Shown: positions 1-64,000 of the stretch, piece after piece
How the letters are laid out: the number at the start of each line of letters is the position of its first letter
Numbering within the stretch: the stretch's first letter is position 1
From: Lotus japonicus
Lineage: Eukaryota; Streptophyta; Magnoliopsida; Fabales; Fabaceae
DNA: 64,000 nt
Direction: 5' to 3'
Assembly (NCBI RefSeq): GCF_012489685.1
Contig: NC_080043.1
Span: 59,480,289-59,544,288, forward strand
Notes under the pieces: model-generated
Told to the model about the DNA's origin: nothing
Database searches by the model: none
The model's input: only the letters and a program-made list of their open reading frames with translations
Program-made: the position numbers and the translations under genes

Positions 1-2825
1 GATTTTTCTCCTTTCTTTTTTTTTTCTTTCTCTTTTGAAGTATAAGCAGATTTGACAATATTTACAAAGAGATTGAATCTGAAATCGCACAGAAACTTTA
101 GCACAAGAGCCTTCTCCCCCCAACTTGCATACAACCCACACTAGTGAATGCTCTCTTAGCCTATCAAGCTTAGGAGAAGTCATTGTTTTTCTTTTAGGTT
201 TAGGGTTATAATCATGAACAAAACACAAATCTTCAACTTTATGGCTCAAAGGGGTAACAAATGGATTTTAATTGACATAGGTAGGCTGTTTGGCTAAGTA
301 GCTATATATACACAACAAAATATGCTTTGATCCTTTCCTATCAATTCCATGCAACCAATGATATCAGAGACTCAAACAAAATCAACCATGTAAAGCAGTG
401 ATGTTCTCTCAACTCACAGTGTATAGGAACACTCCCTCACAGGCTAAAAAGTTTCAAACTTCCCTGATTTTCAAGTAATTTTCATGTATGCTTCAAGAAT
501 TCCAAGTAAATCATGCAATCATATCAAGTCACGGTATCAATGAGTGCAAAACACAATTTAAATCATGGAATCATTCATTTTTTTTATAGCATATATCAAG
601 CAATTCTCACAACAGTCATGCTAGTATTGAAAACAGTTAGAGAAACATGAAATCTAGGACACAAGTGTTGTATATAAAACTATACTATTTAAAAAAAGAA
701 ACTAGAAACAAGGTAAAGTGGACTCCCTCATGATGTGAATGCTTTGAATCCAAGATCTCTCCTCAAATCCTTGATCTCTCACTCCCTCCATGAGGAATGG
801 ACTGTCCTCAGGCCAAACAATATGATTTTCCTGTTAATCCGCCTTATAGTCACTTGAAACATGTTAGAATACAAGAGAGAAATGAGAAACAAACAGTGTT
901 ATAATAATAAAAAAATCAAGTACATATGAAAATATACTTCAAGATCTTTCCAAAGAGTGGTCATTTGCTCAAATCTGATAAGAAATGAAGAAGTTATGTG
1001 CATTTGAAGTAAATGATGCATTGCTGTTTCAGGGGTGGCGCTTAGCACCTCTAATAAGCCGCTAAGCGGATTGTGGACAACAGCCACACCAGAACATGAT
1101 CTGCAAAACTGTTGCAGCTCAAGCTTAGCTTTTTCACAAGTACCACATCCATACTTTGTTCAAGGCAAACTTCTCATCCATCATCCTTCCTATTACTCTC
1201 TAAATACTCAATCAAACATGCTCATATCAATTTCACAACACAATTTCTTCCGAAAATCTCAGATTTTAAAGAATCAAATTGACAATTTTCACAAGAACTC
1301 AAAACACTATAATCACAAGTGGGTAGGTCAAATTTTGAGTTTTAAACTTTTAAAGCATGCTAATTGATCTATTCACATTCATTCATCATATGAAACATGT
1401 CTAGGCCTTAAAAGTCAATAATCAAGCACAATTTACCAAAGATTCACAATTCTAAGCTTTCTAAGACAAGTTTCGTGCATTTTCACAACTCAATAGGCCA
1501 AATTTTGATATTCTCACTTATAGCACATGTTAATTGGTCCATACACATTCAAATGCCCTAAGAAACTTGTGCATACATTAAAATTAGCAATCCAAGAAGA
1601 TTTAGCACAATAGTCACTCCAAGGTTAATTTCGGGTCAAATATTCACTATTTCACAAGTCACTACCTCATATTTTGACAATTTCACATTTTCTTCATGCT
1701 TGGCTTCAAAACCATCTATTAACATCACTTAAAAGTTGTTGAGAGCTTTAAGATACACAATTGAAGCACATGGCATCATAACTCACTCCATGACCTTGAA
1801 AAGCACAAATTGACCTTCATTTTTGAAATTCCTTCACATTATCAAAGAGTTCACTAAAACCTATACTAAAACTTGAAAAACGACGTCCAAAACACATTAT
1901 GAGATGGTTCACAAGCAATAGGAAGCAAATTTGCACAGTTTATGCAGAAAACATCATAGAGGGACTTGTTTTTCACTTAAGACCACACAACCACATACCT
2001 TAGATTCTACAATTCATACAAACCTTCCATACCATCAATCCATATGCATTATAAACACTTAGTTGAACCTATACCAACCTTCAAACTCAGATTTTAAACA
2101 AAAATTTCACAGGGTCTAAATTTCATTCAAATTTTATGCATTTTCAAAAGTCACCTCCGCAAATTCAAAGTTTATCATTTTCCTTGCTTCCAAAAGCTTA
2201 TGAACACAAGCAATATATCTATCAAAACTTGTTAAGCACCTTAAAGCACACAATTAATTAAAGCTTCACAAAATCACACTACCACTTACTAAAACACATA
2301 AAAACATAAATATAACAAAAGCAATAAAAACACTGGGTTGCCTCCCAGGAAGCGCTTGTTTAACGTCATTAGCTTGACGCTAGCACTATCATGGTGACCA
2401 CAAACAAGGATTATAGTATAACCCCTTCCTTGTTTTAGGCTTTTTGACTTGGATTTCATCTAGTTTTCTAACAAAGTATTTCCAAGCCATCAAAAACTCA
2501 TTCTTTTTCTTTCTTTTCTCAATCAAACCCAATTCACCTACATTCAACTCACATGCCAAGGTATTTACATGCATATGAATGAATGCAAATTTAAAGTGCT
2601 TTGAAGAATTTGATGGAACTTGTTCATCAAACCTATCAACAAATACAGAGTCAATATGCTCAACATTAATAATTTCATCATTGCATTGGTGATGTGATAT
2701 GCTATCAAAATCTTCAACGCTTACCTCATCCTCATGATGTTTTAACTGTGGAGGGCTTGAAGGAATCGGTAAGTGGTGAAGGGGTGGATCTCTTTCTTCT
2801 TTTTTTGATTTTTCTTCTTCTTCCT
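1..2825 (-). mobile_element. Athila-type retrotransposon, post-pol remnant
   Basis: This AT-rich stretch has no convincing coding sequence. Read on the minus strand, the motif near 2335-2385 (repeated AGCGCTT, GGGAGGCAACCCAG, TTAAACAAGCGCTT) matches the kind of post-pol spacer I know from Athila/Calypso-type Ty3/gypsy elements. The same element supplies the gag scrap at 6637-6852 and the LTR at 7039-8279, so the intervening pol has been deleted. A 61-residue minus ORF at 2389-2574 may be a scrap of element coding sequence. The 3' LTR is not seen and may lie outside the window. The lineage assignment is from motif memory. Confidence 0.55.
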
Positions 2826-3518
2826 TGTAAGACCTGGATTTTCAGAACAAGTTAAGTTTCCGACTCACACGTAGAATCAGTGTAAGCGTGACAGGAGTTT
2901 GATATTTGAGGAAGATTAATGAAGAAGAAAGTTCAGGAATTGCTTGAGGAATGTTGCGTAGTTGTTTTCGGAGTTAGTGCGAGTCGTCTGCACACCTGCC
3001 TAATGGCGAGCGTGTCCAGAATAGGCTATTTCGCTCTTAAAGCAACGTTTTGAGTGAGATTTCGAACTCTCGGAAAATTTAAAGATTCTCTTTATTTTTC
3101 CATCGACCAGCGTTTCATTTCGGAACTCTGGACTGTACGCACGATAGGTTTCACTTTTCGGATGTCCGCCGACGCTAATTTCTTTGCTTCGAAACCCTAT
3201 TTTCGAGCAATGGATGAAGACTTTTTCTATTCGGGACTTCTAACGAAGATTCCGTCCGCATTGCCAGATTTTTTTCGACGTTTCCAATCTTTCTTCAGAA
3301 GGAAGTTTTGTCGTCCGGCGATCACAGCAAAAAGTAGTTTTTCGGGACAGATTTAACTTACACCGCTTTTGAGATTTTCGATATCGTTTTTCCCATATCA
3401 TAGATATTTGTTTTGAGTTCTGGATTTCTGACGCCAGAATCTCTCTTAGAATTCCTTGGTGAACGTGCTGCAAAAATCGGAATCGCGAAATTTTCATTTT
3501 CCCGGGATTTCGCCCGCC

Positions 3519-3526
3519 TATAAATA
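3519..3526 (+). promoter_or_regulatory. LTR TATA box (solo LTR copy 1)
   Basis: TATAAATA about 690 bp from the LTR start, at the position equivalent to the TATA boxes of the other Tekay LTRs (17876-17883 and 26663-26670). Confidence 0.6.
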
Positions 3527-5179
3527 GGCGAAAAAGCAAAATATCTTTCATTTTCCTCCATTAGTGGCCCAAATTCGTGGAGAGCAAGGGGGGAGGATAT
3601 TTTCGCGAAAACTTGACCAATCTTCGTGCAGTTCGTCCCTACTTCTAGGTATCGAGGTAACTAACACGATTCCTACCTCTGATTGTTGTTTCTGTTGCGT
3701 TTCTGAAGTCGTTTCTGTGCTCTAAGTTTTGAGCTTTTTCTAAGATTGTCCGATTTCTCTGATTTCTCGCTTGGGTTATGTTCCTTATGTTCCCCTGAGT
3801 CTAAAACCTCTGTCAGTAAACTCTGATTGCGATTCAGTTGTCCAGGATCTGAAAAATTGACTCAAAACTCTTTTTGTCTCACATTTCGAAACTTTATTGT
3901 CAAAAAGACTTAATCTGACTTCGTGCCTTTAGGATTTGTTGTCACGGATGTCATGAGGATCATTGCTGTCAAATTTGTTTTCAGAACTGATAACTTTGAA
4001 GTTTTGAGCCTTTATTTTGGACCAAAATGCCCCTGCGTAGTCGTATTTCGACCCGATTGTCCGAAAATTGTTCTGACAGTTTCTTTGCCTTAGTTTTACC
4101 CTAAAACTACCTTGTAAACTGATTTGATCGAAGAAAAAGAGCCGAAGCTCTTTTCTCCTTATGGCCGTGGGCTATTTCCTAAGGGGGGGGGGGGGGAGTT
4201 TTTCGTTTTCGAAAACTTGTCTTTTCGTACCTGATTGTCCTATTCTGAAGCTTTAATGCTTTTTCTATCGTTTATGTATTTTTTTGCGATCGAACTAATC
4301 GATTTTGTTTGGATTCTGCTTTGTTTTTCTCCGAGGTTCAGTTGAGGGAACTTTGGAAGACTCAGAGCAATTGTTTGAGGAGAACTTTGTTTGCGAAGCT
4401 GGAACAGCTCGAGGTTAGGGCAACTTACATATATATTAGCTATGATTTCATAATAGGCGTCGATAAATTCGACTTATGCTTTGCTATGATATTGATTATG
4501 ATGATGGTTTATTGTTATGAATGTTTTCATAACTTATGATGTTGATGTTGTGTTGGATTGAGCGTTTTGACGCGACTTCGGAGTGGAGATTCATTGATCT
4601 GGTGATCTTTGACATTTCGGGTTGGATGAACAACCCTAGGCAAGTCCAAACGAGGGGTTTGAGGCTTAGCCATTTGTTGGGATTCGTTTGAATACTTAGA
4701 CTTTCCCCGGGAAACTTCTTTTGGAGGGTTTTTGGAAAACTTAGAATGATTAGAATTTCGAAAACTAGAGACTCTGGGAGACTTAGACTTTGAGAAGTAA
4801 ACTCATAACTTGACTAATTCAATTCGAAACGTTTTTACTAAACGAATAATCATAGGAGAACTAAAGGGGAGAATATTTACGAAAGACGGGGAAAAGTCGG
4901 CTTTTGTTGTGGGTTTGGAGAGTTTTGGAATTGGGGAAAGCCACTAAGGTGAGCTATGGTGATGATTGAAAGTCACCGAGTACTCTAGTACTCTTGGGAG
5001 TGTTGTTCGAGTCGTGCTGTATTGACCGGCACAGACTCTGGGCTTGTTTGTGGGTTTTGTGGTGGGAGTTGTGTTGTATTGACCGACACTAACTCATGGT
5101 TTTGTTGGGATTGGGTTGTGAGCTAAACACTTCCGTGGTAAGGGCGATTCGTTGTTTGGCTAACCATATTGCATCAATC

Positions 5180-5690
5180 GGGTGAATAACGGGAATGGTT
5201 CACCTGTGCATATCATATGGTGAATAACGGGAATGGTTCACCAAGGATGAATAACGGGAATGGTTCATCCAGGATGGATAACGGGAATGGTCCATCCATA
5301 GTGAAGAACAGGAAGCTTCACTGAGGCGTGAGACTTCGTGAAAGCATGGAACTTCACTGAAGCGTGAGACTTCGTGAAAGTGAGTAAGCTTCACTGAGGC
5401 GTGAGACTTCGTGAAAGCAGAAACTTCACTGAGGCGGGAGACCTCGTGGAGACGGGAACCTTCGCTGAAACGGGAGACTTTGCGGAGGCGTACACCTTTG
5501 CTGAAGAGGGAGACTTTGCGGAGGCGTGCAACTTCACTGAAGCGTGAGACTTCGTGAAGGCGCGAAACTTCACTGAAGCGTGAGACTTCGTGAATGTGTG
5601 AGATTTCACTGAAGCGTGAGACTTCGTGAAAGCGTAAGACCCCATTGAAGCGTGAGACTTCATGGAAGCGTGAGATTTCATCGTCGTTTA
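5180..5690 (+). repeat. Two minisatellite blocks inside solo LTR copy 1
   Basis: From about 5180 to 5300 a short unit containing GAATAACGGGAATGGTTCA recurs about four times. From about 5305 to 5690 a unit of about 37 bp built around TTCACTGAAGCGTGAGACTTCGTG recurs about ten times with point changes. The equivalent block in the intact LTR (19421-19680) has about seven units. The repetitive ORFs it generates on the minus strand are translation artefacts of the repeat. Confidence 0.9.
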
Positions 5691-6636
5691 CCCTAGGGCA
5701 ACGACAGGGAACATTGGTTTAGTTGGATACGTGTGTGTTGGGAGGACGATACATTGTTTGACTAACCTTATCACCTAACTTCATATGTTGAGATTATGAT
5801 GATTTGATGTTGATGAACATCGTTAGGTATTAATGATTGAACTGTGTAGGAGATTCGAGAACATGCTATGTATATACCTTAGAGTAGGCAATACATAACT
5901 TATATGTATATATATACAACATATGTATATATCCCCTTTATCACAAGTTGATTGTATATCTATTGTATTCTGTAAGTTGACCCTAGCGCCTTGGCTTTGT
6001 TTGTATGTTTGTGTTTGGGCGGTCGGCCTGCTGCCAGGCGTCTGTCAGCCGGTTCGTGATGATTCGTTGTGCGGGAAAGACCCGGAGCAGAACGACTATT
6101 ACTGAAGCTTTCGACGAGGACCCGGACTTCATGCCTGATCGAGGGAGGGTCGATGATAGTAGTGTGGGGTATGGGTGGTTAGAGTCTTTTGGAGTTGGTT
6201 GTTACTGTAATAGCTCTGATTCGTTTTGCTTTTGGGACAGGGTAGGTTCCCGATGCATGGCTTTTTGTGTGGTTCTCTTACGGAGGGATCACAGTGAGTC
6301 AGTCGGACCATAGTGGTCTTTGCTTAGGCCATTTTGAGGCCGACTTTCTCCTAGTGGTTTGTAATTATACTTTTTCTCACTCACACTTCTGGATCTGTAA
6401 ATATTTGCCTACGGGCACACTACTTTGGAGTCACTGCGAGTGTGTGGGGCGTGGAAGTGCAGCTGAGGCTGTACATGTTTATATTTGATGTATATCGGTT
6501 AGTTTAGTAGTTGGGTTTTGTCTTTACTTCCTTATCGTTTTGATTTAAAGGAAAGAAAACGAAAAAAAATTACCTGTTTTCCGCGTAAAGATTATTTTTG
6601 GTTACTAAAGTGACACCTGGAAATTGGGGTGTTACA

Positions 6637-6852
6637 TTCCTCACTTTCTTCCACTTGTGCTTCAACAATTCCTCTTCCATGTTCAGCTACCTTGTTAGCT
6701 AACTTTCCCAATTGATCCTCCAAGTTCTTGATGGAAGCCTCAGTATTCTTTTGATGAATCATTGATAATTGCATGAATTGCACCAAGGTATCCTCAAGCT
6801 TAGAAATCCTATCCTCTTCAAAGGCATAGTATGTCTGAGATGATTGAAACAT
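6637..6852 (-). pseudogene. Athila-type gag fragment
   Basis: The minus-strand reading frame entering from 6852 encodes a short gag-like piece with the pattern LEDTLVQFMQLS, then NTEASIKNLEDQLGKLA, which resembles the Athila/Calypso gag segment upstream of the zinc knuckle. It is cut by the solo LTR at 6636 and does not resume as gag on the far side (below 2826), so most of gag-pol is gone. It lies in the right orientation for the PBS and LTR at 7018-8279. No intact ORF is possible. Confidence 0.65.
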
Positions 6853-7017
6853 TTTGAAAGTAGTGATTCAGAAGCTTCTTGTTGCTTCTCCACTTGAACT
6901 AGCTAACTAACACAAGAGATTAGTAACAACAAGGAAAGTTAAACTGAAAACAAAAACTATACACTATATTCACAATCATTCAAGAATGAAAACTATTGCA
7001 ATTAGTATTGGCACACC

Positions 7018-7035
7018 TCCCCGGCAACGACGCCA
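7018..7035 (-). other. Primer-binding site (tRNA-Asp-like) of Athila-type element
   Basis: On the minus strand this reads TGGCGTCGTTGCCGGGGA, one base from the tRNA-Asp-type PBS typical of Athila elements, three bases inside the LTR boundary at 7039. It fixes the orientation of the element as minus. Confidence 0.8.
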
Positions 7036-7038
7036 TTT

Positions 7039-8279
7039 TGTTGAAAGATTTTTTTACCACTCTACGTTTGAATCTCTCAAGACTCAATTGTAGTATAGTA
7101 AAGGGTTTTGTCGTATCCACCGGGAGGTGTAACACTATGTCATTCAATAGTTGACAAACTTAAATGATGGAATCATAAGAGATTGATTGTTTATACATGA
7201 AACTAAATGAAAAGCAAATAAACTAACAGAGAAACAACAGATATGAGGAATTGTTGGGATTAGACTTCATTGTTTGACCTTTTTGCATTCTAGTGATTCA
7301 AATACATAACATGTTCAAGCATATGATTCATCTACACCAATTCAACCCTACGTCATCGATGTCTTGCATGAGTGGATATCAATAACTCTCTAATCCTAAA
7401 CATTGATGTCTCACATGATTAAGAAAGAAAGTTATCATGAAGTTTGGGTGTTTAGTGACTAACAAACCTAACTCTATGGCTAGCAATTAAGATTATTAGG
7501 TGATTAACTCTAGTTCGGACTCAAACGTTGTAGCTTCCGCTCACAAGTCGAATCAAACAAAATACCATAGGTGATCAATCTAAGATATAACATGAAGATC
7601 AAGAGAAAACCACTAAATCAACAACTAGAAACATGCTTTACATTGAAGAGAATCACATAGAGAGCATAGGTATCATACAACTACATCAAATCCCAACAAA
7701 AGAGAGATTAGCTATCCATTTTCATGGGAAATGGATAGCTTTACAAATAAAGAAGAAGAATTAGAAGAACCGAAACCGTCGCGATGTCTCGCCGCCGAAT
7801 CCGATACCCAAACCTCTTCTCTAGCCTCCTAAGCCTCTCTCCTTGTCTCTCAAGTGTTTCCCTCTGTTAGGGTTCTATTCTCCTCAAGTTCTCTCCACCA
7901 GATTCTTAAGAGAAGCTTTTTATATTGAAAAAACGCAGTACAGGGCGCTGGGCGGCCTGTTTTGGGCGCTGGGCGGCCAGATAACTTCAGGGGAAGGTTT
8001 CTTGCACCGCCTTGGGCACTGGGCGGCCTCTGCAGGCCGCTGGGCGCCCAGTACATCTTCAAAATCCATTTTTCTTGCCAAAACATGCCCTCTTCCTTGA
8101 ATCTTCAATCCTACAATACAAGTTGAGATTAAAATCAAAGTTTAGCACATCTTAGCCTAAAGTTCACCTATCAATAAGTTCTAATCAAAAAAAGTAGGAT
8201 TTGATCAAGATTTATCATGAATTCATAAGGATAAATGCCTAAGTTACTCATCGAAATTAGGTAAAATTGGCACTTAGCA
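7039..8279 (-). mobile_element. 5' LTR of Athila-type element (minus orientation)
   Basis: The segment begins TGTTGAAAG next to the PBS and ends about 8279 (CACTTAGCA), giving about 1.24 kb with TG/CA ends. A second copy in the opposite orientation occurs at 56273-58555: both share the edge that reads GGTAAAAAAA-CTTTCAACA on one strand and the opposite edge starting TGATAAGTGC or TGCTAAGTGC. The right edge abuts a decayed Tat-type element. ORFs inside (7843-8138) are not recognisable. Confidence 0.7.
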
Positions 8280-8484
8280 GTGCGGCCTTGCCGGTTTGGT
8301 CCCGGCGAGGACTTACAGTTGTTAGGGACCCAATGGCCATATAGGTTTACCCAGACTTATGCCTAGTTTTATTCTCGCCCATATTTCGGGGAGGTCTCGT
8401 TTCCCATATTTCAGGGAGACTTTTGGGATAAGCAGCTTATCCTGGGATAAGTAGCTTATCCGCACACATGGCCAACGAGAGGTC

Positions 8485-8705
8485 AGCGATTCGCGCCGGA
8501 CTTTCCGGAGCAATCCCCAGACATCAAGGTCGTGTTGGGATTGCCACCTTCAGGGAATTTTTCCCACCGGGCGAACGTGACATGTTAGTTGAGTTGCTAT
8601 CTGGGTAGCAGCGGTTCGCGTCGGACTTTTCCGGAGCGATCCCCAGACATCAAGGTCCTGTTGAGATCGCCACCTTCAGGGAATTTTTCCCACCGGGCGA
8701 CCGTC
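8485..8705. repeat. Two-copy 125-bp tandem duplication
   Basis: The motif CCCCAGACATCAAGGTC recurs at about 8515 and 8640, followed each time by a matching stretch ending TTTTTCCCACCGGGCGA. The copies differ at several bases. It lies in the non-coding 3' part of the Tat-type element. Confidence 0.8.
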
Positions 8706-9118
8706 TTATTATAGTCGAGCTTGGAGTATTGCTTGAGAATATCCTTTTGTATTTGATTTGTGAAAGATTTTACATCGAGGGATGCCTCGTTAAAAAACTC
8801 CCGTGTCGGAAAAAAAGAGTGCATCTTTATTTTTGGTCCTAATTTTTTGGTTCCTTTGTTGCGTCCTCGCTCCTGCTTTCTACATGCTTCCGCTTCCAGC
8901 CCCTCAGGTCAAAGTATCACTCCCATCACCTCATCTTTCGAGCCCGACGTGCTCGCCACCCACTCATTGATATTGCAGGATTGGTTTCTTTCCCTGCCCG
9001 CCTCGTGGTAATGAGGGACTTCTCCTATCTTGCCTTTCTGCTTGTCGCGCTTGGATGTCCTTGACTTGAAAGCTACCGAGCCCACCGGCTTCCAATATCT
9101 TGCCTCTCTTTTACCTTT

Positions 9119-11838
9119 TCATGGGCGGCAACTCACTGGGCTCCCTCTCCTCGCCTTCTGCTTGTCTTTAGACCGTTCGCGCGCCCTGTTACCGCTTTTC
9201 CCGTCGCTGCCTTGCTGGATGATTCGCTGATCCATTCCTTGAATTGCCACACCTTTTCTCTTTTGTTCATCTCGCCCTGTATTCAAGAGATTCGGCTTCC
9301 TAAACATTGGCAATCCCCAAAGCGTTGGGTCCTTCGGACTCCAGCTAAAGAGGTCAAAATTGTCTTCTACTAGCTTCTCTAGGCGCCTCTCTTGGCTGAC
9401 CGTCAGCCTGGGCTCGATCGCCAGCACCCCTCTGCTGAACTTATACGCCTCTAAATCCGCGATCACACCTGCCAACGCTCTTCTGCATGAGCGTCCGTGA
9501 ACTGTCCATCCCTGCCCGTCCTACCATCTATCCTAACCTGTCCTTGGTTGCTCCCTGACCTTGCTATTCTCCCGTCAATCATCTGCTTCAATCTCCCCTG
9601 TATGTCTTGATTACCTTGGATGACCTCAACCTCATGACACCTGTGTCCCTCGCCAGCTCCCTTTTTTCCATACAGACTGAGACAGTTGTTATAACACTCT
9701 CTCGCCCTCCTCTGATCAACCATAATCTTTCCCACTCTTCCGCACATCAGCGGATATTTCACCGCCAGGTGAGCTGTCGAAATCACCGCGCAGAGGCGAT
9801 TGAGCGTGTTCCTTCCAATGATGATGTTGTATGATAATACGACCTGCAACACAAGATACCTTACGAGGAGGAGCTTGGCGTTCTCGTCGACACCAAAAAT
9901 TGTGTCCAAATCTATATATCCGCGTACCCAGACTTGCTCGCCCGAGAAGCCTACCAACGTTCCTGTGTAGGGCATCAAATCTTTGTCCGTCGGTCCCAAT
10001 TGATCAAATGCATCGCCGTAGATAATGTCGGCAGAGCTCCCCTGGTCTAAAAGAATTCGCCGCACATTGAAACTGTTGATCCTTATCATCACAACCAAAG
10101 GATCATCCTTGTGCGTTTTGATCCCCTCAAAATTCGTTGATGATATCACAATATCTGGATGTTGGAAACCAAATGGGGTCTCATACTGTTGTACCGATGT
10201 CACTGCTCTCACGTGCCTTCGTCTCGCCGAGGCCGTGTCTCCGCCTCCACCAAAGCCACCCGCGATTGTGTTTATTGTCCCAACTGGCGGCTCAAGATCC
10301 TCATTAAACGTTTCTTCCGCCCCCTTCTTCCTTGTCGCCAGTGTTTCCTTTTTGTCAGTGGCTGGCATACGGCGGCGGTCGTCCCGCCTGCGGTCATCCT
10401 GCTGGCGGCCCCCTTTGTACCGGTTTCCCTGCTGTCGCTCTCCATTCCACCTATCGCTGCGGTCATTCATCTGCGACCGCCCCGCCCGAATGAGTCTCTC
10501 AATTTCGTTTTTCAGTGTAAAGCAATCCCTCATGTCATGGCCTGCTGAACGGTGATACTCGCACCACTTTGTTTTATCCAACGCCGCTCGAGGCGGGTCG
10601 ATCTCTTTCTCGCCTTCCTCAACTGCCTGGGTCGCCTTGACCTCACGAAGTAGCTCCGTCAAATGTGCATTTAGACTATTCCCTGACTACTCTCGCCGAA
10701 GAGAGTCAGCCTGATGCCACGATCTGCGGCACTCGAAATTTTTCCTCTTAGGGTACAATGGCTCCTTCACAGCTTTTTCCCATGACCTCACTTTCCTGTC
10801 TCGCCTCTTGCTGCCCTTTCCTATCTCCTTACTCTGTTTTCCTTCTGGCGATGTGTCCCTCTGTTCGCCATCCTTCTCCTTTTTCGCGCGCCTTCGCTTG
10901 AAAGCATAATCCTCCTCGTCCAGAATGTAGGTGCTCGCTCGCGCGCGGATCTTTGCCATGGGCCGACCTGGCTTATGGCTCAGTTTTCTATTCAGCTTCC
11001 CCGGCTGCAACCCGTTCTTGAAGGCACGCGCACAAGCATGCAGCTCTGATTCCACAATCTTGACGGACGCCGCGCTGAATCGTTTCACGTACTACTTCAG
11101 AGTGTCGCCCTCGGACTGGCGGACATTAAACTGATCCTCAATTGTTACCTGCTTGGTTTTACTGGCGGAAATCTGGACGAGGAACTTTGATGAGAAATCA
11201 CAAAAATTCGTGATCGATCCTCGGGGTAGAGTTGTGAACCACGCCATGGTTGTGCCTTTGAATGTAGTTGGAAACATTCTACACTTTACTGCGTCGGAAG
11301 CGGCACTAATTACCATTTTTGTGTTAAAAACTAGAAGATGCTCCTTGGGATCAGCTTTCCCGCTATATGTCTCAAGGACAATATTCTTCATGTTATCCGG
11401 GATAGCCACCTCCCTCACCGCCGCCGAGAACGGTTCAAATTCAGCCACGGCTTCTGCTTCGCGCTCCCCTTCATCCTGTTGCTCGTAACGATAATATTCC
11501 AACTGTTCCTGTAAGTAATCGTTTCGCTGTCGTATATCATCGAATCTACGGACCAAGCGCCTCCAATCTTGTCCAGAGATCGGTGCTTGAGGTGCCGGAA
11601 TCTCCTCTTCCGAAGCTCCGGGGGAATGCATCGGTGACCTCTGCTGCTCCGGTGAAGTTGGCGGAGAAGGTATTGGAGGCGTTGGAGAAGGAGGAGGTGG
11701 AGGTGGAGGCGGAGGAGTTAACTGATCTGTTTCTTCACGGTGAACCTGCTCGTGTTGCGGCCCGTCTCTCACGCGACGTGGAGGTGAACCGCGCTGCCGC
11801 GCCTGATCTTCGTCGCGTCGTCGACGACGTGTCTCCAT
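9119..11838 (-). pseudogene. Tat-type gag-protease(-pol start), disabled
   Basis: One minus-strand frame runs from an ATG at 11838 to 9463, broken by in-frame stops at 11092-11094 and about 10687-10689. The N-terminus is basic (METRRRRRDED), followed by a proline-rich run and a retrotransposon gag core with MAWFTTLPRGSI. The intact relative at 62879 has Glu codon GAG where the first stop (TAG) stands here. Further on come a CxxH-type knuckle (CEYHRSAGHDMRDC) and an aspartic protease with DQGSSADIIY, where Tat elements usually have DGGSS or DTGSS. From 9475 another frame has a pol-start motif (LVEDNFDLFSWSP) and then ends at 9119. Coding is lost beyond that. Confidence 0.8.
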
Positions 11839-11962
11839 CGATCTTTGCTAGTGAGACGAAGAACTCGACCAAAAATCTAAAAACCGAAGAAAATCACACA
11901 GAGAATCGAACTTCTCTGGATCAAATCACAATCCATGTAGTCCGGGAATCGAACTCTACCGT

Positions 11963-11980
11963 TCCCCACAGACGGCGCCA
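11963..11980 (-). other. Primer-binding site of Tat-type element
   Basis: Minus strand reads TGGCGCCGTCTGTGGGGA, identical to the PBS of the plus-strand copy at 62717-62734, and lies two bases from the LTR edge at 11983. Confidence 0.8.
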
Positions 11981-11982
11981 AA

Positions 11983-12290
11983 TGTTCTATGCAAGAACAT
12001 AGAGATGAGGTATAGTACCTAGAGTGTAAGGAACGTGATGTGAGATTCCTAGAGAGAATGAGAGCGTAACCGCTTTAGAGAGAGAAAGTAACTGAATTTC
12101 AATCTTGTTATTTCTCAAATGAGCTAAGAGTCCTTTACAATTGGTATTCATCCTCTATTTATAGATGTGGAGTTGGGCTTGACGCCTCTAACCTTTCCTA
12201 TTGGGCCGGTTGGGCCTCGGGGAGGAGGCCCAAATCCCTGGTCCGCTCATCGCCCTAAGTTGGCGCTCCTGGGCGAGGGACCCTGGGGTC
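11983..12290 (-). mobile_element. 5' LTR of the minus-strand Tat-type element
   Basis: About 300 bp from TGTTCTATGC at the PBS side. On the minus strand it has TATAAATA (revcomp of 12156-12163), a CT-rich leader, and the GGTACTATACCT segment also found in the LTR at 62411-62714. The outer edge is approximate because it merges into an inverted-repeat element with no visible target duplication. Confidence 0.65.
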
Positions 12291-12291
12291 T

Positions 12292-12777
12292 CGAAAATCG
12301 TCCTCAAACTTCAAAATTAGCAAAAAACGGCCTCCAACTATACATGTTGTTGCACTTATGGTTTGCCGTTTGCCTTCCGTGAGAAAACTAAGGTGATAAG
12401 CTAATGTGGCTCCCTCACGCGTGTCTCACTTTCTTCAGAGAGCTTGATGACTGGACAAGTCACCTGCTTCTCACATGACTCTAAAAGGGTTCCATAGTGA
12501 AGAAGACGATGGAGGAGAGAGATGACCGTTGGAGCCTTCCAGAGTTACGTGAGAAACATGTGACTTGTCCAGTCATCAAGCTCTTTGATGAAAGTCACGT
12601 GAGACGCGCGTGAGGGAGCCACATCAGCTTCTCACGTTAGTTTTCTCACTGAAGGCAAACGGTAGACCAAAAGTGCAACAACAGGTATAGTTGGAGGACA
12701 TTTTTTGCTAATTTTAAAGTTTGGGGACGATTTTCACAAGAATGCAATAGTTGGGCGACCAAAAGTGCAATTAAGCC
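12292..12777. mobile_element. Long-inverted-repeat (MULE-like) element, left end truncated
   Basis: Arms of about 190 bp pair across this segment: the left arm (about 12292-12480) with CTCCCTCACGCGTGTCTCAC and the right arm (about 12545-12740) with its complement GTGAGACGCGCGTGAGGGAG. The right end is GTGCAATTAAGCC, i.e. GGCTTAATTGCAC inward, a common MULE-type terminus. About 40 bp at the left end are missing where the Tat-type LTR abuts. Confidence 0.75.
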
Positions 12778-12934
12778 AAACAAAACTAGAGACATGCATA
12801 GAAACAAGAGAGTATCATAAGCTTCAAAACAAGTTAAGATTGAAGTCTAACACTGAAGATGAAAAAGACAACTTCGTAAAATGATATTGAAAAGAATTTA
12901 CGATTCTAATTACCACTACTAGAAAACACTCAAA

Positions 12935-13550
12935 TTAGGACGGAATTTTGCGACGGAAAATAATTCCGTCCCAAAATAATTAAGTTGTGACGGATTTGGC
13001 GACACTTTCTCGTCGCTAAGTTTTTTTAGAACATTAATTTATCATTTTGGGACGGAATATGAATTTTGTCACAATTTAGGGACGAAATTAGGTAAATCGT
13101 CGCAAATTTGCGACGAACAAATCAATTCCGTCCCAATTGAAATATTTATTTTGGAGGGAAACAAGGCGCCAATTTTGGGGACGCAATAATTTAATTATTC
13201 CGTCCCAATTTGTGACGGAATTAGCAATAATTATCTGTCACAAATGTTTTTTGAAAATATAATCTTTTTTTGGGACGAAGTTTGTATTCTGTCACAATTT
13301 AGTGACGCAGTTATATACACCGTCGCAATGTGGGGACGCAATTTATATTCTGTCCCAACTTTGAATATTTAGTTTTGGAGGGAAACTAAGGCGCCAATAT
13401 TGGGACGCAATAATTTAATTATTCCGTCCCAAATGGTGACGGAGTTAGCAATAATTATGCATCACAAATGTTTTTTGGAAATATAATCTTTTTTTTGGGA
13501 CGGAGTTTGTATTCCGTCACAATTTAGTGACACAGTTGTATATACCCATC
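12935..13550. repeat. CACTA left subterminal repeat array
   Basis: Dozens of short direct and inverted copies of GGGACGGAAT, CCGTCCC, GTGACGG and TGCGACG. Two longer units (about 13040-13260 and 13270-13480) repeat one another, including GGAGGGAAAC-AAGGCGCCAAT. Such arrays are the transposase-binding regions of CACTA elements. Confidence 0.85.
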
Positions 13551-14056
13551 CTTGAACTTTGAGCATTATGGGGAAGGTAAAAAATGAAGTGTAGATATTT
13601 TAGTGAGTATGATGGATGTAGATGCTCTTATTTCACTTAACTCGCGGGTTGCATTCGCTGATCAAGATTTCTTACATATTAAAAATTTAATTAAAAGTGC
13701 AAAGAGAATAAGTTTTTAATATTGTTATTTGATGATATAAATATTTTTTTTTATATTTTACATTTTTTAATAACTAATAAATATTTATTTTTTATTTTAC
13801 TTTTTATTTTTATTACTTGGTCAGTAGCATACAAGCGTGTTAAGCCTACTTATATTTTAGAAAACATAAAGATTGAGATCATAAAATTGGTGTGTCGTCT
13901 CATTCTATTTTATCTTTACATTCTTATTTGCATTAATTAAACTACTATTTTAATTAATTATTTTTTAGTAGTAGATTACTTGATCGAAGTAATGATGTAT
14001 GGTTATAGTAAATGGATACTTCATTGGACCGCTCCTCTTTAGAAGAACTTTGTCTT

Positions 14057-16680
14057 CTCATATTTTATTGATCATGTAAGCACCGAAGGTGGGTGGTTAC
14101 ACGCAAGGGAACCATACCCAAAGGTTCGAGTATCAGAGACATTAAGATGTTTGGAGTGTCAAGATCAAAGATAGTGTTTAATCCGTAGCAATGAGATGCT
14201 TGACCTACCCTATGAGGTGTACTCGTGATTTGGACGAGCTTAAAAGTTTCAAGGCATGTGTTCGGGGTTCTCCCCAAGCATGGGTTTGAGGAATGCTTCC
14301 CCAAAAAATTTCATTATTTCCACCCCTCTACAAACCCTAAAATTGTTATTGACTCACTCAACAATATTTTAAAAAAATTAATTCCTAAAATGCCCTTAAA
14401 TAAAAATAATCACCATCTAATATTGTGTTGGTTTAACACGCATTAATTAAAAAATGCTATCAACTGTTATGTTTATTTCTCAAGCTCTCTCCCCCTCTTT
14501 GTATTAAGGGTTGAAGTACACATTGTACTCCATTTAATGCATTATTTTAGCTTATTAAAAAAAATAACTTACATATTAACACCATTTCCCTACTGGGAAA
14601 AAAAACACAATTTCTGAATTTCTCAACACTTTCATTTGTAGTGGGTGTGTGAGAGTTGCTAGAGCTCTTTTAAAAAAATATCTGAAAATTGCCTCAAAAG
14701 CCCTAAACCCTAATTCTATCTTATCCTTCACCTATCATCCTCTGCTGTCACATCGCCCTTCTTCTTCTCTCTTCCTCTGCTCTCGATTCCACCACCTCCA
14801 CTTTTGCCTCGCCTTCCACCTCGATTCTGCCGCCCCTCACCCTTGTCGTCTCCGTCTACAATGGCCGCAAGTGGCTCACCTGAGGCTTCTGCGCCGCCAA
14901 GCTAATGGGTCGTATCCTCTTCACTGTTCACCTCAACAACGCCCTATGTCGCCCCAACACCATCAACATCGGGTTGCTCATGCTTGCTAGGATCCGCGGT
15001 TCGTGTTCCAGTTCATTGACCAATCAGAGTGCAGCTCTATGGTTTCCCAGATTAAGGGGAATATCAGACAACCCGTTTGCAAGTCGAGTTCGGTTCTAGA
15101 CGAACCTACAGATCCCCGTGAGTGGAATTTAGTTCAAAATTACTCACTCTATCTGCTATTGTGACCCATGTGTGTGAACCTTTCCGTTTTTGATTTCTTC
15201 ATTTTCCTTTGTTTTTAATATTGTAATAGGACTGTGACTGCTTGTAAAATGTATACTGATAATCCATATTAACCCATCAGATACATGCATGTGTGTAATT
15301 TCATTCCTCCTTTCTGAATTTATTTTATTTAATATATGTAAGTATTACGGCTCAATGTTCAATTCTTAAAATGGGTGATTAGTATTGGGCAATAGTGTTT
15401 TGGTCATCCAGTTCTACTTTTTTAGGACTGTAAAGGAATGAAATAGACCACTTCATTGCCATCAATTCCATCAGATCATGATGCAGTCCCGAGTAAAATG
15501 GATTTGAGCATAAGTTAGTGACATTTGGGGTTATTGAACTAGTTCACTAGAAATGCATAAATCAAATTGCATTTTTGTTTAAACTATTTTGTCTTCATTT
15601 TAGGTGGTTCAAAACTGCAACTATTGGTGCAGCTTGCTTCAAATCTCTGGCATTAAGGTCTAGATCATTTTCTGTCATTGTAAGGATTTGTCTTTCTAGA
15701 TTTGGTCTTTGACCCTTTGCAGTACTTCATTAATTCCATTGGTGCTCTCATAATTCTCTGATTCTATGATTTTTTATGAGTACTCAGGCTATGTCTCTGT
15801 CTTGGGTCATTTGCAAAGTTGAGTTAACAGAAGTAATGATGAACACTCCCACAATGGGGGACTTCTTCTATGCTCTCATCTTTCTATGCTTTCACTTGAT
15901 TAACATGAAAAATGAAGCTTAACCTCAACTTTCATGTTTCAGCTTGTGCACTCATCTTTCATGGTTCATGATCATCAAAGCAATGATGGCTGCCCATGAT
16001 ATCCTGCTGGAGGACCTGAGAAGAATTAGGAAAGGAATTAACCAAGCTACTGGTGATTTTGACTGGAATTACTTTTAAACCAGTTGTAACCAAATCATTC
16101 AATGATACTTCACCAGCACATGCGGAAATTACTGATGATGAAGCACCACTTCAACTGTCTAACAGCGTGCAAATCAGTGCTGAGGTCTGACATTCTAGCA
16201 ACATTAATGCTTCATTATCTGTTCTTTCTTGATATTTTAGACTTATTTCTCGTTTGATACTTTCTTCTTCCTTCAACAGTAATCTAAACAATATATCAAT
16301 CATATTATTGTGGATTCCTTTCAACTTTTTCTTGGGATGATATATTAAACTCCAGTCTGTTGGGAATCAGCTCTTATATCTATGGAATACATTTCTGCAA
16401 TTCCAAGATTTTATTTAAGTTTATTTTAGAGTAATTACAATCCATTTTGCCTGATAATTTTGGTGTATAATGCGTCATTCATGCTTGCATTGCTTGTTCG
16501 ATTGGGTCTTTTCTTATTTAATTTTGATCAGCCTATCTTAGTTTGCTGGTTGTTTCCTAAAACATGTTTATTTGTTTCTTCAGATATGGAGCTTTACCAT
16601 GAAGTCTGTGTGCTGTAAACATAAGGCAACAGGGGAGCATGCTATGAGACGATGTGAGTTCTTCCATGTGTAGAATTTGC
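14057..16680 (+). pseudogene. Gene-like fragments inside the CACTA element, unidentified
   Basis: GC-richer sequence at about 14690-15115 looks like a decayed first exon: a proline/serine-rich reading segment, then ATGGGTCGTATCCTC and a 64-residue open stretch at 14905-15099. Further right, exon-like pieces occur at about 15604-15660 and 15950-16190, among T-rich intron-like sequence. I cannot identify a source gene. The pattern (exon-like blocks separated by intron-like DNA) fits capture of host genomic sequence by the transposon. There is no continuous ORF. Confidence 0.35.
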
Positions 16681-16994
16681 TCCTTTAATTGCCAAATCTT
16701 TGGGTAGGAGATAAGCTTGTAATGTGAACCTATGTAGTTCCTTCATAAGTTTCTTTTGGTATTTTGGCTAACTGATTGTGTCTATCTATTCATCATAATT
16801 TTGAACACAAAATGTGGCATATTGTGGATCCACCTCATCAATTTTTCTTAGATATATAATTATATATCGGTGTTTGAGATAAATTAAAGCAAATAAGTGG
16901 ACTGATGTTTGCCCAAGGAAAGGATTTGTTGTCATATTTGCATTTTGGTATCAGTTTATACTGCACATTGATTGGACTGACCCGAATAATTTTT

Positions 16995-17201
16995 TTTTTT
17001 AAAAAGTTCAAATTAGCGACGGAATATTCCGTCCCCAAACATACTTCACAGCTCAGTGACGGAATATGCCCATCGCACAATTTGGGACGGACTATGTTAT
17101 TTTCCATTCCGTCACAGGAAAATATTTTTTCTGTCACCCATTCCGTCACAATAGCATTACCATAAAAAATGTAACTTACTGTATTCCGTCCCAAAAGTGC
17201 G
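16995..17201. repeat. CACTA right subterminal array, part 1
   Basis: Motifs such as GCGACGGAATATTCCGTCCC and GTGACGGAATATG recur here, then the array is interrupted by the Tekay insertion at 17202 and resumes at 30112. Confidence 0.8.
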
Positions 17202-17875
17202 TGTAAGGCCCAAGTTTTAACGCTTTGGATAAGTGAATAAAATAAATAAGTTATTTGATTAAGATAAATTTGGGAAGGAAAGAGGTTCAGGAAAAGTCCA
17301 AGAATGTATCGAAAAACCGAAAGAGTTATAGCACGACTAACATACGCTTAATCCTAGGTCGAAGGTATTAGTGAATAGTTAATTTACGCTTTAGGACACG
17401 ATGGAAACTAATTCCAAAAATCCTCAGAGAAATGTTAGAACTTCTCTTTTCCGTCCTTAAACAACCATTTCGATGCGAAATCCTGGAATGTACGAACGTC
17501 AAATTCCAATTCTCGGAAGTTTGCCGAAACGGAATCCCTGATAGTTCGGAAAACCTAAGATCGACAGACGATGAAGACTTTTTCTATCCGGAAACTCAAA
17601 CGAAGATTCCACCCGCGTTCTCCTACATCTCTCATCATTCCTAATCTTTCTTCAGAAGGAAGTTTTCTCATCCGACGATCACTGCAAAAAGTAGTTTTTC
17701 GGGATAAACCGACTTACACCGACTTATGCCGATTTTGGATCTTTTGGTTTAATTCCAAGAATTCTATTTTGAGTTCTGGAATTCTGTCGCCAGAACCTAT
17801 CTTAGAATGCGCAGAGGAACGCGCAGGAAAAATCGGAATCGCAAAAAAATCATTTTTCCGTTTTTTTCCAAAACC

Positions 17876-17883
17876 TATAAATA
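17876..17883 (+). promoter_or_regulatory. TATA box of 5' LTR
   Basis: TATAAATA, the likely core promoter of the element. A purine/CT repeat (GAGAGAGAGA) follows at about 17950. Confidence 0.65.
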
Positions 17884-19420
17884 GTTGAAAAATTAGATTT
17901 TTTTCACAAAACCCATTTTCCCCACCCCCCAAAGCCGCGAGTTTCTAGAGAGAGAGAGAGATCCGGATCTTCGTCGATTCTTGCCCGTTTGCTTCACCGT
18001 TCGTCACTAATCGAAGACCTCGAGGTAGGTAATCTATACTCTCCTTCGAATCGTCGTTTCTGTCCATTTCTCCTGCGACTTTCTGAGTTCAAAATTTTGA
18101 GGTTTTTGAAAAACTGTTCAAATCAGTTGATTTCAGCGTCTAAACTTCTTCCCTGCATGCTCCTGAGCGTGTTCTGCGGATTAGATTTTGTCAAATGTCG
18201 ACGAAATGCCGCCGGGATCAATTTCTACCCTAAATACCCATTTTTCGCCAAAGTCGCAACCTTTACGCTCTAATCTATCGACTTGGCTTAGTGCTAGTAG
18301 GATTTGTCGTCATAAACGTCGTTGTGGACGTCCCCATCCAATTTGTTTTTCAAAAATCCAATTTTGAAATTCTGAGCTAAAAATAATGACCAAACTACCC
18401 CTATATCAGTTTTCGATCCGAAAATTTTTCCGAGCCTAGAACCGTCTTAGTTACGGCTTATGTTAACCTAGGAACCAAGTTTGATCGAAGAAAAATCGAC
18501 CCTCCCAATTAAGGAAAGTGGCCGAGAGCTATATCAAGGGGGGAGGAGAATCCGATTTTTCGAAAACTTGTCTTAACGCGTTAGATTGTCGTACCACGGA
18601 GGTAGTAGTGTACTGTGTAACCCTAGGACTCTTTGATTGCTGAGTTTCTGACTCTTGGTGTTGATTTCTGTGATTTTTGCTTAAGGTTCGTTTGAGGAGA
18701 TTCCAAGAAACCAAGGAGAAGAGCTTGAAGAACATTTGGAGGAGGAAGCTGGAAGACCCACCGGTGAGGGCTACTCTCTGAATTACTAGATAATGCTTTA
18801 GGTGTCGATGAAATTCGACTTGATTTATGTGTTATGCACCTAATTGCTAAATGTCTGAAATGATTTCTGAGGCTTCGGCCGAACTTGTTGAGTACTTGAT
18901 GCCATGATATTGTGTGCTAAATGATTCACATGCTATGTGCTACATGGTTAACTTAGGATGTGTTGGAATATGCTGTTTATGTCTTTTGGTTGAGCTGTTT
19001 CAATGATGCTATTCCACTTGTACCTGAGATTCTGAAAAGTGAGGATTACGGGCAGGTCATGCCGAATTTTTATGAGATTTTGAGAGAGTTTTAAAAGGAC
19101 GAACGGAGTTCGGACCTTGTCATGCTCCAATGGATCGAGACCTTCTCAGGGAATTACTTGGGTTTATGGGAACTTTGAACTCATAGGGAATACGATAAGA
19201 CTAAAAAGAGCTATTTTTATAAAGAAATTCATAAGATATTAAACAACCTCTAAACCTTTAAATAAAGATAACAATCTCGGATGCAAGCTTTGGATTGAAG
19301 TTTAGTTTTGGAAAATGAGAAGTGTCGTCGGATCCAAGTGTTGGGAAGATTTCGAGTTTTGGGTATGTTGATACTCATTCGCTCTGGGAGCAGTTTGTTT
19401 AGCCATCCAAGGGATGAGCC

Positions 19421-19680
19421 GAGAAGCTTCACGGAGGTGTGAGACCTTGTGAATGCGTGATACTCCACTGAGGCGTGAGACCTTGTGGAAAGCATGGATC
19501 TTCACTGAGGCGTGAGACCTCGTGAACAGCATGATACTTCATTGAAGCGTGAGACTTCGTGCAAGTGTGTAAATTCACTGAGGCGTGAGACCTTGTGAAA
19601 GCATAAAACTTCACTGAAGCGTGAGACTTTGTGAATGTGTGAGACTCCACAGAAGCGTGAGACTTCGTGAGAGCATTGAT
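19421..19680 (+). repeat. Minisatellite in 5' LTR
   Basis: About seven units of 36-38 bp built around TTCACTGAGGCGTGAGACCTTGTG. An identical block occurs in the 3' LTR at 28208-28467. Confidence 0.9.
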
Positions 19681-20386
19681 GACTCGAAGAGTTGTCGTGA
19701 GTGGTTGCACTCTTTTGTTTATGATTAATTGTATTTTGTCGCAGAATCGACATTTACCTTAGGGTATTCTTTTAGAGACTTTAAGTTAATCTAGAACACG
19801 TGGCGACGTGTCGGGTGAGGTCGGAGACGTTGTTTGGCTAATCACTTGCATTCATGCACTCATTTTGAGGTTAATACACGGCGTGATACCGGACCTCGGT
19901 GGATTCCAAAATGGTCATAAGACCCGGATTTCCATATTTAGGACACTACGGTGGTCCTCAGTAGCAGACGGAATGGCAGACCTACGGGTTCACTGCTGAT
20001 CTGACTACTTTTGTGTGGTGTAAGAGACACGCGAGCAGGAAGGTACCCACCGTGGCTGGTGTTAGGGCCGTCTCGTTGATGTCCATCCTTCTTCCGGAAT
20101 GCATTTTGTTACCCAGCATTGCATTTCATGCAACATACATGCTAACTTAGTTGCTGAGTGTGATTGGTAACTGTTTATCCTATTTTTGAGGCATGCTACT
20201 TGTTTTTATGGCTCTTTATATTTATTGTGATACATGCAACCCTAGGAAGCTATCCCAAAACTTATAAGCCTGAGAGGCTAGTATTTATTATCCTATAATT
20301 ATATCTGGTTTTATTAATTATATAATTCTTTGGAGTTGACCCTCGCGTCTGCTGTGTGTGTTTGGGCGGACTACGCCATTTGTCAG

Positions 20387-20869
20387 ATGAGTATGGGGGA
20401 TTGGTTTACCATGGTCAGCCCGTCAGGGGGGACCAGGTACGAGATGCTTGACCAAGACGACCCAGGTGCATGGGTGGTCGATCCCGAGGGCCACCGTGCG
20501 ACCTACACCGGTCGGATCATGGAGGACCGTGTCGATCGATTCGGACGCTTGACGGAGGGAGTGATGAGGAGGCACATAGTGAGCTTCAACCTGCCTCCAG
20601 GAGTACACTGTGGACCCGGCTTGGGAGTACCTCCACCGCCACCATCTCCTCCAGATGATGAGGACCCTTCTGAGGAGTTGCCAGTAGGTGGGGCTTCGAC
20701 GGAGTCTAGTCCGTCTACTGCTGCTGCTGTCGTTGCGGATCTCGTTCCGGGCCCCGAGCCCGAGAGTCCAGTGCGGGAGCGCATTAGGGTGGACAGAGAG
20801 GGCAGTGTTGAGTACGTCGACCTAGTCGTCCTGGATGCAGATTCGGATGACGACCGCGCTAGCATGTAG
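20387..20869 (+). CDS. Hypothetical LTR-borne ORF (5' LTR)
   Basis: An ATG at 20387 opens a 160-residue frame in the sense orientation of the element (the frame is open slightly further upstream but lacks an ATG). The product begins MSMGDWFTMVSPSG, has a proline run (PPPPPPSPP), and an acidic C-terminus ending DADSDDDRASM. The diverged solo LTR at 47629-51521 keeps recognisable pieces (MSIADWFTMV-like start at about 50881 and SDDD-ASM-like end at about 51017) but is broken in between. I know no family for it. It may be a chance ORF or a protein or leader peptide made from LTR transcripts. Confidence 0.3.
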   Translation: MSMGDWFTMVSPSGGTRYEMLDQDDPGAWVVDPEGHRATYTGRIMEDRVDRFGRLTEGVMRRHIVSFNLPPGVHCGPGLGVPPPPPSPPDDEDPSEELPVGGASTESSPSTAAAVVADLVPGPEPESPVRERIRVDREGSVEYVDLVVLDADSDDDRASM

Positions 20870-21321
20870 GATCGAGTGCTAGTGTGGGCTCCTCGGGTAG
20901 GGATAGTGTAGGAGTTGTGTCGATGCTCTGACCGTCATGCTTCCGTTTTGGGGACAGGGTAGTTTCCCTACCGGTAGCTTTTGTGTGGTTTCCTATGGAG
21001 ATCACAGAGAGCTGGTTGGATTTAGGGGGTCTTTTCTTAGGCCGCTGGGCCAACTTGCTCTCAGTTTTTGTAGGTTAGTGTTGCGGACACAGTATCTTCA
21101 TCTTGGACTGTACATATTGCCTTCGGGCGTTACTCTTTTCTGTCACCCGACACGAGGCATGTATATATAGTTGTATAGTAGTTCCTTTTATCTTCTGTTG
21201 GGGAGTTTTATTGCTTTTTGTCTTTAGTTATATTGTCGAAAAAAAATAATTCACGTTTTTCCGCTTAAAGTATTTTCTTTTGGTTACTAAAGTGACGCCA
21301 CCGAAATCGGGGTGTTACATT

Positions 21322-21335
21322 TGTGGTATCAGAGC
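21322..21335 (+). other. Primer-binding site, tRNA-iMet type
   Basis: TGGTATCAGAGC lies a few bases inside the 5' LTR end, the usual plant initiator-methionine tRNA PBS. Confidence 0.9.
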
Positions 21336-21532
21336 TTAGTCGAGTCTTTCGGGAGTCTTTGGGGAATAGGTCTTCTGTGCTAGGTTGTGTGACTCTGCAA
21401 AGAGTAAAAATTGATTGTCTGCCAAGCGATTTTTCGCTTAGAATTGTTTGAAGTTATTGCTTAATCATATTGTATAGTTATTTTGGATGCTATCTTATGA
21501 TGAGCACTAACTGTTTGTTAATTTAGCAGAAC

Positions 21533-24500
21533 ATGGTGAACGCTAACCAACTAGCTGAGATGATGGCCACTATGGCCCAAGCTGTGACTGCACAGGCAAA
21601 CGATAATGCTATGAGGCGTGCTGCTGAGGAGGCACGTGATCAGCACCAACGCCAGAGGGAAGTGACAATGGATCAGAACAGAGGCCTGAATGATTTTAGG
21701 AGACAGGATCCACCTAAGTTCTCGGGGGGTACGGACCCGGACAAAGCGGATCTCTGGATCCAGGAGATTGAAAAGATCTTCGGTGTATTGCAGACTGCTG
21801 AGGGGGCCAAGGTGGGAATGGCAACCTTTCTACTGTTGGGTGATGCTGAGTACTGGTGGAGAGGCGCCAGAGGAATGATGGAAGCAAACAACCTGGAAGT
21901 GAACTGGACTTCGTTTCGTGCTGCTTTTCTGGAAAAGTATTTTCCAGATAGTGCGCGGGACGAGCGTGAGTCGCAATTCCTGACACTTCGTCAGGGTAGC
22001 ATGTCCATCCCGGAATATGCTGCCAAGCTGGAATCGTTGGCCAAGCACTTTCGATTCTTCCGCAATGGGGTCGATGAACCCTACATGTGCAAGTGCTTTG
22101 TGAATGGGCTGAGGCCCGATATTGAAGACTCGGTGAAACCGTTGGGGATCACTCGTTTTCAGACTTTGGTTGAGAAAGCCACTGAGGTGGAGATAATGAA
22201 GAACAGGAGACTGAACCGTGTTGGGACAGGAGGGCCGATGAGGTCGGGCTCTCAAAATTTTCAAGGCAGAGGGAGATTTCAGAGTAGGAAGCCGTATCAA
22301 CGTCCTGCAGGTAGAGGAATTGCTTCAGGATCTTATAGGCCCATGGTGGGTACTGCTGGAGGTTCTGGAGGTCAGACTGTGAACAGGGAGATGACCTGTT
22401 ACAGATGTGGGCAGCCTGGGCACTATGCCAATGCTTGTACTGACATGAGGCCCAAATGCTTTAACTGTAACAAGTTGGGGCATACTGCTGCTCAATGCAG
22501 AGCACCTAAGACAGAACCAGCTGTAAACACTGCTCGTGGGAAGCGTCCTGCTGCCAAGGCAAGAGTCTACACCATGGATGGTGAAGAAGCTGAAGATGTT
22601 GATGGTCTGATCAGGGGAGATTGCGAGATTGACGGTAATCTCCTAACTGTACTTTTTGATTCCGGAGCAACGCACTCTTTTATCTCTAGGGAATGTGCTA
22701 CTAGATTAAAACTTCCCGTTACTGCTTTGAGTTTCGATCTTATAGTTACCACACCTGCCAAAACTCTGCTTGCCAATACTGCATGCATGTATTGCCCAGT
22801 AACCTATAGGGATAAAGTTTACCATGCTAACCTAGTGTGCCTAACTCTCAAGAACCTAGATGTTATCCTAGGGATGGACTGGTTGTCTCACTACCATTGT
22901 CTTCTGGACTGTAGCCGAAAGAGAGTGGTATTTCCTGACTCGGACCTTTCCGAGTATCTATCCGCCAATCATATTAATGTCTCTCTGAATGAAGGATCTC
23001 AAGAGTATTCAGTTTTGTTGAGCTTGGAGAGTAAAGGAAATTCGGAAGTGAGTAATATTCCAGTTGTGAGGGACTTCGCGGATGTTTTTCCTGTCGATGT
23101 ACCTGGTTTGCCGCCTGTACGCGACATTGAGTTTGCTATTGACATCGTACCGGGAACAGGACCGATTTCGATTGCACCATATCGGATGGCACCTGCGGAA
23201 TTGGTGGAGTTGAAGTCTCAACTTGAGGATCTTCTGTCGAAAGGATTCATCCGACCAAGCGTTTCACCTTGGGGAGCACCCGTCTTATTGGTGAAGAAGA
23301 AGGATGGGAAATCTAGACTTTGTGTCGACTATCGACAACTGAACAAAGTAACCGTCAAGAATAGGTATCCGCTACCCAGAATTGATGATTTGATGGATCA
23401 ACTACGAGGAGCTGCGATATTCTCAAAGATAGACCTGAAGTCGGGTTACCATCAAATTAGAGTAAAGACTGAGGATATCCAGAAGACGGCATTCCGGACT
23501 CGTTATGGACACTATGAGTATCTAGTGATGCCATTTGGGGTGACAAACGCACCTGCTATCTTCATGGATTACATGAACAGGACATTCCATCCGTTCTTGG
23601 ATCGATTCATCGTGGTGTTTATCGACGACATTCTGATCTACTCAAAGAACGTTGAAGATCATGAAGGGCACTTGCGTCAGGTTTTACAAGTGTTGAGAGA
23701 GACAAAGTTGTACGCCAACCCTTCTAAGTGTGAATTTTGGCTCGAAGAGGTAAAATTCTTGGGCCATGTGATTTCTAAAGAAGGTATAGCTGTGGATCCA
23801 GCAAAGGTAGAGACGGTGTTGTCATGGGAACGGCCAAAGACCGTGACTGAGATCAGGAGTTTTGTCGGTTTGGCGGGATACTATCGTCGCTTCATTGAGA
23901 ATTTCGCCAAGATCGTTGGACCCTTGACTCAACTCACGAGAAAGGATCAACCTTTTGCATGGACCGAAGCGTGCGAAACTAGTTTTCAGACAATGAAGGA
24001 ACGTTTGACGACGTCACCTGTACTCGTCTTACCGCAACCAGAGGAACCGTATGAAGTGTACTGTGATGCTTCGCATCAAGGTTTGGGATGTGTGCTGATG
24101 CAGCATCGGAAAGTGGTGGCTTATGCTTCACGACAACTGAAGACTCATGAGAAGAACTATCCGACTCATGACTTAGAACTTGCTGCCATTGTGTTTTCGT
24201 TGAAGATCTGGAGACATCACTTATATGGATGCAATTTCACCATATTTAGCGATCACAAGAGCTTGAAGTACTTGTTTGACCAGAAGGAGTTGAACATGAG
24301 ACAACGACGTTGGATGGAGTTTCTCAAGGATTACGATTTTACCTTACAATACCATCCTGGAAAAGCTAATGTTGTTGCTGATGCATTGAGCAGGAAAATG
24401 CATATCTCGTCAATGATGGTGAAGGAGCTACAACTGCTGGAACAATTCCGAGATTTGAGTTTGGACGTAAGATTATCCGAGGGAGAACTGAGGTTCGGGA

Positions 24501-25951
24501 TGATCAGGATTACCAATGGATTGATGGAAGAAATCCGAGACCAACAGTTACAAGATGAATTTTTACTCGGAAAAAGGAATTTGGTAATTCAGGGTAAGGA
24601 CCCGGAATTCAAGGTAGGAAGTGACAATATCCTACGGTGTAAGGGTAGAGTTTGCGTACCCAACAACCCTGACCTAAGGAGGTTGATACTGGACGAAGGT
24701 CACAAAAGTAAGCTGAGCATTCACCCTGGAATGAAAAAGATGCACCAGGACTTGAAGGTGAATTTTTGGTGGCCAGGAATGAAAAGACAAGTGGCAGAAT
24801 ATGTAGCTGCATGTTTGACCTGTCAAAAGGCGAAGGTGGAACATCAGAAATCTGCGGGTATGCTACAAAGCTTGGATGTACCTCAATGGAAATGGGATAG
24901 CATATCGATGGATTTTGTCGTGGCATTACCAAGAACTCAAAGAGGATATGACTCGATTTGGGTAATCGTGGATCGACTGACTAAGTCGGCTCATTTCATA
25001 CCGGTGAGAACTACGTACAACGTGGATAAGCTATCAGAGATTTATATAGCTGAGATTGTGCGACTTCATGGAGTGCCAACAAGTATCGTTTCCGATAGAG
25101 ACCCGAAGTTTACTTCACATCTGTGGGGAGCTCTTCATGAGGCTTTGGGAACGAGGCTGAGATTAAGCTCTGCTTATCATCCACAGACTGATGGGCAAAC
25201 TGAGAGAACTATCCAATCATTGGAGGATTTGCTACGAGCTTGCGTGTTAGACAATAAGGGCAGTTGGGACACCCTATTGCCACTGATTGAATTCACATAT
25301 AACAACAGTTTTCATACGACCATAGGTATGGCACCGTATGAGGCATTGTATGGCCGCAAGTGTAGAACACCTTTATGTTGGTATCAAGATGGAGAGAATT
25401 TGTTAGTAGGACCGGAACTTCTGCAACAGACAACTGAGAAGATTAAACAGATCAGGGAAAAGATGAAGGCTTCTCAGAGTAGACAGAAGAGCTATGCAGA
25501 TCAAAGGCGCAGAACCCTGGAATTTGAAGAAGGGGATCATGTGTTTTTGCGAGTTACCCAGACTACAGGAGTTGGTCGAGCAATCAAGTCAAGAAAGCTG
25601 ACGCCAAAGTTCATTGGACCTTATCAGATTACTCGTCGTGTAGGACCGGTAGCTTATCAGATCGCACTACCGCCTTTTCTATCAAACGTTCACGATGTAT
25701 TCCATGTGTCACAACTGCGGAAGTATATTGCTGATCCGATGCACGTCATCGAGCTGGATGACATTGAGTTGAAGGATAACTTGTCTTTCGAGACACCGCC
25801 AATCAGCATTGGTGACACAAGGGTAAAGCAGTTGAGGGGTAAAGAGATCGAGTTAGTGAAGGTTATTTGGAACAAGGACACCGGTGATGCAACGTGGGAG
25901 CTGAAGGAAAAGATCAAGGAACAGTATCCAGAACTTTTTACTGACCCTTAA
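21533..25951 (+). CDS. Tekay-type gag-pol polyprotein, intact
   Basis: A single uninterrupted ORF encodes 1,472 residues, typical of chromoviruses. In order: gag (about 40-230); two CCHC zinc knuckles ([14 protein letters not shown] from about 289, [14 protein letters not shown] from about 309); aspartic protease with DSGATHSF near 376; reverse transcriptase with [10 protein letters not shown] near 612 and the catalytic IDD at 697-699; RNase H with YCDAS (Asp845) and DALSRK; integrase with HPGMKKMH and CxxC (from His1064) and the DDE triad Asp1127, Asp1188, Glu1224 (D-X35-E); and a C-terminal chromodomain-like tail with LVKVIWN and ATWELKE. No stop or frameshift is seen and all catalytic residues are present. 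It makes the virus-like particle and the enzymes for copying and integration. Confidence 0.97.
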
Positions 25952-25974
25952 GTTTCGAGGTCGAAACTTTCTTT

Positions 25975-25988
25975 TTGGAGGGTAGTAA
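25975..25988 (+). other. Polypurine tract region
   Basis: The short GGAGGGTAGTAA stretch lies directly before the 3' LTR, where plus-strand priming is expected. It is a weak tract, but the position is right. Confidence 0.55.
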
Positions 25989-28900
25989 TGTAAGGCCCAA
26001 GTTTTAACGCTTTGGATAAGTGAATAAAATAAATAAGTTATTTGATTAAGATAAATTTGGGAAGGAAAGAGGTTCAGGAAAAGTCCAAGAATGTATCGAA
26101 AAACCGAAAGAGTTATAGCACGACTAACATACGCTTAATCCTAGGTCGAAGGTATTAGTGAATAGTTAATTTACGCTTTAGGACACGATGGAAACTAATT
26201 CCAAAAATCCTCAGAGAAATGTTAGAACTTCTCTTTTCCGTCCTTAAACAACCATTTCGATGCGAAATCCTGGAATGTACGAACGTCAAATTCCAATTCT
26301 CGGAAGTTTGCCGAAACGGAATCCCTGATAGTTCGGAAAACCTAAGATCGACAGACGATGAAGACTTTTTCTATCCGGAAACTCAAACGAAGATTCCACC
26401 CGCGTTCTCCTACATCTCTCATCATTCCTAATCTTTCTTCAGAAGGAAGTTTTCTCATCCGACGATCACTGCAAAAAGTAGTTTTTCGGGATAAACCGAC
26501 TTACACCGACTTATGCCGATTTTGGATCTTTTGGTTTAATTCCAAGAATTCTATTTTGAGTTCTGGAATTCTGTCGCCAGAACCTATCTTAGAATGCGCA
26601 GAGGAACGCGCAGGAAAAATCGGAATCGCAAAAAAATCATTTTTCCGTTTTTTTCCAAAACCTATAAATAGTTGAAAAATTAGATTTTTTTCACAAAACC
26701 CATTTTCCCCACCCCCCAAAGCCGCGAGTTTCTAGAGAGAGAGAGAGATCCGGATCTTCGTCGATTCTTGCCCGTTTGCTTCACCGTTCGTCACTAATCG
26801 AAGACCTCGAGGTAGGTAATCTATACTCTCCTTCGAATCGTCGTTTCTGTCCATTTCTCCTGCGACTTTCTGAGTTCAAAATTTTGAGGTTTTTGAAAAA
26901 CTGTTCAAATCAGTTGATTTCAGCGTCTAAACTTCTTCCCTGCATGCTCCTGAGCGTGTTCTGCGGATTAGATTTTGTCAAATGTCGACGAAATGCCGCC
27001 GGGATCAATTTCTACCCTAAATACCCATTTTTCGCCAAAGTCGCAACCTTTACGCTCTAATCTATCGACTTGGCTTAGTGCTAGTAGGATTTGTCGTCAT
27101 AAACGTCGTTGTGGACGTCCCCATCCAATTTGTTTTTCAAAAATCCAATTTTGAAATTCTGAGCTAAAAATAATGACCAAACTACCCCTATATCAGTTTT
27201 CGATCCGAAAATTTTTCCGAGCCTAGAACCGTCTTAGTTACGGCTTATGTTAACCTAGGAACCAAGTTTGATCGAAGAAAAATCGACCCTCCCAATTAAG
27301 GAAAGTGGCCGAGAGCTATATCAAGGGGGGAGGAGAATCCGATTTTTCGAAAACTTGTCTTAACGCGTTAGATTGTCGTACCACGGAGGTAGTAGTGTAC
27401 TGTGTAACCCTAGGACTCTTTGATTGCTGAGTTTCTGACTCTTGGTGTTGATTTCTGTGATTTTTGCTTAAGGTTCGTTTGAGGAGATTCCAAGAAACCA
27501 AGGAGAAGAGCTTGAAGAACATTTGGAGGAGGAAGCTGGAAGACCCACCGGTGAGGGCTACTCTCTGAATTACTAGATAATGCTTTAGGTGTCGATGAAA
27601 TTCGACTTGATTTATGTGTTATGCACCTAATTGCTAAATGTCTGAAATGATTTCTGAGGCTTCGGCCGAACTTGTTGAGTACTTGATGCCATGATATTGT
27701 GTGCTAAATGATTCACATGCTATGTGCTACATGGTTAACTTAGGATGTGTTGGAATATGCTGTTTATGTCTTTTGGTTGAGCTGTTTCAATGATGCTATT
27801 CCACTTGTACCTGAGATTCTGAAAAGTGAGGATTACGGGCAGGTCATGCCGAATTTTTATGAGATTTTGAGAGAGTTTTAAAAGGACGAACGGAGTTCGG
27901 ACCTTGTCATGCTCCAATGGATCGAGACCTTCTCAGGGAATTACTTGGGTTTATGGGAACTTTGAACTCATAGGGAATACGATAAGACTAAAAAGAGCTA
28001 TTTTTATAAAGAAATTCATAAGATATTAAACAACCTCTAAACCTTTAAATAAAGATAACAATCTCGGATGCAAGCTTTGGATTGAAGTTTAGTTTTGGAA
28101 AATGAGAAGTGTCGTCGGATCCAAGTGTTGGGAAGATTTCGAGTTTTGGGTATGTTGATACTCATTCGCTCTGGGAGCAGTTTGTTTAGCCATCCAAGGG
28201 ATGAGCCGAGAAGCTTCACGGAGGTGTGAGACCTTGTGAATGCGTGATACTCCACTGAGGCGTGAGACCTTGTGGAAAGCATGGATCTTCACTGAGGCGT
28301 GAGACCTCGTGAACAGCATGATACTTCATTGAAGCGTGAGACTTCGTGCAAGTGTGTAAATTCACTGAGGCGTGAGACCTTGTGAAAGCATAAAACTTCA
28401 CTGAAGCGTGAGACTTTGTGAATGTGTGAGACTCCACAGAAGCGTGAGACTTCGTGAGAGCATTGATGACTCGAAGAGTTGTCGTGAGTGGTTGCACTCT
28501 TTTGTTTATGATTAATTGTATTTTGTCGCAGAATCGACATTTACCTTAGGGTATTCTTTTAGAGACTTTAAGTTAATCTAGAACACGTGGCGACGTGTCG
28601 GGTGAGGTCGGAGACGTTGTTTGGCTAATCACTTGCATTCATGCACTCATTTTGAGGTTAATACACGGCGTGATACCGGACCTCGGTGGATTCCAAAATG
28701 GTCATAAGACCCGGATTTCCATATTTAGGACACTACGGTGGTCCTCAGTAGCAGACGGAATGGCAGACCTACGGGTTCACTGCTGATCTGACTACTTTTG
28801 TGTGGTGTAAGAGACACGCGAGCAGGAAGGTACCCACCGTGGCTGGTGTTAGGGCCGTCTCGTTGATGTCCATCCTTCTTCCGGAATGCATTTTGTTACC

Positions 28901-30106
28901 CAGCATTGCATTTCATGCAACATACATGCTAACTTAGTTGCTGAGTGTGATTGGTAACTGTTTATCCTATTTTTGAGGCATGCTACTTGTTTTTATGGCT
29001 CTTTATATTTATTGTGATACATGCAACCCTAGGAAGCTATCCCAAAACTTATAAGCCTGAGAGGCTAGTATTTATTATCCTATAATTATATCTGGTTTTA
29101 TTAATTATATAATTCTTTGGAGTTGACCCTCGCGTCTGCTGTGTGTGTTTGGGCGGACTACGCCATTTGTCAGATGAGTATGGGGGATTGGTTTACCATG
29201 GTCAGCCCGTCAGGGGGGACCAGGTACGAGATGCTTGACCAAGACGACCCAGGTGCATGGGTGGTCGATCCCGAGGGCCACCGTGCGACCTACACCGGTC
29301 GGATCATGGAGGACCGTGTCGATCGATTCGGACGCTTGACGGAGGGAGTGATGAGGAGGCACATAGTGAGCTTCAACCTGCCTCCAGGAGTACACTGTGG
29401 ACCCGGCTTGGGAGTACCTCCACCGCCACCATCTCCTCCAGATGATGAGGACCCTTCTGAGGAGTTGCCAGTAGGTGGGGCTTCGACGGAGTCTAGTCCG
29501 TCTACTGCTGCTGCTGTCGTTGCGGATCTCGTTCCGGGCCCCGAGCCCGAGAGTCCAGTGCGGGAGCGCATTAGGGTGGACAGAGAGGGCAGTGTTGAGT
29601 ACGTCGACCTAGTCGTCCTGGATGCAGATTCGGATGACGACCGCGCTAGCATGTAGGATCGAGTGCTAGTGTGGGCTCCTCGGGTAGGGATAGTGTAGGA
29701 GTTGTGTCGATGCTCTGACCGTCATGCTTCCGTTTTGGGGACAGGGTAGTTTCCCTACCGGTAGCTTTTGTGTGGTTTCCTATGGAGATCACAGAGAGCT
29801 GGTTGGATTTAGGGGGTCTTTTCTTAGGCCGCTGGGCCAACTTGCTCTCAGTTTTTGTAGGTTAGTGTTGCGGACACAGTATCTTCATCTTGGACTGTAC
29901 ATATTGCCTTCGGGCGTTACTCTTTTCTGTCACCCGACACGAGGCATGTATATATAGTTGTATAGTAGTTCCTTTTATCTTCTGTTGGGGAGTTTTATTG
30001 CTTTTTGTCTTTAGTTATATTGTCGAAAAAAAATAATTCACGTTTTTCCGCTTAAAGTATTTTCTTTTGGTTACTAAAGTGACGCCACCGAAATCGGGGT
30101 GTTACA
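25989..30106 (+). repeat. 3' LTR of Tekay element
   Basis: Same length and, as far as I can read, the same sequence as the 5' LTR (offset 8,787 bp). It carries the TATA box at 26663-26670, minisatellite at 28208-28467 and the 160-residue ORF at 29174-29656. It ends GGGGTGTTACA followed by the duplicated target GTGCG. Confidence 0.97.
29174..29656 (+). CDS. Hypothetical LTR-borne ORF (3' LTR copy)
   Basis: The duplicate, in the 3' LTR, of the ORF at 20387-20869. If any product is made, the 3' copy would be read from transcripts that pass through the LTR. Confidence 0.28.
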   Translation: MSMGDWFTMVSPSGGTRYEMLDQDDPGAWVVDPEGHRATYTGRIMEDRVDRFGRLTEGVMRRHIVSFNLPPGVHCGPGLGVPPPPPSPPDDEDPSEELPVGGASTESSPSTAAAVVADLVPGPEPESPVRERIRVDREGSVEYVDLVVLDADSDDDRASM

Positions 30107-30111
30107 GTGCG

Positions 30112-30360
30112 ACGGGTTGATATTTTCCGTCACAAATTTTTTATTATTTCCGTCACAAATTCCGTCACATTTTTTTATTTGTTCGTCCCTATTTCCGTCC
30201 CGATAGTGCGACGGAGTAATATATTCCGTCCCAATTTTTTTGCGACGAGCGATAAAGCGACGCAATTTTTTGCGTCACAATTCCGTCCCAAAATATTTTA
30301 GGGACGGAATTTTTAACTGTTATGCGACGGATTTGTCCGTCCCAAATTAGTGTTTTTGTG
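30112..30360. repeat. CACTA right subterminal array, part 2
   Basis: The array of TTCCGTCACAAA, TCCGTCCC and GCGACG motifs resumes here after the Tekay insertion and leads to the CACTA right terminus at 30369. Confidence 0.85.
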
Positions 30361-30396
30361 GTAGTAGTGTACAGAGAACTTCTGATTAAACCAAAC

Positions 30397-30865
30397 CTCA
30401 TAGTTGGGATGATCTTGTTGTTGAACATCGAAAACATCTCCATACAGTGGGCGTCCATACTGTTTAGATGAAGAGAAGTAAATTGGTTAATCAAAAAGGG
30501 GAATTCAAAAGAACAAATGATGAAATAAAAAGTGGATATATAAAAATAATACTTCATCAACTGGAGGCTTGCCCCATCCACCAGGATGATAACCGAAGCT
30601 AGCTCCCGGGGGGATGGGAGCATTCAGTCCAGGAATCTTCAGGGAAGGGTATGATGGTGGAGGGTCGTATCTCTGAAAACAAAACAAAAAACGTACGTGT
30701 TTAATGTCGTCAAATTAAAGGGACAATAATAGAATCATAAGAATATTCCACCAAAAGACACTCATATACCTGCATATTAATAAGCCATGGAGGAGGGGCA
30801 CCTTCAGGCATACCAAGAGCTTCTTTCAATTCATGTGATAATATGCCAGGTTTCATCTCCCTCAA
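30397..30865 (-). pseudogene. SF3B2: Fragment of splicing factor 3B subunit 2 gene
   Basis: Three minus-strand exons with intact splice sites encode a recognisable piece of the spliceosomal U2 snRNP protein SF3B2 (SAP145). Exon 30770-30865 carries LREMKPGILSHELKEALGMP and PPPWLINMQ. Exon 30553-30672 (40 codons) carries YPSLKIPGLNAPIPPGASFG and GWGKPPVDE. Exon 30397-30459 (21 codons) carries YGRPLYGDVFDVQQQDHPNY. Exon phases agree. Introns are kept, so this is a DNA-level copy, not a retrocopy. No N- or C-terminal exons are seen: upstream is (CT)n/(TA)n sequence, downstream is the CACTA element and unrelated DNA. It is probably a gene fragment, perhaps captured by a Helitron whose 3' end lies at about 31997. 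Confidence 0.85.
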
Positions 30866-30906
30866 CTTAAGTTGTACATCAACCAATGTAATTATATCCA
30901 ATAAGA

Positions 30907-31489
30907 TCCTTCCCCCCTCTCTCTCTCTATTTATATATATATATAAATTCTAAACCAAATATAAACTTGGTGAAGCTGCCGGGAACTCTGACTCTCAAGT
31001 CTCACCCAGATCAAAGAACACACTTCATTAAAGTAGAATGAATAACAATTCTTAGATCAATAATCTATAAAGAGAAATACTCAAACACTGCCATTGGAAG
31101 TAGAAATTCAATTCCTATAGAAGTTCAAAATCAACTTGGTAAAAAATACTTTGTATTATGCGCATAGAAATTAGTCTTCCATACTAATCTTTCTCATTAT
31201 TAACCCTTTTGCATATTGTTGCAGGAACCATTGAATTGAATTCAGAGAGTGAAAACAAGCAACCGAAATGATGTTGTAACCGAATGTCCTTATTGCTGTA
31301 ATATTATGCTTTTATTGAATTCAATTGAGTTTCAATTAAAATGTGTTGTTTCAATTGGGTAACCGTAAATTGAATTTTCGGTCCAACGAAATTTCTTTTC
31401 ATATTTGAAGTTACAATCATAAGTTTTTATTTTCAATTTTGAAACCAAACTATTGCCAATGAAAGAAATACATAATCAATTTTCGCAGT
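30907..31489. other. Non-coding AT-rich stretch
   Basis: A (CT)n-(TA)n microsatellite at about 30908-30945 is followed by AT-rich sequence with repeated GAATTGAATTC/CAATTGAAA-type motifs near 31220-31400. No gene is seen. Confidence 0.5.
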
Positions 31490-31998
31490 GCAGCGCACGG
31501 GTAAAAAACTCTAGAGTTTCAAAATTATTACTTTATAACAAACCCTAGAAATACAGAATCAATTTTCGCCGTGCAGCGCACGGGTAAAATGGCCCAACTC
31601 ATATGCTATCCTAGATTTTTGTAACGGAACTTTGAAATCTCATCTTCTATACAATCATAGTCAAAATATATGATTTTGGTGGAGTAGCAGTAATATAATA
31701 TATGGATGTGGAATGTATGAATGTGGAGTGTACAATAACCTTCTGAGTTTTTGCTGGAGTAGCAGTAGTATAATATCAACAAACAATGTAGACATGACTC
31801 AAACAACGCACAATGTAGGGGAATTGCTCAATCTTAAATCATGCAAAAACATATGTACTGAATCTTATAGCCATACATGAAGGAACTTAATTGTCATTAG
31901 ATTACAATTCATCATCCCACATATTATATTAGAATAAATTGATATGTTTATTACAACAGTAAACTTCGTCGTGCAGCGCACGGGTGAAAAGTACTAGT
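31490..31998 (+). mobile_element. Helitron-like 3' terminal region with three hairpin copies
   Basis: The motif GTGCAGCGCACGGGT occurs at about 31488, 31571 and 31971. The last copy forms a CGTGC-AGC-GCACG hairpin (31970-31982) 11 bp before CTAG (31994-31997), followed by T, which is the expected Helitron 3' end. The first copy is also followed by CTCTAG. The 5' end was not located, so the length is unknown. The SF3B2 fragment lies upstream and may belong to the same element. Confidence 0.6.
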
Positions 31999-32204
31999 GA
32001 AATAAGAGTACTTTAGCATACATCAGATCTTTTCATATTTCCTCTCTCATTTTTCTTTTTTAAATACGTATATCACCTATTTAAGTTTTTTTCTTTTCGA
32101 ATCCTCGTTACAATATTCCATTTTTTTTTAATTTGTTATGTTTTGAATCAATATACTAAAACCATTTTAATCTTCTAAATGTATATACGAAAACATAAAA
32201 TAAA

Positions 32205-33033
32205 TTGGGTTAAAATATATAACAGTCCTTGAACTTTGAATGAAATCTGAAAACCGTCCCTCGCCGGAAAATTATCTGAAATTCATCCTCGTATTATCAA
32301 AAACAAATTTGACCCATCCCTTCGGCCGCCTTAGCTCCGGCAAGAGCCCTTTTTTTTATTTTTACCCATCCCTTAACTTTGAGCGAAATCTGAAAACCGT
32401 CCCTTTTTTTATTTTTATTTTTTAAAATTAAAATTCCCTAATTTCTAAGAATTAAATCTACCTAATTTGAAAATTCCCTAATTTCTAAGAATTAAAATTC
32501 CCTGATTTGAAATCTGAACTTTGAGCGAAATCTGAAAATTCCCTAATTTCTAAGAATTAAAATTGAATTTTTTTTCTAACAACAACAAGAAGAAGACGAT
32601 GTTGTTGTTGGTGGAGGAAATGAGATGAAGATGAAGATGAAGAAAGAAGAAAAGAAGAGAAACAAGATCTAAAGGAGAGAGAACTTGGGAATTGTGGTTA
32701 AATTGGGATGAGTTAGGGTTAGATTAAGGGATTTGTGGTTAAATTGGGAATTCAGGCTTAGATTAAAGGGTATTAGATTTAATTCTTAGAAATTAGAGAA
32801 TTTTAATTTAAACAAATAAAAATAAAAATAAAAAAAATGACGGTTTTCAGATTTCGCTCAAAGTTCAAGGATGGGTAAAAATAAAAAATGGCTCTTGCCG
32901 GAGCTAAGGCGGCCGGAGGGATGGAACAAATTTGTTTTTGATAGTACGAGGACGGATTTCAGATAATTTTCCGGCGAGGGACGGTTTTCAAATTTCGCTC
33001 AAAGTTCAGGGACGGTTATATATTTTAACCCAA
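32205..33033. mobile_element. Foldback/MULE-like element with long TIRs
   Basis: Left arm (32205-32420) and right arm (32838-33033) are inverted copies, both carrying TTGGGTTAAAATATATAAC, a CCGTCCCTCGCCGG block and AACTTTGAGCGAAATCTGAAAA. A 5-bp duplication ATAAA flanks it (32200-32204 and 33034-33038). The centre holds short repeats of AATTCCCTAATTTCTAAGAAT and GAAGATGAAGA-rich sequence. No transposase. Confidence 0.75.
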
Positions 33034-33368
33034 ATAAATTTTTTTGAGTTAATTTCAAAATCAATCCTGTAAAACTATTTGATATGAATTGTTTTGATGG
33101 AAAAAAAATTTTCCAGCATAATTATGTATATTTATTTTCTCATCAATATGATGTGATTACCACTAGAACAGCCGCAAAGTAACTTATACTAAGAAAACAA
33201 GCACACACAAAATACAATTTGTTTAATACAAGCTCATCATCATCCTAGTGTGCTTGTCCACGGAGGTCGATCTTAACATCTGATATATGACCATTTATTT
33301 CTCCATACAAAAAGTCCTTCTTCTTGTCTACTAATTTGCTGCCAACTGTAAGCAGTAAGAATTTCCCT

Positions 33369-34178
33369 TCACACCACATTTGGAGTATATAACCAAACTT
33401 TTCTTTCATTAAGCTCCTGGGTTGGCCTTGCATTGTTCTCAAATCCATGATGAACAACTTCTTTTAAGGCCTTTAACTGCTCCCTTGAGACTGTCCTAAC
33501 CTTTTTCACTATTGTCCAAATAACACCTTCAGAGCATGGGGGTGTTGTCAGAGAACCAACATATCTATAATACTTTCTGCTTCCAAACTTGATGAGTCCT
33601 GGGTTAAGTATTCCCAAATCTATATCCTTGTTGTCTCCACTTGATTTTATGTTGTCGAGAAGCTTTGAAAGCAAGGGATCCGGCTGGCTAATTGTATACC
33701 ATATTCCAATAACAACTCTCTCTCCTTTAGAGTTTTGATGGACTGCATGCATTTCCATGTCAAACTTTGATCCACTCAACGTGTGCTCTGAAGGTGTATG
33801 CCAATGACTTTGCACGAAGTTGTAGTAAGTTCCATTTATGTTAAGCTTCCCTGCATCTCCATCCCACTGGAGCATGATGTCATGACCCCTATTCTTTAAG
33901 GTAGCAGGAGCTACTTTGTAATCTTTTTGAAGTTTTCCAAGTTGAGGAAACCCCTCTGCATTTTTAATATCAATTGGAGATTGAGATTTTCCATTTCTAC
34001 AAATTTCCCACTCTGGTTTTAGACTCCCCCAATTCTCTGGTCCATTTCTAGCTCCTTTAGTGTAGATGTATTCTTCATCTTTAGATTCAGAAGCTATTGT
34101 GATGAGGAACAAAGAGGAACATAGAATCGTCACTAGGAAGACCAATGAGAACAAGGTGTGGTTGGTGGGGAGGGTCAT
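33369..34178 (-). CDS. Alpha-carbonic anhydrase, secreted
   Basis: A 269-residue alpha-class carbonic anhydrase (CO2 hydration to bicarbonate), full length for plant members. The ATG at 34178 starts a hydrophobic signal peptide (about residues 1-29), so it should enter the secretory pathway. Zinc ligands are His125 and His127 (SHWHTPSEH) and His144 (MEMHAVH). The substrate-pocket motif LTTPPCSEG is present, and Cys60 with the Cys of PPCSE could form the usual disulfide. An AT-rich TATA-like stretch lies about 60 bp upstream. The gene is one uninterrupted ORF, whereas I expect several introns in most plant alpha-CA genes, so a retrocopy origin is possible. It could equally be a nectarin-like or storage-type member; activity is inferred from the residues. 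Confidence 0.9.
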   Translation of the reverse strand: MTLPTNHTLFSLVFLVTILCSSLFLITIASESKDEEYIYTKGARNGPENWGSLKPEWEICRNGKSQSPIDIKNAEGFPQLGKLQKDYKVAPATLKNRGHDIMLQWDGDAGKLNINGTYYNFVQSHWHTPSEHTLSGSKFDMEMHAVHQNSKGERVVIGIWYTISQPDPLLSKLLDNIKSSGDNKDIDLGILNPGLIKFGSRKYYRYVGSLTTPPCSEGVIWTIVKKVRTVSREQLKALKEVVHHGFENNARPTQELNERKVWLYTPNVV

Positions 34179-35415
34179 GGTGGTGTGACTATTGATCTTG
34201 ATGTGGTGAATTTACTGTCTATATTAAATAATAATAAATTCAGAACGTGTGTAGGAGATAAAGTAAAATTTTATATTAAGAAGAATTAAAATTATTTTAA
34301 CTTGGATTATTAATAGAAAATTATATGGAAGATAATGATAAAAAAATTTGACTTTTATTTTTTTCATTCCATCGGAAGATTAAAAGAAACTTTATTGAAT
34401 GAAAGAAACTACATGAGAACTACACTCTCATGCAATAAGGAAGCACAAAACAGAGCCAAACACCAAACAATAAAACCCCACCCCCTTGGAAGGACAACCT
34501 TAGAGCTTATGCTTCATCAAAACCTTAAAAGGAAAAACTCATTTGGGAAAAAAGCATAGTAAGGATAAAATTATGAAATGATAAATATAAAATCTAAATA
34601 TTTATACATAATAATTTATTGAATATTTAAACTATAGAATAATAATTATAACCACTATTTATTGTTTCGAAGATATTAAAAGTAAAATATTTTGATTCAG
34701 AAATAATTTTTTATATTTATCATTCTTTTATATATATAAAAATTAATATGCACGGGAGCTAATATTAAGACAGCTTATTTGAAGTGATTTCTTAGTATAA
34801 GCATTTATGAAAATGGGTAATTGCATTCATCCCCTTGAGATTTGTCTCAATGACACACACCCTCTAGTTTGTGAAAAACATTCACATCTCCTCCTCCATT
34901 CTTCATTAGTGCTCTATTCTTCATTGGTCACCCAGTTACCTATTCTCCTTCCCTTCCATTTAGTTTTGCTAATATTGCACAAAACACACTGGCCACTCAG
35001 AAAGTCTCAATAAATCAACTATGACCCCAATCAAACATGGTGTTAAACTTTATAATAACATTATTGGTTACTGAAACTTGAGAAAGATAATAATTTACTA
35101 CTAATATGATTATATGAACTTGCATTATTATGTGGTGATATGTTATTACATCGTTAAAAAGTTCAAGATATGATTATAGTGTTTAAATTTAGTTTAATGA
35201 TGTAATAACAAACACTACAAATGAATACAAACAATTAATGACATGTATAGATTTGACCGACACGCGCATTAGCATAAAAACCGCCACTAATGCATATGTT
35301 ATTCGTATATCGAGTAAAAACCATATGTCTACCTACCCGAACTCTTTTGCATTGTGTACTCAATACAAACTTAAAAAGTGAACAATCAAACACACTCCGA
35401 GGAGGAGGCTAATAT
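34179..35415. other. Intergenic region between the two host genes
   Basis: AT-rich sequence with no convincing gene. It holds the upstream region of the carbonic anhydrase gene (from 34179) and the 3' flank of the large multidomain gene (below 35416). A degraded repeat-like piece lies at about 34815-34985. Short ORFs here are not recognisable. Confidence 0.5.
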
Positions 35416-38400
35416 TTATCTTGACCTAACTATTTCTCCTTTCATGGCAAGAGACAAGGCACCAAGATTAGCCTCACTTTCCACTTCCACACCAGGCATG
35501 ACCACAGCTCTACTCCCTACAAACCCATCTTCACCAATTTTGATCTCTCCAAACTTCACCATTCCTTCACCTTCATAAATGTGTCCAAGCAACAAAGCTT
35601 CTCTTCCCACACACCCCCCACTCTCAATCTTCACCATTTCAGGGTTCAACAAAGCTCCCATGCTATCCACATACCCTGCACGATCCATGTCAATGTCTGC
35701 ACCCATCAGCTTCATCCATAGTACAAACCAAAACGACCCACTTGTCATGTCCATGAAAAAGTCTCCAATTACGGTTCTAATGGCTTGCCATGTGCTATCC
35801 ATGAGGACCCTTTTGCTCCAAATGGGTACTGTTTCACCAGCTTTCTTCTTCCCCACGAAAACCCATTTGGCTGCAACACATGCTAGTGCAGCCATGAAAC
35901 CTGAGAGAATCCAGAACAGGGGAAGCAGCCAATGCAGTGGGAGATTCTTCACATTGTTAAGGTAAAGAACCAAGTTCAGAGGAGCATAAATTGCTAAACC
36001 CACCACCATGTGCGGTAAAGCTGTTTGTAGAAATGGCTGAGTGAAAAGCCCTGAGAAAATTTGGGACCTGGTTCTTGTCAAGGTTACTTTTTTTAGCAAC
36101 GGTTCCTTTTCAGGCAATGCTGCTGCTGATGATGCTGCTGCTGCTGCCATTGGACAACAGGACAGGTCTACCTTCACGTTGGATTGCTGTACGAGGTTTC
36201 TCCAGGATTCTGGGAGTGGCTGTCTGTTACGCACGTGCTGGCAAATCTCGTAGATCAATGAACGACCATGATCAATTGAAGCACTCTGTGTGATGGAGTT
36301 AGCAGGGACGACATCTAACTCATGGCTTCTGAGATAAGGATTGAACTCAAGTTTCTCTGACTCTTCTCTGGAAAGATTTTCAGTGATGTTAATCTCTCCA
36401 ACATCAATGTAAGGGAACTCTTTTTCATCCCATGGTTTGGTGCAGTCAAGTGCAGCATCACGTGTGGATTCATCATCTGGCACTGGTTGAAGCTGCACCT
36501 GGAAAACATAGCGAACTCCACCGGGGGAATTCACTCGCTTTTGAAAATCATCAGCAAGGAATAGCAAAGGACGCGTGTCCTTTTCATCCCTTGGAATTGC
36601 ACCTGTCTCTGGTGGAAGAATCCCAGTTGGCTCAACCTTACCTGTAGGAAAAAGTTCGGTTAACACACCAATTACACATACACCAGCGACATATAGGAAT
36701 AGAGGAGAAATAAATAAAAGATATGATGGACGATAAAAATAGTGTGTGAGTGAATAAAAATCCTTTACCTGTATCCTCAGTGATACTTGTGTCATGAGGC
36801 CTTAACTTGAATTTGACATACATTTCCTGTCCATTCTGGAACCGCATGAGCCTGCAAATGTTTGAGTGGTAATGCAATTCAGCATATGAGTCACCATTCC
36901 GAAGGGAAGTCCACACGGCTTCACGAACATGTGGGGCTAACTTGACCATCTCTTCCCTCGCAGCAAGTCCACACACAAGCCAAGTTGCAAAATCACCAAG
37001 GGTGCGTGCATAGAATGCCTTGCCTGTTTTCAGTGTCAAATCAATGATAGGAGGGTGAGAACTGGGTTCATCAGAAAGTATCCTCAAAGCTGCGCCACGT
37101 GCATCAATCCTGGCATCATCATCAGCACTTAAGCTATTGCTGTGACGTACCATGACAGGGTAGCTTTTTCCAGGGTGAAAAATCTTGTGCTGTGGAACAC
37201 CTTCAAGTTTGTCATATATTTTCAAGTGCCCCTTTCCACTTACACCAATGCGATGGAAGTATCTTGCTTTAGCATTCATTGTTGTGACAGCCAAATTTGC
37301 AGCCAAATTTCCAACCACTTTCTTGTATCCCATGTCCATCTCCTCGATCCGTTCATCCAAATTACTTCCCGAGTTCCTTGTAGAGATTCTGGTTTGAGAT
37401 CCAATGTACACGCTACCCTCATGAAGTATGGAGTTCATTGGAGCAACTGAAAGTGCACCAAGCATGACATTCTTTTCTACAAGAGAACCAGGGAGGATTA
37501 GGCTTTGACTCCCAGCAACTGAATTCTCCTGAACCTCTATCTTCCCACAAGCATATCCATTGGAATAATGGAAACCAGTGATTATGCGGCTAAAATCACC
37601 AAGATGGACACCATGACCAATTGACATAAGCTCTGGGTTTGAAACTGGATTGATGGCTCTAATGGAACAATGCTTGCCAATTTTTGCACCCAAAAGGCGT
37701 AGATATATGCAGAAGGCTTCTGTTCCTGAGAGAAGCTTTGCAAATCTAAGGTGGCAGGAAAGGGTTAATTGATTTCGAAGCCAGGTTTTAAAGTGGGTTT
37801 GCTTTTGACCAAGTTTGAGCAAACGAGTCAAGGCACAGGTGAGAGAGATGAGTATGAGACCATGAAGCAAGTATGCGCAGGTAAATAAAATGGTGAAGGC
37901 AATGGGATTTGATGTTATATTAGAAAACATGGTTGCATAGGCAATTATGGTAAATGGGATCCAGTGGAAAGTCCCACATATGCAAACAAATGAAAATTGT
38001 TGGAATGATGCAGGTTTCTGGAAGAATCTTATATATAGGAAGTAAGCAATAGCTGCAGCAAGGGAGCTGAGAAAGCCAACAAGGTAGATCCCCAAAAAGT
38101 GGTACATGGCATCAGACTGAGTTTTGCTGGTAGTAACAGGAAGCCCTGTATTCTGCAATAAAATGAGAAGAAATTAGTTATAGTTCAAGCTTCCATTACT
38201 ATCAGTCATTAATTTAACATCATGAGCTATTACATGGAATGAAGTTTTGAGCTATAAAGGAGGACAAATTCTCTTTTTCATAAGTAGTAGCAGTAATAAA
38301 ACATAAGCTAGAAATTAAGTAAATTACATTGGTAAAAAGAATTCAGTTATTTGAAAAACCTGCATGCATGAGAATCTAAATTATTTGGCAGAGCTAGTCT

Positions 38401-41400
38401 TACTCTTAACTGACCTCTTTAACATTATTAAGCTTGGCAGGTTTGAGCACATGTTGGCCTCCTTCAACCTTTTGCAGGGGTTGTACCTCAGCTCCTTCTC
38501 TAATAACACTTCCTTTTTGAATAACAGCATAAGGTCCAATTGAAGAATTTTTGCCGATCCTAATTGGAAGGAAACTTAGAAGTCCATTCTTCACCTCATG
38601 GCTTTGAACCAAAGCTCCTTCGGCAATGACAACTTCATCTCCAATTGAAACCAGAGACGGGTCGGTGATGTCAACTGTGTCAAGCAAAACTGATGATCCA
38701 ATTCTTGCTCCAAGCATCTCAAACCAGTATTTCAGAAACACTGTTCCTTTGAGGTGTGTTGCCAGAACTTTTGAGGAGATTTCCTGGGTTTTATAAAGCG
38801 CCCACCACTTGACAAAATCCATTGAATATATGGATATTTCAGGGGTAAGGGCATAGTTTGGCCTCAAGAAAGTATTACCAAAAAATGAAATGCAAACGCA
38901 AGTAGAAGCAATGCAAAGGATCCAAGAAAAGGGTGCCAAAGTCAGTGAAATCAGATAATTTAACCAGGGGAACCCATATACTGGTTGACTAACATTTGTA
39001 ATGAAGCTTACAAAAGCAGTGATGGACAGATAAGCAGGTGAGACCAGCATGATGGAAATGTAAATGAGTGCTAGGAGTTGAAGAAAATGGATACCCCATT
39101 GGCGAGACTTGGTCACATCAACAACAAATTCAGTAGAATCAGTTTCAGCTTCTTCAACATGGGATGGATTGCTCATAAGTTGAGGTTGAGACTTCAATAG
39201 AAGATTCTCTGAGAAGTTTGCTAGTTCTTGAATGCTGGATGCGGTGAAAACATCTATAGCAGCAACTGGCACTCCTAGGAAATCTGAGAGTTTTTGAGTT
39301 GCTTTGACCACACCAATTGAATCCATTCCATAGGTTGACATGTTGTCCGTGACTGAGATGTTGCTGATAGAGATTCCAGCCTGTTCAGAAATAAGCCTTT
39401 TCAAGAACTCCACAATTTCCTTGTTACCGATACACGGACTAGGTAGAAGTGTTGTACTTCTCACTAGCTGAGCCCTTGGTGTTCTTCCTTCTGTACATGT
39501 TCCTGTAGTATATGACCTTACCAGTGTTTTTTTTGACAAAGTAGGCTGTGATACCAAGTTTAGTGTTCCATCTGCGAACTGTTTGAGACATTCAAATCTT
39601 TTGATTTTGCCTGAGGTAGTTTTGCTGATTGTTCTAGGCTTGATCAGCTTGACAGAAGCAATACTGACTCCATGTTCTTCTACCACACGAGTCTGAATAT
39701 GCTCAATCACATCTTTGTTAACCGGTTTACCATCCCTCAGTTCTGCAATCACAACCAAACCAACCTGGTCAGAGCCATCTGGCAAAGGAACCCCCTTTGC
39801 TGATAAGATTTCTTCAGAGACTCCAATTACAGCACAGCATCCAGGACGAATAAATTCAGATGAACTCTCCACCGTCTTTTCAACATCTGAGGAGTAGATG
39901 TTTCTTCCAGCAACGATGATAAGATCCTTGATCCTTCCAGTGATGAATAGCTTTCCATCTATGATTCTTCCCAAGTCTCCAGTTCTTGTGTAGATACGTC
40001 CGGGGTGGTTCTTGAGCTCATTCTTGAATGTTTTCTGACTCAGTTCTTCCTTTCCCCAGTATCCTATTCCTGCACTTGGACTACTGATCCAAATTTCTCC
40101 TTCCTTTCCATCTTCCTGAAGCTCTTCACCGAGCTCTGGATCAGCTATTCTGATGTCAATATCTGCGTCACCCGGGTGAATATATCCACAACAAACTCTT
40201 CCCTGCCAATCAACGAGAATAGGATTGCCTTCTCCAAATGCACAACTGACAAACACACAATTTTCTGCTAAGCCATATCCAGGAGCCATCACTTTTTCAG
40301 AAAACCCAAAAGGTCTGGTTAGATCAAGAAACCTTTTCAGGGTCTTCTGTCTCACTGGTTCAGCAGCAACCATGATAAAAACCATGGAAGAAAGGTCAAA
40401 ACTCTGAAGCTTATCCTTTTCAGACTCTAACCTTCTAACCACCAACTCAAAAGCAAAGTTAGGGCCAGCACTATGAGTTGCTTGATATTTGCTGATGATT
40501 TCAAGCCACAAGAGTGGTTTCTTGATAAATGTCATTGGTGAAAACAAGAATGCAGTTCCACCACTAACAAGAGCTGTGAAAAGTCCTCCAATCAGCCCCA
40601 TGTCATGATACTGAGGAAGCCAGCTCACTAGCACTGTCCTTGAGGTGCTCTTGTATCTACTTCTCATCAGCTTCACATTGTGAATAAGCCCTCCATGGGT
40701 AATCATGACTCCTTTAGCATCACCGGTTGAGCCTGAGGTAAATTGTAAGAAACTTATGTCAGCAGGCTTCGATTCACATTGATCATCTAGACCTTCCATA
40801 TCAGAACATTTTGAGCTATTGACCCAAGAATCAGTGTGCAGCCATGGAAGATTTGGCCATCTAGCTGAGGATTTTCCATTTTTCCCAGTCAGTGACATAA
40901 AAGTTTTCACTAAACCCACGCGAACTGCTGAGTGGTAAGCTACTGTTGATAAAATTGCCACTATGCCACATGACTTGGCAATATTCTCAATTTTCTGAAG
41001 TGCTTGTCCACCTCTTTGCATGGGATCTGGGGGAATAACTGGGACTGGTAGAACTTTAGCTCTTAGGCATCCAAAGAAAGCATCAATGAAATCCAGACCA
41101 GGAACATAGACAAGGAGGACCCTGTCACCAGGCTTGATCATTGGCTTTTGGCTTGATAAGAGCTTATGTGCAATGCAAGAAGCATTTAAGTGTTGTTCTC
41201 TATATGTCCTCTTGCCTGTTACTGTCCCTTCTTCATTTATCCATGAATAAAGAGTTCTATTTTCAGTGACTGGATGAGTTCCCCAATGTTTTAAATAGCT
41301 ATTCAAAGTAGGCAAATTGGGAAATTTCACTCCAGGCAATTCATGAAGTTCTGGAGGCTCCTTTTTCTGGAACTCGGTTTGCAAAGGGAACAAACTCTGC

Positions 41401-43276
41401 ATAAGACATGCTTCTAGTGAGTACAGGTCTCTTTGGAAAACATGACTAGCCAAAGTATGTAAAAGCCAATTTATTCAAATCATTTTTTTTTCAAACAATG
41501 ACTGTTTATAATATACAAATGTAAAAGTACCTTGGTATAAGGAAACACTGGCAAATCACTGCTATTTGCAAAGTTCTTGCAGACCATAGCCATGGCATAA
41601 GATGAATTTCTCTCTGTGAGCTCAAATGCCATAAGCCCACCGACATAATAAGTATTCCTTGAACCTTGAAGCTCTGATTCCAACTTTCCATAGAATCCAT
41701 TTTTCATGTCTGCATTTAAACTTCAAAATTTAGAATAATTTTTACTTGAAAGAAGAAAATTGAATTTAAGAAGTACTATAATACCTTGGCTGCTAACGTG
41801 AGGAAAATACTTAAAGCGACGTTGAAGAATGAAACTCTCAACTTCTCCCCCAATGGCTTCTATTGCCTTGATTGCAAGCTCAGTGACTGTTGGACCCTTA
41901 ATATCAACAGAGTTGCCATAGGACCAGAACAGGAATACATCAGTGTCAGCATAAAACTTTTGCATGGCAACTGGATTTCCAATTGTGCTGGGATCTTCCA
42001 TATATTCACTGAAATAATAAAATCCAACTGGCATGTGTTCCAGCCCTTTGATCTTGAAAACAGTGGTGTAGTAGTCATTTGTCTCTACTTTGCTAAACAA
42101 TTCCTTCTCAAGGTCACTTGCATCCATTACTTCTGCTTCAGATTCTGCCACAAGTCGTACCTCATTAGTATCTTCCTAGAGCAATCAACAATAACAATTT
42201 GTAATTATGATGCAGTTAAAGTCTACATACCTATACAAGTTGAAGGCACTGATCTGTAAGTTCTTCCATATTTTAGTGGAAAGTTACCAGAGATTATGAT
42301 CTTATCAAACTCCATAGACTCAACTTCATTTGAGCTCTTGACATTAACAGTGACACTGTCGGAACTCCTTCTGATGGCCGACACTTCAGCGTTACAGTGA
42401 AGTTTCACAGGAAGTGATTCAACAATCCTCTGCCAAAGACTTGTATATCCACCTTTGAATCGTCGAATTTTCCCTGCCATGGATGTTCTGGTAAATTCAT
42501 GAATGTAGGCATAAGGCATATCTTGAGTAAACCCATATCCTGAAGCTGTGTAACCATAAGCCACAGATTTAGGAATGGATTTGAGTCCATGATGTTGAAG
42601 ATACACTGGAGTTAAGTCTGAAGCAATTTCACTGACAGCATGGACCCCAAAATGACCAGAATTCTTCACCTTTTCCTGTCAATAGCACAAATTAAATTAA
42701 TAACAACATTCAACTTTCAAAGGTCAGGCCATAGGAACTAAGGAGTTTTCTTTATGACTAACTTGGATGTTCAAGGTGAGTGACATAACAGACACATAAT
42801 CATCAGCAACTTTAATATCTTGATATTGTCCTGAGGAACAGTCAATAACAGCAAGCTTGTGTGAGTCCATTTCTTCTAGTGCTGACCCTGTCTCTTTTGC
42901 CAAGTGAAAGATAACTGGAGCACTGCTTGCTGCCAGAACTTGTCCACCCAGATCATAAACTTTTCCTGTATAAGAATATTTTTGTTAAAACTAACTCAGT
43001 TGAATCAGATAGTACTATTAACATTTAGTACCCGTTTGGATACTTCGTATCTACACATACTCATAATATTATACCTTCAAAGTCAACCGATTCACACATG
43101 CCACCAACTGTATGGTGTTTCTCCAAGACGGTGATATTATTATAACCAAGCCTGGCCAGTGCATAAGCAGCTGATAAGCCACTTGGACCAGCACCCACTA
43201 TTCCAATTCTGGTGCTTACTGGCAAGGAAGGATGTAGCTTGGAGAATTGGTCCTCCATTGATCTTTCTGGATCCAT
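35416..43276 (-). CDS. Amine oxidase-FAAL-ACP-membrane-catalase-like multidomain enzyme
   Basis: Coding exons: 43276-43075, 42965-42763, 42675-42231, 42171-41785, 41709-41531, 41396-38415, 38152-36769, 36641-35416. All introns are GT-AG, and the join totals 7,008 nt with no internal stop (2,335 residues). In-frame stops precede the chosen ATG. Domains: FAD amine oxidase (1-470; GAGPSG at 28-33, VGGMC); FAAL-type adenylation (about 480-1090; FTSGSTGDAKG 691-701, QYHDMGLIGG, GYGLAEN, YTRTGDLG, catalytic Lys1069); acyl carrier (GMDS, Ser1165); then three TM plus hexapeptide beta-helix modules (TM about 1239-1316, helix about 1393-1453; TM 1484-1576, helix 1624-1714; TM 2134-2188, helix to the C-terminus). 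Between modules two and three lies a catalase-like heme domain (about 1755-2070; His1766, RHSN 1802-1805, R2054-x3-Y2058). The tail resembles the bacterial NRPS terminal region (TIGR02353, Pls-like). No condensation or thioesterase domain. The substrate is unknown. Confidence 0.88.
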
Positions 43277-43532
43277 CTCTGAATTCAAAACCTCCAATCT
43301 GTGAATTTGACATCAGTTTTGAAAAACTCACGTCAATGATTGCATTCAACTTTTGTTGTACTTAAACACACACACATGATACATGCTTCAGAAGCAAGGT
43401 TAAGATATTGTCAAATCTACATGACATGGATCCTTTTGATGTTTTCTTTGCTTAAGGTTGCTAGGAGTTTAGAAAAGACAGGTTTTATCAGTTTTAGATA
43501 TGAAAGCAGCGAAGTTATTAACCGAGATATAC

Positions 43533-43696
43533 CTTAGAGATGAGAAATGGGCAGTGTATTATCAATCTTGGTGATTGGTGAAGACTTGTTAATCAGCTTG
43601 GAGCATTGCATGCAGCACTTTCTGTAATTGCAATGTCATTGTAGCGTAAACTGGTAAGCTTGAATTGAACAATACATGAAACAAGCTCTCAGCATG
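43533..43696 (-). other. Probable 5' UTR exon with upstream ORF
   Basis: On the minus strand an acceptor CTACAG ends at 43697 and a donor AAG/GTATATC lies at 43532. The intron to the coding exon runs 43532-43299 (ACAG acceptor). The exon contains an ATG with a 19-codon upstream ORF, plus stops in the main frame, so translation of the large enzyme could be restrained by uORFs. This is read from splice-site pattern only. Confidence 0.45.
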
Positions 43697-43836
43697 CTGT
43701 AGGAAAACATCAGACAGAAGATGAGAATCATGAGACATGTTGGTGTTGATATGATCAGACATGGTTATTAGTGAAAGTAGAAATGGTTATATAGAAGAAA
43801 AAAAGGAAAGGGAAGAAAAGTAGTTATATTAGTTAC

Positions 43837-44020
43837 CTCAGTGATGATGGTAGTGCATATTTGATTATTCCTAGTGGTGTGAATGCCAAATGGCATGAGA
43901 TGGAAGAGTTAAATTGTGAGCAAAAAAGAGAAAGAAACGGTGAGAAAGAAAAGAAGACGAGGTCCCAGTTGAGCTCACTGAATGAAACTGCTGAGATCAT
44001 TGCAGTAGTATATAAAATGA
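43837..44020 (-). promoter_or_regulatory. Probable promoter and first exon of the multidomain gene
   Basis: A donor GAG/GTAACT (43837/43836) suggests a first non-coding exon ending here. About 150-170 bp upstream lies a TATA-like TTTTATATA (revcomp of about 44010-44018), which would place transcription start near 43985. Confidence 0.4.
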
Positions 44021-45170
44021 AGGGTACAAGCTTCTGAAAGTCCAACACTAAATGTAACGACAAGTTGGTACTACTATTCTGTTCAACCGCTCTCGATAAC
44101 TACTAGAGTATTACTCTGTGGACGTTCATAGGAAAAGGGGGATATTAATTACTTTGGAAGAATCAGCTTGATGCTGACAATTTGAGCTCTATAGAAAAGG
44201 GCTCACAAGATGGCTTGGTTTGAGTTTGGATAAAATAGAATTGTAATAGGTCAAATTTAATTGGTTTGGTTTGGGTTGTTTTTGTTAAAAAAAATTAAAT
44301 TTATTAGTAAATTCGAATCAATTAATCAAATCAACCTGATTGAATTTTAATTAGGTTGGTTCGAGTTATCGAGTTGATATATACAAGTAAATATTTATGT
44401 TTAACATTCTTATTCACATATATTATTATTTTTTTATAAAATTTTGAACTTCATGCCATTAGAGGTAGGGGTATCAAAATTTTGAATTTACCTCATCTAT
44501 ATTTTGCCAAACCTTTATCAACGACCACAACCATTGGTAATTTAGAAACTTATCAATGACTCATACTAAATTACCGACGGTTTGACCTTCAATGACTAAT
44601 TTTTTTGTTTTAGAAAAAGGAAACCATAAACTGTTACAATATGAATCTAAGGTTGGTTCAACAAGATTTGACAAGGAAGAAGGTCTGAGCGTACTTATAG
44701 GAGAAAAGAAGATTAACTGAGTAACTGAAGATGTGCTCGTTAGCACCTTTTAGAAACCAAAGCTTATCACCTTACGAGATATGCCTATTTTACTTTTTTG
44801 ACCATTGTATTTAAATTTCCTTGCATTTCATATTTCATGAATTTAAAATTCAATAAAGCTGTCGAGAAGTTTCAGAGATCTCTCTTGTCTTTCTGTTGTT
44901 ATTGCAGATAATTGATCGCGAGCTAGATCATAAGAACTCGGCTTAAGCCTGGTCCAGAATGGTCAATAAATAATTGGGTTCAATCACAGATACTTGGTTT
45001 TAGCATCACCATGATGATTTCCAAAAGAAGATGAGATAATGAGTCTAGTCCAGATCACAAGGGCTCGGCCTGAGCCTTGTCCACTTTGATCTATAAAGAA
45101 TTGATTTCAATCACATATCAGACTCAGTTTTAGCCTTGATAAGATGATTTTCCAATGAGATAAACATATA
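44021..45170. other. Intergenic, no gene seen
   Basis: AT-rich sequence with degraded repeat-like motifs (for example a pair of related segments at about 44935-45010 and 45055-45130 sharing AAG-CTCGG-CTGAGCC and TCACA-AT). No coding or RNA gene is supported. Confidence 0.5.
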
Positions 45171-45184
45171 TAGAAAATCTATGT

Positions 45185-45440
45185 AAGAAGCACAGTCTTC
45201 CACCTTGGTGTTAAAGACATATAAGCGATCCATCTAAGGAACACAATCTTTCATCTCGGTGATAAATACATGTAGGAGTCCATGTAAGGAACACGGACTT
45301 TCATCTCAATGATAAAGATATAAAAGCAATCCATGTGAGGAACACAATTTTTTATCTCAATTATAAATGCACATAAGCGATCCTTGTAAGGAACACAAAA
45401 TTCCATCTCGAAGAAGATATAAAGAGATGAAGGCATATAA
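45185..45440. repeat. 51-bp tandem repeat, about five units
   Basis: The motif AAGGAACAC (with variants) begins at 45185, 45236, 45286, 45337 and 45388, a period of 50-51 bp. Units share TTTCATCTC-ATGATAAA-ACATATAAGC-ATCCATG. Degenerate units may continue to about 45610. Confidence 0.85.
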
Positions 45441-46237
45441 GAAATCCATGAAAGGGTTTAAGTCTCCATTTATACGAAGGTATAAAGGAAGATGAACACA
45501 ATCTTTTATCTCGGAAAAGATATGAGGGCAATTCATGAAAAGAACGTAAACTTTTATCTCTGAAAAAATAAATGTTGAAAGTTCATGAAAACTTAAACAA
45601 AGTTTTAACAACTAAATGAGCACTGAACATTATGTTTGTTGACTAGGATTACCAAAGCAAGAATCATCTCGTCCAACATTTAGTCGAGCGGAACAAAGCT
45701 CACACATTTAATAAACAACTGCAATGTTACTCAAATATCATTTCGGCTCACCGCTTCAATTGCAGGTCTTACCATATATGCCTATAAATGCATCTTTGAT
45801 TGTTCATTTACAAAAGTATTACTCAGTTTTAGATTTTTTCTTTGATCTATAAGCTGACTTAAGCGTCAGTGTGTCATTTGAAGATATCCACCATCGTACT
45901 CTGCCAAACTCTGTCGTGGACATCGCTATCATCACCAGAGCATTCAACCCACCTCGTTGATATCAAAGGTGCTTCAAGTTTTATTTCTAGAATAACAGTT
46001 ACAAAAATACTAGCTCACATTTCTTAAAATTAAGGAGACTCGACTTATGTACATCAAAGCAAAAACAACACTCATATGTGTTATTTCTTTCTCTCTAACC
46101 CTCTTTCTGTCACATCACATCGCATATTACATTTATCGTTTATATATATTTTTTTTTCATATCTGATTTTAAATGTCTACATATTATGTTGACCAAACAT
46201 TTTTTAAAATTATCACTGTACATATACCAATAAATAA

Positions 46238-46762
46238 GGCTTAAATAACCTTTTGGTCCTTGAAATTGTAAAGGGAATCAAATCTGGTCCTTATAAAATT
46301 TCCGCATCAAATTGGGTCCCAAAAATTATTTTTTTAATCTAATTAACTCCTTTTGCTCAATTTTGACCGGTCAACAGTCCAGTGGCAAGCCTAGTCAGCT
46401 AAGGACGGCCACGTGGATTTTTTCACATCAATTTTAGTCCCTTAAAAAGTATTTTAATCAATTTTAGTTTCTGTTCTTCCACCTTCATGTTCTTCCACTT
46501 TCACCTTCTTCCTCTTCCTCCATAACTCAAATCACATAAATTCAAAAGGAAGAACAAGGTGAATGTGATAAACATATAGTTTTTTTTAGGGTTTTGAATT
46601 TCTAGGTTTAAGGATTTGAGTTATGGAGGAAGAGGAAGAAGGTGGAAGAGGAAGGTGGAAGAACAAGGACTAAAATTGATAAAATAATTTTTAAGGGACT
46701 AAAATTGATGTGAAAAAAGTGCATGTGGCCATCCTTAGCTGACTAGGCTTTCCACTGGACCA
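46238..46762. mobile_element. MULE-like inverted-repeat element, right end truncated
   Basis: The left end reads GGCTTAAATAACCTTTTGG. Inverted arms pair 46378-46560 with about 46590-46762 (CAGTGG-AAGCCTAGTCAGCTAAGGA against its complement; CTTCCTCTTCCTCCATAACTC against its complement). The outer 140 bp of the right arm is missing. No coding sequence. Confidence 0.7.
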
Positions 46763-47628
46763 TTTGTTACACCTTGTTATCTCCCACTTAAATTAATATT
46801 TGAAAATTGAATTGATTTCTCCAACAACTTTTGTAATAAGTAATCAGACACCTGTTGATTTAGAATCTGTTATGCAGTAGAAAGTAGAAACCCAACAAAC
46901 TCTCATTATCACAGTCACAGGTAAAGACGATTAACCAGAGTTATACTCCTGAAGATTCGAATATCTGTCATCACAATGTGCTTCCTTGTTCATTTGATGC
47001 ATTAAAACTAACGTACATAACAGCCAGGCCTTTTCGAAGCTCATGATTGAGTGCTGTCCATTATTCTTGTCTTTCCTACTTCAGGCATTGAATTTGTATA
47101 CATTATACGTACATTAACAGCCCATGATTTAAGTGTGTGTTCATCATTAAATTTAAAGTATGTTTGTTTCAAATTAAAAAAATAATGATTTATAGTTGTG
47201 ATAAAAAAAGAGTTTATTTTTTAGAGATTTTTGAAAATCATAATCTAATTTGTGTTTAGTTTTTTTTTATGGAATTTGTGTTTAGTTATACTAACCTCAT
47301 TTCTATGTCAAAAAAAAACCTCATTTCAAAAAAGAGCTATACTAACCAAAATTACTATTTTCGTCTCTGTCTCATATATCATAATAAATTAAAGTAGTTT
47401 TTTAAAATAATCTATTTCCAGCTTTTTCAGAAATAATGATTTTTTTTTATAAACTAAAACAAACATCTTAAAATTTTAAGAATTTATTGGACATATTTTT
47501 TACACAAACATCCAATGATAGGTTACCAAATCAGAAAATAAGCATTTAATTTAATTAAATAAAAAGGATCATAAATGCATTTGAATATGTGACATTCAGT
47601 TATTGGACGTCTGTGTAAAAGTGTTTTA
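46763..47628. other. Intergenic, no gene seen
   Basis: AT-rich sequence without a recognisable gene. Near 47500-47628 it contains part of a short palindromic repeat into which the solo LTR was inserted. Confidence 0.5.
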
Positions 47629-49878
47629 TGTAAGGCCCGAGTTTTTAAGTTCATGCTAAGTGAATAAACTTCTTATTCACGATTAGGGTTGATGTAATGT
47701 GAAGGGAAACCTGAACGAAAGTTTATTAAATGAAATAAATTTATGAAGGAGGAAGTTCAGGAAAAGTCAAAGGATCGTATCGAAGTCGATAAAAGTTATA
47801 GCACGATCGTTATACGCTTAAACCTAGGTCAGAAACCCTAGTATATAGCTAATTTTCACTTTTAGGCACGCTGGCAGTTAATTCCAAAAATCTTCAGAGA
47901 AATGTTAGAATTTCTCTTCTTCCATATATAACAATCGTTTCGAGGCGAAACTCTAGGATCTACGAACGTCCGATTCCAATCATCGGAAGTTTGCCGAAAC
48001 CGAATCCCTGGTATTTCAAAACCCTAGAATTTCTCGACAATGAAGACTTTATCTATTCAGAGCTTCAAATGAATATTCCACACGCGTACACCCATTTCTC
48101 TTGATGATTTCAATCTTTCTTCAGAAGGAAGTTTTCTATTCCGACATTCGAGGCAAAAAGCAACTTATCGGGTAAAATAGTTTTACACCGACTTTGCACC
48201 GACTTTGCATTAGTTTCCAAAAAATACAAGGAGACATCTTCTTAGCTTGGGAATTCCTTTGCCAAAACCTATCTTAGAATTCATGGTGAATGACGCCAGA
48301 AAAATCGGATTCGCGGAACTTTCATTTTCCCGCGAATTTCCACCTTCTATATATAGCAAACAAAGGAAGAAAAAACACAATTTTCCTCCATTTTCTCTCC
48401 TCTAAACCGCGGCCAAGAACAAGGAAGAAGGAAGAAGAGTTTTTCTTCATCGTTTGCTTGATCGTCGATCAATCAGTTGCTACTTCAAGGTTTCGAGGTA
48501 TAGTCGCTAATCCTTACCTCCGTCGCTTTTTCCATAGCTTTTCTGTAGAGTTTTCTGAGCGGATAGTTTATGGGTTTTTGCAAAACTATCCTGAATCTTT
48601 CATTTCTGATTCCAAACCTCTTCTATGTATGCCCAAGATCACTTCTGCCGGATTAGATTTTCCGTTATGTCGCCGGAATTCCGCCGGAATCAATTTGAAC
48701 CTAAAATACCCATTTTATGTAGTTTTTGAGTAAAGTTCCAACCTCTAGGCTGAAAACTATCGCCTTAGCTTAGTGCTAGTAGGATTAGTTGTCATAAACG
48801 TCGTTGGTGACGTCCCTGCAAAATTTTATTTTTGGGATTTCAGTTTTGAAAATCCTAAGTTAAAAATCATGACCAAAATACCCCTGCGACAGTTTTTGAT
48901 CCGATAATTTTTCCGAGTTCAGAATACCCTTAGTTACGGCTTATGAAAGCATAGGAACCAAGTTTGATCGAAGAAAAATCGAACCCTACAATTACCTATA
49001 GTGGCCGAGAGCTATAAGGGGGGAGGAGGAAATTTCCTTTTCCGAAAACTTGTCTTTTCGCGCTAGATTATCGTACCTTAGAGTATAGATTACTTCGAGT
49101 AACCTTAGTAAGTATCGATAGCTTAGTTTTCGATAGATTCTGATAGTATTTCTGTGATTTTGTTTTAAAGGAACTTTTGAGGAATTTCCCGAGGAGCAAC
49201 ACTTTGAGTGCGAGGAAGCACTAGTTGATCATTCTGGAGAACTTTCAAGTGAGGGCTTCTCACTGAATCTCTAGTTAATGCTTAGGGTCGATGTTTCGAC
49301 ATTGTTTACTGTTTATGCACTGGGATTGTGTGTGATTGAAAATGTTTTCTGAGGCTTCGGCTGACAATGTAGATGATTCATCTACTGAATGTTTTTGAAG
49401 ATTGACTTACATGCTATGTGCTATGTGGGTAATCTAGGATGTGTGGTGCATGCTTTATATGCTAAGTGCTAAGTGTTTATGATGCGATTTATTGATATAT
49501 GACATGTTGTTGATTGTGATGATTTAAATATGCTTTACACTGAAAATCTGAGATTCTGAATGGTGAGAATAGCGGGCAGGTCATGCCGATTTTATTTTGA
49601 GAGTTTTGAGAAAGTTTGATAGGACGAACGAGGTTCGGGCCTTGTATAGGGTTTATGGATCGAGACATTCTCTGGAGTCATTTGGGGATTCGAAGATCCC
49701 GAGAACTTATAGGAATTGCGATAAGACTAAAAATGATATTATTTTGAAAAGAAAATCCATAAGACATTAAACAACCTCTAAATCTTTAAGTAAGGGTAAT
49801 AATCTCGAAAGGAGGCTTTGGATGAAAATCATAGTTTGGAAAACGAGAAGTGTCGTCGGATCCAAGTGTTGAGTCTGT

Positions 49879-50060
49879 TGTTGTTGTGCTGTTGGAGCAG
49901 CGTTGGTTGTTGTGCTGTTGGAGCAGCGTTGGTTGTTGTGCTGTTGGAGCAGCGTTGGTTGTTGTGCTGTTGGAGCAGCGATGTTGTTGGGCTATCCTGG
50001 GGATAAGTCCGGGGAACCGTTAGTTCCCGAGTATGTGATACTCTTGTGCTGTTGGAGCAG
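49879..50060 (+). repeat. 26-bp minisatellite in solo LTR copy 2
   Basis: Four head-to-tail units containing GCTGTTGGAGCAGCGTTGGT (starts near 49889, 49915, 49941, 49967) and a fifth separated unit near 50050. It occupies the place where the other two Tekay LTRs carry the unrelated 37-bp GCGTGAGAC repeat. Confidence 0.9.
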
Positions 50061-50365
50061 CGATGTGTGTTGTGAAGTGTGTCTTTTGTCGCAGAATCGA
50101 CTTTACCTTAGGGTAAGCTTTTAGAGACTTTAACTTCCCTAGAACACGTGGCGACGTGTCGAGTGAGGACGGAGACGTTGTTTGACTAATCATTTTGCAT
50201 ACATGCAACATTAATGAGGTATTAACACAGGACGTACTCTGGACCTCGTCGGTTTCCAAAATGGTCATAAGACCCGGAATGCCGTGAAAGAGCGTTTGTA
50301 GACGTCTCTTGTAGCAGACCGAAATGGCAGACCTACGGGTTACGGCTGATCTGGCTACCTTGGTT

Positions 50366-50590
50366 TGGTGTAAGAGACACGCGGGCGGAAATGGTCCCAC
50401 CGTTGCTGGTGCTAGGATTGATCCGTTGATGTCCATCCCAGAGGCACGCGAGCGGAAATGGTCCCACCGTTGCTGGTGCTAGGATTGACTCGTTGTTGTC
50501 CATACCTTTGCTTGGTGTAAGAGGCACGCGGGCAGAAATGGTCCCACCGTTGCTGGTGCTAGGATTGATCCGTTTTGATGCCCATCCGTT
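50366..50590 (+). repeat. Three-copy repeat in solo LTR copy 2
   Basis: GAAATGGTCCCACCGTTGCT followed by GGTGCTAGGATTGA occurs three times (near 50388, 50455 and 50536), each preceded by CACGCG. The intact LTR has only one equivalent (about 20026-20085). Confidence 0.85.
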
Positions 50591-51873
50591 TCCGGATTGC
50601 ATATTGGTTGACTGGGTTAACCTGCATACATATCACGCAACATGCATACTGACTTAGTTGATGAGTGTGGTTGCTATTTGATACACTTACTTGGAACATG
50701 CTAAATGTTATTATTGTCATTATGATTTGGTGGAACATGCAACCCTAGGAATGATATCTCTAGTTATAAGCCTAAGTGGCTATATATTATTTGTACCTAT
50801 TGGGTTTATTATCTACATAGTTCTTTAGAGTTGACCCTCGCGTCTTCTGTGTGTGTTTTGGCGGACAACGCCTTTTGTCAGATGAGTATTGCGGACTGGT
50901 TCACCATGGTTTACCCTTCGGGGGAAACTAGGTTGGGATGCTGGAACAGGAGCGCGTCGCGGTAGCGAGAGGATGACGGATGGTGTACATAGACTAGGTC
51001 GTTCTGGATTTCGAATTCGGACGACGATCATGCTAGCATGTAGGTTTTGGTGCTGGTGTGAGCTCCTCAAGATGGGATTAGTGTAGGAGTAGAGTCTTAG
51101 CTCTGAACATCATTTGTTTCTTTTGGGACAGGGTAGCTTCCCACCTATAGCTTTTGTGTGGTTTCTTAACAGGAATCACAGAGAGTTGGTTGGACTTAGG
51201 AGGTCTTGCTTCAGGCCGATGGGCCAGCTGATTTTCAGTTTTGAGGGATGGTGTTGCGGACACTTCACCTTTATTTTCAGTCTGTACATATTGCCTTCGG
51301 GCGCTACACTTTTCTTTCCGTCACTGGAGGTTTACTCGTGACGAGGTTAGTACTACAGCGGGGGCTGTTTATGTATTATATATTAGTTCTGATTTTGTTA
51401 TTGTTGGGTTTTATTTAATTCAGTCTCGTCTTAGTTATTATCAAAAAAAAATATTCACGTTTTTCCGCATTAAGTTTACTTTTGGTTACTAAAGTGACGC
51501 CACCGAAATCGGGGTGTTACATTTTACACTGACACTGCACAACTATTAAACTCAAATTTTAAAAATATAATTTTTAATTTAAACTAACACTCAATTTATT
51601 TCTAATCAAATTTGATCTTAATTGATTGAATTATTATAACTTTATTTTTATTTCATTAATTATGAAAGCTCCAATACAAGTCAACTCTAAGGTAGTGTTT
51701 GGTTATAGAACACAACGTGACATAATAGAATGAGAGGGGATAGAAACGATGTAACATGATTATAATGTTCTGTGTGTTGTGTTTAATAATTCTAAATCAT
51801 TGAAATACAACAATAATTTTATTAGTCTAGTCTTCCACTGTTTTCTGCAGGCCGTTGGTTTTTCGTTTTCGCT

Positions 51874-52176
51874 ATGACAAAAAAAAAAAGATTGCAGAAA
51901 CCATACAAAGAGGAATTAATTAGATGCATTGATAAATGGTTCCTTTTTAGTGAAAAAGACCCATTCTACAATAAATATAAATATTCATGCTTGATTTGGT
52001 CTTCGCAAAATTTCCAAGGTAATGGATGTCCTATTATTAGGTGTTTGCCTATTGGCAAAGAAAGGGTCAAGATTTCTCTGGCAAATCATTTGCTTTCCTT
52101 AAAGAAAGAAAAAAGTTATTTCAAGATAAAGTTTGAGATAAATCACCCTAATCTTAAATTAACTAATAATATTTAA
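51874..52176 (+). CDS. Hypothetical 100-residue ORF
   Basis: An ATG followed by a lysine run opens a 100-residue basic frame (LQKPYKEELIRCIDKWFLFS near the start). I recognise no family. The region around it is AT-rich, and no promoter or exon structure is evident. It may be a chance ORF or a decayed exon. Confidence 0.2.
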   Translation: MTKKKRLQKPYKEELIRCIDKWFLFSEKDPFYNKYKYSCLIWSSQNFQGNGCPIIRCLPIGKERVKISLANHLLSLKKEKSYFKIKFEINHPNLKLTNNI

Positions 52177-52446
52177 TAAAAATTTCATATTTTATTTATT
52201 TATTTGTAATCATATTGATTCATTAGGTGAGATAACATTATCCTCATGTGTGGTTTTTAGGCTTTGTTTAGCATAACTTACTTCGAACTTAAAAGCTACT
52301 TTTAAGTTAAAGTTAAAAATAAAAACTTCTTAAAAAGTAGAATGGCTAATTGTCAATTTTTATTTTTATTTTATAACTTAAAAGCTACTTTTAAGTTTAA
52401 GTTAAGAGGAGAATTCAAAAAAAAAAGTTTAAGTTAAGAGGAGGGA

Positions 52447-52773
52447 CGCTAATATTCGTTGTCCCATGTGTGAGGTGGACTGTTTGGAGTTAGTGCAGAC
52501 CTTGCAGGGTGGGAGGTTCCATTTCCATGAGCTTGCGTCTGAACTTGGAGCACTTAATGATTTGATTCAGCGTACTTGGGATATTCAGGTAGTGCATATC
52601 TCTAGGACTGCACATGATGCTGCTGACTGTCTAGCTGGGTTAGGAGCTGCTCGCCAATGTGCATCGCTTCAGTTGGAGGGTCCTTCTCCTGAACTTGATC
52701 CCATCTTGGCTAAGGATTTGTTAGCCTTGTAGTTTTATTTAGTCTTTTTACTCTTTCGATGTACCAAAAAAAA
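52447..52773 (+). mobile_element. 5'-truncated LINE insertion
   Basis: About 327 bp ending in a poly-A run are flanked by a perfect 16-bp duplication AAGTTAAGAGGAGGGA (52431-52446 and 52774-52789). The insert encodes the last part of a LINE-type RNase H domain in frame from about 52466 to 52732 (motifs FHFHELASELGALNDLIQ and VHISRTAHDAADCLAGLG), a stop codon, a short 3' UTR and the A-tract. This is the standard outcome of target-primed reverse transcription with 5' truncation. The conserved domain is the plant LINE C-terminal RNase H; the rest of ORF2 is absent. Confidence 0.9.
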
Positions 52774-53505
52774 AAGTTAAGAGGAGGGATCTATTGATTC
52801 CAGGAGTCAATTAAAAAACTTACTCCAAATCCTAACCTTTGATATTAATAGAAATTAAAGGTTGGGATTAAATGCCTAAAATCTCTCACGTGACTATTCA
52901 CTCGATGTATCTTTGCGAGAAAAAACAGAACGGAACAGTCGAACAAGAGACTCTAGTTTATGAGAAATCACGTTTCCAATCCTTGATTGTAATTTTCTTT
53001 ATACATTATACACTGGAACACAAACACGAAACTGGGTATCCCATGAATTGTCATCTCAGTATAGAGCACAGTGCAGGGCTGTAAACTTATGATTCCTCCG
53101 ATTAATGTAAATTTCTTAATTGGTGAAGGGGATCCAGAGGAAATGCACCATTGGCTTAGAACAATTTTGGCAGAACAAAAACCTTTGTCCAACAGGATAA
53201 TTAATTTTTGTTTAAGATCCTTTCAAGATTGTCATCCGTTGTAATCATAGTTACGTTGGGGAGAATTAAGCATCTGACGGAAAGAAGGTGATAGTTTTTA
53301 GGTTTAGAGGTTGAAGATTAAGAATGAGGAGGCGATGTTTTCAATTTCATAATTTCACAAAAAGAATAGCAAGGAAACAGAGATAGGGTTTTCACGTGAT
53401 TGTTTTTAAGTATTAATCACAACCTTTAATTTCTAGTAGTATCAAAGGTTAGGATTTGGAGTAAGTTTTTTAACTGACTCCTGGAGTCAATAAATCCATC
53501 CTCGT
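52774..53505. mobile_element. Inverted-repeat element interrupted near its end by the LINE
   Basis: The left arm (about 52780-52900) and right arm (about 53388-53505) are complementary: GACTCCTGGAGTCAAT-type ends, then AAGTTTTTTAA and GGAGTAAG/CTTACTCC, then AGGTTAGGATTTG and its complement. The outermost GAGGAGGGA bases fall in the LINE target duplication, so the LINE landed at its left tip. No transposase. Confidence 0.7.
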
Positions 53506-53784
53506 TAATTAAAAGTTGTTTGGTAAATGTGATCATTGGCCATGCTATTTGTGCTTAGAGGATTTAAAAAAAAAACTTGATATCAATATGCATGAAACCT
53601 CTTCAATATCAATATGGTTGAGTCCTTGTGACAGACCGGAGAGCTTCAAAGCTATAAAGACGTCGTAGATTAGCTCTCCCTTCTTGGTTCCTTTGATACA
53701 TCTCCGATTGTAGTAAAAATATCGGTAGTGAAAATGTAGACACCACAATTTATCAAATCACTAAAATCACTATGAAAATTAAAA

Positions 53785-55314
53785 GGCTTAATCCTCAAAT
53801 TGGTCCCTGTCTTTGTGTCGCCGTCTGAACTAGGTCCCTCATCGGAAAAATTTGTGCAAAAGGTCCTTATCATTGCAAAACGTTTGGAGCAGGTCTCGCC
53901 GGAGCCCAGGGCTCCGGCGAGTGATGGAGTGGAATGCTGACTGTGTTGATGAGGCCTAGGTGGAAATATAAAAATAAAAATAAAAATTACACATCATAAA
54001 ATTAAATTTAATTACTTTCAAAAAAAATTAATTAACAAAAAGTAAAACTGATTAACAAAACTAACCCCAAATTAATTATAAAAAATCAAATTCCCCCAAA
54101 ACTAACCCAGAAATTCATCACATCATCTCCTCCTCCTTCATCTTCTTCTTCTTCTCCAACTAAAACCCCAACCCCAACCCCACCACCACCTGCAACCGAA
54201 ACCTCCTCCTTAGATTTTCGCACCTCTCATTCTAAGATGCGTGTGAAACTTGGATCTGGATTGAACAACCCTCCAACACCATTAGAACCCCCGATGCAAG
54301 AGAAAAGATGGCGAGATTCAAGAGGGGGAAGGTGAGAGAGGGAGACGACGCAAAGATCGCAAGAAAGGCACCAGCGTTTGCAAAGGATATGGGTTCTTTT
54401 CGTGACTTCGGTTCTCCTGCGACCTGGGTTCTTGTGTACAATCTGGGTTATGGTTATCTTTCCCTTGAATCTCTCTTTCTTTCTTTGGATTTTCTTTCTT
54501 TTGCTTGGGTTCCTCGGTTGGTTTTTTGGTTCGGAAGATAAAGAGGCAGGGTTGAGGTTGTTTGTTGGGTTGGGGTTGATGAGATTCAGAGGTGCCCAGA
54601 TCTGAGAACTAGCACTGGTGTGGTTTTCCAGTAGATTTCTGTTCATACATGTGACTGTTGTGCTCAGTGAATCGAACCCCCTTTATGGTCAGAGTTTTGC
54701 GTCTTGTTAGATTGTGTCTAAAGGTGGTGTCTTGGGTGGATAATTGCAACCTGCTGAAATTTTTATTCCTTTGAAATTGAAGTTTTGGTGCTCCCGAGAG
54801 TTGCTAGGACTGAAATTTTGCTTGGATACAAGTTTTAAAATGTTTACTTTTAATTGTGGGGAACTTGCATGTGACTACTTCTACCACTGTTACTTGGCTC
54901 GTTATGCTCATTTGAGGTTCTAGATCTTGGTTTTTTAATTTGGGTATTGAAAAAATGAGATGAAGATGATGGGATGGAGAAGAAGATGTTGTTGAGATGA
55001 TAAAGATGATGAAGGAGATGAAGATTTTTTTATTCTCTGGAAATAGAAAAAAAATAATGATGTATAATTTAATTTAATTAGTTTGGGTTTTTATTTTAAT
55101 TTAATTTTCTAATTTGTATTTTTTTTATTTTAAATCCACGTAAGCTTCATTAATCCAGTCAGCGTGTCATTTATCACTCGCCGGAGCTTCGGGCTCCGGC
55201 GAGGACTGGCTGCATACGTTTTTCATTCACGAGGACCTTTTGCACAAATTTTTCCGGTCAGGGACCTACCTCAGACGGCGACACAAAGACAAGGACTAAT
55301 ATGAGGATTAAGCC
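53785..55314. mobile_element. Mutator-like element (non-autonomous MULE)
   Basis: Terminal inverted repeats of about 140 bp begin GGCTTAATCCTCA on each side and contain GTGTCGCCGTCTGA and CTCGCCGGAGC. A perfect 9-bp target duplication AAATTAAAA lies at 53776-53784 and 55315-55323, diagnostic of Mutator-type elements. The 1.25-kb interior has purine-rich and pyrimidine-rich blocks and gene-like sequence at about 54230-54660, but no transposase. Confidence 0.92.
54227..54660. other. Gene-like segment inside the MULE, unidentified
   Basis: GC-richer sequence than its surroundings, with open frames on both strands (for example 54308-54541 plus, 54227-54646 minus). I do not recognise either product. 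It could be captured host DNA (Pack-MULE) or simply the family's own filler. Confidence 0.25.
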
Positions 55315-55326
55315 AAATTAAAATGA

Positions 55327-55513
55327 GTTAATCGTCAAATTAGTCTTTGCACTTGTAAGCAAATTTGATTTTAGTCCCTAGGAGGAAAAATGACGTTTAA
55401 TGGCGGTCATTTTTACAATAACAAACGGTTTTTACCGCCACTGAACGACATTTCTCTTCTGAGGAACTAAAATCAAATCGCTTACAAACTCAGGCACTAA
55501 TTTAATCATTAAC
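55327..55513. mobile_element. Short foldback MITE
   Basis: About 187 bp forming a near-complete hairpin: the left arm (GTTAATCGTCAAATTAGT, TTTGATTTTAGT) pairs with the right arm (AACTAAAATCAAAT, CACTAATTTAATCATTAAC). It sits directly beside the MULE and reaches into the 3' end of the ZHD pseudogene. A clear target duplication was not found. Confidence 0.7.
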
Positions 55514-55830
55514 CAAATCGAAACCCAATCCACTTCTTAAAAAAAATCCCATTTCCACCACCATTGATCTTATTCTCATTCCCAATTTCAGAGGAACTAC
55601 TCTTGTTGTTGTGCATCCAAACCTTGAAGGCCTCTCTGGACACACCAATGCCATCGCAGAATTTCTAGATTGTGTCTTCCTATGCTCTCTGTAATCTCCA
55701 ACCCAATTCTCGGATATTTTGAGCATCTTCCCCTTATGCTCTTCACTGAATTTGGTCTTGCACCTTTTCTTCTTGCTCGGGTTCTCTATTCTCGCCCCTT
55801 CATCGGGATTTCTGAGGGCTAATTGTAGGT
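55514..55830 (-). pseudogene. Zinc-finger homeodomain (ZHD) pseudogene fragment
   Basis: Minus-strand frames together spell a plant ZHD homeodomain end. One frame carries KKKRCKTKFSEEHKGKMLK (start of the homeodomain). After a frame change and an in-frame stop another frame carries KFCDGIGVSREAFKVWMHNN, the homeodomain recognition helix, then a serine-rich tail. The expected middle segment is scrambled. The dimerising zinc finger that should precede it was not found. Intact ZHD proteins are DNA-binding transcription factors; this copy cannot encode one. Confidence 0.8.
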
Positions 55831-56272
55831 GCGGCAGCACCGATTTTTATTTCTGACTGCGGAGGTGGTGGGAGGGTGGGAAATGATGAGAGAGTGGCCT
55901 ACCACAAAGAAGATGAGTCCCTTGTTCTCGTAGAGGAAGACGACGATGGTACGTTGAGGAGGAAAACAAAGAAAGAACGTTTGCTCTTGGAGAGCCATAA
56001 AGGATACAACGAGGGTTTCAAGAGGAAGAGAGTAAAACCATGATAGAGGCCAAGGATTTCACAAGACAAGGATTAGAATAAAGCTCCTTTTTTGCTTCTT
56101 CTTCACATCTAATTCCTCATTTCGGCTTTTTTACCGTTAGTTAATTGCATCAATTTTTCTTTACTTTTAGGTTTTTTTGATCTCTTGTCCATGTATATTG
56201 TAATTCTTCCTCCATTGAGATTAATATGCCATGTTGACAGCTCAATTCAACTCTTTAATCACACATGTTTAT
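55831..56272. other. Region upstream of the ZHD fragment, no intact gene
   Basis: The part nearest the pseudogene (to about 56045) is GC-richer and may be decayed upstream coding sequence. The rest is AT-rich with no gene seen. Confidence 0.4.
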
Positions 56273-58555
56273 TGATAAGTGCAAAATTTACCTAAATTCT
56301 CATTAGATATTTGACACTTATTTGTTCTAAACATGTGAATTATTATTCGAATATCCACGACAACTCTAAGGCACGAGTACGACAACTCTAAGGCACGAGG
56401 ATGCAAACCTAGTTGTTTTATTTTCTAAACTTAACATACCACAATCTTATGGAATAAAAATAATAATAAAAGCCATTCATAGATACACTTGTCGTGGGGT
56501 GTCGTGCATGAAACACTCATGCCATCAAGCACTATTGTTGTTGAAATGGTGTTGCACACCTGAGGTAGTTTGGAGAACTTTGGATTGAAGGAAAGTAGGT
56601 GATGAGCACCCCAGACAAAGTGCTAAGCACCCAGATGAAGTGTTGAACTCTCAGAATGTGGTGCTAAGCACCATATACTCTCATTTTCATATAAGAATCC
56701 ATTTTCTCATTAGATTTGGGATTCAACGAATTTTCAGAGATAATCACTTGGGAAAAGAGGGGGTCTTGAGGAAAGAAAGGAAGGAAAGAAGATAGAGGGC
56801 TCTTGTACCTTCCGTCAAGGTGGGGGCACGCTAACGACGACCCATATCATCTTCTTCTTCTTCTCATTTTCTTCTTGAAATTCTCGTTCGCCTTAGACAG
56901 ATGTGTTACACAATGTTCTAGACATTGTGTAGAACATGCACACAATAAAACACAGCGTTAAACGTAATGCACAAATAAAAACAACTACAAAGTAAATAAC
57001 ACAAGAGATGGTAACCCAGTTCAGTGCAACGTCACCTACGTCTGGAGAGCTTCAACCCGAGAAAGATAATCCACTATTATAGAGATTCAAGTACATAAAG
57101 GTCTTAATTGAACAACCACTGTTCGCAACCTTTCTACTTATTTCTACTAATGGATTATTACTTAGAACTCCCCTTAAGTATGAGACCCCTCTCACTTTCT
57201 CACCACAATCACTGCCACAACGATTGAATCACAAGGACAATATAGTTATAGAGAAACACTCTCAACGAAACACAACAACTCAGTGCTTTTATAATCAATG
57301 GAAGCACAAGAGTTGATTAAAATAACACACACAATGAACTCACCAAGAAAACCCTGAATACAATTAACACAATTGTAAATCTCTCTCGTGTCCCAGCTAG
57401 GGTTTCTTGAATAACTTAAATAGATGCCCCATTGTCGGTGTCTTCAATGGGCTGAGCATCAATGAGTCCATGTAGCAAAAACAGAAGTGAATCTTCGAAA
57501 TATCTCCTTCAAAAAGAAACTCACCAAGACCAATTCAACATAACAACTTGGTCTACACGAATTAAAACTATTTCTCCAAATAGGTTAATTCTTCCCGTCA
57601 CAAAAGATATGTTCAGCTTATAAGCGCGTGGTATCACCGACAAATCTTCTCATTAAAAGCTCTACGTGAAAATGTAAAGATCTCATAGCAACCCGAATCA
57701 CAATGTCCTACCAGATGCTTAGGACATGGGGTTACACAACAGACAAAGACAATGTTGTTTGTCACAACATGAAACACATTAACCAACTTAGACAAAATGC
57801 ACCCAACACTTAGAAAATCTTCATCAAGACAAAATACTCAACACTTCTTGTAATTAGCTTTAAAGCTTCTATGGAAATGGATAGCTAAACCTTTTTGTGT
57901 TGGAATTGAAAATAATCTTTTAACTTCTATGTATTCATCTTGATTTTCATGTATAAATTCTTGTTCTTTTTGATGATTTGAGTCAGTTATCTTGTTCTTA
58001 ATGCTAGTTTTAGAATGATCAACTAGAACTTGATCTTGGATTTGATAACTTAGTGGGAACTAATTTCATGAATCTGAAATAGATAATGTCATTTATTGAA
58101 TCTAAGATCTAGGAATATGGTTAGTTCAATAGTCAAATAACACCTTAGTTTAATGTTACTTGTTTTCTGAATTATACAAGGAATTGATGATTAGTTAGTG
58201 AGTTGATGATCTTTTTCATGAGGAAACTATGAAGAAGTTAAGACATTGTGTGACAAAATCCAAGATAGAGCATGGTTTATATGTGAGATCATAGAATACT
58301 TAGAAGTTAATTAGTAAAGTTTCATTCCAACCGTTTTCCCAACTTGTTTACAACCCATTTTTATTACTGCTTTCCTTAAATTTTGCAACGTTTGACAAAA
58401 CAATCAATCTTATGGAAACCTATTTCTTTAGTAATTTTACTAGAGAACGAAATCTGTATTAGAAATTCTCGGTGGATACGACAAAAACTCTTTACTATAC
58501 CACAATTGAGTCTTGAAAGATTCGAAAGAAGAGTGGTAAAAAAAATCTTTCAACA
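56273..58555 (+). mobile_element. Athila-type solo LTR carrying another insertion
   Basis: The left edge TGATAAGTGCAAAATTTACC and right edge GGTAAAAAAAATCTTTCAACA match, in opposite orientation, the LTR at 7039-8279. Shared landmarks include GGAAATGGATAGCTAA (about 57880) and GGTGGATACGACAAAAACTC (about 58470). It lacks a following PBS, so it is a solo LTR. The flanks TTTAT and TTTTC are not a clean duplication. Removing the insertion at about 56900-57860 leaves about 1.3 kb, the size of the other copy. Confidence 0.7.
56902..57860 (-). mobile_element. Copia-like LTR insertion inside the Athila solo LTR
   Basis: This block has no counterpart in the LTR at 7039-8279. It contains GGTAACCCAGTTCAGTGCAA followed by ACCTACGTCTGG, which on the minus strand resembles the R-U5 part of Ty1/copia LTRs, and has TGTTACACAATG near the left edge and CAACA-type ends at about 57739 or 57843. 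Exact borders and target duplication could not be fixed. Confidence 0.45.
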
Positions 58556-58952
58556 TTTTCTCACTCTCTACGTGGTAGCTCTATCTTTCATCGATTGTAA
58601 TTTCCTTGAATAATACATACCTAAGGTAACATAACATATTTATCTTGAATGATAAGCATATGAAAATTCAAATATTTTATGGAAATTGTGACATAAAATA
58701 AGTAATAAATAACTTTATTATCATATGGTGACAACATCCATGTATATATGTATACTATCATGTCATAATACACCATGCTCTAAAACTAATAACTAATTTC
58801 AAACTATGATAGATTTCCTATTTATATTACTTGAACCGAGTGTTTGTTTTTAAGTATTTGTCTAATTCCACTTTATTCATATTGCATTTTTTGCTAATCA
58901 TGTGTTCTTGCATTGGGTTATATATTGCTAGACTTATTTTCTATTTATTAAA

Positions 58953-61657
58953 CTAGTTTTTTTTTACCCGTGCGTTGCACGGGGGTAGACTTTTAAATTT
59001 TGTCTTGTGTTTTGTTATTTTTTTTTATTATTTATTCGTATGAAAATGAGAAAAAAATAATATTTTTTTCTAATTAGGTGTATTTTGTGGAAGTGTTAAT
59101 TTATCTTTTTGGTTGTGTGTTTTTTTTTGTGTCGTTTGTCCTTGTTTATCTAATTGATGTTTTAGATTTATTATTTTGATATAACAATTTTATTGTACTT
59201 TACAAATAAAAGTAGTATTTTTTGTAAGATTTTATTTAATATTAAGTTTGTCTTTTTGAGACTCATAACTCATATGAAATAAATAATAACAATTTTTTAA
59301 AAATAATTTAAGTTAATAGTATAAGTCCTAACGACACTGATGAAGGAAGATCAAGAGAAAGAATTAGGAGAGTTTTTTAATTGAATGATCTTTAACTTTT
59401 AAGGTTCTTTAAGAATATCAATTATTAGTTGAATAATATTTTAACTAATATACACTTATATGTTTTTTTTAGTGACATCATATTTAAAATTAATTTTATC
59501 CTATGACATTCCATAATCTATAATCAGGAGTTACAAAAGCAACAAATAAAACAACCAAGAATATAAAAAGTTTGTACAAAAGGTTTCATAATAAAAATAT
59601 CAACGGTTAGGATTAGAAGTAATGAATGACCAAGATTGATTTCATATTAATTTACTCATAAATTTACGTATATGACCATGGGAAAATTTCCACTCATGTG
59701 TATTAAAGTATTAAATTACATTTTTACCCTCATGGTTGTAAAAACTTCTCATTTATATTATAGATTAATTAATGATTCCTTTTTGAATTTCATAACTCAT
59801 ATGAAATAAATAATAATAATTTATTTTAAAGTAATTTTCAATTGATAGTAGAAGTCTATAGAATTACATTGACGAAGGAAGTTCAAGAGGAAGGGATAGG
59901 GAAGTTTTTTTTTATTGAGTGACCTTTAACTTTTAAGGTTTATTATTAATATTAATTATTAGTTGATTAATAATTCAACAAATCTTAACTAATAATATGT
60001 GTCTTATGGAATTCATAACTACTATCATATTTAATATTATTTTTGACCTATGATATTTTATAACTCATATAAGTTAAACAATAATAAAAAAAATTAAAAT
60101 AATTTGAGCTTAATAGTAGAAAGTTATATACAAACATTGACGGAGAAAGTTCAAGGGGAATATCGAACGGCTGAGATTAAAAGTCTGCTAAATATCGAAC
60201 GGTTTTAAAAAATCTCATATGAAATATTATGTATAATTACTTTTTTTTTTGAAAAATAAAGGATTATATATTAATATCCACAAAAAACCCCTAAGAACAT
60301 AGGTAAAAAGTTCATAGGTAAAAACAAATATATGAAACATTGTTTATTGATAGACTATTTTACCCTCTAGGTTTCTAAACTTATCCATTATATTATATAC
60401 AAATAAATATAATTACCTTTTTGAATTTTAGAATTCCTATAAAATAAATAATAATAAATTTATTTAAAATAATTTTCAATTAATAGTAGAAGTCTATAAA
60501 ATGACAATGATGAAGGAAGTTCAAAAGGGACACAAGAGTTTTTTTTATTGAGTGACCTTTAACTTTTAAGGTTTATTCTTAATATTAATTATTAGTTGAT
60601 TAATATTTCAACAAATCTAAACTAATAAATGTTCTTATGAAATTCATAACTAATATCATATTTAATATTAATTTTTACCTAACACATTCCATAACTCATA
60701 TAAATTAAATAAATAAAAATTCATTTAAAATAGCTTTGAGTTTAATGGCAGAAAGTTATATACTAACATGATGGAGGAAGTTCAAGGGGAATATTAAACG
60801 GTGAAGATTAAAGGTCTGCTGAATATCGAACGGGTTCTGAAAAATCACATATGAAATCATTTGATCAACTAAGTTGATAATAAATTAATCAAAATAAAAA
60901 AGCAAGAAACTTACATTGGTTGAAGACATTAGTACTTAAATATATGAAATGAACAAATAAAATTATCAAACGTTAAGGTGAAACCTAAAGTTGAACATCA
61001 TCAAGTAAACTACAACTTCCTTCGTTGAGAGTATGACTTGCAAGCATAATTAAATGCTAAGGGAAAAAAGAGTATTTCATCAAGCAAGAAGTTAAAAAAG
61101 GAAATACATAAACCAAGAACAAAAGAATGCAAATGATGGCAAAGTTGGTTTTGAAGTGAGAAAGATTATTGAGATATGAAACTGAAAATAATCAAATGAC
61201 TAAAGCATAGGAGACTGAGTATGTGGTGCAAAGGACTGGTACAATGGTGTTTCTCTATTGTGTGTGTGCTTTGATGTGAGGAAAACTTGTTTAAGAGATT
61301 TTATAGGGAGATGGTTGAAGTTGAAGAGGTGGGTGATAAGTTGGAACTTGAGAAGGTGGAAGAATAAGAAACTATGTGAATTTAATTTGTTAGAAGGTGG
61401 AAGATTTTTGAAGCTCAAAAGGTTGATGAGAAGTTGTAATTGCTGAATATGGAAGATGAAGAGAAATTAACGTTTGAAAGAAGGGCAAAAGTCAATAATA
61501 TTGAGATGCAATCAACGGCCCTAATCCAATCTAACGAAAATAAGTAGTATTTTTACACAAATGTTCATGCTTAATTTGAGAGTTATGTACAATGAATTGT
61601 TCAATGACAAAGTTACCCTCAAGGTAGCAAAAACTCTTCCTTTATAGATAGTATAGA
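58953..61657 (-). mobile_element. Non-autonomous Helitron with both termini
   Basis: On the minus strand the element starts TCTATACTATCTATAAA (61657 leftward), preceded by A. It ends with the hairpin CCCGTGCGTTGCACGGG (58967-58983, perfect 7-bp stem, 3-nt loop) then, about 10 bp on, CTAG (58953-58956) followed by T. This is the canonical 5'-TC...hairpin...CTRR-3' structure inserted between A and T. The 2.7-kb interior is AT-rich with internal repeats and no Rep/helicase ORF, so it depends on an autonomous partner. Confidence 0.85.
59225..60845. repeat. Five alternating repeat units inside the Helitron
   Basis: A module with ACTCATATGAAATAAATAATAA, then GACA-TGATGAAGGAAGTTCAAG, recurs with the second motif near 59333, 59869, 60133, 60510 and 60768. 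Units 1, 2 and 4 continue with GAGTGACCTTTAACTTTTAA; units 3 and 5 continue instead with GGGGAATAT-GAACGG. The arrangement A-A-B-A-B suggests duplication of a two-unit block. Confidence 0.75.
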
Positions 61658-62410
61658 TATTAGATTTATTTAGAATTTATTGTCCTCTTCTTCGACATAA
61701 AATGTTTTTCATAAATAGCATCCTATGTTCAGATCGCGATTAGTTATTTATTTTGATGTGTTTTAAGATGATCTTATAACCTTTTTTGCCTTTCTAAACA
61801 TGAATATATGATAAAATAGGTTCATTAGCATATAGTACCTCTAATCTTATAATTGATCTCATTAGGTATCCTTCTTCTAAAGTACAAGATTAGGTTGAGT
61901 ATGTTTTTCGAAAGACAAATATCTCATTTCCTATATTTTAAACTGTTTGTGAGGAACCTGCACATGCTCCCAGGTTTCAATCAATAGTGTAGATAGATAA
62001 TACTTGTCTCATTTCCCATACAATTTTCTCTCATCTAAAAGATGCTAAGGAGGATGACTTTGGAGTTTATACAAGATCATATGTTCAACAAGATGTCTCT
62101 AGAATTAGAGATGATTTAGGACCTCCTATTTATGAGGTTTGTTGTTGTATAATACTAAACACTGTTTTCTCAAACTGGTAACTATTTCAATATATGTTAG
62201 ATTGCTTATTTATATTGATTTATGTAGTACAATGTTTACCTTTAGTGTTTGTCTAATGTTGCTTGATTCAAATTTCATTTTTTAATCATATCCATAAATT
62301 CTCCAGGTTCTTCAGGTGAATATATACATGCCCATTTTTTTTAGCCTTTATTCACGTGAATATATGCATTCTCATTCTTAATGTCGATATCCATATCAGC
62401 TAGTATTATA
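61658..62410. other. Intergenic; one possible decayed exon
   Basis: AT-rich, with no intact gene. A short plus-strand stretch at about 62038-62137 reads as coding (KDAKEDDFGVYTRSYVQQD then GPPIYE) and is followed by GTTTGT, like an exon end. I cannot identify it. Confidence 0.3.
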
Positions 62411-62714
62411 TTGTGAGTTAATAATATATTTCTGGACTGGGCGAGCCCCTAGAGGGGCAACGCCTAGCGTGTAGCCCGCCCCGGGGCAGGGCCCTAACCT
62501 TAAGATGGGCCTTGGCTTCGAAGGTCCAATTGGCCCAAGAGATAGTGCCCAAACTCTATAAATAGGGGGGAGTTACCAATTGTGGGGGACCTTGGCTCAT
62601 TTGATGAAATCATACATGAAATTCAGCATTCTCTCTCTCATTCTCATTCTCTCTCTAGCACAATTCTCCACTCTCTAGGTACTATACCTTTCTTCAATGT
62701 TCATTGCTAGAACA
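62411..62714 (+). mobile_element. 5' LTR of plus-strand Tat-type element
   Basis: Ends GCTAGAACA at 62714 just before the PBS. It carries TATAAATA at 62557-62564, a CT-repeat leader, and GGTACTATACCT shared with the minus-strand copy near 12015. The left edge is approximate, because the 3' LTR lies beyond the window and cannot be compared. Confidence 0.65.
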
Positions 62715-62716
62715 TT

Positions 62717-62734
62717 TGGCGCCGTCTGTGGGGA
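62717..62734 (+). other. Primer-binding site of plus-strand Tat-type element
   Basis: TGGCGCCGTCTGTGGGGA, two bases after the LTR end and identical to the PBS of the copy at 11963-11980. Confidence 0.85.
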
Positions 62735-62878
62735 CTGTAAACTTTCTACTCCCATTCACGTGGATTGATTGTGCAGGAAGTTATCTCTGTTGGTGATTAG
62801 GCAATTCTCTGGTCTTTTGATTTTGATTCTGTAACCGGTGTTCGTTTTCCGATCGAGTTTGCATCGTTCTTGGTTTGG

Positions 62879-64000
62879 ATGGAGACTCAACGCAGGAGGC
62901 AGCATCATTCACCAGTGCGACAGCGAATTTCGCCGCCTCGGCGGCCTCATCGTGTGATCCTGGATTCTCCGGTACGAACGGCGGGAGTACAGCCGCCTTC
63001 TCCTCCTCCGTCACCACCACCTCCTCCATCGCCTTCACAGGTTGGATCTCTGGAGCGCTCACCAGAGAATTCACCTGCTCCGGAGCAACAACCGGCGGTG
63101 ACACAGGAGCAATGGCGCCATCTGATGCGCAACATTGGCAACATCCAACAGAGGAATGAGCATCTACAGGCTCAGTTGGATTTCTACCGTCGCGAGAAGC
63201 GGGACGATGGAAGCAGAGAAACAGATTCCGTGGCTGAATTCCGTCCGTTCTCGGAGGATGTTGAGAGTGTGGCGATTCCGGATAATATGAAAACGTTAGT
63301 TCTGGATTCTTACAGCGGAGATTCCGATCCGAAGGATCATCTTCTGTATTTCAATACGAAGATGGTGATAATTGCGGCGTCAGATGCGGTGAAGTGCAGA
63401 ATGTTTCCATCGACGTTCAAATCGACGGCGATGGCGTGGTTCACAACTTTGCCGCGCGGATCGATTTCAAATTTCAGAGACTTCTCATCCAAGTTTCTAG
63501 TGCAATTCTCGGCGAATAAGAATCAGCCGGTGACGATCAATGACCTATATAATATTCGCCAGCAAGAAGGAGAGTCACTAAAAGAGTACATGGCAAGGTA
63601 CAACGCAGCGTCGGTCAAGGTTGAGGACGAGGAGCCTCGAGCTTGTGCTCTAGCATTTAAAAACGGTTTGCTACCGGGAGGGTTGAACAGCAAATTGACA
63701 CGTAAGCCGGCGCGTTCGATGGAGGAGATGCGTGCTCGCGCCAGCACTTATATTCTTGATGAGGAGGACGACGCTTTCAAAAGAAAGCGCGCGAAGTTGG
63801 AAAAAGGCGACACGTCGCCCAAGCGCGCGAAAAAAGATAAGAATGGCGAAGATAAGGGGGATAACAAGCAGCAAAGGCAAGATAAAGGGAAGGCGGCATT
63901 GAGGCCGACCAAGGAACAGTTGTATTCACGGCGTGATGATTATGAACAACGCCGGCCATGGCAATCCAAGTCCCATCGCCAGCGGGAGGAAGCTGACATG
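62879..64000 (+). CDS. Tat-type gag, open to the window end (partial)
   Basis: The ATG at 62879 opens a frame that stays open for 374 codons to position 64000. The product starts basic (METQRRRQHHSP), has a proline-rich run, then a retrotransposon gag core with YSGDSDPKDHLLYFNTKM, MAWFTTLPRGSI and LKEYMARYNAAS, then a lysine-rich tail. It parallels the broken copy on the minus strand at 9463-11838 without its stops. gag forms the particle that packages element RNA. The knuckle, protease and pol would follow outside the window. Confidence 0.88.
   Translation, partial: METQRRRQHHSPVRQRISPPRRPHRVILDSPVRTAGVQPPSPPPSPPPPPSPSQVGSLERSPENSPAPEQQPAVTQEQWRHLMRNIGNIQQRNEHLQAQLDFYRREKRDDGSRETDSVAEFRPFSEDVESVAIPDNMKTLVLDSYSGDSDPKDHLLYFNTKMVIIAASDAVKCRMFPSTFKSTAMAWFTTLPRGSISNFRDFSSKFLVQFSANKNQPVTINDLYNIRQQEGESLKEYMARYNAASVKVEDEEPRACALAFKNGLLPGGLNSKLTRKPARSMEEMRARASTYILDEEDDAFKRKRAKLEKGDTSPKRAKKDKNGEDKGDNKQQRQDKGKAALRPTKEQLYSRRDDYEQRRPWQSKSHRQREEADM

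Follow-up and report, generated by a model that had tools for sequence, protein, structure and literature searches.

Fatty acids are generally activated in plants through CoA. Fatty acyl-AMP ligases (FAALs) of unknown function, located between 'HemY' and catalase domains, have been described in plants by Patil et al. 2021 (PMC8460268), who also state that the domains of most plant FAALs are arranged much as in bacterial FAALs. The residues named for CoA exclusion in EcFAAL are W224, M231 and F279, with P226 named beside them (PMC8460268). The tail of the bacterial Pls/PosA synthetases (epsilon-poly-lysine, delta-poly-ornithine) comprises three helix pairs, was modelled with three left-handed beta-helices and has a role in polymerisation (PMC10522769). 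Hydroperoxides made by lipoxygenases are converted in plants mainly by CYP74 P450s (PMC5617202). No functional study of the plant gene analysed here appeared among the papers listed in the literature searches, which covered few subscription papers.

The window, a stretch of 64,000 nucleotides of Lotus japonicus DNA, carries on its minus strand a single spliced frame running from an ATG at 43276 to a TAA at 35416-35418, in a splice assembly of 8 exons and 7 GT-AG introns. The gene and its domains are real, with the following features:

35416..43276, minus strand: whole gene, 8 exons, protein of 2,326 aa
43276-43075, 42965-42763, 42675-42231, 42144-41785, 41709-41531, 41396-38415, 38152-36769, 36641-35416, minus strand: exons
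41534..43234, minus strand: PAI-like FAD domain, residues 15-462, exons 1-5
39531..41330, minus strand: FAAL (fatty acyl-AMP ligase), residues about 486-1085
39606-39608, minus strand: ligase-motif Lys1060, Lys in 105/105
39213..39407, minus strand: carrier (ACP/PP-binding), residues 1127-1191, Pfam PF00550 41.3 bits
39318-39320, minus strand: predicted attachment Ser1156, Ser in 105/105
38436..39098, minus strand: membrane/left-handed beta-helix module 1, residues about 1230-1450, hydropathy peaks 1240 and 1290, Hexapep
37319..38101, minus strand: membrane/beta-helix module 2, residues about 1475-1735, hydropathy peaks 1487, 1519 and 1552
36211..37291, minus strand: catalase-related heme domain, residues 1745-2062, across the exon 7/8 joint
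37253-37255, minus strand: distal His1757, His in 105/105
36250-36252, minus strand: proximal Tyr2049, Tyr in 105/105
35419..36099, minus strand: membrane/beta-helix module 3, residues 2100-2326, hydropathy peaks 2135 and 2166

The first-pass annotation had proposed one spliced chain of 2,335 residues; the single chain stands, and its length is corrected to 2,326 aa (9 residues shorter). Consequently, the ligase lysine and the carrier serine, both present, are Lys1060 and Ser1156 and not Lys1069 and Ser1165. Lys1060 we take to be the catalytic ligase lysine. Residues 1-1,615 are identical to the L. japonicus protein P0068 (database model LOC130744429, 1,617 residues); since this model ends within exon 7, the exon 7/8 join rests on full-length relatives, and the reading frame is open across exon 7 in the window. 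An extension of the exon 6 ORF and an alternative exon 4 acceptor were discarded, the joins chosen there being those of the database model.

The whole query is covered at 65-85% identity by 105 of the 120 relatives listed (the best 120 of 375), full-length conservation that excludes chance. Flowering-plant names are carried by 116 of these 120, and crops such as tomato, apple, cacao and common bean are among the matches listed; from the best 120 no verdict follows on monocots, Brassicaceae, ferns, mosses and algae. The protein is accordingly to be regarded as a conserved giant flowering-plant protein and no local fusion, and it is not special to this genome. Conservation counts refer to an alignment of 105 rows (104 relatives plus Lotus), 16 of the 120 proteins being left out by length. 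Two of six candidate sequences were left out of the alignment of the heme domain and module 3 (A1), and one of four out of a further alignment (A2): P0119, which carries a deletion. P0153 (eukprot Gb_19159, a mixed gene model), which we take from its prefix to be Ginkgo biloba, carries the PAI end, at 58% identity across 44% of the query, together with the beginning of the ligase linker.

In the Pfam scan, scores over their own cut-offs were obtained for Amino_oxidase (68.6 bits), NAD_binding_8 (55.9), DAO (28.9), AMP-binding (189.3 bits), AMP-dom_DIP2-like (33.6), PP-binding (41.3), Hexapep (43.5 bits) and Catalase (31.8). Four models named in the first-pass annotation (Amino_oxidase, AMP-binding, PP-binding, Hexapep) were thereby found, and the fifth, NCBIfam TIGR02353, matched in three stretches with 191.2 bits, under its cut-off of 423.1. 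Judged by sequence, the domain order is PAI-like FAD domain, FAAL, ACP, Pls/PosA-like modules 1 and 2, heme domain and module 3; the FAD motif, the ligase Lys, the carrier Ser and the heme ligands are conserved among the plant relatives. A FAAL between FAD-type and catalase-like domains is shared with the 'HemY-FAAL-catalase' proteins of Patil et al. 2021, the main-text passages of which name neither PAI, nor a relation to coral allene oxide synthase, nor a Pls/PosA-like tail (PMC8460268). What is added here is the Pls-like tail and, for both redox domains, the apparent kinship with fatty-acid enzymes.

The closest sequence and the closest fold in the PDB to the FAD domain are those of the fatty-acid isomerase PAI (fold computed for the relative P0121), which displaces the amine oxidase proposed earlier as its nearest relative; among the folds that rank next are the oxidases CpaO and LkcE (LkcE under the title amine oxidase/cyclase). 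The domain differs from PAI in its low identity (22-23%), in being fused in the plant chain, and in Met201 (104/105), which probably replaces PAI Phe193, presumably an active-site residue, in a stretch that aligns weakly (12.4 bits). The fold alignments A6 and A7 took in 16 of 51 and 24 of 55 matches, respectively.

The FAAL matched 18 PDB sequences at E <= 1e-20 (best 7r7e, 2.3e-83), the first 14 of which we take to be FAALs, in part from their names. Titles among the FAAL-type matches include 'Polyketide synthase' (7r7e), 'Saframycin Mx1 synthetase B' (3kxw) and some 'Acyl-CoA synthase'; McyG ranks 15th of the 18, and two amino-acid adenylation entries rank last. W722, P724, M729 and F777 are present in 105/105 plants at spacings equal to those of EcFAAL W224/P226/M231/F279. 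The FAAL-type matches and these CoA-excluding residues favour the FAAL assignment, and the ACP placed after it is upheld by its PF00550 score and invariant Ser, both as first annotated. The FAAL core, the CoA-excluding residues and the adjacent carrier are shared with the bacterial FAAL-ACP starters (7r7e, 3kxw, FadD32); the differences are an identity of mostly ~30-37% and a region after YGLAE that is ~14 residues shorter in plants than in bacterial FAALs. The gap from YG.AE to GE.W in this region, which presumably holds the FAAL-specific insertion, measures 52-55 residues in 102/105 plants (64 in 2, pattern absent in 1) and 65-72 residues in 65 of 80 bacterial FAAL loci (pattern absent in 15). 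None of the NCBIfam FAAL models among the matches listed reached its own cut-off (e.g. 300.7 vs 775); these scores and the shortened region count against the FAAL part.

The Pls-like membrane/beta-helix tail of the first-pass annotation is borne out by three homologous modules and by the three TIGR02353 stretches, the score below cut-off being a point against it. Where the bacterial tail has three helix pairs, modules 1 to 3 show 2, 3 and 2 hydropathy peaks; a further three peaks within the FAAL and one at 1684 did not enter the membrane-helix count. The module 2 profile matches modules 1 and 3 with probabilities of 96.8 and 97.1%, module 3 is homologous to module 2 in the internal comparison, and one Rhizobium Pls/PosA protein has all its three modules matched by every one of the three plant profiles. 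A tblastn search with module 1 matched 63 plasmid records; of the 15 listed, 8 carry a Pls/PosA annotation. The succession of adenylating domain, carrier and three membrane/left-handed beta-helix modules is that of the Pls/PosA synthetases, from which the plant chain differs in its FAAL in place of the N-terminal amino-acid adenylation domain, in the heme domain that separates module 2 from module 3, and in its sub-threshold TIGR02353 score.

The heme-domain profile matched by far best, in the PDB, the allene oxide synthase of the coral Plexaura homomalla (1u5u/3dy5; 1u5u, 7.6e-31, profile positions 3-314, nearly the whole domain), the best catalase reaching 1.9e-6. The catalase-like domain annotated before is thus retained as to its fold and reassigned as to its nearest relative, which is the coral enzyme and not catalase. 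A structure model of the domain was poor (pLDDT 42), and its top match, again 1u5u (TM 0.34), was given no weight. Proximal Tyr, distal His and heme arginines are kept: Arg1793, Arg2045 and Arg2056 in 105/105 and Arg1754 in 104/105; counted by coral-enzyme sites, Arg64 in 104/105, and Arg102, Arg360, Tyr353 and His67 in 105/105 each. In contrast, the Thr66 position is Phe in 105/105, and the Asn137 position is Lys in 104/105 and Gln in 1/105. The Thr-His pair is reportedly a hallmark of the fatty-acid hydroperoxide reaction (so the title of a 2016 study by Mashhadi), and changes of the Asn are said, in a 2008 title by Gao, to alter the rate and not the chemistry. In the coral enzyme, Lys107 and Lys60 are proposed to hold the substrate carboxylate (PMC5617202). 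The Lys107 position is Ser or Thr in 105/105 plants, which may hint at a pocket suited to a tethered acyl chain; against this, the Lys60 position is still Lys in 88/105 (Asn in Lotus). The coral domain is fused to a lipoxygenase and the plant domain to the FAAL/ACP/tail; none of the 22 families that the Pfam scan found on the chain is a lipoxygenase.

With somewhat better than even confidence, we propose that the protein is a single-chain enzyme of acyl assembly, conserved in plants and anchored in the membrane, that acts on a fatty acid. The FAAL would adenylate a fatty acid, probably unsaturated, and load it without CoA onto the phosphopantetheine arm of Ser1156; the FAD domain would shift a double bond or make one, while the heme domain would take this acyl chain, in oxidised (peroxide) form, as its substrate, each before or after loading. 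At the membrane face, the three-module tail would join the acyl group to an acceptor amine or hydroxyl, a role suggested by the homologous poly-amino-acid synthetase tail, which forms amide bonds. An oxylipin-like lipid would result, in the form of an amide or ester of the modified acyl chain. The fatty-acid reading is favoured because the nearest solved relatives of both redox domains, PAI and the coral enzyme, act on fatty acids; it is opposed by the changes of Thr66 to Phe and Asn137 to Lys, by the Met at the weakly aligned PAI Phe193 position and by the lack of a lipoxygenase domain on the chain. The outline given in the first-pass annotation (activate, tether, modify, release at the membrane) is supported at the level of sequence by the FAAL, the ACP, the redox domains and the Pls-like tail, and that interpretation as a whole is partly supported.

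The Amino_oxidase match, the presence of CpaO and LkcE among the next-best folds and the loss of the coral enzyme's Thr and Asn would also suit a true H2O2-making oxidase of a carrier-bound amino or acyl group, with the heme domain as built-in peroxide scavenger or peroxidase. This is unlikely, since among the PDB matches listed PAI clearly outranks every amine oxidase for the FAD domain, as coral allene oxide synthase does every catalase for the heme domain; moreover, the distal Asn, common to catalase and the coral enzyme (PMC5617202), is lost, so that a standard catalase is not favoured either. The same distal replacements could indicate a heme domain catalytically retired or structural, leaving FAAL-ACP and tail as the working unit, which we consider rather improbable because a dead heme site would not need the conserved His1757, Tyr2049 and four arginines. 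Separate proteins from one gene, with 3' transcripts giving a stand-alone heme protein, are suggested by 15 gene models of 375-517 aa (P0176-P0190) starting at residues 1632-1722, 14 of them with a second block starting at 2207-2287, and by the Lotus database model stopping at 1,617 aa; the frame open through exon 7 and the one-chain coverage in 105 of the best 120 relatives make this quite improbable.

Recent gene transfer from bacteria, or contamination, is in keeping with the rarity of NRPS-like architectures in plants on which the first-pass annotation drew, and is very improbable given the seven GT-AG introns, the 116 flowering-plant entries among the best 120, the PAI-end piece in the presumed Ginkgo model P0153 and the bacterial loci themselves. 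A contig scan with FAAL-ACP (A4) gave 331 pattern matches and 177 relatives, the best 80 of which are FAAL loci of 30-37% identity; PAI, heme or tail modules were found beside the FAAL in 0/80 at profile E <= 1e-3, several contigs being short, and a carrier in 4/80 at that threshold, tblastn extending into the carrier region in more. The bacterial origin considered plausible before finds no support in these loci. With heme domain and module 3 (A1), the scan yielded 57 pattern matches, none of them a relative; because each scan used two peptide patterns only and several contigs are short, the scans are no proof of absence. Among plasmids, the FAAL-ACP-module 1 query matched 259 records, in none of which a single place covered 80%; PAI-like sequences occurred in 2 records at E <= 1e-8 and heme-domain-like sequences in 5 at E <= 1e-3, all Sinorhizobium. 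Viral contigs gave no match to the exon 7 ORF, the only query used. Within these limited contig and plasmid searches, no bacterial protein with the architecture of the plant chain was found.

A bolder extension of the acyl assembly reading, possible and still doubtful, is that flowering plants have a second oxylipin route, P450-free and CoA-independent, on one polypeptide (isomerise an unsaturated fatty acid, tether it, heme reaction, release by the NRPS-like membrane tail as acyl amide or ester), together with a heme pocket of a new (Phe-His/Lys) catalase-related class. If true, a conserved enzyme that combines a CoA-excluding ligase, a built-in carrier and a heme domain not of P450 type would represent an unexplored branch of plant lipid chemistry. 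The closeness of both redox domains to enzymes of fatty acids gives a gene of 'unknown function' concrete candidate substrates.

The gene at 35416-43276 on the reverse strand is a single gene of eight exons with seven GT-AG introns in the splice assembly, and its spliced frame encodes a product of 2,326 aa; the 2,335 residues counted in the first-pass annotation were nine too many. Residues 1-1,615 are identical to the database protein P0068 (LOC130744429, Lotus japonicus, 1,617 aa), whose chain already ends at residue 1,617, within exon 7 (36769-38152), an exon through which the window frame is open. Its neighbours include the following ORFs:

33369-34211, reverse strand (that of the gene), about 1.2 kb downstream of it: alpha-type carbonic anhydrase-like ORF, recognised by eye
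21527-25951: Ty3-type gag-pol-like ORF of 1,474 aa, recognised by eye
20318-20869 and 29105-29656: a 183-aa ORF that occurs twice, with identical translation, flanking the gag-pol-like ORF

The region 20318-29656, with the gag-pol-like ORF between two 183-aa ORFs of the same translation, looks, by eye, like an LTR-retrotransposon-like unit.

The whole-length protein search scored 7,983 candidates and retained 375 proteins at E <= 0.001; among the best 120 of these 375, 116 carry flowering-plant names and 105, by our count, match the query over 100% of its length, with identities of 65-85%. Judged from these full-length relatives across flowering plants, the chain is a conserved plant gene, and therefore not a product of mis-annotation or of recent acquisition. 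The plant alignment used below (n = 105) comprises 104 of the 120 listed relatives plus Lotus. The N-terminal domain alone gave 55 matches, including a piece within P0153 (58% identity over 44% of the query), a gene model that we take to be from Ginkgo, and further relatives, bacterial ones included, at 27-32% identity.

The best PDB matches of exon 6 were FAAL-type entries (top 7r7e at 2.3e-83), some of them under titles that do not name FAAL. The NCBIfam FAAL models shown also matched, all below their own cut-offs. Lys1060 of the ligase motif and Ser1156 of the carrier are kept in all 105 aligned plants, and the residues blocking the CoA pocket of EcFAAL, as named in PMC8460268, have counterparts with identical spacings in 105/105. 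Compared with bacterial FAALs, the plant chain appears to have one FAAL trait reduced: the stretch after YGLAE is 52-55 residues in 102/105 plants, whereas it is 65-72 residues in all 65 measurable bacterial FAAL loci of the 80 compared.

The domain between modules 2 and 3 is Catalase by Pfam. A profile built from four plant sequences, covering the heme domain together with module 3, matched the coral allene oxide synthase in the PDB at 7.6e-31 along almost the full length of the domain, whereas true catalases reached 1.9e-6 at best and matched in pieces. Coral residues were placed on the plant domain through the profile alignment with the coral enzyme: at least 104 of the 105 plants retain Arg64, His67, Arg102, Arg349, Tyr353 and Arg360. 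Coral Asn137 is Lys in 104/105. At the Lys107 position 103 plants have Ser and 2 have Thr, and at the Lys60 position 88 have Lys, 15 (Lotus included) have Asn and 2 have Gln. A Thr-His pair is reportedly, by the title of a 2016 study, a hallmark of fatty-acid hydroperoxide reaction; judged by this hallmark the plant domain is no ordinary member, the Thr of the pair (Thr66) being Phe in 105/105. By sequence, we class the plant domain as a catalase-related hemoprotein whose closest match is the coral allene oxide synthase, from which it is nevertheless distinct. The coral residues compared, except Arg349, are as given in PMC5617202.

The Sinorhizobium fredii plasmid pNGR234a (locus L083, 4886-10939) carries a gene related to the plant heme domain, with a score of 131 bits; it has a catalase gene on one side and, on the other, a di-heme cytochrome c peroxidase gene and a patatin-like phospholipase gene; our guess is that this neighbourhood is an oxylipin cluster. 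Fifteen database gene models (P0176-P0190) are short, at 375-517 aa, and several of them bear the name 'linolenate 9R-lipoxygenase-like' or 'y4iK-like'. Each begins somewhere in residues 1632-1722 and continues as far as 2083-2150; 14 of them resume with a second block, which starts at 2207-2287 and reaches about 2326, and thus lack the greater part of module 3. They may represent a recurrent short transcript, a paralogue or a prediction artefact.

TIGR02353 (Pls/PosA) matched three stretches of the chain with a score below its cut-off. Modules 1, 2 and 3 are mutually homologous in profile comparison, and each module profile matches all three modules of one Rhizobium Pls/PosA protein, whose gene adjoins a phosphopantetheinyl transferase gene. 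Hydropathy peaks for putative membrane helices number 2, 3 and 2 in modules 1, 2 and 3, with a beta-helix-type region after each set. PMC10522769 describes the bacterial Pls/PosA tail as three helix pairs and presents a model of it in which there are three left-handed beta-helices; the same paper reports that no polymer was formed by the adenylation and carrier domains on their own.

Each part of the chain has bacterial relatives separately, and the same domain order was found in no bacterial protein in the searches of FAAL loci and plasmid records: PAI, heme or tail parts were detected in 0/80 bacterial FAAL loci (best 80 of 177) at a profile threshold of E <= 1e-3, and in 0/259 plasmid records did a single place account for 80% of FAAL-ACP-module 1.

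That this architecture exists has been published before: PMC8460268 places plant FAALs between 'HemY' and catalase domains. The fatty-acid isomerase relation, the allene-oxide-synthase relation and the Pls-like tail are apparently new for the plant protein, no report of them having been found in the literature search, within the portions of the sources consulted. Some 3' database models already bear the name 'linolenate 9R-lipoxygenase-like', and such names hint at fatty-acid relations. The domain order, the conserved catalytic and cofactor residues and the nearest relatives are established at the level of sequence; in the mechanism that we propose, a fatty acid would be activated and tethered, its acyl chain would undergo redox tailoring, and transfer would take place at the membrane.
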